A stretch of 39,071 nt of DNA from Clostridia bacterium (GTDB lineage: Bacteria; Bacillota; Clostridia; Oscillospirales; CAG-272). Of the stretch, positions 1 through 39,071 are shown piece after piece (within the stretch, counting starts at the first letter, position 1; each line of letters starts with the position of its first letter). The stretch covers positions 1 through 39,071 of the forward strand of contig JAFWTH010000117.1 in assembly GCA_017518975.1 (NCBI GenBank). The letters run 5' to 3'. A model generated the notes under the pieces. It searched no databases. It was not told where the DNA came from and saw nothing but the letters and a program-made list of their open reading frames with translations. The position numbers and the translations under genes were made by a program.

Positions 1-4
1 CAAG

Positions 5-77
5 TGGAAACAACAGGGCTCGAACCTGTGACCCCCTGCTTGTAAGGCAGGTGCTCTCCCAGCTGAGCTATGCTTCC
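5..77 (-). tRNA. tRNA-Val (anticodon TAC)
   Basis: The reverse strand folds into a full cloverleaf. The acceptor GGAAGCA pairs with TGTTTCC, the anticodon stem CCTGC/GCAGG encloses loop CTTACAA (anticodon TAC, valine), and the T stem ACAGG/CCTGT encloses TTCGAGC. The discriminator is A, and CCA is not encoded because the next bases are CTTG. It has its own consensus promoter upstream. Confidence 0.97.
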
Positions 78-117
78 TCAGCATCGAAGGCGATCCCTGT
101 GCCTCGCGACGGAGTTC

Positions 118-146
118 ATTATATCATATTGAATTTTCTTTGTCAA
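118..146 (-). promoter_or_regulatory. Sigma-A promoter of tRNA-Val
   Basis: On the reverse strand TTGACA (146-141) and TATAAT (123-118) are separated by exactly 17 bases. Both boxes are perfect consensus. The predicted start lies about 35 bases before the tRNA 5' end. Confidence 0.9.
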
Positions 147-287
147 CACTTTTCTTTTATTTTTTTCGGCCTGTTTCAGGGCTCCTTTTTGTCCGCCGTT
201 TTTTGACGTTTACGGTATTTTGCAGCGGTCGTTTGCGGCGGGGAAACTTTTTGTGCCCGCTTCAAAGCGCACGTCATATACTCATGA

Positions 288-305
288 CGAGGAGGTATCT
301 CCTCG
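288..305 (+). promoter_or_regulatory. 7-bp hairpin in the cotJ leader
   Basis: CGAGGAG, loop GTAT, CTCCTCG form a perfect stem just before the AAAGGAGG ribosome-binding site of cotJA. A CATATACT box at 275-282 resembles the -10 of a mother-cell sigma-E promoter, but I see no convincing -35. If that box is real, the hairpin sits at the extreme 5' end of the mRNA and could stabilise it. Confidence 0.45.
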
Positions 306-331
306 ATATAAAAAGGAGGTTCATATAATTT

Positions 332-691
332 ATGGATCATCAAAGAGATTGCGGAAGTCCGCTCGATATGATCGACGAGAGCGTGCTTCGCATGATGTTT
401 GACGACGACGCGGACGTTTCCGTACCGGGCAGTACGTCTCGCCGGACAGGCGCGACGCGGGGCGCCGCGGAACAGAGCGCTGGGAGAGGGCGCGGATCAC
501 AGGGCGCCGCGGGCGCGGCTTTCGGCACCCCGGATCTTTCCGGCGCGCCGCTTGCAATGGTATACGCTCCGCGCCAACGGTTCGATAACCTTTACGACCC
601 CGAGGAAGGGCTCGAGGCGGGAACGATTTTCCGCGACCTCGATTTCCCGTTCTATCCGACCGGCTGCGCTTCGTGTGCCAGGGGAAGGTAA
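332..691 (+). CDS. cotJA: Spore coat-associated protein CotJA
   Basis: This 119-residue protein is recognised as CotJA from its C-terminal half: PLAMVYAPRQRFDNLYDPE followed by LEAGTIFRDLDFPF. That is the conserved CotJA block (PLAMxYxPxQ...YxPxxGLxxGTIFxELxxPF). The first 70 or so residues are a low-complexity, Gly/Ala/Arg-rich extension not typical of the family, which is usually about 70-90 residues. The start is set by AAAGGAGG at 312-319. CotJA is a small inner spore-coat component that acts with CotJC and is made in the mother cell. It is the first gene of a tight cotJA-cotJB-cotJC operon, which marks the organism as a spore former. Confidence 0.9.
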   Translation: MDHQRDCGSPLDMIDESVLRMMFDDDADVSVPGSTSRRTGATRGAAEQSAGRGRGSQGAAGAAFGTPDLSGAPLAMVYAPRQRFDNLYDPEEGLEAGTIFRDLDFPFYPTGCASCARGR

Positions 692-711
692 GCGAAAGGA
701 GCTCACCCGAA

Positions 712-966
712 ATGAATGAACAGAAGAAACTATTCAAGATGATCAGGGCGTATTCTTTCGCCGTTTACGAGACCGTTCTGTACCTTGACGGTCATCCGGA
801 TGATAAGCGCGCTCTTGCGTACTACGCCAGATATTCCGAAAAGCTGAAAGACGCGACTAACAGATACGAAAAGAGGTACGGACCGCTGACCGTATACGGA
901 GCGGGAGGCGCGGACAAATGGACGTGGACCGCGACCCCGTGGCCGTGGGAGTACGACTCAATCTAA
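712..966 (+). CDS. cotJB: Spore coat protein CotJB
   Basis: This 84-residue protein matches CotJB: an N-terminal helix with RAYSFAVYETVLYLDGHP, the YY..Y...L..A...YE..YGPLT core, and the W-rich tail WTWTATPWPWE typical of the family. The start at 712 (MNEQKK) is preferred over an upstream in-frame ATG at 673. The latter lies inside cotJA and adds residues not seen in the family, and AAAGGAG (694-700) sits before 712. It lies between cotJA and cotJC, and its role in coat assembly is probably structural. Confidence 0.92.
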   Translation: MNEQKKLFKMIRAYSFAVYETVLYLDGHPDDKRALAYYARYSEKLKDATNRYEKRYGPLTVYGAGGADKWTWTATPWPWEYDSI

Positions 967-987
967 GAAAGGAATCCGGGATCCGAT

Positions 988-1599
988 ATGTGGATTTATG
1001 AAAGAAAACTTCAATACCCCGTGAAAATCAGAAAGCCGAATCCCGCGCTGGCAAAGATAATCGTCAGTCAGCTCGGAGGACCGGACGGGGAACTCGGCGC
1101 GGCGACGAGATATCTGAACCAGCGCTACAGTATGCCTTACAAGGAGGTTGCCGGGATCCTGACTGACGTCGGAACGGAGGAGATCTCGCATCAGGAGATG
1201 ATCGGAGCGATCCTTCATCAGCTCACCCGTGAGATGACTCCAGAGGAGATCAGAAAATCCGGTTTCGACGCGTATTTCGTCGACCACACCGCGGGCGTTT
1301 ACCCCGCCTCCGCCGCCGGAGTTCCTTTCGACGCGAAGTACGTCGGAGTAAAAGGCGACGTCATAGCGGACCTCAACGAAGACCTCGCCGCAGAACAGAA
1401 GGCGAGAGTGACCTACGACAACCTGCTTCGTCTGATCGACGACCCCGACGTCTGCGACCCGCTGAAATTCCTCCGCGAGAGGGAACTCGTGCATTACCAG
1501 CGTTTCGGAGACGGTCTCCGTATCGCGCAGGACAATATGGACTACAGGAATTTCTACGGTTACAATCCCGCGTTTGACAAAAAACACCCGAGAAGATAA
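988..1599 (+). CDS. cotJC: CotJC, manganese-catalase family spore coat protein
   Basis: This 203-residue protein belongs to the Mn-catalase ferritin-like family. The five expected di-manganese ligands are present with correct spacing: Glu35 (GPDGE), Glu65 and His68 (TEEISHQE), Glu136 (AAEQKAR) and His169 (ERELVHYQ). It may therefore be an active pseudocatalase that dismutates hydrogen peroxide in the spore coat, as suggested for CotJC of other Firmicutes. Length matches CotJC rather than the longer soluble Mn catalases. The start is 21 bases after the cotJB stop, preceded by AAAGGAATC. It is the last gene of the operon and faces the oxidoreductase gene that follows. Confidence 0.95.
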   Translation: MWIYERKLQYPVKIRKPNPALAKIIVSQLGGPDGELGAATRYLNQRYSMPYKEVAGILTDVGTEEISHQEMIGAILHQLTREMTPEEIRKSGFDAYFVDHTAGVYPASAAGVPFDAKYVGVKGDVIADLNEDLAAEQKARVTYDNLLRLIDDPDVCDPLKFLRERELVHYQRFGDGLRIAQDNMDYRNFYGYNPAFDKKHPRR

Positions 1600-1625
1600 A
1601 AAGCCCCGCGGGTTTTGCCCGCGGG
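1598..1625 (-). terminator. Intrinsic terminator of the Gfo/Idh gene
   Basis: On the reverse strand CCCGCGGG, loop CAAAA, CCCGCGGG is followed by GCTTTTT. The 8-bp GC stem plus T run is a clear terminator for the leftward oxidoreductase gene. Its T run overlaps the cotJC stop codon. On the forward strand no T run follows the stem, so cotJ termination here is less certain. Confidence 0.8.
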
Positions 1626-1635
1626 ACCTACATAT

Positions 1636-2739
1636 TCAATCCAAAATCCCCTCTTCGAGCCCGCGGCACATCGGCGCGGTCCTTTCGTAACGCGACTCTA
1701 TTCTTACGTGTTCGCGCCTTCCTTCGGCGTTTGCCAGGGCGAGCATAACTTCAAGCGCGTGGTACGTCAGTCCGCAGTTCGCGCGCGGCGTCCTGCCGTC
1801 TCTTATCGCGTTCGCCATATCGCACAGCCCGACCCCGCGGCAGTTCCACCCGTAGTCGAAGGTGAGGTCTCTCTCCTCCCAGTCGCCCTTTCCGCGTATC
1901 CTGATCTTCCCGCCGCAGTTGTTCGGGTCGGGAACGATCATCGATCCCTCGGAACCGTATACTTCGATAAAGTCACAGCTCCCCGCGGGAAATACGTCGA
2001 ACGACATCGTCAGCGTGCCGATCGCGCCGCTTTCGAATTCCATTATTCCCGAGACGTGCGTCGGCACGTCGACTTTTATGACCTGACCGGCTTTCGGTTC
2101 GCTTGTAATCGTCCTCTCGGGGTAAGTTATCCTCGACATCGACGTTACCCACTTTACCGATCCGAAAAGGTTTACGAACGCCGTCACGTAGTACGGACCC
2201 ATATCGAGCATCGGACCGCCGCCCCTCTTGTAATAGAACTCGGGGTCCGGGTGCCAGCTCTCGTGACCGCGGCATTTCATATATCCCGCCGCGCCGACGA
2301 TCTGACCGACATCGCCTCTGTCGATCATTTCGCGCGCCGTCTGGATCGCGGATCCGAGAAACGTGTCCGGCGCTCCGCCGAGCGTCAGCCCGCGCTCCTT
2401 CGCGAGAGCGACGAGCTCCTTTCCCTTTTCGAGCGTTGAGGCGAGCGGTTTTTCGCTGTACACGTTTTTCCCCGCGAGAAGAGCGGCTTTCGTCACCTCG
2501 TAGTGCTCGTCGGGACGGGTGATGTTCAGAACGATATCGACCTCTTCGTCCGCGAACAATTCGTACATATCTTCGTACAGTTTCGGAATGCCGTACTTTC
2601 CGACCGCACGCTCGGCTTTTTCTCTTACGAGATCGCATACGCCGACTATCTCGACCTCTTTGAATCTGTGCGTCAGGTTTTCAAGATAGATGCCGCTTAT
2701 GTCGCCGACACCGACGAAACCGATCTTCATTTTTTTCAT
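1636..2739 (-). CDS. Gfo/Idh/MocA family NAD(P)-dependent oxidoreductase
   Basis: This 367-residue protein has an N-terminal Rossmann fold with the dinucleotide motif IGFVGVGDISG, then the family signature SEKPLA around residue 95 (catalytic Lys-Pro region). The C-terminal alpha/beta domain holds GGGPMLDMGPYYV and the later Gfo/Idh sheet residues. The family oxidises or reduces sugars, inositols and related polyols using NAD(P). The substrate cannot be read from sequence. The start at 2739 (MKKMKIGF) is favoured because GAGAGGTGA lies 5-13 bases upstream. A GTG at 2748 is in frame but lies within that ribosome-binding region. It has its own promoter and is monocistronic. Confidence 0.88.
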   Translation of the reverse strand: MKKMKIGFVGVGDISGIYLENLTHRFKEVEIVGVCDLVREKAERAVGKYGIPKLYEDMYELFADEEVDIVLNITRPDEHYEVTKAALLAGKNVYSEKPLASTLEKGKELVALAKERGLTLGGAPDTFLGSAIQTAREMIDRGDVGQIVGAAGYMKCRGHESWHPDPEFYYKRGGGPMLDMGPYYVTAFVNLFGSVKWVTSMSRITYPERTITSEPKAGQVIKVDVPTHVSGIMEFESGAIGTLTMSFDVFPAGSCDFIEVYGSEGSMIVPDPNNCGGKIRIRGKGDWEERDLTFDYGWNCRGVGLCDMANAIRDGRTPRANCGLTYHALEVMLALANAEGRREHVRIESRYERTAPMCRGLEEGILD

Positions 2740-2797
2740 TCTTATCACCTCTCAAAGCGGTCTTCCCGCCTGAACTCCCTGCTCCGCTCTTTTCATA

Positions 2798-2826
2798 ATT
2801 ATACCAAACGGACGGTTTTCTTTCAA
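2798..2826 (-). promoter_or_regulatory. Promoter of the Gfo/Idh gene
   Basis: On the reverse strand TTGAAA (2826-2821) and TATAAT (2803-2798) are separated by 17 bases. It is back to back with the ribosomal operon promoter at 2871. Confidence 0.8.
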
Positions 2827-2870
2827 TCGCCGCCCCGGAAAAAACGGTGAAAAAAATATCGCCTTACGTG

Positions 2871-2899
2871 TTGACACGATTATAATTATATGGTATAAT
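2871..2899 (+). promoter_or_regulatory. Promoter of the rpmG-secE-nusG-rplK-rplA operon
   Basis: TTGACA (2871-2876), 17-base spacer, TATAAT (2894-2899): perfect consensus, with an AT-rich spacer. It drives a leader of about 150 bases before rpmG. Confidence 0.92.
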
Positions 2900-2929
2900 C
2901 ATCAATACCTCAAAAGGAGGGTTCTTTTT

Positions 2930-3010
2930 TTGCGCTGTTTTGTTCTCGGCGCAAAGACAGGATCCGCCGTTCCCGGAAGAGCGGCGACAGACCGTTCGGC
3001 CGCGGTTTGA
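2930..3010 (+). CDS. Possible 26-codon leader ORF upstream of rpmG
   Basis: A TTG codon lies 9 bases after a strong AAAAGGAGG (2912-2920) and opens a 26-codon frame ending in TGA at 3008. It lies wholly inside the transcribed leader of the ribosomal operon. The encoded peptide begins [12 protein letters not shown] and resembles nothing I know. A second Shine-Dalgarno-like GGGAGG follows at 3011-3016. It may be a regulatory leader peptide, or the purine run may have another function. Only the well-placed ribosome-binding site supports it. Confidence 0.25.
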
Positions 3011-3059
3011 GGGAGGTACAAAAAGGCCGGTGTGCCAAATAAAACAGGAGGTGCCGAAA

Positions 3060-3209
3060 ATGAGAGTTAAGATCACTCTGGCGTGCAGCGAATGCAAGCA
3101 GCGCAACTATGACACGATGAAGAACAAAAAGAACGATCCGGACAGGCTTGAACTCAACAAATACTGCCGTTTCTGCCGCAAGCATACCTTGCATAAGGAA
3201 ACGAAGTAA
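3060..3209 (+). CDS. rpmG: 50S ribosomal protein L33
   Basis: This 49-residue L33 has [17 protein letters not shown] at the N-terminus and the zinc-binding pairs CSEC and CRFC (four cysteines, C+ form). The start at 3060 has AACAGGAGG 9 bases upstream. A longer in-frame reading from 2940 would run through the leader without a ribosome-binding site. As often in Firmicutes, it precedes secE and nusG. Confidence 0.97.
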
Positions 3210-3223
3210 GGAAAGGAATCAAA

Positions 3224-3493
3224 ATGGCTGACAAAGAAGATAAGAAGGCTGTGGCGGAGAAGACCGCCAAAAAGCCTGCGAAGGCTTCCGGCAAGCCGTC
3301 CGTTTTCAAGAGGATCGGAACGTGGTTCAAATCTCTCAATTCCGAGAGAAAAAAGATATCCTGGGCTACATGGAAGTCGGTTCGCAAGAACACCCTCATC
3401 GTTATCGTCGTTGTCGTCGTCCTCGCCGTTGCTATCGGCATAGTCGACTATCTTCTCACTCAGGGGATCGTCGGACTGAGCAGGATATTCTGA
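3224..3493 (+). CDS. secE: Preprotein translocase subunit SecE
   Basis: This 89-residue protein has a Lys/Ala-rich N-terminal extension, the conserved amphipathic segment with SERKKISWATWKSVRKNT, and a single C-terminal membrane helix of Val/Ile/Leu residues ending near GLSRIF. SecE clamps the SecY halves in the membrane translocon. It lies 14 bases after rpmG and 4 bases before nusG, the classical order. Confidence 0.96.
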   Translation: MADKEDKKAVAEKTAKKPAKASGKPSVFKRIGTWFKSLNSERKKISWATWKSVRKNTLIVIVVVVVLAVAIGIVDYLLTQGIVGLSRIF

Positions 3494-3497
3494 CGAT

Positions 3498-4049
3498 ATG
3501 AGCGACATCAACGAAATGAATGAAGGACTGCGCTGGTACGTGGTCCACACTTATTCCGGTTATGAGAACCGGGTCATGGCAAATATCGAGAAGATCGTGG
3601 AAAACAGGGGTCTCTCCGACCTGATCGCGGAGGTCCGCATCCCCACCGAGACTATAGTGGAGACGGACGGCGGAACGGAAAAGGAGATCGAGAGCAAACT
3701 GCTTCCCTCGTACGTTCTCGTAAAGATGGTCATGACGGACGAATCCTGGCACGTGGTGCGCAACGTGCGCGGCGTTACCGGATTCGTAGGCCCCGGGTCC
3801 AAACCCGTTCCGCTCACCGACGCGGAAGTCGCCGCGATCATCGCGGACGAAGGTCAGGTAGTAAGCGTCTCCGCTTTCAATATCGGGGACGAGGTGGATA
3901 TCGTCGACGGAGTCATGGCGGGCTTTTCCGGGATCCTGTCCGAGATCTCGCCGGAAGGCAGCGAAGTCACCGTCACCGTCCCGATGGCGGGACGCGATAT
4001 GCCCGTTAAACTGGATATGAAGAATATCCGCAAAAAAGCCGCGAAGTAA
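3498..4049 (+). CDS. nusG: Transcription termination/antitermination factor NusG
   Basis: This 183-residue NusG has an N-terminal NGN domain (RWYVVHTYSGYENRV, then LLPSYVLVKM and GVTGFVG). Its C-terminal KOW domain begins near residue 128 (FNIGDEVDIVDGVMAGFSG). It binds RNA polymerase and affects pausing and coupling with the ribosome. The ribosome-binding site before 3498 is poor (AGGAT, 12 bases away). Translation may be coupled to secE, whose stop lies 4 bases upstream. ATG at 3516 is an alternative start. Confidence 0.97.
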   Translation: MSDINEMNEGLRWYVVHTYSGYENRVMANIEKIVENRGLSDLIAEVRIPTETIVETDGGTEKEIESKLLPSYVLVKMVMTDESWHVVRNVRGVTGFVGPGSKPVPLTDAEVAAIIADEGQVVSVSAFNIGDEVDIVDGVMAGFSGILSEISPEGSEVTVTVPMAGRDMPVKLDMKNIRKKAAK

Positions 4050-4084
4050 CAGCGGCGAGGCACGGTCGGCGCCTTGAGCCGTCC

Positions 4085-4135
4085 AAAACGTGGGAGGGAG
4101 AAAATTTTATCATTCTCCCGTCAGATACCACATTC
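4085..4135 (+). promoter_or_regulatory. Ribosomal protein L1-binding leader (rRNA mimic)
   Basis: The nusG-rplK spacer contains GTGGGAGGGAGAA (4090-4102), a short loop, then TTCTCCCGTCAGATACCAC (4113-4131). GTGG pairs with CCAC and GGGAGAA pairs with TTCTCCC, leaving the asymmetric GTCAGATA side. This copies the L1 site of 23S rRNA (GGTGGGAG...GGTGAAATACCACC). L1 made from rplA downstream should bind here and repress rplK-rplA translation. The rplK ribosome-binding site GGAGG follows directly at 4136. Confidence 0.8.
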
Positions 4136-4151
4136 GGAGGTATAAAAGACA

Positions 4152-4577
4152 ATGGCAAAGAAAATACTCGGCTACGTAAAACTCCAGCTTCCCGCAGGGA
4201 AAGCGACTCCTCAGCCGCCCGTGGGCCCCGCCCTCGGTCAGTACGGCGTCGCTATCGCTAACTTCACCAAGGAATTCAACGAAAGAACGAAGAACGATAT
4301 CGGTCTGATCATTCCGGTCGTTATCACCGTTTACGCCGACCGTTCGTTCTCGTTTATCACCAAGACTCCCCCGGCGCCCGTTCTGATCAAGAAGGCGTGC
4401 GGGATCGAGACCGCTTCCCCCACCCCGAACAAGACCAAAGTCGCTACGATCACCAAGGCGCAGATCAAAGAGATCGCCGAGACCAAGATGAAAGACCTGA
4501 ACGCCGGCTCGATCGAAGCCGCAATGAGCATGATCGCCGGTACTGCCCGTTCCATGGGCGTCGTCGTCGAAGAATGA
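4152..4577 (+). CDS. rplK: 50S ribosomal protein L11
   Basis: This 141-residue L11, of normal length, has [20 protein letters not shown] at the N-terminus, with the flexible proline-rich linker and the C-terminal rRNA-binding domain ending [12 protein letters not shown]. It forms the GTPase-associated centre of the 50S subunit. Ribosome-binding site CGGAGG lies upstream, and translation is probably controlled by the L1 leader before it. The rplA gene follows 13 bases later. Confidence 0.98.
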
Positions 4578-4590
4578 GGAGGGGCAGAAG

Positions 4591-5280
4591 ATGAAAGGTA
4601 AGAAATATACAGACAGCAAAAAGCTGATCGAAAAAGGCAAGCTTTACGATCCCGATGAGGTATTCGCTCTCGTTTGCGAGACCTCCAAGGCAAAGTTCGA
4701 CGAAACGATCGAACTTCATATGAGACTGGGCGTCGACTCCCGTCACGCAGACCAGCAGGTCAGAGGCGCTATCGTTCTTCCGAACGGTACCGGTAAATCC
4801 GTCAGAGTCCTCGTGTTCGCCAAGGGCGACCGCGCGGAAGAGGCGAAGGCCGCGGGCGCCGAGTACGTCGGCGAAGCGGATCTGGTCGAAAAGATCCAGA
4901 AAGAGAACTGGTTTGATTTTGACGTTGTTATCGCGACTCCCGACATGATGGGTACGATCGGCCGTCTCGGCCGCGTGCTCGGCCCCAAGGGACTCATGCC
5001 GAACCCGAAGGCGGGTACCGTCACGATGGATGTCGGCAAAGCGGTAGGCGAGGCGAAAGCCGGTAAGATCGAGTACCGTCTCGACAAGACGAACATCATC
5101 CACTGCCCGATCGGCAAGGCGTCCTTCGGTCCCGAAAAGCTCCGCGAGAACTTTGATACTCTCGTCGGCGCCGTGATCAAGGCGAAGCCGGCCGCCGCAA
5201 AGGGTCAGTACATCAAGAGCTGCGTTGTGGCTTCCACGATGGGCCCCGGTATCCGTGTAAACGGAGCCAAGTTAGGTTAA
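4591..5280 (+). CDS. rplA: 50S ribosomal protein L1
   Basis: This 229-residue L1 has the family signature around [20 protein letters not shown] and the two-domain L1 layout. The start follows GAGGAGGGGCAG. L1 forms the mobile stalk near the E site and is the likely repressor acting at the leader before rplK. Unusually, rplJ and rplL do not follow. A hairpin terminator and an unrelated hydrolase gene come next. Confidence 0.98.
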
Positions 5281-5287
5281 TTAAAGG

Positions 5288-5319
5288 AAATACCCGCCGC
5301 ATTCCGCGACGGGTATTTT
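5288..5319 (+). terminator. Terminator after rplA
   Basis: AAATACCCGCCGC, loop ATTCC, GCGACGGGTATTT forms a 13-bp stem with one mismatch, ending in four T. The T run is short, so some readthrough into the hydrolase gene is possible. That gene shows no promoter of its own in the 20 bases left. Confidence 0.65.
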
Positions 5320-5338
5320 AAATGAAAGGATACATACG

Positions 5339-6082
5339 ATGAACGACGTTATCAAAAACGGAGAACTCCGCGACTACCATGGATATGAATGGCGCGTATT
5401 CGAATTTGAGGGCAGGGAGGCGGACGTTATCTTCCCGAAGGAGCCCGACTACAAAAAACGCTGGATATGGCGCGCCGAATTCCTCGGAGGATTCGACACG
5501 GTCGACGTCGAGATGCTCCGGCGTGGTTATTTCCTCGTATATTACAGAGTATCCGATATGTACGGCTGCCCGAAGTCGATCGGATATATGAAAAAGTTCT
5601 ACGATTTCATCGTCGGTGAACTCGGCCTTGACAAAAAGACGATCCTGTTCGGCTTCAGCCGCGGCGGTCTTTACTCCGCAAACTTCGCTCTCACATATCC
5701 CGAACTCGTCCGGGCTCTTTATCTCGACGCCCCGGTCCTCGATATCAGGAGCTGGCCCGGCGGACTCGGGATCGGACTCGGAGCGGAGAGGGAATACGCG
5801 GAATGCCTCGAATGCTACGGCCTTGACAGATCGTCCGCTCTCACATTCCGGGAAAATCCGGTCGACCGTCTTTACGAGCTCGCCGACGACGGGATCCCGG
5901 TCGTCACCGTCGCGGGAGATTCCGACCGCGACGTTCCGCACGTTGAGAACTGCGAGCATCTGCACCGGGTATATACGGAGCGCGGGATGAAGGAACTGTA
6001 TATCCTCAAACCCGGATGCGACCATCATCCGCACAGTCTTGAAGATCCGACTCCCGTCTGCGATTTCCTGTGCGATTGTTGA
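5339..6082 (+). CDS. Alpha/beta hydrolase family protein
   Basis: This 247-residue protein has the alpha/beta hydrolase nucleophile elbow GFSRGG (Ser107) after a beta strand (TILFGFS). A late acidic stretch, VAGDSDRDVP, could supply the catalytic Asp, and CDHHPHSLEDP near residue 229 the catalytic His. There is no signal peptide, so it is probably a cytoplasmic esterase or peptidase-like enzyme. The fold is clear but the substrate is not. Ribosome-binding site GAAAGGA lies upstream of 5339. It lies 58 bases after rplA and is isolated, followed by a repeat and a bidirectional terminator. Confidence 0.75.
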   Translation: MNDVIKNGELRDYHGYEWRVFEFEGREADVIFPKEPDYKKRWIWRAEFLGGFDTVDVEMLRRGYFLVYYRVSDMYGCPKSIGYMKKFYDFIVGELGLDKKTILFGFSRGGLYSANFALTYPELVRALYLDAPVLDIRSWPGGLGIGLGAEREYAECLECYGLDRSSALTFRENPVDRLYELADDGIPVVTVAGDSDRDVPHVENCEHLHRVYTERGMKELYILKPGCDHHPHSLEDPTPVCDFLCDC

Positions 6083-6159
6083 CGTAATAAGGGGCTGTAA
6101 AACAGTCACCGTATTTTTCAGCCGATATTATTTATGCGCCTGCGGACGCGGGAATCTAT

Positions 6160-6248
6160 GGTTCGGACGGCAGATTGCCGTCCCTACAGGGTAAATTGAC
6201 GGTTTTCGACCGATTTATCTGTAGGGAGGGCTCTCAGCCCTCCGTACC
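6160..6248. repeat. 89-bp double-hairpin inverted repeat element
   Basis: The left arm (6160-6189) and the reverse complement of the right arm (6219-6248) align closely. Each arm is itself a hairpin: GGACGGC/GCCGTCC on the left and GGAGGGC/GCCCTCC on the right. The arms face each other through CCCTACAG/CTGTAGGG. Bases that differ between arms change in pairs, so both hairpins are kept. It has the look of a small non-autonomous repeat. The rest of the 6083-6344 spacer holds a short TGCGGCA/TGCCGCA hairpin (6255-6271) and a terminator. Confidence 0.7.
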
Positions 6249-6277
6249 TTATAGTGCGGCAGAATGCCGCATAAAAT

Positions 6278-6317
6278 AAAAAGGGCATTTCTTTTAAAAC
6301 TCGAAATGGCCCTTTTT
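6278..6317. terminator. Bidirectional terminator between hydrolase and metY
   Basis: AAAAAGGGCATTTC and GAAATGGCCCTTTTT pair with a single bulge around an 11-base loop. A/T runs on both sides serve the rightward hydrolase and the leftward sulfhydrylase genes. Confidence 0.85.
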
Positions 6318-6344
6318 CCTTTGATTGGGGTTTTAAGACCCTTT

Positions 6345-7625
6345 TTATATGCTGCCGAGAGCGGATTCAAGATCCGCGATGATATCCTTAACGTCCTCGA
6401 TACCGACGCTGAGGCGCATCATGTCGGGACCGACTCCGCAGGCGATCAACTCCTCGTCCGTCAGCTGACGGTGAGTCGAACTCGCCGGATGAAGGATGCA
6501 GGTCCGCGCGTCCGCGACGTGCGTGACGATCGCGGCGAGTTTCAGGTTCTTCATGAAAGTCTCCGCCGCAGCGCGGCCGCCCTTTACTCCGAAGGAGAGG
6601 ACGCCGCACGAGCCGTTCGGCAGGTATTTTTTGCCGAGTTCGTAGTATTTGTCGCCGGGCAGTCCGCAGTACTGCACCCACGCGACCTTTTCGTGACCTT
6701 TGAGGTATTCCGCGACGGCCTGCGCGTTCGCGCAGTGGCGCGGGACGCGGACGTGAAGCGTTTCCATTCCGAGATTGAGAAGGAACGCGTTGAACGGAGA
6801 CGGCGCGGAGCCGAAGTCTCTCATCAGCTGAGCCACGCATTTGTTGATGAACGCGCCCCCCATGCCGAACCGCTCGGCGTAGACGATGCCGTGATAGCTT
6901 TCGTCCGGCGTCGTGAGACCGGGGAACTTGTCGGCGTGAGCCATCCAGTCGAATTTGCCGCCGTCGATCACCGCGCCGCCTACCGACGTCGCGTGACCGT
7001 CGAGGTATTTCGTCGTCGAATGGGTGACGATATCCGCGCCCCACTCGAACGGACGGCAGTTTATCGGGGTCGCGAACGTATTGTCGACGATCAGCGGAAC
7101 TCCGTGCCTGTGCGCCGCGTCCGCGAACAGTTCGATGTCGAGGACGGCGAGCGCCGGATTGGCGATCGTCTCGCCGAAGACCGCTTTCGTGTTCGGCTGA
7201 AACGCCGCGTCGAGTTCCTCTTTCGTGGCGTCCGGCTTAACGAACGTGAAGTCGATGCCCATCTTTTTCATCGTGACGGCGAATAGGTTATACGTGCCGC
7301 CGTAGATCGCCGAGCACGCGACGACGTGATCGCCCGCGCTCGCGAGATTGAACACGGCGAAGAGATTCGCCGCCTGACCGGACGACGTCAGCATACCCGC
7401 CGTACCGCCCTCGAGAGCGCAGAGTTTCGCGGCGGCGCTGTCGCACGTCGGATTGGCGAGACGGGTGTAGAAATATCCCGCCGCCTCGAGGTCGAAGAGC
7501 TTGCCCATCGCCTCGCTCGTATCGTATTTGAAGGTCGTGCTCTGAATTATCGGAAGCACGCGCGGTTCGCCGGTTTTAGGCGTATATCCCGCCTGTACGC
7601 ATTTCGTTCCCTGTCCGAATTCCAT
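6345..7625 (-). CDS. metY: O-acetylhomoserine sulfhydrylase (aminocarboxypropyltransferase)
   Basis: This 426-residue enzyme of the Cys/Met metabolism PLP family matches O-acetylhomoserine sulfhydrylases in length and motifs. These include SSGQAANLFA, the PLP aspartate in VPLIVDNTFATP (Asp181), the Schiff-base lysine Lys206 in HSTTKYLDGH, and ILHPASSTHRQL near the C-terminus. It makes homocysteine from O-acetylhomoserine and sulfide (direct sulfhydrylation). Ribosome-binding site GGAAAGGA lies before the ATG. It lies downstream of the Ile T-box acyl-CoA synthetase on the same strand with a 79-base gap and no terminator between, so readthrough is possible. It also has a promoter-like sequence in that gap. 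Confidence 0.93.
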   Translation of the reverse strand: MEFGQGTKCVQAGYTPKTGEPRVLPIIQSTTFKYDTSEAMGKLFDLEAAGYFYTRLANPTCDSAAAKLCALEGGTAGMLTSSGQAANLFAVFNLASAGDHVVACSAIYGGTYNLFAVTMKKMGIDFTFVKPDATKEELDAAFQPNTKAVFGETIANPALAVLDIELFADAAHRHGVPLIVDNTFATPINCRPFEWGADIVTHSTTKYLDGHATSVGGAVIDGGKFDWMAHADKFPGLTTPDESYHGIVYAERFGMGGAFINKCVAQLMRDFGSAPSPFNAFLLNLGMETLHVRVPRHCANAQAVAEYLKGHEKVAWVQYCGLPGDKYYELGKKYLPNGSCGVLSFGVKGGRAAAETFMKNLKLAAIVTHVADARTCILHPASSTHRQLTDEELIACGVGPDMMRLSVGIEDVKDIIADLESALGSI

Positions 7626-7670
7626 ATCATCTGTCCTTTCCCGGAGCTTCCCGCTCCTTTTCTTCCTAAT

Positions 7671-7699
7671 ATATTACCTCAAAAGACGCGTATAATCAA
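7671..7699 (-). promoter_or_regulatory. Candidate promoter of metY
   Basis: On the reverse strand TTGATT (7699-7694) and TAATAT (7676-7671) are separated by 17 bases, inside the short gap between the acyl-CoA synthetase stop and metY. Confidence 0.6.
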
Positions 7700-7704
7700 G
7701 CGAT

Positions 7705-9990
7705 TTACTGTCTTTCCCGCAGTTCGACGCGTCGGATCTTTCCGCTTATAGTCTTCGGCATCTCGTCGAGGAATTCGACGACGCGCGGATATTTGTACGG
7801 CGCGGTGTGCTCCTTGACGTAGTTCTGTATCTCTTTTTTGAGCTCTTCCGTGCCTTCCTTGCCCTTGACGAGTACGACGGACGCCTTTACGACCTGACCG
7901 CGGAGCGGATCGGGAACGCCGGTGACGGCGCATTCGAGGACGTAGGGCAGTTCCATGATGACCGACTCGATCTCGAACGGACCGATGCGGTATCCGGACG
8001 ATTTGATGAGATCGTCGACTCGCCCGACGTACCAGAAGTTGCCGTCCTCGTCGCGGTACGCGGTGTCGCCGGTGTGGTAGTACCCGTCTCTCATGACCTC
8101 GTCGGTCGCCTCTTTGTTGCGGAAATACTCCTTGACGAGACCGAAAGGCTTTCCTTCCTTTATGTCGATAACGATCTCTCCCGTTTGACCCGCTTCGGCG
8201 CGTTTGCCGTTTGCGAGAAGGACGTCAAGCTTATACATCGGCGACGGGTGGCCCATTGAGCCCGGTTTCGGGACGTCGCCCGCGTAGTTTGCTATCGTCA
8301 GCGTCGTCTCGGTCTGACCGAAGCCCTCCATAAGGCGAAGGCCGGTATACTCGAGCCATTTGTAGTAGACTTCGGGGTTGAGCGCCTCGCCCGCGATCGT
8401 CGTATGTCTCAGGGACGACAGATCGTACTTTGAGAGATCCTCTTTTATAAAGAAGCGATACATCGTGGGAGGAGCGCAGAACGTCGTGATATTGTACTTT
8501 TTGAAAAGCGGAAGGATATCCTCCGCGTGGAATCTGTCGAAGTCGTAGACGAACACCGCGCCCTCGCAGAGCCATTGACCGTAGAGCTTGCCCCAGAGCG
8601 CCTTGCCCCATCCGGTATCCGAGATCGTCAGGTGAAGTCCGTCCGGCTCGACTACGTGCCAGTAGCGCGCGGTGAGATAGTGGGCGAGCGCGTAGGTGAA
8701 CGAGTGCGCCGCCGCTTTCGGATAACCCGTCGTGCCGGAGGTGAAGAGCATGAGCATCGTTTCCTCGCCTCCCACTCCGGGAACTCTTTCGAACGTGTCG
8801 GGGAAAGAACCGAATTCCGCGTCGAAATCGTGCCATCCGTCGACGTGTCCCCGGACGGAGATCATTATCATATCGTCGAATCCCGCGTCGCGCGCGCCGA
8901 GAGACGCCTGGTGCGCCGTATCGCCGTCCGCGGTACATAGGATTGCGCGGGCGTCCGTCGCTTTGAAGCGGTACTCGAAATCCTTCTCCACGAGCATATT
9001 GGTAGCGGGGATCGGAACAGCTCCGATCTTGTGAAGGGCGAGGATAACCGGCCAGAACTGCCAGTGGCGTTTGAGGACGAGCATAACTACGTCTCCGCGG
9101 CGAATGCCGAGTGAGACGAGATAGTTCGCCGCTTTATTTGAAAGCCGCCGCATATCGTCGAACGTAAAACGCTTCTCGTTTTTATCTGCGTCGAGGTGGA
9201 TCATCGCGAGACGGTCCGGCGACTTTTCGGCTATCGCGTCGACGGTGTCATACGCGAAGTTATAGTTTTCGCAGTTTTTGTATTCGACGGCGACGGGATA
9301 CCCGTTGTCTTCTTTTACGGAGATGAACCGGAGAGCGACGGGATCTTCTGGAAGCTCGGGCAGGGTGACCTTTTCTCTGACCGTCTTCTTCTCTGTCAGC
9401 TCGTCCGGATAGTCGTACGCCGCTCCGCCGGAACTGATCGTGACTGCTAAGAACTCACAGTCCTCTCCCCAGGCGATCATACCGTGAGGCAGGGAAGAGT
9501 CGTAATAGATCGAGTCGCCCTCGCCGAGGATCTCGATCCTTCCGTCGACGGAGACCTTGAGCGTTCCTTTGAGGACGTAGTCGAATTCCTGTCCTTCGTG
9601 GTGCGCGAGCTTGATCGGCAGATCGGCCTCCTCGGGGACCCACGGCGCCTTGACGACGAACGGCTCCGCGATCTTTCCGCGGAAGAGCGGGGCGATATTG
9701 TTGTACGAAAAGCCCTGTCTGCGTGCGATAGGCAGACCGCTTCCGGCTCTGTTGACGCAGTACGCGTTCAGAGTCGCGCTTTCTCCGGCGAGCAGATCAA
9801 CGGTCTCGACGCCGAGCCGGGCGGCGCACTTGTATATGAAAGTAAACGAGAAGTCGGTGTTGCCCTCCTCAAGGGCGCGGTACGCCTCGATGGTCGTACC
9901 GGTTGCGGTAGCCATCTCCTCCAGTGAGATCTCGCGGATCTCGCGCAGGGTCCTGATCCTCGAAGCCACGTCTTTCAGAATGTTTTCCAT
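7705..9990 (-). CDS. HTH-cupin-acyl-CoA synthetase fusion (MACS-like), Ile T-box regulated
   Basis: This 761-residue protein has three parts. Residues 1-70 are an XRE-type helix-turn-helix (SLEEMATATGTTIEAYRALE). Residues 100-190 are a cupin with candidate metal ligands His130, His131, Glu136 and His169. Residues 245-761 are an ATP-dependent acyl-CoA synthetase of the medium-chain (MACS) type. The ligase motifs are complete: FTSGTTGYPKA (416-426), GFGQTE (556-561), HTGD (639-642), GRVDDLIKSSGYRIG (656-670) and catalytic Lys751 in TISGKIRR. It should form acyl-AMP then acyl-CoA from a short, branched or aromatic acid. The T-box leader with an Ile specifier suggests 2-methylbutyrate or a similar Ile precursor, but this is inferred. 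The start has AAGGAGGGG 7 bases upstream. Confidence 0.88.
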   Translation of the reverse strand: MENILKDVASRIRTLREIREISLEEMATATGTTIEAYRALEEGNTDFSFTFIYKCAARLGVETVDLLAGESATLNAYCVNRAGSGLPIARRQGFSYNNIAPLFRGKIAEPFVVKAPWVPEEADLPIKLAHHEGQEFDYVLKGTLKVSVDGRIEILGEGDSIYYDSSLPHGMIAWGEDCEFLAVTISSGGAAYDYPDELTEKKTVREKVTLPELPEDPVALRFISVKEDNGYPVAVEYKNCENYNFAYDTVDAIAEKSPDRLAMIHLDADKNEKRFTFDDMRRLSNKAANYLVSLGIRRGDVVMLVLKRHWQFWPVILALHKIGAVPIPATNMLVEKDFEYRFKATDARAILCTADGDTAHQASLGARDAGFDDMIMISVRGHVDGWHDFDAEFGSFPDTFERVPGVGGEETMLMLFTSGTTGYPKAAAHSFTYALAHYLTARYWHVVEPDGLHLTISDTGWGKALWGKLYGQWLCEGAVFVYDFDRFHAEDILPLFKKYNITTFCAPPTMYRFFIKEDLSKYDLSSLRHTTIAGEALNPEVYYKWLEYTGLRLMEGFGQTETTLTIANYAGDVPKPGSMGHPSPMYKLDVLLANGKRAEAGQTGEIVIDIKEGKPFGLVKEYFRNKEATDEVMRDGYYHTGDTAYRDEDGNFWYVGRVDDLIKSSGYRIGPFEIESVIMELPYVLECAVTGVPDPLRGQVVKASVVLVKGKEGTEELKKEIQNYVKEHTAPYKYPRVVEFLDEMPKTISGKIRRVELRERQ

Positions 9991-10019
9991 AATGTACCCC
10001 TCCTTAGGGTCGAGCGGTA

Positions 10020-10052
10020 AAAAAATAAGCCCGTCTCATCTTTGAGACGAGC
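10020..10052 (-). terminator. Terminator hairpin of the Ile T-box
   Basis: Reverse strand: GCTCGTCTC, loop AAAGAT, GAGACGGGC, then TTATTTTTTT. It is the transcription-off state of the T-box. The antiterminator is formed instead by the T-box sequence just upstream. Confidence 0.88.
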
Positions 10053-10290
10053 GAACGCCCGCGTTACCACTCAAATTGCGTCTGTAAAGACGCCTCTCTG
10101 CGGGCTCTGACAAGCCCTCCGCCTTGACGCAGCGGGTCGCGGGGAACTATTACTCGGACGCGTGAGGCGGCCTTTCCTTTCCCGACTCGGAAGTGATAGC
10201 GACGCGACGCCTTGCCGTCCGCTTTCCACCGCCGCGGACTCTCTTGAGACAGGACCTGTCGTGCGCAGTCTTCGTCACAGTCTTTCAACT
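10020..10290 (-). promoter_or_regulatory. T-box riboswitch, predicted isoleucine (ATC specifier)
   Basis: The reverse strand carries Stem I with the AGAGAG motif and apical GGCGGTGGAAA, then the specifier region, then the T-box core AATTTGAGTGGTAACGCGG (10077-10059), then a terminator. The specifier is read from the family layout codon + A + five stem bases + GAG. ATC (10197-10195), A, CTTCC, GAG fits exactly, giving Ile. GAAG (10273-10270) pairs with the CTTC below it. The TGGT of the bulge requires a tRNA ending ACCA, which agrees with tRNA-Ile. Uncharged tRNA-Ile should switch on the downstream HTH-cupin-acyl-CoA synthetase gene. Confidence 0.9.
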
Positions 10291-10296
10291 GACCCG

Positions 10297-10326
10297 ATTT
10301 TACCACACTAAGAACACGTTTGTCAA
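10297..10326 (-). promoter_or_regulatory. Promoter of the Ile T-box transcript
   Basis: Reverse strand TTGACA (10326-10321), 18-base spacer, TAAAAT (10302-10297). The start is expected near 10290, at the 5' end of Stem I. Confidence 0.82.
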
Positions 10327-10350
10327 CTGTAATAATTATAAAAGGATAAG

Positions 10351-10379
10351 TTGAAAAAAGCGCGCCCGTATGTTAAAAT
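10351..10379 (+). promoter_or_regulatory. Promoter of the uracil-DNA glycosylase gene
   Basis: TTGAAA (10351-10356), 17-base spacer, TAAAAT (10374-10379), about 30 bases before the start codon. Divergent from the T-box promoter. Confidence 0.75.
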
Positions 10380-10409
10380 TATCAAAAAGGACGAACCGGG
10401 GAGGATATT

Positions 10410-10958
10410 ATGACCTGGGAAGAACTCGAGAAAACGTGTAAAGAATGTACCCTTTGTTCTCTTTCGAAGACGCGGACGAACTGCGTGTTCGGCGTGGGGA
10501 ACCGCGAGGCGCGCCTGATGTTCGTCGGTGAGGCGCCGGGCGAGAAAGAGGACCTGTCCGGCATCCCATTCGTCGGCGCGGCGGGTCAGCTGCTCGACAA
10601 ATACCTGACGGCGGTCGATATCGACCGAGACAGCGTATATATCGCGAACATTCTCAAATGCCGTCCGCCGAAAAACCGCGACCCGGACCCGGAGGAACAG
10701 GATAAGTGCATCGGGTATCTGCGCGAACAGGTGCGCCTGATCCGCCCGGAGATCATCGTCTGCCTCGGCAGGATCGCGGCGATGCGCCTTATCAAACCGG
10801 ATTACCGCATCACCGCGGAGCACGGGCAGTTTGTAAAAAAGGGGAACTTCACCCTCACCGCGGTCTACCATCCCGCCGCTCTCCTGCGTGACCCGCGCAA
10901 GAAAGAGGACATGTACCGGGATATGCTCAAAATCAAGGAATTCCTAGACGGGAAATAA
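10410..10958 (+). CDS. Uracil-DNA glycosylase, family 4 (Fe-S)
   Basis: This 182-residue protein has the four iron-sulfur cysteines of family 4 UDG (Cys13, Cys16, Cys84, Cys100). It also has motif GEAPGEKEDLSG (40-51), the ANILKCRPPKNR segment and the C-terminal HPAALLR motif (154-160). It removes uracil from DNA produced by cytosine deamination or misincorporation. Length is typical. GGGGAGG lies upstream of the ATG, and a promoter is visible. It is monocistronic and ends at a perfect bidirectional terminator. Confidence 0.93.
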   Translation: MTWEELEKTCKECTLCSLSKTRTNCVFGVGNREARLMFVGEAPGEKEDLSGIPFVGAAGQLLDKYLTAVDIDRDSVYIANILKCRPPKNRDPDPEEQDKCIGYLREQVRLIRPEIIVCLGRIAAMRLIKPDYRITAEHGQFVKKGNFTLTAVYHPAALLRDPRKKEDMYRDMLKIKEFLDGK

Positions 10959-10960
10959 AG

Positions 10961-10989
10961 AAAAAGGGCTGTGATGAACAGCCCTTTTT
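10961..10989. terminator. Bidirectional terminator
   Basis: AAAAAGGGCTGT, loop GATGA, ACAGCCCTTTTT: a perfect 12-bp stem with A and T runs. It serves the uracil-DNA glycosylase gene (rightward) and the efp-CD1247 operon (leftward). Confidence 0.93.
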
Positions 10990-11004
10990 GATTTGCCTTG
11001 ATGA

Positions 11005-11436
11005 TTATTCCTTTTCCTCTTCTTCGTCGCCGAAGAGCGGTTTTTTGCACGACGGGCAGACGACCTCGTCGGGATCGGTGGACTCGTCGAAATAGATCTT
11101 TTCGCCGCAGTTCGGGCAAAGAGCACAGCGGAAGCCGCCCTCTCTCAGATCGCACTCCTCGTCGTCGCACTCGTCGCAGTTTCCTTCGCAGTCGTACTCG
11201 TCGTCTTCGTCGTCGAGATCGTAGACGATATCTTCGACGAATCCGAGATCCTCGTCGATCTCCTCGATGTATTCGCCGTAATCCTCAACGTCCTGTTTCA
11301 GCTCTTCAAGCTCGGCGGCCATTTCGTCGACCGCATCAACGAGCGCTTTGATGAGTTTTCCCTCGGGCTTCGAGGCGTCAAGATTGAGCCCCTCGAGAAG
11401 TCCCTTGATGTAGGCGGTTTTTTCTTTCATGTTCAT
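11005..11436 (-). CDS. CD1247 N-terminal domain-type protein with zinc ribbon
   Basis: This 143-residue acidic protein resembles the Clostridia family named for C. difficile CD1247. It has an N-terminal helical block (EKTAYIKGLLEGLNLD...KALVDAVDEMAAELEEL, likely coiled coil), an Asp/Glu-rich middle, and a C-terminal zinc ribbon with CPNC and CPSC. A Cys-rich acidic stretch (CEGNCDECDDEEC) precedes the ribbon and is unusual. Its function is unknown. It starts 4 bases after the efp stop, so the two are cotranscribed and probably translationally coupled. Confidence 0.75.
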   Translation of the reverse strand: MNMKEKTAYIKGLLEGLNLDASKPEGKLIKALVDAVDEMAAELEELKQDVEDYGEYIEEIDEDLGFVEDIVYDLDDEDDEYDCEGNCDECDDEECDLREGGFRCALCPNCGEKIYFDESTDPDEVVCPSCKKPLFGDEEEEKE

Positions 11437-11440
11437 TGTC

Positions 11441-11998
11441 TTACGCCCTCTCGAGATATTCGCCGGTGCGCGTGTCTATTTTGACGTTGTCGCCGACGTT
11501 GATGAAAAGCGGCACCCTGATGACCGCGCCGGTCTCGACCGTCGCGTTTTTCGACGCGCCCTGCGCGGTATCGCCTCTGACGCCGGGCTCGGTGTCGGTG
11601 ACTTCGAGAACGACGAACATCGGCGGCTCGACCGCGAACGGTTTTTCCTTATAGGAGATGATCTTGCAGATCATTTCCTCTTTTACGAACTTGAAGTTGT
11701 CGCCGATGAGATCGCGTCCGATCGGAGTCTGTTCGTACGTTTCCATATCCATGAAGTAGAAGAGATCGCCGTCGCTGTAGAGATACTGCATCTCTTTGCG
11801 CTCGATGCGAGCTTCCGGATATTTGTCGGTGGGGGAGAACGTGCGCTCTACGACCGCTCCGCTGATGACGTTGCGGAGTTTAGTGCGAACGAAAGCCGCG
11901 CCCTTGCCGGGTTTGACGTGCTGAAATTCGATGACCTGCATGACCGCGCCGTCCATATCGAACGTTACGCCGTTTTTGAAATCGCCTGCTACTACCAT
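11441..11998 (-). CDS. efp: Translation elongation factor P
   Basis: This 185-residue EF-P has the three-domain layout. The domain I loop is [13 protein letters not shown] with Lys32 at the usual modified position, and the C-terminal domain has the signature around residue 150 ([19 protein letters not shown]). It relieves ribosome stalling at polyproline. ATG at 11998 is favoured over an in-frame TTG at 12004, with AAAGGA about 10 bases upstream. No modification enzyme gene is seen nearby. Confidence 0.97.
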
Positions 11999-12036
11999 AA
12001 TCAAAAATCCTTTCGGGTTTATTTTTTTACCTTTTA

Positions 12037-12065
12037 ATTATACAACAATGACTTTCGTATTGCAA
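12037..12065 (-). promoter_or_regulatory. Promoter of efp-CD1247 operon
   Basis: Reverse strand TTGCAA (12065-12060), 17-base spacer, TATAAT (12042-12037). It starts 4 bases after the stop of the alpha-galactosidase gene, with no visible terminator between. Confidence 0.75.
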
Positions 12066-12068
12066 TAG

Positions 12069-13742
12069 TCAATTTGACGCGGGAAACCTTATCACGTCAG
12101 CGTCGCGGGCGGGAAGAGTAAGCTTCACGATCCCGTTTTCGGCTTTGACCGACCGGAGACCCCAGATGCTTTCGCCGAACTGTTCGCCGCGCGCGTCGAA
12201 GACGAATTCTTTTTCCCCGTCCGTCACGTTGAAGACGCCGACGTACTCGCCGCCGCCGTCGCAGATCCTTACGACCGAAGTATCGAAACAGTCGACTTCC
12301 GGCGCGGCAAACGGAGTGCCGAGCAGGATCTCCGCGTCGCGGAGGTTTTCGTCCGTATATCCGGTCACGTCGTCGCCCGACAGCATCATGCCGCCTGATA
12401 CGAACATCAGACACTTGTGGATGCGGATCTCGTTATCCGTGAGTTCAGAGCCGCGCTGGTTTATAAGGGTGAACACGTCGGGATCGTTTACCCAGAACAC
12501 GCCGTTCATCCAGCCGCGCAGGACGATCTCCTGCGAGAGCATCCTGATCGTTTTGATATCTCTTGCAAGGTCGCCGGATATCCTCATCGCGTTTACCGAA
12601 CCGATCGACGGCCACATCGGGGCGTTGCATCCGAGGATCACGGCGTCCTCTCCGGCTCCGTCGAATATCGCCTCCATCCCCTCGCGGTACGCCTCGACCG
12701 ACGTCGCGTCTTTGCGGTATCTGACGCCGTTTTTGAAGCAGCCCCACACGTTCGCGTCGAGCTTGAAATACTTTATATTCATCTTCTCTCTCATCGTCCG
12801 GAAGACGTGAGTGAGATATCCGCGCGCGCCCGGATTCGTCCCGTCGAGCATATACCATGGGCCGTAACGCCATCCCTCGTAAGTGAAATCTCCCGAGGAG
12901 AGAGGAGCCCCTTTTTCGTCCTTGACGAAATACTCGGGATGCTCCCTGAACACGCGCGATTCCGCCTGCGCGATGAACGGGGCGACCCAGATCGCGGACT
13001 CGCAGCCGTTTTCGTTTATCTTCGTGAGAACGGAGTCGAGATCGCCGAATTTCGGACTGACGTACAGCCAGTCGCCCATATATTCCTGATATCCGTCGTC
13101 GATCTGGATATATTTCAGGTCGGGCAGATTCTTCGAGATGAAATCGGTATTGCGGTCGACGTCGTCCTTCGTGACCTTCGGACCGAAGCAGTACCACGAG
13201 CACCACCCGGCGGGTCTCTCGGAGAGCTCTCTCTTCGGATGATGCGCGCTTATCAGCCGTCCCGCCTCGCTGAACGCGCTCGAGGGACCGACGTCTTTCA
13301 TTACGGTGAAAAACTCTCCCTCTACCGTCTCTCCCGGGGCGATTTCGACGTTTTCAAAGTCGAGGATCATCTCGAGCGTCTTTTCGTTCCACAGGATCTT
13401 CCCGTTGAACCGTCGGCACGAGGTGAAAACGTACAGATCGCAGTTTCCCTCTGCGGTCCTCACCGCGAAGAGATTGTAAACGGTGTTGAATCCCTCGCGC
13501 TGAGGAAGTCTGTAATGATCTTTATCCGACAGATAGGTGATGTTCCTCGGCTCTCTGACCGTTCCTCTGTACTGGCTGAGCATCTGATACCCCTCGCCGT
13601 AGATCGGAGCGTCGGGAGAGTACCCGTGCTCAATACTCAGAACGGCGACTTCGCCGGGGCTTACGGGAACGGGACCGTCGTTCGTTACGAAAACGAGCGA
13701 CTCCGCGCCTCTTTTTTCGATTTTTACGCTGATCTCTTTCAT
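12069..13742 (-). CDS. GH36-type alpha-galactosidase
   Basis: This 557-residue protein matches clan GH-D alpha-galactosidases. It has an N-terminal beta domain, then a TIM barrel with GWCSWYCFG (179-187), IQIDDGYQ (213-220), nucleophile Asp329 in KYFKLDANVWG and acid/base Asp391 in RISGDLA, then a small C-terminal beta domain. It should remove alpha-1,6-galactose from raffinose-type sugars or galactomannan. It has no signal peptide, so it acts in the cytoplasm. The start at 13742 has AAGGAGAG 8 bases upstream. An earlier in-frame ATG at 13781 lies inside the upstream gene. It is the last gene of a three-gene operon whose other members are membrane proteins of unknown role. Confidence 0.88.
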   Translation of the reverse strand: MKEISVKIEKRGAESLVFVTNDGPVPVSPGEVAVLSIEHGYSPDAPIYGEGYQMLSQYRGTVREPRNITYLSDKDHYRLPQREGFNTVYNLFAVRTAEGNCDLYVFTSCRRFNGKILWNEKTLEMILDFENVEIAPGETVEGEFFTVMKDVGPSSAFSEAGRLISAHHPKRELSERPAGWCSWYCFGPKVTKDDVDRNTDFISKNLPDLKYIQIDDGYQEYMGDWLYVSPKFGDLDSVLTKINENGCESAIWVAPFIAQAESRVFREHPEYFVKDEKGAPLSSGDFTYEGWRYGPWYMLDGTNPGARGYLTHVFRTMREKMNIKYFKLDANVWGCFKNGVRYRKDATSVEAYREGMEAIFDGAGEDAVILGCNAPMWPSIGSVNAMRISGDLARDIKTIRMLSQEIVLRGWMNGVFWVNDPDVFTLINQRGSELTDNEIRIHKCLMFVSGGMMLSGDDVTGYTDENLRDAEILLGTPFAAPEVDCFDTSVVRICDGGGEYVGVFNVTDGEKEFVFDARGEQFGESIWGLRSVKAENGIVKLTLPARDADVIRFPASN

Positions 13743-13764
13743 ATCGTCTCTCCTTGTCGAAAGA

Positions 13765-14715
13765 TCAGAAGCTCCTTCCACCGCTTGAAAAGCTCCCGCC
13801 GGAGGAGTGACCGCTTGAGAAGGAGGACCCGTGACTTCCGCCGGAACTCGAACTCGTTTCCTTCGGCCTTTCGTGCCGCGTCACGGTGGTGAAAAGGTAG
13901 TCGCATCTGCGGTTGCGCACGACGTAGCTGTCCCGCAGCAGATAGTTGTTCGCCGTGCTCGGAGGAACAATCTTCATCTTTTTCCTGAGCGACAGCAGAC
14001 GGATAAGTCCTCCGATCAGACCGACTATGAGGCCGGCTCCGACAAACTTGACCGGAGAAGGAGCTCCGACCGATCTGCCTTCGTATTCGTCGCGCTCATA
14101 TTTGTATTCGTGATCCTCGGGAGTCCAGTTTTCGGTGGCGGAAATCTCCCGGAAGAGGTTTTCCACGTACTCCGCGTGAAGCATAAACGCTTCGAAAAAG
14201 TCGCCCTTGGACCTTATGGAATAGTCGACGGTCTCGTCGATCTCGTACATTATGTCTTCCGTGAAGATATCCTCGTACGAGTTGATCGCCGTCGTTCTCC
14301 AACAGCGGTCCGAGGGATCGAGGCAGAGGAAGAAGACCACCGCGCCGTACCCGTCGCCTACGCCGTATCCGTTGAAGTGGAGAAAATCAGAAGAATAGTA
14401 CTCGGGAGAGAGACCGTGAAGGTCGTCGTCGGTAAACGCGACGTAACCGACGCCGTATTCCTCGGCGATCGAGGCGATCTTCTCGCTGAGTCTTGCTTCT
14501 TCCTCATCGGTGAGGATATCCGCGTCGTCGACGACGTAAGGCAGATTTTCACCGTGGAAGTCTTCGAAGCCGCGGGTGTTGAGCGGATACCAGTACGGCA
14601 TTCCGTTTTCATTGTCGGATTTGTCTGAGGACAAAAGCGGAGTATCGGCGAGGGCGGTTATTGAAAGCGCGAACAGGAGCGCCGCCGCGAAGAGAAAGCA
14701 AACGATCTTTTTCAT
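13765..14715 (-). CDS. TPM-domain secreted/membrane protein
   Basis: This protein of about 316 residues has a signal peptide (KKIVCFLFAAALLFALSITA), then a TPM (Psb32-like) domain around residues 60-175 recognised by VVDDADILTDEEEARLSEKI and the following alpha/beta pattern. A membrane helix lies near residues 225-245 (GAGLIVGLIGGLI), followed by a cytoplasmic basic segment. It ends in a Ser/Gly/His/Phe-rich tail (GGSHGSSFSSGHSSGGSF). The TPM fold occurs in envelope and photosystem-repair proteins, and its role in Clostridia is unclear. ATG at 14715 is chosen; GTG at 14724 is also in frame. It lies 14 bases after the zinc-ribbon gene, a pairing common in Firmicutes. Confidence 0.8.
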   Translation of the reverse strand: MKKIVCFLFAAALLFALSITALADTPLLSSDKSDNENGMPYWYPLNTRGFEDFHGENLPYVVDDADILTDEEEARLSEKIASIAEEYGVGYVAFTDDDLHGLSPEYYSSDFLHFNGYGVGDGYGAVVFFLCLDPSDRCWRTTAINSYEDIFTEDIMYEIDETVDYSIRSKGDFFEAFMLHAEYVENLFREISATENWTPEDHEYKYERDEYEGRSVGAPSPVKFVGAGLIVGLIGGLIRLLSLRKKMKIVPPSTANNYLLRDSYVVRNRRCDYLFTTVTRHERPKETSSSSGGSHGSSFSSGHSSGGSFSSGGRSF

Positions 14716-14728
14716 CACCGTCACCCCC

Positions 14729-15808
14729 TCACCTGAAGAAGAAGTACGCGAGCAAGGACGCTATCGCTCCGAGACCGACCGTCCATCCTCCGAAGTACAG
14801 CCACGATTTCAGCTTGCTTATCGGGAGTTCCCCAACGACTTTTCCGGTCTGTCCGTTGACCGCGAACCGGTAGTTCTTTTCTTTGTAGTTCACGTTCAGA
14901 ACGTAAACGGGGAGAAGCACGTATTTTACCGTCGGGTGGGTGAGGTTCATCAGACTTTTTCTGACCGTCACGGTAGTGAAGTCGCTCGCCTCCGAACGGA
15001 TGACGCTCTCCGCGCTGTTCACCATCCTCTCGTTCGCGCGCGGGATACTCACGTCGGGATCCTCGTCGAACCGGTCGGCGAGGAAGCCGGACAGATACAC
15101 GGGGTCGAACGGTACCATCTCGGAATAGTCGAACGGCTCCAGCGCGTCCATGACGTCGTTGTCCATCTTCGTCGACGCGTCTACGGGGATCCCCTCGAAA
15201 TCCATGGATCCGCTGACGCTGAGAAGGAAGTGCCTGGTCTCCGTGTAATCGTATCGTGAGTCGGACCACATCCTCACCTTCGTCGCGTCCATGACCATCG
15301 TTCCGTCCATCCCCGCGTTGAAGAGCCAGAACGGAACGTAAACGCCCTTGATCTTGTCGAGCGTGTGCAGATCCTTGAAGTTTCCGGGAAGAAGCTTTTT
15401 GCCCTTGAAATGATCCATGACCGATGCGATCGCGCGGTTTTTGTCGATCTTGAACGGGATGACCCCGCCGGGTTTCAGACCGCCTTCGAGGCGGTCTGTT
15501 ATGACGATCTCGTTTTCACAGTACGGGCAGCGGGTCGCCGCGGTCGTCGCGTCCGTTTCCACGGTCGCTCCGCACGAACGGCAGACGTACACCACGCTGT
15601 CCTCGATCTTCTCGCCGTTTTCGGTGAGACTTTCTTTATAGTTGCCCCAGTCGAACTCCGCTTCCTGTCTGTCGTATGAGTCCATCATCTCGATGACCTC
15701 GGGATCGTATTCGTTCGAACACGAATCGCAGACGAGCTTGCCCGACGGGTCGTACCTGAGCGGCGCGCTGCACGAAGGACATTTATACGATTCAAGTCTA
15801 TCGCTCAT
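14729..15808 (-). CDS. TFIIB-type zinc ribbon membrane-anchored protein
   Basis: This 359-residue protein has two zinc ribbons at the N-terminus: Cys10/Cys13/Cys27/Cys30 and Cys75/Cys78/Cys93/Cys96. A long beta-rich domain contains KGVYVPFWLFNAG and YVLLPVYVLNVNYKEKNYRFAVNGQTG. It ends in one C-terminal membrane helix (GLGAIASLLAYFFF). The YxPFW and LPVY blocks are shared by a widespread family of bacterial zinc-ribbon membrane proteins, often beside TPM-domain genes. The function is unknown. It is the first gene of the operon and has its own promoter. Confidence 0.8.
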   Translation of the reverse strand: MSDRLESYKCPSCSAPLRYDPSGKLVCDSCSNEYDPEVIEMMDSYDRQEAEFDWGNYKESLTENGEKIEDSVVYVCRSCGATVETDATTAATRCPYCENEIVITDRLEGGLKPGGVIPFKIDKNRAIASVMDHFKGKKLLPGNFKDLHTLDKIKGVYVPFWLFNAGMDGTMVMDATKVRMWSDSRYDYTETRHFLLSVSGSMDFEGIPVDASTKMDNDVMDALEPFDYSEMVPFDPVYLSGFLADRFDEDPDVSIPRANERMVNSAESVIRSEASDFTTVTVRKSLMNLTHPTVKYVLLPVYVLNVNYKEKNYRFAVNGQTGKVVGELPISKLKSWLYFGGWTVGLGAIASLLAYFFFR

Positions 15809-15906
15809 CGTCTTTTTTCCTTTCCGTTCTGTCGTTGAACAGGCATATTCCCCGTATCTCCGAAAGCGGGGAATGATGCGCTGATATACTGTATTAATTC
15901 AAATCA

Positions 15907-15936
15907 AGTATATCACATGGACGTCGCCCGTGTCAA
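15907..15936 (-). promoter_or_regulatory. Promoter of zinc-ribbon/TPM/GH36 operon
   Basis: Reverse strand TTGACA (15936-15931), 18-base spacer, TATACT (15912-15907). A CCCCG/CGGGG hairpin follows in the leader (15850-15872). Confidence 0.8.
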
Positions 15937-15949
15937 TCGGGATTATGTG

Positions 15950-15984
15950 AAAACCGCCCCGCGGGACGGTATCCCGCGAGGCGG
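15950..15984 (-). terminator. Terminator of the giant SLH gene
   Basis: Reverse strand CCGCCTCGCGGGA, loop TACCG, TCCCGCGGGGCGG, then TTTT: a 13-bp stem with one G-T pair. It lies 16 bases after the stop codon. Confidence 0.82.
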
Positions 15985-15999
15985 CAAATGATCGGGACA

Positions 16000-18900
16000 T
16001 CAGTTTTTCGCTCTGTACAGGAACGTTACGATCTGTCCTCTCGTGCAGACGTTTTTGGGCGAGAACTCCGTTTTGCTCGTTCCCGTTGTGATCCCTTTCT
16101 CGACCGCCCAAAGAACGGCGCCGTAGTAGTAATCGCCTGATTTGACGTCCTTGAACGGGTTTTTCGAACTCTTCGGATCGGGCTCTCCGTTCGCTCTGTA
16201 CAGGAACGTTACGATTTGTCCTCTCGTGCAGACGTCTTTCGGGGAGAACGTCGTCGCGCTCGTCCCGGTAGTGACTCCTTTCTCCACCGCCCAGAGAACC
16301 GCTTCGTAGAAGTAGTCTCCCGGCTTTACGTCCTTGAAGGGGTTCTTTGTTCCGGAGGGCTCCGGTTCGCCCGCCGCGCGCCACAGGAACGTAACGACCT
16401 GACCGCGCGTACACCCTTCGTTCGGGGAGAACGTCGTCGCGCTCGTCCCGTTGGTAACGTTATTCGCGACAGCCCACGCGACGGCGTCAGCGTAATAAGC
16501 GTCCTCGGAGACGTCTTTGAACGCCGGGAGAGGCGGATCGCAGAAGAACGAGAACGATACCGTCCTGCCGTCTTCGTATCCGAAACGGACGGCGTACGCT
16601 CTGAGCGTCGTATCCTCCGTGATGACGATCGGTCCCGTGTAAAGCGTTCTCGCGGGGCTCTCCGTGTCGCACGGACACGTCCCGTCGAGCGTGTAGTAAA
16701 TTTTGACGCCCTCGGTCTTGCAGGAGAGTGTTATGCCCGTACCGTACGGTACGCGGGACCCGTTCTCCGCGCTCGCCGTGACGGCGGCGCAGACGAGACG
16801 CTCGGGGGCTTCCGTGACATCGACGTCGGCGTAGAACGCGCAGACCGTGCCGGCGTACGTAGTGACGCCGTTGACGCGCACACTGTACGATGAATTCCTG
16901 TCAAGCGGCACGGTCGCCTCCGCCGCCATCGTCAGACCTTCTTCGGCTTCGAGAGGCGAGAAGGAGACGCCGTCAAGCGTTTCGCCGTCGCACTCAAGCG
17001 TAATCAGCCCGGCATCGATATCCGACGCCCTGACCGGCTTCGAGAACTCAAGACGCAGTCCGTTCTCCGTGAGTACGGAAGTCACCTCGAACGGATCGGT
17101 GCTGATCATGTTTTGGTTGACGTCGAGCCAGACGGGCGGGACGTCCATTTCACCGGAATAAACCGCCTCTCCGCCGTTGTAACCCTCTTTGAAGTATCTG
17201 ACGCGCCACGTGCCGTCCGGGACGTCCCAGCGGTAGAAGCCGCTCGCGTCCGTCACGTATTCCGCTTTCTGATCGTTGTAGTCCGGCGCTTCCTCCCAGA
17301 GCTTCCACTCGCCGCCGTCGAGATATTCGATCGAAACGGTGACGCCCTCGAGAGGATTCGAAAGCAGTCCCTCGTATACGGTACCGGACGGGTCTATGAT
17401 CCTCTTCGGCTTGACCTTGACGGGAGCGGGATCGACGAGCGTGTAGTTCTTCGAGCGCTCCTTGAGCCAGTCGGTGAGATCGACCGGATCGGGTTTGTGC
17501 TCTTCGCACGCGTCCGGATCGTATTTCCCGTACGCTTTTCTCATCGCCGTCTCGGCTTTGTAGTACGCCTGCCATGCGGCGGTGTCGTCGAAGAACTTCT
17601 GATTGTCTCTCGCGAGATCCTTGTTCTTGTCGTTTATCGCTCCTATGACCGTGCCGGCGAACGGGATCGGAATGAAACCCGTCGCGGAGACGGCGATATT
17701 GAATCCCGAGAGCGCTTTGTAGCTGATATTGCTGTTTGAGAGGACCTCGGCGAAATCGAAGTCCGCCATCTTTCTTATCGTTGCCAGCGAGGACCGGACG
17801 GATCCCGCTCCTCCTTTGTAGCACGTCAGTTTCGATTCGTAGTACGCGAGCGATTTATCGAGATTTCCTTTCAGCTCGGCGATGAGTTTTTCCATTGCCG
17901 ACTCGGCTTTTCTGTCCTCTTTGCCTTCGAGCGCGGCGGTCATTCCGACGGAGGCGACGTTAAGCACCGTTCCGAATCCCTCGGCGAATCCTTTGGCGAT
18001 CTTTGCGGCTGATGCGCTCTTCGCGAAAAGGTGTCCGGAGTCGACGAGCGCCTCGGGAGCGTTTGTCGACAGGTCGAGCATAAGGCCTCCGACGGTCTCC
18101 TTCGTGCTTTGGCTTACGCTGAACGAGCCGCCGTCTCCGCCTCCCGCGCGCACTGCCGCGGAGCGTACCGCCCGGAGGACGGGAGAGCCTGACGCGGTCC
18201 ATCCTTCGGGGATCGCCGATACGTCGACGAGCATCGACCACGCCGTCTCAAGGACGATATCCGCGGTTCCGTCTTCGTTCAGAACGACGTACGCCTTCTC
18301 GTCCGCACCCGCGTATTTTATGAAGCTGCCTCCGCCGAACGAACGCGAGAGCGAACCGCTCTTTTCAGAGAGTTCCGCGATCGCCTCAGCGGTATCCGAG
18401 GCTGCGACCGGTTTGATCTCGATCTCGTTTTCTATCGAGAAGTGCGCCCCGCCCGAGTAGGGCAGGACGACGGGGACGTCCTCGTCGACCGTAGGGTCGT
18501 ACGCGCTTTCGATCTCGCTGAGCGAAAGGCCGTCGAAGTTGAATTCGGCGAAATCGCACTCGAGCGCGCCGTTCAGCACGTACGGTTCGTCCATTTCAGC
18601 CACGGAGCGCGCGAACTCGCGGAACTCCGCGGCATCCGCCGCGGTCCCGCTGAACGAAGCGGGCCCGTCGTCGGGAAGCGCCGGCTCGTAAAGCGGAGTC
18701 AGATCGTAGTCGACCGACATCGCGCCGTAATTCGCCGCGTTGTAGACCGTGTAGTACCGCGTGGAGTACGGAACGTCCTTCTCGTCGATCCCGAGTTCGT
18801 CGATCTTCAGATCGAACGTTTTTTCATCGAGCGCGATGAAGTCGTATTCGTACGAGAACTTGCTCTTATCCGGCGCGACCGTCAGATACGGGTCGCGCAC

Positions 18901-21900
18901 CCGCCGCGCGTCGGTAAGACCGTATCCGTCTGCGGCGACGTCGTCAAATTCTATCTCGACGCAGACGCCGGTAAACATGTAACCCGAGTCGAACGTGAGG
19001 ATCGCCGAGTCGAGCGCGGGGAACGATCCTGTCTCGTCGGGATATCCCGTGACCTCGCACCGGTTGTCGTTGAAAACCCAGTATATCTTTATCTTCGACG
19101 GCACGACGCCGGAGGACACGTATTCGGTCCGCCCCTGCCCGAGCAGGCTGCCGTCAGAGTCGCGGAATGTGACCGTGAACGTGTCGGATGAGCCGTCCGT
19201 CGGATAGTCGAGCATCGTTTTCCAGTACCCGTATCTTGATACGGAGATCGTCTGAGTGAGCGTTCTGTCCGGATCACGCTCGGACGTTACCGTCGCCGTG
19301 ATATCGCGATTCCCGGCTCCGCGTCCGGACGCGGGCGCCGTCGGTCTCAGCGTCGTCCCTCTGACCGAGAACGAGAACGTCTCGACCGTGCAGACGCCGC
19401 GGCAGTAATCGTATTTCGAATGATCGACCGCTCCCCGTTCGACGTCGAGATGTGCGGAGATCCCGGTCCCGTCCGCGGAAACTTTGCCCGACACCATGAC
19501 GACGCCGGAGACGGTCGAGTCGCTCTCGGGGATAACCAGATCATCCGTGCCGTTGACCGTCGGCGCGACCGGTCTGCCGTCCCCGTCGTGTAAAGACGCG
19601 CTGACCGAGTCGATCACGAAGCGGCTTCCGAAAGTGTTGAGGTCGAGCGTCCTTTGGGACAGCGTCCCTCCGGGAACGCACGCGAAGTGAACGGCGAAAG
19701 TGACTCTCTCGCCGGCGAGCGCGGCGTCCTTGTCGGGAGTCACCGTTATCGACTGGATACCCGGCGCGCCCGACACGGGCTCCGCCGGAAGATCGAGACG
19801 CACCGCGGCGTCAGTTTCCGTCAGCGTCACGCCGCGGAGGACCGCGCCGCAGACCGTCGCGGGTACCGAGACGGCGCCGCCCGAGGAGAACTGTCTTTCA
19901 AGCTGCGCCTGCTCTTCTCCCGTGCCGACGTACATGAGCATATCGTAATCCCCGTAGGGAAGACCGTCTATGTTATGGGAAAGGACCGCCCCGTCGTTTC
20001 CGTAAGGCAGCTCGAACGACTGACTGTAAAGCGAGCCGTCCTGTACGCCCCGGAACACGTAGGTGAGCGTGTCGGGTCTGACGGCGCGTCCCGTGCGCAG
20101 CTCGACGCGCGGCGTATCGGCGATACGAAGTCCCCTGATCTCTGCGGGGATGACGCCTCCGTCCTCGTCTTCGATCGCGCTGACGGTCCAGCGTACGTTT
20201 CCTTGGCCGTTACGGGCTATTTTCAGCTGTGATGAGATCCCGTCCGCGGTGATGCTCCCGTTCTCGTCGCATGGGACGGTATAGAAGACCTGACCGGATA
20301 TGAGTTTTGCGCTCTCGCCCTCGTAATCATGTACCGAGGTACCCGAAACGGATCTTTCGGTGAAGCGGGCGTCCGTGCCGAATACGAGTTTCAGTCCGCG
20401 ATCGAAGTCGATGCGCGGATACGGGATACCGCCCACCCTGAATCCCATGGCGACCCCTTCCTGACCGTAGGCGCCGTTCGTCGGGTACGTCAGGATATCG
20501 CCCGGGATGAGAGTCCATTCTCCCGTAACGCGGTCCGAGTAATACACGTCGAAGTCGGCGATGAGTCCGCTGCGGTACGCCGAGGATCCCGAGCCGAGCT
20601 CGTCCGAGAAGAGCAGCACCTCGAGGTCGAGAAAGACCGAGCGCACGTAAGTGAGCGTAGGCAGGCCGTCGGGGCCCGTCCCGTTTTCGGGAACGGTGAA
20701 TTCCACGGGATCGCCGATCACGTCGAGGTCGGTCGAGCCGACGATGCGCATCGTATGCGTCTCTCCCGTTTCAAGACCGCGAAGATCGAGCTGACCCGTG
20801 CTGTGATACCACGTTGTGAACCTGCCGTTTTCAAGCTCGAAGTTCACATCGCCGGTCGGAGTCGATCCGTCCTCAGCCGACACGACCCTGACGTATGCGA
20901 AATCGTCGCCGAGCCCCCTGACCTCTATCGTTCCGCGAACGGAGAGCTCCGCGCCGGGGACGAATCGGAATCCGTCGTCCGAGAGGATCTCCCCTCCTTC
21001 ATACGGGATAAAAGCGAGCGACGTATCGGCGGGGAGGAGTCTTATCACGACGTCTCCCGGGTATCCGGTGGCCTTCTCGATGAAGAAGGTAGAGACACCG
21101 TCCCCGGACGCCGCGGCGGTGACGGTCGGCTGCGCGCCGATCACGAGGCCTTTATTGAACGCCGAGCAGGACAGCGCAAAGTCGTTATCGTCCGTCGCTG
21201 CCGTCAGCTTTATTTTGTCGGGAAGCGAAGACGCCGCGACGAAAATCGAGCCGCTTTCGGTCTCAAAGTCGGCGAGCGAGCCCTTCATAACGAAAGGTTC
21301 GCTTCCGATACGGAAGGTGACTTCCGCCTTCCCGAGAACGTCTCTCTCGACCGTTCCTTTCAGAGCGCCTCCCGACGGAGTGAACTCAAAGGAATTGCGG
21401 CCGTATTTCGCCGTCGCTCCGTCGAATGACGCCGAGAGGGGATAGTCCGCGGTCGGCAGGACGAGCCTGTAGACCGACGCGACCCCGAGACCGCCGAGAT
21501 CGACCGTATCGAGCGTCATCGGCGATCCGTCGAACCGGCAGGAGAACGTGACGGACAGTAAAGCCGCCGCGTCCTCGGGGATCTCGAGATCGCCCCTGAA
21601 ACCGTCCGTCTTCGTGAGCGTCGCGGAGACGGACCCCTCGGCGCCTGAAATATCGGTATAGTTCAGCGTCGCCGTGACCGACGTCACGTCTGCGGTAACG
21701 TCGGCGTCCGGCGTGAAGACCGGCTCGAGCGCGCCCGTTTTGCCCTCCGCCGTCGTCAGGATCCCGCTTTTGACAGAAGCGTCTTTAAGCGAGTATGAGC
21801 CGACTCCGCGGAACGGAGCCAGCGGATCGTTCACGCGGACTGGGACCGTGCCGGCAGATTCTTTCTCTCCCGCGGAAGCCGTGAGCGTGAAATACCAGGG

Positions 21901-24042
21901 ACTCTGTCCCCACGCGGCGCGGTCGATCGGGACGGATATTCCCGTCGCGGTCTTCGCGGCGGTCGCGACAAGGGCGCGGCCCCATCCGTCCGCATCCGTT
22001 CTGTATATACTGAATCCCGTGAGTCCGTCGAACGAAAGGACATCCCACGAGAACGTTACCGAATTATCTTCGGCACTTGCCGAAAAACCTGTCGGAGTCT
22101 CGACCGCAGTATCGCCGCCCATGGGAACGAGCGCGGTCGCGGACGCGGTGAATTCGACCGACTGATCTCTCCTGAACGTCGCGGTCGCAATCATCTCTTT
22201 TGAGGCGGACGGGGCGGTGAACGTGAAGTACGTTGAGGTATTTGTCCCCGCATCCGTTACGGGCGAGCCGTCGCTCCAGACCGTGTCGGTCGTCATAAAG
22301 GCGAAGTCCTCTTCGCTGACAAGGACGATGCCCGTGAGGCGGTAATCTCCGACGGTAAGCAAAAGGTCGCCGCGGACGGTCTCTCCCTCGGAAAACGGTC
22401 CGGCCTCTCCCGTCTCGGCCGACGTGAATACGAGTTCGGACGAGTAGGCGTCCGCTCCGAGATCACGTGACGGAACGGTGAGAGATACGTCGCTCCTGAT
22501 CGGGCCGGTCTCTTTTTCCCAGAACATGATCTTCGACTCCGCGAGCTCGCCGCCCGCCGCTGCGATACAGGCCTTGCCGTAATCGCCTGGCTTTATTCTG
22601 AGATCGCGCGTTACGTACGACACGGTATGGGATTCCATGTCAAAATCGTAAGTAACGAGCTGTGAGGAAACGACGGCAGAACCGAGATCTCCTCCCGTAA
22701 GGAAGGCGGTCAGCGATACGGTATCGGCGTCGTCGAGGCCGTCCTCGCACGCAGAGACGGTGACGAATCTTCTTCCGGAGGTGAAATCGACGGAAGCGCC
22801 CGACCGTCCGACCGTGACCTTTTCCCAGTCCGCGAACGGTTCGACGCCGACCCCCGTCACGATCTCGGAGGAGGCGTCGGCGGAAGTCGTGACGAGCATC
22901 CCGCCCTGCGACACGTAAAACGGTACGCCGTCGGGGACAGCCCCGCAATGATCGCTCGGGAAACCGACGCCCGCGTCTGGAACGCCTGATTCGTTCCCGT
23001 ATTCGTACTCTTCACCGTCGGCTCCCTCGTCGTTTTCGGGAAGAGCGGGGATCGTATGACCGTCCGCGATGAAGTATGCGCGCACTTCGGAGAAGCCGTC
23101 GACCGGCCCGTAAGTTACCTGGTCGTACGTCTGACCGATCGGGACGGGCGTGACTTCGAGCGGGACACACCCGTCGAAGAAATCCGCTCCGACGGCGAAG
23201 CCCGACGCCATATCCGCCTCGGTCAGGCGGCGCAGAACGGTGCGATACGCCGGGTCGCCGTCCGAGGGGTTCCCTCCCCCTCCGCTTCCGCCCGAAACGG
23301 ACGGGGGAGTATATCCGGGAGGCGCGTAATCGGGAAATTGGATCATCATTTCGATCATTCCGCGCTTGGCGGAAAGATCGTAATTGAAATACGGACTTGA
23401 GTAATCCAAATACGCGTCGAAGTAGTCGCCGACGGTATCCGCGGCGATCTCGTCGTAGTCGTCGTAATCCGGGTCGTACCAGTCGTCGGCTTGCGCGCGC
23501 AGTTCTTCAACGGAGAACTTATCGAGCCACGCTCCTTCTTCCTCGTCGTCGTTCCATACCCAGAAAGCGTCCTCTTCGAGCAGATCGCCGTACCACGTGA
23601 ACAGCTCCTCTGCGGTCGCGTCGTCGTCGGGTATTCCGAGCGTCGGGACCGCTTTCCCGTACTGTGCGACGTAGTAAAGGTCGAACTCCGCCTCGATCTG
23701 CGCGTCGGTGAGATCTGATGATCCGCCCGAGCCGTCCGACCCGGAGCCGCCGCTCTGCCGCGGGGTATACGACACGACGGCGTAATACTCTGCGCCGCGA
23801 TCGAACAGTTCGTCCGTCGTCGCCCCTGCGCGTAAAGTACCGCCGAGATCGTCCCATTCGACCGCGACGGTCGCGTCCGCACGCGCGTCGAACAGCGTGA
23901 CGAAGAGCGTTCCCTTTTCATACGCTTCCGCGTCGTAGGAGACGGTCCATCTGCCTCCCGCCGCAAAGACGGCAGCGGGAACGAGAGCCGCGAGCATCGA
24001 CAGTATCAATGCCGCCGACACCATTTTTTTGAAATAGTTCAT
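16000..24042 (-). CDS. Giant (2680-residue) secreted SLH-domain surface protein
   Basis: A Sec signal peptide (residues 1-28, ending VPAAVFAAGG) is followed by a Tyr/Asp/Trp-rich acidic segment (about 120-225). A fibronectin-III-like domain lies at about 644-735 (TPTGFSASAEDNSVTFSWD), followed by a long beta-rich central region. A hydrophobic helical block (about 2010-2190) is unusual in such a protein. Then come a carboxypeptidase-regulatory-like domain (about 2215-2296), a Big-like domain (about 2310-2400) and a chitobiase C-terminal-like domain (about 2422-2499, KIYYTLDGTCP). Three SLH repeats (about 2504-2680) should bind the secondary cell-wall polymer. No catalytic domain is recognised, so adhesin or S-layer-associated scaffold is the best guess. 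The start has GGAGG upstream. It is monocistronic. Confidence 0.85.
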   Translation of the reverse strand: MNYFKKMVSAALILSMLAALVPAAVFAAGGRWTVSYDAEAYEKGTLFVTLFDARADATVAVEWDDLGGTLRAGATTDELFDRGAEYYAVVSYTPRQSGGSGSDGSGGSSDLTDAQIEAEFDLYYVAQYGKAVPTLGIPDDDATAEELFTWYGDLLEEDAFWVWNDDEEEGAWLDKFSVEELRAQADDWYDPDYDDYDEIAADTVGDYFDAYLDYSSPYFNYDLSAKRGMIEMMIQFPDYAPPGYTPPSVSGGSGGGGNPSDGDPAYRTVLRRLTEADMASGFAVGADFFDGCVPLEVTPVPIGQTYDQVTYGPVDGFSEVRAYFIADGHTIPALPENDEGADGEEYEYGNESGVPDAGVGFPSDHCGAVPDGVPFYVSQGGMLVTTSADASSEIVTGVGVEPFADWEKVTVGRSGASVDFTSGRRFVTVSACEDGLDDADTVSLTAFLTGGDLGSAVVSSQLVTYDFDMESHTVSYVTRDLRIKPGDYGKACIAAAGGELAESKIMFWEKETGPIRSDVSLTVPSRDLGADAYSSELVFTSAETGEAGPFSEGETVRGDLLLTVGDYRLTGIVLVSEEDFAFMTTDTVWSDGSPVTDAGTNTSTYFTFTAPSASKEMIATATFRRDQSVEFTASATALVPMGGDTAVETPTGFSASAEDNSVTFSWDVLSFDGLTGFSIYRTDADGWGRALVATAAKTATGISVPIDRAAWGQSPWYFTLTASAGEKESAGTVPVRVNDPLAPFRGVGSYSLKDASVKSGILTTAEGKTGALEPVFTPDADVTADVTSVTATLNYTDISGAEGSVSATLTKTDGFRGDLEIPEDAAALLSVTFSCRFDGSPMTLDTVDLGGLGVASVYRLVLPTADYPLSASFDGATAKYGRNSFEFTPSGGALKGTVERDVLGKAEVTFRIGSEPFVMKGSLADFETESGSIFVAASSLPDKIKLTAATDDNDFALSCSAFNKGLVIGAQPTVTAAASGDGVSTFFIEKATGYPGDVVIRLLPADTSLAFIPYEGGEILSDDGFRFVPGAELSVRGTIEVRGLGDDFAYVRVVSAEDGSTPTGDVNFELENGRFTTWYHSTGQLDLRGLETGETHTMRIVGSTDLDVIGDPVEFTVPENGTGPDGLPTLTYVRSVFLDLEVLLFSDELGSGSSAYRSGLIADFDVYYSDRVTGEWTLIPGDILTYPTNGAYGQEGVAMGFRVGGIPYPRIDFDRGLKLVFGTDARFTERSVSGTSVHDYEGESAKLISGQVFYTVPCDENGSITADGISSQLKIARNGQGNVRWTVSAIEDEDGGVIPAEIRGLRIADTPRVELRTGRAVRPDTLTYVFRGVQDGSLYSQSFELPYGNDGAVLSHNIDGLPYGDYDMLMYVGTGEEQAQLERQFSSGGAVSVPATVCGAVLRGVTLTETDAAVRLDLPAEPVSGAPGIQSITVTPDKDAALAGERVTFAVHFACVPGGTLSQRTLDLNTFGSRFVIDSVSASLHDGDGRPVAPTVNGTDDLVIPESDSTVSGVVMVSGKVSADGTGISAHLDVERGAVDHSKYDYCRGVCTVETFSFSVRGTTLRPTAPASGRGAGNRDITATVTSERDPDRTLTQTISVSRYGYWKTMLDYPTDGSSDTFTVTFRDSDGSLLGQGRTEYVSSGVVPSKIKIYWVFNDNRCEVTGYPDETGSFPALDSAILTFDSGYMFTGVCVEIEFDDVAADGYGLTDARRVRDPYLTVAPDKSKFSYEYDFIALDEKTFDLKIDELGIDEKDVPYSTRYYTVYNAANYGAMSVDYDLTPLYEPALPDDGPASFSGTAADAAEFREFARSVAEMDEPYVLNGALECDFAEFNFDGLSLSEIESAYDPTVDEDVPVVLPYSGGAHFSIENEIEIKPVAASDTAEAIAELSEKSGSLSRSFGGGSFIKYAGADEKAYVVLNEDGTADIVLETAWSMLVDVSAIPEGWTASGSPVLRAVRSAAVRAGGGDGGSFSVSQSTKETVGGLMLDLSTNAPEALVDSGHLFAKSASAAKIAKGFAEGFGTVLNVASVGMTAALEGKEDRKAESAMEKLIAELKGNLDKSLAYYESKLTCYKGGAGSVRSSLATIRKMADFDFAEVLSNSNISYKALSGFNIAVSATGFIPIPFAGTVIGAINDKNKDLARDNQKFFDDTAAWQAYYKAETAMRKAYGKYDPDACEEHKPDPVDLTDWLKERSKNYTLVDPAPVKVKPKRIIDPSGTVYEGLLSNPLEGVTVSIEYLDGGEWKLWEEAPDYNDQKAEYVTDASGFYRWDVPDGTWRVRYFKEGYNGGEAVYSGEMDVPPVWLDVNQNMISTDPFEVTSVLTENGLRLEFSKPVRASDIDAGLITLECDGETLDGVSFSPLEAEEGLTMAAEATVPLDRNSSYSVRVNGVTTYAGTVCAFYADVDVTEAPERLVCAAVTASAENGSRVPYGTGITLSCKTEGVKIYYTLDGTCPCDTESPARTLYTGPIVITEDTTLRAYAVRFGYEDGRTVSFSFFCDPPLPAFKDVSEDAYYADAVAWAVANNVTNGTSATTFSPNEGCTRGQVVTFLWRAAGEPEPSGTKNPFKDVKPGDYFYEAVLWAVEKGVTTGTSATTFSPKDVCTRGQIVTFLYRANGEPDPKSSKNPFKDVKSGDYYYGAVLWAVEKGITTGTSKTEFSPKNVCTRGQIVTFLYRAKN

Positions 24043-24111
24043 TACAGTCCTCCGTTTTTCTCCGGCAGATCGCCGACGAGCTGACCGATTTTTGATAAAT
24101 TGTCTAAATGT

Positions 24112-24140
24112 ATAATAACATATATAGCGATATTATTCAA
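24112..24140 (-). promoter_or_regulatory. Promoter of the giant SLH gene
   Basis: Reverse strand TTGAAT (24140-24135), 17-base spacer, TATTAT (24117-24112), in a strongly AT-rich stretch about 70 bases before the start codon. Confidence 0.7.
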
Positions 24141-24167
24141 GTTATAATAAAGAACGGCGTTTTTTAC

Positions 24168-24196
24168 TTGACGGGACGATGACCCCGCGGTAAAAT
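24168..24196 (+). promoter_or_regulatory. Promoter of the nitroreductase operon
   Basis: TTGACG (24168-24173), 17-base spacer, TAAAAT (24191-24196). Divergent from the giant gene promoter. Confidence 0.8.
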
Positions 24197-24232
24197 AGAA
24201 GCGGAAGGATCTGAAAAAAGAAAGGGATAGGA

Positions 24233-24754
24233 ATGAACGAAGTCATAAAAGCGATGCTCGAAAGAAGGAGCGTCCGCAGATTCAAACCCGATATGCCGAA
24301 AAAAGAGGATATCGACTCGATAATTGAGGCGGGTCTTTACGCGCCGAGCGGGATGAACCGCCAGTCGGCGATCATCGTCGCCGTGACGGACAAAAAATTC
24401 CGTAGCAAGCTTGCCGCGGACAACGCGGCGATCATGGGCAGGGAAGGGGAAGATCCGTTTTACGGGGCTCCCGTCGTCCTCATCGTCCTCGCGAGAAAAG
24501 ACGCTTTCACCGGGATCTACGACGGTTCTCTCGTTATGGAGAACCTGATGCTCGCGGCGCACTCTCTCGGCCTCGGAAGCATCTGGATCCACCGCGCGAA
24601 AGAGGAGTTTGAGACGGAAGAATACAAAAGGATCCTCAGGGACCTCGGCGCCGAGGGCGAATACGAGGGCGTCGGTCACTGCGCGATCGGCTACGCCGAC
24701 TGCCCGACCCCCGGACCCGCGCCGAGAAAAGACGGCAGGGTGTTCTATATCTGA
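24233..24754 (+). CDS. Nitroreductase family flavoprotein
   Basis: This 173-residue protein begins with the nitroreductase signature MLERRSVRRFKPD (FMN phosphate-binding Arg residues). It continues with LYAPSGMNRQ and the helix ENLMLAAHSLGLGSIWI, and ends with the FMN-contacting GYA and basic C-terminus. It is an FMN-dependent NAD(P)H oxidoreductase acting on quinones or nitro compounds, with no clear specific substrate. It is of the short type seen in Clostridia. GAAAGGGATAGG precedes the ATG. A TIGR04076 gene follows after 13 bases, probably in one operon. Confidence 0.9.
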   Translation: MNEVIKAMLERRSVRRFKPDMPKKEDIDSIIEAGLYAPSGMNRQSAIIVAVTDKKFRSKLAADNAAIMGREGEDPFYGAPVVLIVLARKDAFTGIYDGSLVMENLMLAAHSLGLGSIWIHRAKEEFETEEYKRILRDLGAEGEYEGVGHCAIGYADCPTPGPAPRKDGRVFYI

Positions 24755-24767
24755 AAAGGATGAAGAT

Positions 24768-25082
24768 ATGAAAAAAGTCAGGATCACCGTCATGCGCAGG
24801 GCGCGATACGACGATCTCATCGAAAAATACGAAAACCCGATCGAGCACGTCTGCGATATGAAAGAGGGACAGGTCTTCGTCGCGAACGGTTGGGAGAAGC
24901 CCGAGGGTTTCTGTAACAGCGCGTGGGACGCCGTCTCTGCGTTCGTCATGGCTCTGTCGTACGGCGCGGAGGATCTGTACGACGGATGGATGAAGAACAA
25001 AAAGTCGGCGATGATCTCGTGCAACGACGGCTTCCGTCCGGTCAGCTTCCTGCTCGAAGCGACGGATGAGGATGCAGACTGA
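24768..25082 (+). CDS. TIGR04076 family protein
   Basis: This 104-residue protein fits the small TIGR04076 family: MKKVRITVMRRARYDDL at the N-terminus, a central EGQVFVANGWEKPEGFCNSAW, and a late ISCNDGFRPVSFLLEA. The family often has a conserved CxD/CNDGxRPV block and occurs next to redox genes. No biochemical function is known to me. The start is 24768, with AAAGGATGAAG just upstream. It is downstream of and probably cotranscribed with the nitroreductase gene. Confidence 0.8.
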   Translation: MKKVRITVMRRARYDDLIEKYENPIEHVCDMKEGQVFVANGWEKPEGFCNSAWDAVSAFVMALSYGAEDLYDGWMKNKKSAMISCNDGFRPVSFLLEATDEDAD

Positions 25083-25139
25083 ACGAACTGAACTGCTTCC
25101 CGGAATAATCGGGATTGAAAAAAGATACGGGAGGAAACC

Positions 25140-27101
25140 ATGAAAACGAAACGGAAAACCGTAATCAGGACTCTTGCCTTCATTGTTATGATTTTACTTG
25201 TGTCTTCTTCGCTGTTCGGCTGCATGGACAAAAAACCGGAAGAGACTGCGCCCGGGAGCGATACGCTCGGAGGTCCGGGTCTTTCTTCCGCATCCTCCGA
25301 CGCGTCCGAGAGGGCGATGGAGAACTTCCTGTCAAAACTCGAGGCGGGGGATTACGTTATCGACTGTGAGGACAACCTCATCAGAGCGACGGTCTTCTCC
25401 GACGATCTCGTCTATTACAATCTCAACATCAGAGACGGCGAGAATACGTACGACGGATTCGCGCTGATGACTGTGAACGGAACAGAAACGTTTATGGGCT
25501 ACCTCGGGGAGGAGTCGGTCGATCATATTTCTTTCGCGGGCGAGGGCAAAGCGTTCGACCTTGCAAAAGAACTCGAACTGCCGAGCTTGAAATCAAAACT
25601 CCCGAATCACTGGATCGACGCCGCGGAAGGCAATATCTGGAACCTCTTTTACAACGATCCCGAAAACGCGCTCAGGTTTTCATCGAGCGGGGACGAGCTG
25701 AAGCTGTTTGCCCAGATGTACGCCGGTATCGGGGATATGGCTATGCCCCGTATGCAGGAAGTTTATCTCGAACTCGATGCGGAGGATCCGGCGGAAGCGC
25801 ACGTCAGGACGTCGTTTTCGGAGGGATATCCCGCCATCAAAGACGTGGATATCGTGATAACGTTCGGAGGCGCCGAGACCGACGCGCGGGCGGAGGCGTG
25901 GATGAACGACCCTGACAGAGAATATCCCGAGGCGAGGACGGAATGGGGAGCCGAGGTCGTCGACCTGAACGCGGTATTCCTTCCCGGATACGGCGAGAAA
26001 GCGGTCCCGTTCCCCGATTTTGCCACGTACGCTTTCATGATCGATATAAGCCGCATCCTTTCGGACGATCTGATAAGCATACGCGATTGCCGTGCGACGG
26101 AGGAGGATATGGAGCGGTACGCCGAGAAGCTTGAAAAAGAGGGCTTCAAGGCGGTCGAAGAGGACGGCAGGATGTTCTACCGTCTTATGCTGAGAGAAGA
26201 ATACAAGTGCTGGTCGTCGATCGAACTGGAGTACGAAAACGGGGCCCGGATCACCGCGAAGAAATACTACGACCTTCCGAAATATGAGGGAAGGGACGCG
26301 ATCAACGCGGAACTCGGAAAACTCGGGTACCCCGAGCTGCCCGGGAACGATCATATCTCGGGTTATTCCGCGGTCGATACCGCATATGAGCTGACTGAGG
26401 GCTGGCTCTACCTGTTTGACTACGAATCGGTTATGTACGCGGATTTCCGTTACGACGACAGGACGGCGGCGGAGGATTATCTGAACGCGTACGTCGGGTC
26501 GCTTGAGGGATTCGTTCCGGACGCGTCCGGCGAGGAGGACGAATATGACGAGGCGGAAACGTATCTCGGCGAAGAGGCGGAGATCCCCGCCCGCTTTACG
26601 CTTCTGAGAGCGGAAGACGAGGACGTTTACTACAGACTCCGGCTTCCCACGGGAATGAGATCGTTCAAATATCGCTTCAACGAAGACGGGGAAACGGTAT
26701 CGCTTCTGTTCAAATCGGAGAAGTACGTTCCCGCGGAGGACGTTGACGTTATGCTCGCCGAAGCGGGATTCCCTGAGGTCGATCTCGGCGCGTACGAACT
26801 TTGCAGGGATCTCGTGAAATTCGGGAAGACGATGTTCGGTCAGGATTACGACCTCGATCTGTTCGTTTCGCTGAAGTTCGGATCTCCCGCCGACGCCGAG
26901 GCGTTCCTCGACTCATATATCGGCGATCTGAGGGACGGATCGTTCGATATTACGAATCCCGGATCGGTCAGTATGAACAGGACGACTGCATACTCGAAAG
27001 AGTCGGGGGACAAGCTGCTCGTGTTCGGATTCGACTATAAGGACGGATGGGATATGACGAATCTGGAATTCAGAATCATGGAAATACCGGAAGAATGGTA
27101 A
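25140..27101 (+). CDS. Large predicted lipoprotein, function unknown
   Basis: This 653-residue protein has a lipoprotein signal peptide with lipobox SLFGC (Cys28). A Ser/Gly/Pro-rich linker and a strongly acidic soluble part follow. The C-terminal half contains at least two related units of about 120-150 residues. Each has a GxPE(L/V) turn, a conserved (F/Y)DYxS or DLFVSL strand, an A(A/E)DYLNAY or AEAFLDSY helix, and a closing hydrophobic strand. I do not recognise the family. It is probably anchored on the outer face of the membrane. GGGAGG precedes the ATG. A weak CCCG/CGGG pairing lies in the 57-base gap after the TIGR04076 gene, so cotranscription is possible. Confidence 0.75.
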   Translation: MKTKRKTVIRTLAFIVMILLVSSSLFGCMDKKPEETAPGSDTLGGPGLSSASSDASERAMENFLSKLEAGDYVIDCEDNLIRATVFSDDLVYYNLNIRDGENTYDGFALMTVNGTETFMGYLGEESVDHISFAGEGKAFDLAKELELPSLKSKLPNHWIDAAEGNIWNLFYNDPENALRFSSSGDELKLFAQMYAGIGDMAMPRMQEVYLELDAEDPAEAHVRTSFSEGYPAIKDVDIVITFGGAETDARAEAWMNDPDREYPEARTEWGAEVVDLNAVFLPGYGEKAVPFPDFATYAFMIDISRILSDDLISIRDCRATEEDMERYAEKLEKEGFKAVEEDGRMFYRLMLREEYKCWSSIELEYENGARITAKKYYDLPKYEGRDAINAELGKLGYPELPGNDHISGYSAVDTAYELTEGWLYLFDYESVMYADFRYDDRTAAEDYLNAYVGSLEGFVPDASGEEDEYDEAETYLGEEAEIPARFTLLRAEDEDVYYRLRLPTGMRSFKYRFNEDGETVSLLFKSEKYVPAEDVDVMLAEAGFPEVDLGAYELCRDLVKFGKTMFGQDYDLDLFVSLKFGSPADAEAFLDSYIGDLRDGSFDITNPGSVSMNRTTAYSKESGDKLLVFGFDYKDGWDMTNLEFRIMEIPEEW

Positions 27102-27154
27102 TGCGACAAACCCGCCCGGCATAATGCAAGGTGCTCTGAAGGACAGTCAATAAA

Positions 27155-27245
27155 TAAGACAGGGGACTAAGACAGGGGACGGTTCTGTGTCTTTCTTGTC
27201 GACGTGATCTTGCAACGTCAGGACACAGAACCGTCCCCTGTCTTA
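27155..27245. repeat. 78-bp inverted-repeat element, copy A, with partial arm duplication
   Basis: A 24-bp perfect terminal inverted repeat (left arm 27168-27191 starting TAAGACAGGGGACGG, right arm 27222-27245) encloses a 30-base centre with an inner GACGT/ACGTC pairing. A truncated extra left arm (27155-27167) precedes it. Copy B lies at 28376-28453 in the same orientation, differing at two bases in the centre. It has the look of a small non-autonomous (REP/MITE-like) element. No transposase is seen. Confidence 0.9.
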
Positions 27246-27249
27246 TATC

Positions 27250-27501
27250 ATTTATATCTATGTGCCAAGAGAAGAAAGAGACAAGCGCGTTTTCAACAGA
27301 TCGTTTGAAAAGTTCGGGGAACGGATGCTTGAAGGCGGAGACCTTTATGAAAGAGAAAACTCGTTTATCGTTCTGGCGCAAAACAGACCGGACGATTACG
27401 TTGAGCGCTGGATTGAGACAGTGAATATTCCAGTTATCCGCATTGACGGTACCCGCCCGGTTGAAGAGAATGTTGAGTATCTGGCATTGGTTTTGAAATA
27501 A
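27250..27501 (+). pseudogene. C-terminal fragment of a P-loop nucleotide kinase-like ATPase
   Basis: The reading frame YIYVPREERDKRVFNRSFEKF, with GGDLYERE and the ending IPVIRIDGTRPVEENVEYL, matches the C-terminal half of small AAA/adenylate-kinase-like ATPases (about 170 residues). The Walker A half is missing, and the frame begins only a few bases after the right arm of repeat copy A. A GTG at 27262 could be read as a start but has no ribosome-binding site. This looks like a gene beheaded at the repeat boundary. Confidence 0.7.
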
Positions 27502-27519
27502 CAACAATAAGGACTATAT

Positions 27520-27966
27520 ATGGAAAACGTAATACTAACGAATATGTGTATGATATGCGACGGGAAAGGTCGTGTACTCGTGCAGAACAGAGTGAACCCG
27601 AACTGGCCGGGGATTACCTTTCCCGGAGGGCATATTGAATACGGCGAGTCGGTAGTCGATTCCGTGATCCGCGAAGTGAAAGAGGAAACGGGGCTAACGG
27701 TATCAAATCTGACACTCTGCGGGATTGAGGACTGGATGAGAGACAGCGGGGAGCGGTATATAGTTTTCTTTTACAAAACCGAGACCTTTACCGGAGAGCT
27801 TGAGTCATCTCGCGAGGGAGAGGTGTTCTGGGTGGATATAGAAGACTTCCCCCAAATGAAGCTTTCAGACGGAATGAAAGAAAAGTATAACATATTCATC
27901 AACGACTCTTTTTCCGAGCATTTTTACTATAAGGAAAACGGGGAATGGAAGGGAGTGCTGAAATGA
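27520..27966 (+). CDS. Nudix hydrolase
   Basis: This 148-residue protein has a complete Nudix box: GGHIEYGES from Gly37, then REVKEETGL at 51-59 with the metal-binding Glu52, Glu55 and Glu56. The N-terminal strand MCMICDGKGRVLVQNR and the preceding FPGG are typical of the 8-oxo-dGTP diphosphatase-like branch. The actual substrate is uncertain. The gene is less GC-rich than its neighbours, with ATA and AGA codons, and sits between two identical-type repeats, which suggests separate acquisition. Its stop overlaps the next ATG (ATGA), so it is coupled to the HIT gene. Confidence 0.9.
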   Translation: MENVILTNMCMICDGKGRVLVQNRVNPNWPGITFPGGHIEYGESVVDSVIREVKEETGLTVSNLTLCGIEDWMRDSGERYIVFFYKTETFTGELESSREGEVFWVDIEDFPQMKLSDGMKEKYNIFINDSFSEHFYYKENGEWKGVLK

Positions 27967-28358
27967 AACGCTGCCCGTTCTGCGACAGAAAGAATATAAC
28001 TACCGATATCGTATACGAGGACGATCTCGCCCTTGCGTTCTACGATATAGATCCCATAAACGAAGGACACGTTCTTCTCATTCCGAAGGAGCACTTTCTT
28101 GACGCCGACGAGATGCCGGACGAGCTTATTGCCCATCTCGCCGCCGTTTCAAAAAAGATAGTCGCCGCTCTCAAGAAAACGTACCGCCCCGACGGTTATA
28201 CCGTTATGCAGAATGGCGGGAAATTCAATGACGTCGGTCACTATCACCTTCATATCTTCCCCCGTTACGAAAACGACGGCTTTGGTTGGAATTACGGACC
28301 TGATGCTCCTCTTCCGTCGAAAGAAACGGCAGATAGAATTAGAAAACTGCTCAAGTAA
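27963..28358 (+). CDS. HIT family nucleotide hydrolase/transferase
   Basis: This 131-residue protein has the histidine triad HYHLH at 93-97 followed by IFPR, and an N-terminal zinc pair CPFC (Cys4, Cys7), as in zinc-containing HIT proteins. NEGHVLLIPKEH is the usual second block. It probably hydrolyses nucleoside phosphoramidates or dinucleoside polyphosphates. The start at 27963 overlaps the Nudix stop. The TAA stop codon is the first three bases of a truncated repeat arm (28356-28373), so the repeat has landed at or supplies the gene end. Confidence 0.92.
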   Translation: MKRCPFCDRKNITTDIVYEDDLALAFYDIDPINEGHVLLIPKEHFLDADEMPDELIAHLAAVSKKIVAALKKTYRPDGYTVMQNGGKFNDVGHYHLHIFPRYENDGFGWNYGPDAPLPSKETADRIRKLLK

Positions 28359-28453
28359 GACAGGGGACGGTTCAGTAAGACAGGGGACGGTTCTGTGTCT
28401 TGCTTGTCGACGTAATCTTGCAACGTCAGGACACAGAACCGTCCCCTGTCTTA
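28356..28453. repeat. 78-bp inverted-repeat element, copy B, with partial arm duplication
   Basis: The full element is 28376-28453, with the same 24-bp perfect terminal inverted repeats as copy A. It is preceded by a truncated left arm (28356-28373, starting TAAGACAGGGGACGG) that includes the HIT stop codon. Both copies carry a truncated extra left arm in front, of different length (13 and 18 bases). Confidence 0.9.
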
Positions 28454-28773
28454 CGCCGAAAAAATCCCTGTGGGATTTTTTGCTGAGAACACTACCGGGT
28501 GAAGAAATCTTCATTTCGAGCAGGACTCGAACTCTCGTTTTGTCGCTTTGCGAGCAAAGCGGTAAAAAACCTTCGGTTTTTTCCTGCGATAGAAATGTGG
28601 AAAACGGATACTGAAGAGCGCAACGCGCCGGAAAATGCTCCTGATGAAGTCACCGCGTTTTGGACTCGAACTCCGCGTTGCGCGTTCGTCGAGCGGGTGT
28701 GTTCGACACCGCAGTGCAACGCGCCGAAAAAAGCCTGCGGCTTTTTTGCTGAGCTCGAGAGCGGAGCTCTCGG
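28454..28773 (-). other. tRNA-derived debris with stacked terminator-like hairpins
   Basis: This gene-free stretch downstream of tRNA-Trp carries GACTCGAACTC (antisense of a tRNA T arm) at 28524 and 28673, in step with the real one at 28825 (spacing 149 and 152). Perfect A/T-flanked hairpins lie at 28459-28481, 28564-28582 and 28727-28747, and further GC hairpins at 28544-28561 and 28756-28772. GCTGAG follows two of the hairpins and CAACGCGCCG occurs twice. The open frames here are not credible genes. It looks like a decayed tandem tRNA or duplicated tRNA-end region. Confidence 0.55.
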
Positions 28774-28812
28774 CCATTAAAAAAGGTCCGCTGAGCGGAC
28801 CTTTTTTAATGG
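28774..28812 (-). terminator. Terminator of tRNA-Trp overlapping its CCA end
   Basis: An 18-bp perfect stem (28774-28791 with 28795-28812, loop of 3) includes AAAAAAGGTCCGC and GCGGACCTTTTTT. The outer pairs of the stem use the encoded CCA of the tRNA, so terminator and tRNA 3' end share bases. Confidence 0.9.
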
Positions 28813-28885
28813 CAGGGGCACTAAGACTCGAACTCAGGACACGCGGTTTTGGAGACCGCTGCTCTACCAACTGAGCTATACCCCT
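28810..28885 (-). tRNA. tRNA-Trp (anticodon CCA)
   Basis: The reverse strand has acceptor AGGGGTA pairing with TGCCCCT, anticodon stem GCGGT/ACCGC around CTCCAAA (anticodon CCA, tryptophan), a GTTCGAGT T loop, discriminator G and an encoded CCA. The full cloverleaf is intact. Confidence 0.97.
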
Positions 28886-28910
28886 TTATTCCTTTTTGAG
28901 AGCGTATCAT

Positions 28911-28939
28911 AGTATAGCACAGTTTCGGGGCGTTTGCAA
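28911..28939 (-). promoter_or_regulatory. Promoter of tRNA-Trp
   Basis: Reverse strand TTGCAA (28939-28934), 17-base spacer, TATACT (28916-28911), about 25 bases before the tRNA. Confidence 0.75.
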
Positions 28940-28977
28940 GAGGAAAAATCAAAAGAGGGAATTTTTTCGTTTTTCTC

Positions 28978-29006
28978 TTGACACGGAGAAAATGTTGTGC
29001 TAACAT
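28978..29006 (+). promoter_or_regulatory. Promoter of the Leu T-box transcript
   Basis: TTGACA (28978-28983), 17-base spacer, TAACAT (29001-29006). The start is expected near 29013, at the base of Stem I. Confidence 0.82.
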
Positions 29007-29012
29007 ATCCTA

Positions 29013-29285
29013 CGTCAAAAGCGAAATGCTATGACGGGGAATAAGATATCGGGACGCCGACAGAGAGCTGCCGGTCGGTGCAAGGCAGAGGGCTTCGCGG
29101 TATCCGTCTCACCCCCGAGCAGCCGCGGGAAAGATTTTGAAAAAGATCGAGTATCGCCGGACGGGACGCCCGCCGTTATCAGGGGCAAGGCATGAACGTG
29201 CCTCAAAAGAGGGCGCCGTACGGCGTCAACGGGAGTGGTACCGCGGAGTTTACCTTCGTCTCTTGGATGAGACGGGGGTTTTTTT
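29013..29285 (+). promoter_or_regulatory. T-box riboswitch, predicted leucine (CTC specifier)
   Basis: Stem I has AGAGAG followed by CTGCC, apical GGTCGGTGCAA and GGCAG. The stem GATATC/GGTATC closes the specifier loop. The specifier read by the rule codon + A + five stem bases + GAGC is CTC (29108-29110), A, CCCCC, GAGC, giving Leu. GGGG at 29036-29039 pairs with the CCCC. The T-box core AACGGGAGTGGTACCGCGG lies at 29228-29246, and its TGGT matches a tRNA ending ACCA, as tRNA-Leu does. A terminator follows. Uncharged tRNA-Leu should switch on the fusion gene downstream. Confidence 0.92.
29253..29285 (+). terminator. Terminator hairpin of the Leu T-box
   Basis: CCTTCGTCTC, loop TTGGAT, GAGACGGGGG, then TTTTTTT. 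The core CGTCTC/GAGACG is the same as in the Ile T-box terminator at 10020-10052. Confidence 0.9.
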
Positions 29286-29323
29286 GTTCCCCGGCGACCG
29301 CTTCGCGAAAGGAGATTACAAAA

Positions 29324-31855
29324 ATGAAGATCGCTTTTTCAACGCTCGGCACGCCCGACTTCACGTGGGACGAGATATGGTCGATGGCGAAGGACCTCGG
29401 CTTCGGCGGGATCGAGATGAGAGGGCTCGGAGGGACGAAGTTCTCCGCCTCGTCCGGTCCGTTCCGCGACGAGAATCTCGTCAAAACCAGGGAGACTCTC
29501 GAGAGGATGAAGCTCGAGATCAGCTGTCTGTCGTCCGGGTGCGCGCTCCGCTTCCCCGAACAGCGTGAAGAGTCGGTCTCTCTGCTCAAAAGATATATAA
29601 CGGTCGCCTCCGCGCTGGGATGCAAATTCATCAGGGTCCTCGGCGACAGGACCGCGGAGATCACTACCGATTTCGACGACGAATACGTCATCGCTCCGAT
29701 GAAAGAACTCGCTCCGATCGCCGAGGCGGCGGGAGTGACGCTCCTGATCGAGACGAACGGCGTTTATTCCCACACCGACCGTCTCGCCTCCGTCCTCGCC
29801 GCGATAGGGAGCGACGCCGTCGGCGCGCTTTGGGATATGCACCACCCGTACCGTTTCGCGGGTGAGAGCGCGGAGACGACGATCCAGAATCTCGGCGCGT
29901 TCATCAAGTACACCCACGTCAAGGACTCCGTGACGGAGAACGGCGAGGTGAAGTACCGGATGATGGGCGAGGGCGATCTGCCGATCGACGACTTCATGAG
30001 CGCGCTGCGCTCGATCAACTACGAGGGTTACGTCTCCCTCGAGTGGCTGAAGCAGTACACGCCCGATCTGTCGGACGCCGCCGTCGTCTTCCCGCATTTC
30101 GTCCACTTTATGGGCAGATATATCGAGGAAACGGTCGGAGGAGGACGCCTTCAGACCTCGATCCGCGGCGACGGCAAATATATATGGGAGAAAGAGCATC
30201 TGATCGACCTGACCTTCCCGCAGGTCCTCGACCGCGTCTGCGAGGAGTTCCCCGAGCAGTACGCCTTCAGATACACGACGCTTGACTACACGCGCACCTA
30301 TCCCGAATTCCGCGACGACGTCGACACTTTCGCCCGCGCCCTGATCTCGCTCGGCGTCAAGCAGGGCGACCACGTGGCGATATGGGCGACGAACGTGCCT
30401 CAGTGGTATATCACCTTCTGGGCGACGGTCAAGATCGGCGCTGTCCTCGTCACGGTCAACACCGCTTACAAGATCCACGAGGCGGAGTATCTGCTCCGCC
30501 AGTCGGACACGCACACGCTCGTCATGATCGACGGGTACAAGGACTCCGACTACGTCGCGATCATGAAGGAGCTCGCCCCCGAGCTTGAGACCGCTCCGGA
30601 GCATCAGCCGCTCCACCTCAAGCGTCTTCCTTTCCTGCGCAATATCATCACCTGCGAGTCGAAGCAGAAGGGATGCTACACGTGGGAAGAGGCGATGGAG
30701 CAGGCGGGCAGAACGCCGATCGAATCGGTATACCGCCGCGCGGCGATGATAAACAAGCACGACGTCTGCAATATGCAGTACACGTCCGGAACGACCGGAT
30801 TCCCAAAGGGCGTCATGCTCACCCACTACAATATCGTCAACAACGGCAAGGCGATCGGTGACTGTATGGACCTCTCGACCGCCGACAGAATGATGATCCA
30901 GGTCCCGATGTTCCACTGCTTCGGGATGGTCCTCGCGATGACCGCCTCGATGACGCACGGCACCACGATGTCGCCGATCCCTGCGTTCTCACCGAGAAAG
31001 GGGCTCGAGTGCATCAATAAAGAGAAGATCACCGCTTTTCACGGCGTGCCGACGATGTTCATAGCGATGCTCGGCCACGAGCTGTTCGAGAAAACCGATT
31101 TCTCCCATATGCGCACCGGCATCATGGCGGGCTCTCCCTGCCCGATAAAGGTCATGAAAGAGGTCGTCGAGAAGATGCACATGGACGAGATCTGCATCAC
31201 TTACGGTCAGACGGAGGCATCTCCCGCGACGACGATGTCGAAGACGACGGACTCGCTCGAAACACGCGTCAACACGGTCGGCGCGGCGATCTTCGGCGTC
31301 GAGTGCAAGATCGTCGACCCGGAGACCGGGGCGGATCTGCCAGACGGCGTCGACGGCGAATTCGTAGCCCGCGGGTACAACATTATGAAGGGCTATTACA
31401 AGATGCCCCACGCGACGGCTCTCGCGATCGACCCTGACGGATGGCTCCACACCGGAGACCTCGCCCGCCGCGACGAAAACGGTTATTACAAGATCACCGG
31501 CCGCATCAAGGATATGATAATCCGCGGCGGCGAGAACATCTACCCGAAGGAGATAGAGGATTTCATCTATACCCACCCGAAAGTGAGCGACGTTCAGGTC
31601 ATCGGCGTGCCGGACAAGGCGTACGGCGAGGAGATCATGGCGTGCGTGATTTTGAAGGAGGGAGAGGAGTGCACCGCCGACGAGATCAAGGACTACGTCC
31701 GCGATCATATGGCTAAGCACAAGACGCCGCGCTACGTCACGTTCGTCGATTCTTTCCCGATGAACGCGGCGGGGAAGATACTCAAATACAAGATGCGCGA
31801 GGAGGCGGCGAAGCTTCCCGAATTTGCGGAAGCGGCGGGTATCGTAACGGCGTAA
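29324..31855 (+). CDS. TIM-barrel (AP-endonuclease-2 fold)/acyl-CoA synthetase fusion, Leu T-box regulated
   Basis: This 843-residue protein has two domains. Residues 1-270 are a sugar phosphate isomerase/epimerase-type TIM barrel (AP_endonuc_2 superfamily) with candidate metal ligands Glu143, Asp171, His173, His198 and Glu240. Residues 290-843 are an acyl-CoA synthetase of the FadD/FACS branch: YTSGTTGFPKG (486-496), TYGQTEASP, HTGDL, GRIKDMIIRGGENIYPKE and catalytic Lys818 (AAGKILK). All catalytic elements of the ligase are intact. The joined barrel is unexpected for a ligase and its role is unknown. The true start is ATG 29324, with AAAGGAG 7 bases upstream. An in-frame ATG at 29192 lies inside the T-box. 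A Leu-responsive leader suggests isovalerate or another Leu precursor as substrate (inference). Confidence 0.88.
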   Translation: MKIAFSTLGTPDFTWDEIWSMAKDLGFGGIEMRGLGGTKFSASSGPFRDENLVKTRETLERMKLEISCLSSGCALRFPEQREESVSLLKRYITVASALGCKFIRVLGDRTAEITTDFDDEYVIAPMKELAPIAEAAGVTLLIETNGVYSHTDRLASVLAAIGSDAVGALWDMHHPYRFAGESAETTIQNLGAFIKYTHVKDSVTENGEVKYRMMGEGDLPIDDFMSALRSINYEGYVSLEWLKQYTPDLSDAAVVFPHFVHFMGRYIEETVGGGRLQTSIRGDGKYIWEKEHLIDLTFPQVLDRVCEEFPEQYAFRYTTLDYTRTYPEFRDDVDTFARALISLGVKQGDHVAIWATNVPQWYITFWATVKIGAVLVTVNTAYKIHEAEYLLRQSDTHTLVMIDGYKDSDYVAIMKELAPELETAPEHQPLHLKRLPFLRNIITCESKQKGCYTWEEAMEQAGRTPIESVYRRAAMINKHDVCNMQYTSGTTGFPKGVMLTHYNIVNNGKAIGDCMDLSTADRMMIQVPMFHCFGMVLAMTASMTHGTTMSPIPAFSPRKGLECINKEKITAFHGVPTMFIAMLGHELFEKTDFSHMRTGIMAGSPCPIKVMKEVVEKMHMDEICITYGQTEASPATTMSKTTDSLETRVNTVGAAIFGVECKIVDPETGADLPDGVDGEFVARGYNIMKGYYKMPHATALAIDPDGWLHTGDLARRDENGYYKITGRIKDMIIRGGENIYPKEIEDFIYTHPKVSDVQVIGVPDKAYGEEIMACVILKEGEECTADEIKDYVRDHMAKHKTPRYVTFVDSFPMNAAGKILKYKMREEAAKLPEFAEAAGIVTA

Positions 31856-31867
31856 AAAAACAATAAG

Positions 31868-31920
31868 AAATAGATCCGCGGATCCCATCTTTCAGATGAA
31901 TGATCCGCGGATCTATTTTT
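31868..31920 (+). terminator. Terminator after the Leu T-box gene
   Basis: AAATAGATCCGCGGATC pairs perfectly with GATCCGCGGATCTATTT (17 bp), with a smaller CATCT/AGATG stem in the loop, ending in five T. Confidence 0.9.
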
Positions 31921-31991
31921 GCGCGAGCATTCCAAAACGATGTAAAACTTATGTGTATCGAAAAAAGTTTACTGTCTTTCGATAAAAAGTA

Positions 31992-32020
31992 TTGACAAAT
32001 ATTTCATCGGGTGGTATAAT
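31992..32020 (+). promoter_or_regulatory. Promoter of the DUF4173-type gene
   Basis: TTGACA (31992-31997), 17-base spacer, TATAAT (32015-32020): perfect consensus. Confidence 0.92.
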
Positions 32021-32060
32021 CCTGTTCAAACCATAAACCCGTATAGAAAGGACGATCGAA

Positions 32061-34025
32061 ATGAACGCTTCTTACAACTTTGATCCTATGACGGGGAAGC
32101 CGATCGCCGGGGCGGCAGGGACGCCTTCCGTACAGGTCCCCTCAAAACCGAAGAGAGAGTATTCAAAAAAGGAAATTGTGCTCGCCTGGGTCTCCGCTTT
32201 GATAGGATACTTGTTCTGTCGGACGTTCTGGGTCTGGCAGAAACCGGCGGTCGGGCTTATTTTTACGGTATGCGTTTTCGCATTCGGATTCGTTTTTTTC
32301 GGACGGAAAAAAAGGAAAGCGAGGAGTTTTTTCTATCCCGTTTCCGCTCTCGTTCTGTCATGCTCGCTCTTTTTCTCGTCAAGTCCCGTTCTGCAGTTTT
32401 TAGTTTTCGCCTATATCTGCTTCGCTTTTCTTCTTTTTTGCCAGACCGGTTCGGAAACGGCGCTCGAAAGGCGGGCGGGACAGCTTTACGTCTTTGAGAC
32501 GGTCAAAGCGATCTTCGTTTCGCCATTCAAAAGCATCGGCTCGGCAGTCGGCGCGATCAGCACGAATAAAAGCGCGAAAAAAGGATGGAAAACCGCGCTG
32601 ATCGTTCTCGCCGGTCTCGGGATCGCCCTGATACCGACGCTGATCGTGTTCGCTCTGCTTTCTTTCGACAGCAATTTTACCGACAGTCTTGAAGTTATCC
32701 GTTCCGTGATATTCGACAGGATCCTGACTCACGTCGTGTCGCTTTTGTTCGGCGTGCCGATAGGAATGTATATTTACGGCGCGCTTTACACGTCGGCACA
32801 CCCCGCGCGCGATTCGTTCAATGAAGAAACTTGCGTGCGGATCGAGGACAAAATGAAGTTCGCGCCGTCGCTCGTCGGCGCCGTGGCGATCGCGCCGCTG
32901 CTTTTCCTTTACGTCGTATTCATAACGGCGCAGCGCGACTACTACCGGGCTGTATTTACCTCCACTCTGCCAGATGCGTATACGTTCGCCGATTTCGCCA
33001 GAAACGGATTTTTCCGCCTTTGCGCCGTCGCCGCGATCAACGCGCTGGCGCTGATCGCCCTGCGCGTCTTTTCGAAAAAGACGAAAAACGGTAAGATATC
33101 TCCCGTCGTGAAGATATACACCGTCGTTTTATCGCTTATCACCGTAGTTATTTCCGGGACCGCGATCTCGCAGATGGTCATGTACGTTTCGAATTACGGG
33201 CTGACCAGACTTCGCCTTTATACGCTGTGGTTTATGGCGCTGCTGATCCTGATCTTTATTGTCGCGATCATCAAACAGCTCGTCGGGAAATTTCCGTTCG
33301 CCGCGACCGCGATCACCGTCTTCGTACTGTGCTTCGCAGCTCTCGCCGTTCCGGACGCCGACGCCGTCATCGCGCGGCACAACTACAATTGCCGGCTTGC
33401 CGATCCCGCTTGCTCCCTCGATGTGGAGTATCTGGGGCAGCTGTCGCCCTCGTCCGTCCCCGTGCTTTGCGAGATATACGGGAACGATGATCTGCCGGAC
33501 GATATCCGTGACGCGGCGCTCCGTGAGATAGGCGGGTACGCCGCCCGGGAAGATCACCCGTTCAATTTGCCCGAACTGAAAGCGGAAAAGGCGTACGCCG
33601 CCCTCGACCGTGAGACGCAGCTGCAAGCCGCCGTCGCTTTCGACGGGTTTATCCCCGGCGTATATCTCTCCCGCGAGGAGCAAACTGTCAGAGACGATTA
33701 CTATTCCCTTTACCGGCTCGTCGTTTACAGGTATGAGAAAAATGAGGGCGTCGTATTTACCGACAACCCCGTATACAGGCCTCTCGGGAAAGGCGACCGG
33801 AAAACCGTCGTCGAAAGGATCGATGAATATGCCCGAAAGTGTGAATCGGCGGGGAAAAAGAGCGTTTTGCCGTTTGAATCTCGGGATCTCACCGCCGAAG
33901 GGAGGTTTTACGTCGCTCTCGACAGTACCGGTTCGGACGGGTTCGTTTCCTCAACCGTTTTCATATACGATACGGAGAGCGGAGAACTCTCGGTCCTGTG
34001 CACGGATTATGATTACGATATGTAA
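32061..34025 (+). CDS. DUF4173/DUF4153-type polytopic membrane protein
   Basis: This 654-residue protein has a short polar N-terminus, then about ten membrane helices up to residue 440. After the last helix comes VPDADAVIARHNYN, a motif typical of the DUF4173 family, and then a soluble C-terminal domain of about 210 residues with a helical repeat-like part (VPVLCEIYGNDDLPDDIRDAALREI). The family is widespread in Firmicutes and its function is not established. Ribosome-binding site AAAGGA lies before the ATG. It is monocistronic, between a perfect promoter and a strong terminator. Confidence 0.8.
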   Translation: MNASYNFDPMTGKPIAGAAGTPSVQVPSKPKREYSKKEIVLAWVSALIGYLFCRTFWVWQKPAVGLIFTVCVFAFGFVFFGRKKRKARSFFYPVSALVLSCSLFFSSSPVLQFLVFAYICFAFLLFCQTGSETALERRAGQLYVFETVKAIFVSPFKSIGSAVGAISTNKSAKKGWKTALIVLAGLGIALIPTLIVFALLSFDSNFTDSLEVIRSVIFDRILTHVVSLLFGVPIGMYIYGALYTSAHPARDSFNEETCVRIEDKMKFAPSLVGAVAIAPLLFLYVVFITAQRDYYRAVFTSTLPDAYTFADFARNGFFRLCAVAAINALALIALRVFSKKTKNGKISPVVKIYTVVLSLITVVISGTAISQMVMYVSNYGLTRLRLYTLWFMALLILIFIVAIIKQLVGKFPFAATAITVFVLCFAALAVPDADAVIARHNYNCRLADPACSLDVEYLGQLSPSSVPVLCEIYGNDDLPDDIRDAALREIGGYAAREDHPFNLPELKAEKAYAALDRETQLQAAVAFDGFIPGVYLSREEQTVRDDYYSLYRLVVYRYEKNEGVVFTDNPVYRPLGKGDRKTVVERIDEYARKCESAGKKSVLPFESRDLTAEGRFYVALDSTGSDGFVSSTVFIYDTESGELSVLCTDYDYDM

Positions 34026-34035
34026 AGACCCGACA

Positions 34036-34072
34036 AGCCGTTTCGCCGAAAGGCGGAACGGCTGTTTTTTTT
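34036..34072 (+). terminator. Terminator of the DUF4173-type gene
   Basis: AGCCGTTTCGCC, GAAA tetraloop, GGCGGAACGGCT, then GTTTTTTTT: 12-bp stem with one T-G pair. Confidence 0.92.
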
Positions 34073-34073
34073 G

Positions 34074-34102
34074 TTGAATTCTTCCGTTCGGTATGGTATC
34101 AT
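34074..34102 (+). promoter_or_regulatory. Promoter of the 963-residue protein gene
   Basis: TTGAAT (34074-34079), 17-base spacer, TATCAT (34097-34102). It directly abuts the previous terminator. Confidence 0.7.
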
Positions 34103-34135
34103 TTAATAAAATGAATAAAAATGGAGGATACGACT

Positions 34136-37027
34136 TTGAAACTTGATTTCAGGATAGATTTCGGATACCTTTATCTGTATTCGAGAAGACACTATCACCC
34201 GCAGTACGTCTGGGACGGATCGCTTACCTGCGAGGGCGGGAAGATCGAAAGATCGGTCCGCCTCGATTACCCCGTGATCTGGTTCGGACCGGGCCACACG
34301 GCAAAGGAGATCGAACTCGACTCTCCCGAATGGGAGATCCGCACAAAGCGCGGCGTCGCGGGCGTGCGCTTCGAGACGGAAGTCGGCGACGACGCCGTGT
34401 TTCACCTCAGAACGAAAAGCTTCGACCTCGATTTCACGGCGAAGGACGTGACGGAGAAGGGAAGACTCGATTTCCCGGTCGGTCCGAAATACCTCGGCTG
34501 TTCGGTAACGGTCACCCGTGATCGTTACCTTTGGTTCAGACCGGAGCCCGCCGAGGGAGAGTGTGCGCTCGAGTCCTACGACATGGGTCTCCCCGTTCAC
34601 AACTGGCACAGGATGGACGTCGCGTGGGTCGGACCCGGCGAGTCGCTGAAGTTCGACGTCGAGATACCCGAGAAGACGCACGACTATGAGGAAACGCTCT
34701 TCCACACGCAGGGGATGGCGTCGACCGGCTACGATCCCGAAAAGAACACGATGGCGAAAGGGTATATCGAGACCGCTCTCATCTGCGACGGGGTCGAACT
34801 CAAGAGATATAAAAAGTACTACCGCCACCACGACTATTTCATGCAGATCTTAGAGGACGACTGGGTCAGAGCCGTGATCCCCGCGGGGAAGCATACGATC
34901 GAGATGAAAAATCTCTCAGGTCTCTGGTTCGCCGTCAGCCGTCTGAAATGGAGACAGAGCGTCCGCGATCACGGTCAGCTCTCCCTGCCCGAATGGGTCC
35001 TCAAAAACGAACCGTTCTTCGGGCGCGTCTACGCCGTGCGCGAGGACAAGATAACGGTCACGTATCCGGGCGGCGAAGTCACCCTCGACTGTACTCCCGG
35101 ATGGAACGAATTCAACTTCACCCTCACCGAACCCGGCGAGGCGGTCTTCCGCGCGGCGGGCGAGGCGAAAGTCGAAGTCCTTGACTTTGAGCCCGAGGCG
35201 GATCCGGTCAGGGTCGGCTATGATATGACCGTCGTCCCGCACGACGACGCGGGCTTCATGGACTGGCTGATCGACTACACGGCGCGCACGCGCCTCGGTA
35301 ACTACGTCGTATTCCGCAACTTCATGGAAAAGCCCGTTCCCGACGAACTTCTCGCCCGGTGGGCGAAGTTCTGCCGCGAGCACGGCATCTGGGTCTCCGC
35401 GTGCAACGAGTACGACAGCGGCGCCCTGACGACGGCGGCGGGCGATATGCTCTCCGACGTCGGGCCGCACGAATACCCCGGCAAGGTCTACGCGTGCGAT
35501 CCCGAGGAGCCGTACGCATCGGACGATATGAAGACCGCGGCGGAGAAATATATGAGAGATCTCAAGATCGAGATCGACCGCGCACACAAGGTCTGCTCCT
35601 GCGCCGCGTTCGGCGACGCGTCGGGCGGCATCAGATACAGCTTTCTCTCCGGCGCCGATTTTGTCCGCGCCGAGACGATGGTCCCCAACACGATGACGCT
35701 TCTGACGCAGGCGAGACCCGCGGCGGAAGCGCTCGGAAAGGGCCGCTGGGGTGCGCACATCGCGATCCAGCATTGTCTGCAGCCGTATCACGAATACCAC
35801 CTCGGCCAGTATTTCCTCTCGATCTTCCAGCCGTGGATGATGGGAGCGAACACGATTTACGAAGAGGACTCGCTCTTTGAGCTTTATAAAGAGGAAAGAC
35901 AGTGCTGGGACGACGCGCTCACGAAGGGCAAGCGCGATATGACGAGGGCGTTCTTCCGGTTCGTATCGACTCATCCGCGCCGCGGCAAAAACGTCCGCAG
36001 GATCGCGTTCCTCGAGGGGCGCTGGGCGGCTCCGTTCAACGGATTCATCTGCGACGTCGAGCAGGACCCGCACTACGCGGTATGGGGTCTTTACGGCAAC
36101 TCCGCTCCCGAGTGGGGCCACGGTCAGCCGGAGAAATCGCGTCAGGTCATCGACGTTCTGATGCCCGGCGCGTCCACTCATCCGCTGCGCCAGCGTTTCG
36201 ATAAGAGAAGATTTTTCTTCGCCGGCACGCCTTACGGCGACTTCGACTGTCTGCCCGTCGAGGCGAGAGCCGACTTTTACAAAAATTACGAGCTGATCGC
36301 CAACCTCGGCTGGCATACGGCGAACGAAGAAGACGAGGCGAAATTCACGGAATTCGTGAAAGACGGCGGCGTCCTTCTCACCGGTATCCCGCAGTTCTCA
36401 CGCCACGTGAAAAGAGACTTCCTCGCCGATATGGAGGATCTCGACCTCATCCGCGGCGGCGATCTTACGGGGCTCTGCGGCATACGCGTTCTCGGACGCG
36501 GTACGGAGTATTCCGGCCAGTTCAACGTGAAGGACAAAGAGATATATCCGGAACCCGAGCTCTCCGCTCTCCCGAGCGACGATATCACCGAAGACGGAAA
36601 AGCGTATCTGGCGAAAGTAGAACTCTGCGGAGCCGAGCTCGTCGCGTGGGACGCGTTCACAGGCGAACCGATGCTCGTTCGAAACAAGGTCGGAGACGGT
36701 TACGTTTATACGCTCACTCTCTGGGCGTATCCGGGTCACGAGCTGTTCCGCGAATTCAGCGCGGCGGTCCTCGCAAAACTTGCGGGAGACACGCTCGACG
36801 GCACGTACGTTTTCGATCCGACCGGCGAGGTGTTCTGGACGAGATACGAGGACGAAGACGACGAGATCCTGATGCTCCTCAACACCGACTGGACCGAGGC
36901 GGGGAACACGAAACTCGTCGAGATCGTCACCGGAGACGACTCCTACCTGACGCCCGTCAGGGAGAGGGAAGCGCTCATCATAACGGTCAGAGACGGAAAG
37001 GCGACGGAAGAACGCATCACCCTTTGA
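34136..37027 (+). CDS. Large cytoplasmic protein, possible carbohydrate-active enzyme
   Basis: This protein of about 963 residues is not firmly recognised. The N-terminal 400 residues look beta-sandwich rich (several WFGPGH/WVGPGE-like turns). The middle (about 400-680) has an alpha/beta, barrel-like pattern with WDD, HPRRGKNVRR and several Asp/Glu-rich loops. Residues about 690-850 look like the glutamine-amidotransferase-like domain that follows the barrel in GH42-type proteins (FTEFVKDGGVLLTGIP). No signal peptide is seen. I infer a glycoside hydrolase-like enzyme, with low confidence. The start is set at TTG 34136, because GGAGG (34123-34127) lies 8 bases before it. ATG 34121 contains that ribosome-binding site and has none of its own. 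Confidence 0.7.
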   Translation: MKLDFRIDFGYLYLYSRRHYHPQYVWDGSLTCEGGKIERSVRLDYPVIWFGPGHTAKEIELDSPEWEIRTKRGVAGVRFETEVGDDAVFHLRTKSFDLDFTAKDVTEKGRLDFPVGPKYLGCSVTVTRDRYLWFRPEPAEGECALESYDMGLPVHNWHRMDVAWVGPGESLKFDVEIPEKTHDYEETLFHTQGMASTGYDPEKNTMAKGYIETALICDGVELKRYKKYYRHHDYFMQILEDDWVRAVIPAGKHTIEMKNLSGLWFAVSRLKWRQSVRDHGQLSLPEWVLKNEPFFGRVYAVREDKITVTYPGGEVTLDCTPGWNEFNFTLTEPGEAVFRAAGEAKVEVLDFEPEADPVRVGYDMTVVPHDDAGFMDWLIDYTARTRLGNYVVFRNFMEKPVPDELLARWAKFCREHGIWVSACNEYDSGALTTAAGDMLSDVGPHEYPGKVYACDPEEPYASDDMKTAAEKYMRDLKIEIDRAHKVCSCAAFGDASGGIRYSFLSGADFVRAETMVPNTMTLLTQARPAAEALGKGRWGAHIAIQHCLQPYHEYHLGQYFLSIFQPWMMGANTIYEEDSLFELYKEERQCWDDALTKGKRDMTRAFFRFVSTHPRRGKNVRRIAFLEGRWAAPFNGFICDVEQDPHYAVWGLYGNSAPEWGHGQPEKSRQVIDVLMPGASTHPLRQRFDKRRFFFAGTPYGDFDCLPVEARADFYKNYELIANLGWHTANEEDEAKFTEFVKDGGVLLTGIPQFSRHVKRDFLADMEDLDLIRGGDLTGLCGIRVLGRGTEYSGQFNVKDKEIYPEPELSALPSDDITEDGKAYLAKVELCGAELVAWDAFTGEPMLVRNKVGDGYVYTLTLWAYPGHELFREFSAAVLAKLAGDTLDGTYVFDPTGEVFWTRYEDEDDEILMLLNTDWTEAGNTKLVEIVTGDDSYLTPVREREALIITVRDGKATEERITL

Positions 37028-37042
37028 TCCTCAAAAAGAAAA

Positions 37043-37078
37043 GCGGGTCAGCCGAACGGCTGACCCGCAGTCTTTTTA
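37043..37078. terminator. Bidirectional terminator between convergent genes
   Basis: GCGGGTCAGCC, loop GAAC, GGCTGACCCGC: perfect 11-bp stem. AGTCTTTTT follows on the forward strand and TTTTCTTTTTG on the reverse. Confidence 0.9.
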
Positions 37079-37082
37079 TTGC

Positions 37083-38504
37083 TTATTTAGCCAATCTGTA
37101 AAGGAAGGTGACGACCTGAGCTCTGGTGCAGGTAGCAGTCGGAGCGAAGGAAGTCGAGGATATGCCGGTAGTGATCTCATTCTCTACCGCCCACATAACG
37201 GGAGCGTAGAAGTAATCGCTCGATTTGACGTCCTTGAAGGGATTGGTCGCCGAGGGAGCGGTCCCCTTCGCGTATCTGTAAAGGAAAGTCACGATCTGCG
37301 CTCTCGTGCAGGTCGCGTTCGGAGCGAAGGAAGTCGCGGACATACCGGTAGTGATCTCGTTCTCGACCGCCCACAGAACGGCGTCGTAGTAATACTGACC
37401 TGACGGAACGTCGGTGAACGGATTGTCGGATTTCGTCGGCTTCGGCTCGCCCGCGGCACGCCACAGGAAAGTCACGACCTGAGCTCTGGTGCAGGGGTTG
37501 CTCGGTGAGAAGGTAGTCGGGGAAGTTCCGGTGGTGATGTTCTTCGATACCGCCCAGGCAACGGCGTCAGCGAAGTAAGCGTCCGCCGGAACGTCGGTGA
37601 AATTGATCGCCGGGACCGTCTTGATCGGCTCGTCGGAGAGGATGAATTCCGGGAATCCTCCGGCTTTGTCGACCTTCGCGTCGATCATGAAGCATTTGTC
37701 ACCCAGTCCGATACCGTAGGTATCCTGGTACATTTCGTCCTCAGGTCCCGCGTTGCCCGTCATCGCCGTGATGCTGGCAAATACTGAATAACCAGCGCCG
37801 ACCGTACCGCTCGAAACGGAGGAGAACGGAACGCTCCACTCGATGATCGCGTATCCGTCGTCAGTGTAATTGATGATATAGTCGACGTCCGGCTCGGGAT
37901 CGTAATCACCGTTCATGCCGAGCTGATTCTCGTTATAGTAACCCTCGATGTACTCGCCGTTATCGGTTCGTTTTGCAAGAACGTAATAAACGCAGTAATG
38001 AGGAACTTCCGTGGTCCCGGACACATAACCTTCATCGTCCCGCGTCCCCTCCGCGCCGTTATCGGTCAGCATATTCAGAACGAACGCGGTGTTGTTGGCA
38101 AAATCGTCGCCCGGGAAATCGCCGTCTTTGGGGTTGAGGATCTGCTGGATATTCGCAGGTTTATCCTTTACCGCAAAATTGAAGCCGTGGACCTCGTCCC
38201 ACGAGAAGTAGAACTCTATGGTCGCGAGCATATTGAGTCCGTCGGTGAGGTTGTCGTTCGAGACATACATCACGTGCAGGGGAGTTTCTTCCTCAGACTG
38301 GTCGATCACGAGCTTCTCGTACTCGTTCTCGCTGATGACGCCGTCTTTTTTGACGTCGGCGGGATCCGCCTTTTTGACGGTGATCGGACCCTGACCGGAC
38401 TTTTTCCATCCGCCGACCGGAGTGTATGACTGCGCGTTCGCTGCTATGACGCAGATCGATGCCAGCATCAGAAGAGCCATGAGTACAGCAATTATTTTTT
38501 TCAT
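37083..38504 (-). CDS. Secreted SLH-domain protein with a CBM9/DOMON-like domain
   Basis: This 473-residue protein has a signal peptide (MKKIIAVLMALLMLASICV, cleavage near ANAQS). A beta-sandwich region (about 40-290) has a DGVISENEYEKL start, an ATIEFYFSWDE strand and a GYAIIEWSVPFSSV segment typical of CBM9-like sugar-binding folds. Three SLH repeats (about 300-473) each end in CTRAQ(I/V)VTFL(W/Y)R. It should be exported and held on the cell-wall polymer, with the beta domain possibly binding glycans. GAGGTAAAAT precedes the ATG. I see no clear promoter in the 45 bases before it, so it may be transcribed with the upstream SLH gene. Confidence 0.88.
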   Translation of the reverse strand: MKKIIAVLMALLMLASICVIAANAQSYTPVGGWKKSGQGPITVKKADPADVKKDGVISENEYEKLVIDQSEEETPLHVMYVSNDNLTDGLNMLATIEFYFSWDEVHGFNFAVKDKPANIQQILNPKDGDFPGDDFANNTAFVLNMLTDNGAEGTRDDEGYVSGTTEVPHYCVYYVLAKRTDNGEYIEGYYNENQLGMNGDYDPEPDVDYIINYTDDGYAIIEWSVPFSSVSSGTVGAGYSVFASITAMTGNAGPEDEMYQDTYGIGLGDKCFMIDAKVDKAGGFPEFILSDEPIKTVPAINFTDVPADAYFADAVAWAVSKNITTGTSPTTFSPSNPCTRAQVVTFLWRAAGEPKPTKSDNPFTDVPSGQYYYDAVLWAVENEITTGMSATSFAPNATCTRAQIVTFLYRYAKGTAPSATNPFKDVKSSDYFYAPVMWAVENEITTGISSTSFAPTATCTRAQVVTFLYRLAK

Positions 38505-38549
38505 ATTTTACCTCGTTTCACCCGAAAAGGATCGGTGTGTGATGGTTTG

Positions 38550-38585
38550 TTAAAGATAGGGGCCGCGGAGGACCCCTATCTTTAA
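38550..38585 (-). terminator. Hairpin between the two SLH genes
   Basis: TTAAAGATAGGGG pairs with CCCCTATCTTTAA (13 bp, 10-base loop). The T run is short (CTTTAA) on the reverse strand. It may be a leaky terminator or a processing site between the paralogous SLH genes. Confidence 0.6.
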
Positions 38586-38606
38586 AGTCATTGGATTATT
38601 CGCGGA

Positions 38607-39071
38607 TCAGCCGGCCAATCTGTAAAGGAAGGTGACGACCTGAGCTCTGGTGCAGGTAGCAGTCGGAGCGAAGGAAGTCGAGGACATGCCGGTAGTGATC
38701 TCATTCTCTACCGCCCACATAACGGGAGCGTAGAAGTAATCGCTCGATTTGACATCCTTGAAGGGATTGGTCGCCGAGGGAGCGGTCCCCTTCGCGTATC
38801 TGTAAAGGAAGGTCACGATCTGCGCTCTCGTGCAGGTCGCGTTCGGAGCGAAGGAAGTCGCGGACATACCGGTAGTGATCTCATTCTCGACCGCCCACAG
38901 AACGGCGTCGTAGTAATACTGACCTGACGGAACGTCGGTGAACGGGTTGTCGGATTTCGTCGGCTTCGGCTCGCCCGCGGCGCGCCACAGGAAAGTCACG
39001 ACCTGAGCTCTGGTGCAGGGGTTGCTCGGTGAGAAGGTAGTCGGGGAAGTTCCGGTGGTGACGTTCTTCGA
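38607..39071 (-). CDS. SLH-domain protein, C-terminal part (cut by window edge)
   Basis: The open frame runs to the window end and covers about 2.7 SLH repeats, starting inside the first. Its 5' part lies outside, so no start codon is given (an internal GTG reading as MTFLWRAAG is not a start). The encoded repeats are almost identical to those of the 37083-38504 gene, with only about seven base changes over 460 bases, mostly silent. It ends ...TFLYRLAG. It is upstream of, and in the same direction as, its paralogue. Confidence 0.9.
   Translation of the reverse strand, partial: SKNVTTGTSPTTFSPSNPCTRAQVVTFLWRAAGEPKPTKSDNPFTDVPSGQYYYDAVLWAVENEITTGMSATSFAPNATCTRAQIVTFLYRYAKGTAPSATNPFKDVKSSDYFYAPVMWAVENEITTGMSSTSFAPTATCTRAQVVTFLYRLAG

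Follow-up and report, generated by a model that had tools for sequence, protein, structure and literature searches.

T-arm repeats behind a tRNA-Trp gene of a Clostridia bacterium, a decayed local example from a family of cassettes that lack genes and match the T-arm

Results

Composition of the tRNA-Trp locus

The DNA analysed here, a stretch of 39,071 nt referred to as the window, carries on its minus strand an intact tRNA-Trp gene with CCA anticodon (28810..28885; ARAGORN, Rfam tRNA 63.2 bits), the putative insertion target. Its 3' end overlaps a terminator-like perfect inverted repeat (28773..28813) with 20-nt arms at 28773-28792 and 28794-28813. Further along the minus strand there follow the terminator-like A-run/T-run hairpin of a first unit (28727..28747; read from the sequence and present in the fold), a GCGTTGC/GCAACGC hairpin (28675..28724; sequence and own-genome BLAST) and, directly behind the latter, a first extra T-arm copy GGAGTTCGAGTCC (28662..28674; repeat search and alignments). 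The second unit has its own A-run/T-run hairpin (28564..28582; read from the sequence) and a second extra T-arm copy GAGTTCGAGTCC (28523..28534; repeat search and alignments). A last terminator-like A-run/T-run hairpin (28459..28481; read from the sequence, repeats D4 and D5) marks the far end of the array as the start of a cut-off third unit. The T-arm repeats and interspersed perfect A-run/T-run hairpins of the original prediction are therefore real: the 20-nt inverted repeat is accompanied by three further hairpins, and exact T-arm copies lie at 28663-28673 and 28524-28534, position 28673 being the end of a copy.

The plus-strand T-arm 11-mer GACTCGAACTC occurs exactly at 28524-28534, 28663-28673 and 28825-28835, the last inside tRNA-Trp; with the minus-strand tRNA-Trp as source, the T-arm string recurring at the other two positions reads GAGTTCGAGTC. 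Start-to-start spacings are 139 and 162 nt. About 0.02 exact matches are expected by chance in the window (2 x 39071 / 4^11), and three were observed within 312 nt. Allowing one mismatch gives 6 matches against 2.54 expected in the window, with at least 6 in 3 of 100 shuffles, so that the T-arm excess depends on the exact copies. Across the whole genome (2.51 Mb, 180 contigs), GAGTTCGARTC has six sites, three of them at the Trp array; ARAGORN detects no tRNA in the 3 kb around each of the other three. In local alignments to the array (minus strand, 28454-28772) the tRNA-Trp T-arm scored better than 500 of 500 shuffles. Neither tRNA-Trp positions 1-48 nor the acceptor 3' strand rose above chance there (63 and 460 of 500 shuffles as good, respectively), and the score of an inverted T-arm in the array was reached by 6 of 500 shuffles. 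Folding of 28454-28812 (minus strand) gave a z of -5.41 and beat 100 of 100 shuffles. A chance repeat is ruled out by the exact 11-mer excess, the genome-wide site count and the T-arm alignment against shuffles.

When the array was compared with its own genome by BLAST, a single clear match was found off the locus (contig C147, 80% over 49 nt, E 3e-5). It concerns the hairpin type of the Trp unit and sits behind tRNA-Ala-CGC, where the copies have the T-arm letters of tRNA-Ala instead of those of tRNA-Trp. Against Rfam, the window yields only two tRNAs at gathering score.

Two neighbouring features were observed in passing. A REP-like palindrome (28354-28454; 28-nt arms, GTAAGACAGGGGACGGTTCTGTG...) preceded by a 20-nt tandem repeat lies at the far end of the array, and similar sequence stands behind tRNA-Trp in a relative (G007, locus L127). 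On the plus strand, a T-box leader (RF00230, 29022-29266, 89.3 bits, slightly under the cut-off of 93) precedes an ORF (29324-31852) with a xylose-isomerase-like TIM barrel (PF01261) and an AMP-binding enzyme (PF00501, PF13193), an unusual fusion or possibly two merged genes.

The tRNA-Trp locus across the genus

In 10 of 12 genomes of the genus we found 11 Trp loci, ten with whole tRNAs and one (L135) with a 42-nt 3' piece. Extra T-arm copies occur at five of the 11, namely two in the window, three in G001, two each in G003 and G007 and one in G006; one of the G007 copies is a complete 3' end with its own terminator. A duplicated full tRNA-Trp 3' end takes the place of T-arm copies in G009, G002 and the C20 piece of G008, and neither is present in G004, G005 and G008 C61. 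The G001 array aligns to that of the window with one additional unit. A range of zero to three extra copies among the Trp loci of one genus indicates that the array is changing; in the window it is a stack in flux, of which mostly the T-arm cores are left.

Plain tandem duplication of tRNAs followed by decay, one of the origins originally proposed, would account for the repeated T-arm letters and the terminator-like hairpins of the window. A decayed array should leave remnants of whole tRNAs including their 5' parts, whereas only the T-arm rises above shuffles in the window and the 5' 48 nt of tRNA-Trp do not. Furthermore, the spacers are hairpin units of their own, modules shared behind many different tRNAs, and the intact tRNAs to be sought at this place in relatives were not seen: none of the 11 genus Trp loci has an intact second tRNA-Trp at the array position. 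We regard a dead tRNA array as hardly credible.

Cassettes behind other tRNA genes

From the window's genome 36 distinct tRNA genes were extracted, and their downstream DNA was read as far as the contigs permitted. A common cassette plan emerged: the tRNA is followed by a terminator, by R', an inverted 12-nt copy of the 3' half of the local T-arm, by a module M with the letters GGTAGTGAATGACAGCCCGGGGGGCTGTCAGAGCC...TGACCGAGCCCGCAGGCGAGA and variants thereof, and by a direct copy of the T-arm 3' half. Each cassette restores the tRNA 3' half and adds a terminator; behind it stands the next tRNA 3'-half copy, at best a complete displaced end. Units are roughly 100-250 bp long and, among those read, mostly gene-free. 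R' followed by a direct copy is present at nine of the 36 genes (Arg-ACG, Gln-CTG, Gln-TTG, Glu-CTC, Gly-CCC, Leu-GAG, Ser-GGA, Thr-GGT and Val-CAC, the Val-CAC copy having been placed by hand), and the same plan recurs at Glu, Gly, Met, Thr, Tyr and Val tRNAs of relatives. Tyr-GTA of the window's genome has R' with no direct copy within reach.

As a control we used 123 of 159 loci from the 12 genus genomes, those with a recognisable T-loop and at least 60 nt downstream. The local T54-65 12-mer was found inverted (at least 11/12, within 400 nt) downstream of 18 loci and upstream of two, with 1.35 expected from the probes of other tRNAs. The direct 12-mer is weak by itself (6 downstream, 4 upstream, 0.55 expected), and direct copies of at least 16/20 nt from C56 onwards occur downstream of 11 loci and upstream of none.

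In the Trp array, which we term class II, the GCGTTGC/GCAACGC hairpin unit occupies the place that M has in class I. The best reading of the window's array is an older, decayed class II form lacking M, in which each copy has been reduced to the T-arm. Longer displaced pieces, reaching back to the anticodon arm, are present at L117 in the window's genome and at L135 in G008. Matches to a putative class II inverted 5'-half arm were found at the 123 genus loci four times downstream and twice upstream at a threshold of at least 10/12 (1.4 expected), and at no downstream and two upstream loci at a threshold of at least 11.

Distribution and structure of module M

A covariance model of M was built and searched against 295 sampled genomes of the window's order. 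It matches 57 of them, in 31 of 149 genera, tRNA and non-tRNA forms taken together. Thirty order loci were inspected, ten chosen by the tool (L227-L236) and 20 by us, mostly 58-61-nt matches expected at tRNAs, so that the frequency of a tRNA beside M, with ARAGORN detecting a tRNA or tmRNA in 19 of the 30, is partly selected; seven of the ten tool-chosen loci have no tRNA. The R'-M-copy plan lies behind the tRNA or tmRNA at 17 of these 19 loci (L227, which is the Ser-GGA locus of the window's genome, L233, L237, L238, L240-L243, L244, L245-L250, L252 and L256). They cover the window's own family and six others, and at least ten genera belong to these six. Cassettes stand behind two tmRNA genes in related bacteria; at L244 the plan begins 335 nt behind the tmRNA. 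At Ser-GGA (L248) and Glu-CTC (L238) the units are repeated in tandem, each consisting of a tRNA 3' half with CCA, a terminator, R' and M. Two loci depart from the plan. L239 has M lacking matching arms, and at L235 M has as its neighbour the 5' end of an opposite-strand tRNA-Leu, about 21 nt of which are repeated in direct orientation behind M. M therefore does not depend strictly on T-arms.

An R'-M pattern run over 84,980 species genomes returned 64 stretches, all titled Clostridia, Clostridiales, Eubacteriales, Oscillospiraceae, Ruminococcaceae, Ruminococcus, Bacillota or Ca. Faecivivens, many with ruminant gut sample names. A tRNA lies at most 400 nt upstream on the same strand in 53 of 71 matches, and 40 of these 53 have a direct copy of at least 16/20 nt; of the other 18, some start close to a contig end and some have an unannotated tRNA 3' end. 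With one M taken per locus, modules behind two different tRNAs of one assembly are 94-100% alike in three of five cases (76% and 68% in the others), and modules at the same tRNA in different assemblies have a mean identity of 77% over 118 pairs.

BLAST with M gave 44 matches. The original prediction held that an identical arrangement at many non-tRNA loci would indicate a general repeat family. This is half the case here: M does occur away from tRNAs, inside another palindromic repeat, in 18 of the 30 own-genome M loci read; the T-arm repeats are absent from these. A general repeat unrelated to tRNAs was rejected, as M has such a form and yet possesses matched arms at tRNA and tmRNA sites. A known RNA family was likewise rejected for the array and for M: in 20 loci with arrays or M, Rfam gave no non-tRNA family at gathering score, and a near-threshold match to Gut-1 RNA (47.6 against 50 bits, L097 644-723, minus strand) lies outside the cassettes in the flank of a tRNA-Val array. 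Similar multi-hairpin repeats were noticed behind several displaced tRNA ends, e.g. L240 and L244.

In the stem of M, five of nine pairs have changed on both sides. Together with such compensatory changes in R', this would suit a conserved structured trailer RNA in which R' pairs with the tRNA and regulates its processing or readthrough. Against such an RNA stand the position of the module behind terminators, its presence or absence at the same tRNA in different species of one genus, and the dead 3' halves inside arrays; we judge it highly improbable.

Agreement between R' and the local tRNA

The arms match the local T-arm in nearly all of the cases inspected. At 16 order-level loci with the position of R' taken from M alone, 172 of 192 letters agree with the local tRNA against a permutation mean of 152.9, and none of 20,000 permutations scored as high; in this count the M model favours CGAA as the last letters and model R1 partly determines the last four letters of R'. 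The set leaves aside L227 (in the window's genome and counted before), L235, L244, the M-less Ser-TGA genes and loci lacking an ARAGORN tRNA. In the pattern set (one M per locus), where the scan pattern itself fixes part of R', the five letters beyond the pattern match the local tRNA at 3.47 of 5 positions (permutation mean 2.64, none of 2000 as high).

In integrons and CALINs, cassettes are arrayed head to tail and each unit ends in a folded inverted-repeat site. The cassettes described here share the head-to-tail arrangement and may have a folded site of this kind. Folded as single-stranded DNA, R'-M-R forms a closed hairpin in all three sequences tried (z -5.8, -3.8 and -8.0), which makes an integron-like or guide role possible. 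In such a mechanism the T-arm would be the platform, R'-M-R a single-stranded folded site like attC or R' a guide that pairs with the target, and a dedicated enzyme would move the module between tRNA genes. Covariation of R' with the tRNA and with the distal copy agrees with this: over 32 rows, 17 of which had been selected by R' match, 43 cells changed on both sides between tRNA and R' and 40 between R' and the distal copy, against 13.2 and 13.7 in shuffles. In contrast to integrons, the cassettes use a tRNA as platform, have a tRNA 3' half as payload and differ in their box letters, the T-loop GTTCGAA not fitting the GTTRRRY core. Those read are mostly devoid of genes, and an integron integrase was not found in the window's genome (best TIGR02249 match 88 bits against a cut-off of 265; at 96% completeness of the MAG this does not prove absence). 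We consider movement of this kind rather unlikely, and the same doubt applies to a dedicated integron-like system of Clostridia with tRNA and tmRNA genes as platforms, in which each cassette would bring a replacement tRNA 3' half, R'/R would be a folded attachment site or a guide selecting the target tRNA, and one enzyme would bring the same module to many tRNAs.

A recombinase-free origin may also be considered, in which DNA- or RNA-templated fold-back at the terminator hairpin makes R' and template switching adds M. At six genus loci the terminator extends into a near-complete inverted tRNA 3' half (inverted 20-mer, at least 16/20), perfect at Tyr L211, and M follows R' directly behind GAA at tRNA sites and behind GAAG at sites away from tRNAs; both agree with replicative palindrome formation. 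It leaves unexplained how a complete displaced 3' end comes to stand with its old terminator behind it, and why R' ends at T54 in so many tRNAs. Template switching accounts for the long palindromes and not for the junctions, and we find it improbable as the origin of the cassettes.

Empty and filled sites

At tRNA-Gln-TTG, the tRNA 3' end and flank of the insert-free G003 locus correspond in alignment to the distal copy at the filled locus, with identity from C56 on. The junction given by this pair, the one clean case of an empty beside a filled site, is T55|C56. At tRNA-Val-CAC of G003 the distal copy is a complete, CCA-bearing 3' end with a terminator and a gene behind it, and this distal end, terminator and next gene are common to G003 and the window's genome, in which the array is split over contigs C31 and C119 and was joined by inference. 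The distal ends at Gln-TTG and Val-CAC imply that the cassettes stand ahead of the ancestral 3' end. Alignments of empty and filled Gly-CCC sites gave no clean junction.

Search for a recombinase

No recombinase was found in the cassettes read. The window's genome has four tyrosine-recombinase matches, one Xer-like, one beside tRNA-Ser-TGA and two partial, all of them outside the window's array; Y1 was represented by two sub-threshold fragments, and a large serine recombinase was not found in this genome. Three loci with M distant from a tRNA or with no visible tRNA were read for genes. At L305 and L287 the C-terminal part of a probable large serine recombinase, recognised by eye, lies upstream of M; at L305 it stands directly before a displaced tRNA end and thus looks like part of a larger element at the same tRNA and not like the element that moves M. 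M was also present in 14 viral stretches. One of them (L323) has prophage-like genes followed by a tRNA end and then by two R'-M units, with no integrase in the part read; in the other 13, no T-arm copy was seen in the flanks examined.

Discussion

Genes for tRNAs are classic docking sites for phages and islands. The window's array belongs, as a decayed local example, to a family of T-arm-matched cassettes that lack genes and are represented in seven families of one order. These cassettes are probably gene-free integrative mini-islands that enter the T-loops of tRNA and tmRNA genes, stack in tandem and decay, the window's Trp array being their older class II form. A cassette would enter the gene at the T-loop, in clean cases between T55 and C56, and supply the local tRNA 3' half, a new terminator, R' and the structured M; as it brings the 3' half, the tRNA would remain whole, and the original 3' end with its terminator would be pushed downstream. 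Tandem arrays may arise from repeated events or from unequal exchange between units, followed by decay. The recombinase would act in trans and would most likely be a T-loop tyrosine integrase that finds its target by core identity; R'-M-R would serve it as attachment structure. Since no enzyme is linked to the cassettes, mobilisation by such a trans-acting recombinase is what we infer.

Site-specific integration at the T-loop is expected to displace the old 3' end, restore the tRNA, leave a junction at T55|C56 and let units accumulate in tandem, as observed. The scar of repeated integration proposed at the outset is largely right and the best fit, because whole 3' ends are displaced behind short inserts in related loci and the Trp copy number varies in the genus; no integrase was found in the cassettes read. 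Several observations count against an island. A tRNA-specific island does not account for a near-identical M behind different tRNAs next to an R' that follows the local one. The recombinase-free cassettes, the non-tRNA form of M, L235, L239, the weak direct 12-mer and Gly-CCC also weigh against it, as does the window itself: only T-arm cores are left there, so that its Trp units are neither dated nor delimited.

In genomic islands at tRNA and tmRNA genes (PMC4383910) the insert restores its target, a displaced 3' fragment marks the far end and tandem arrays occur. The cassettes share the restored target, the displaced 3' fragment, the use of tmRNA and many tRNA genes and the tandem arrays; a restored target with a displaced 3' fragment in the same orientation is found at class I loci, and at the window's tRNA-Trp there are T-arm cores only. 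According to the same paper, the Islander software discards candidates shorter than 2 kb and checks whether an integrase gene is present. The cassettes have neither an integrase gene nor a length of 2 kb; at about 100-250 bp and mostly with no gene, with an inverted T-arm copy and one module across isotypes, they differ from the islands described there, and this standard search at least would miss them. A likeness also exists to class II T-loop integrases of the Ms6 type, for which PMC1762012 reports that a change in the attP core redirects integration to other T-loops: attachment is at the T-loop and the target follows the core letters. As described there, Ms6 is a phage with its own integrase, whereas the cassettes have no linked enzyme of such kind.

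MITEs and REP-type repeats are short, palindromic, dispersed and multi-copy, as is M. Unlike in these, the neighbours of M at tRNA sites copy the T-arm of the target, in inverted orientation on one flank and in direct orientation on the second; in place of the fixed terminal inverted repeats and short target duplication of a MITE, the arms follow the local tRNA and not the element. The cassettes point to a kind of miniature mobile DNA of which we found no description in a literature search limited to open-licence papers. They are a natural archive of repeated insertion into tRNA genes, and they raise the question how one module gains target-matched ends. If mobile, they would offer a small T-arm-specific site that could be retargeted.

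Some inserts may carry a gene. At a tRNA-Met locus of the window's genome (L025), a partial direct copy of the 3' end (15/17 nt) was observed about 0.76 kb downstream, past a small ORF that by eye was named a predicted lipoprotein-like ORF.
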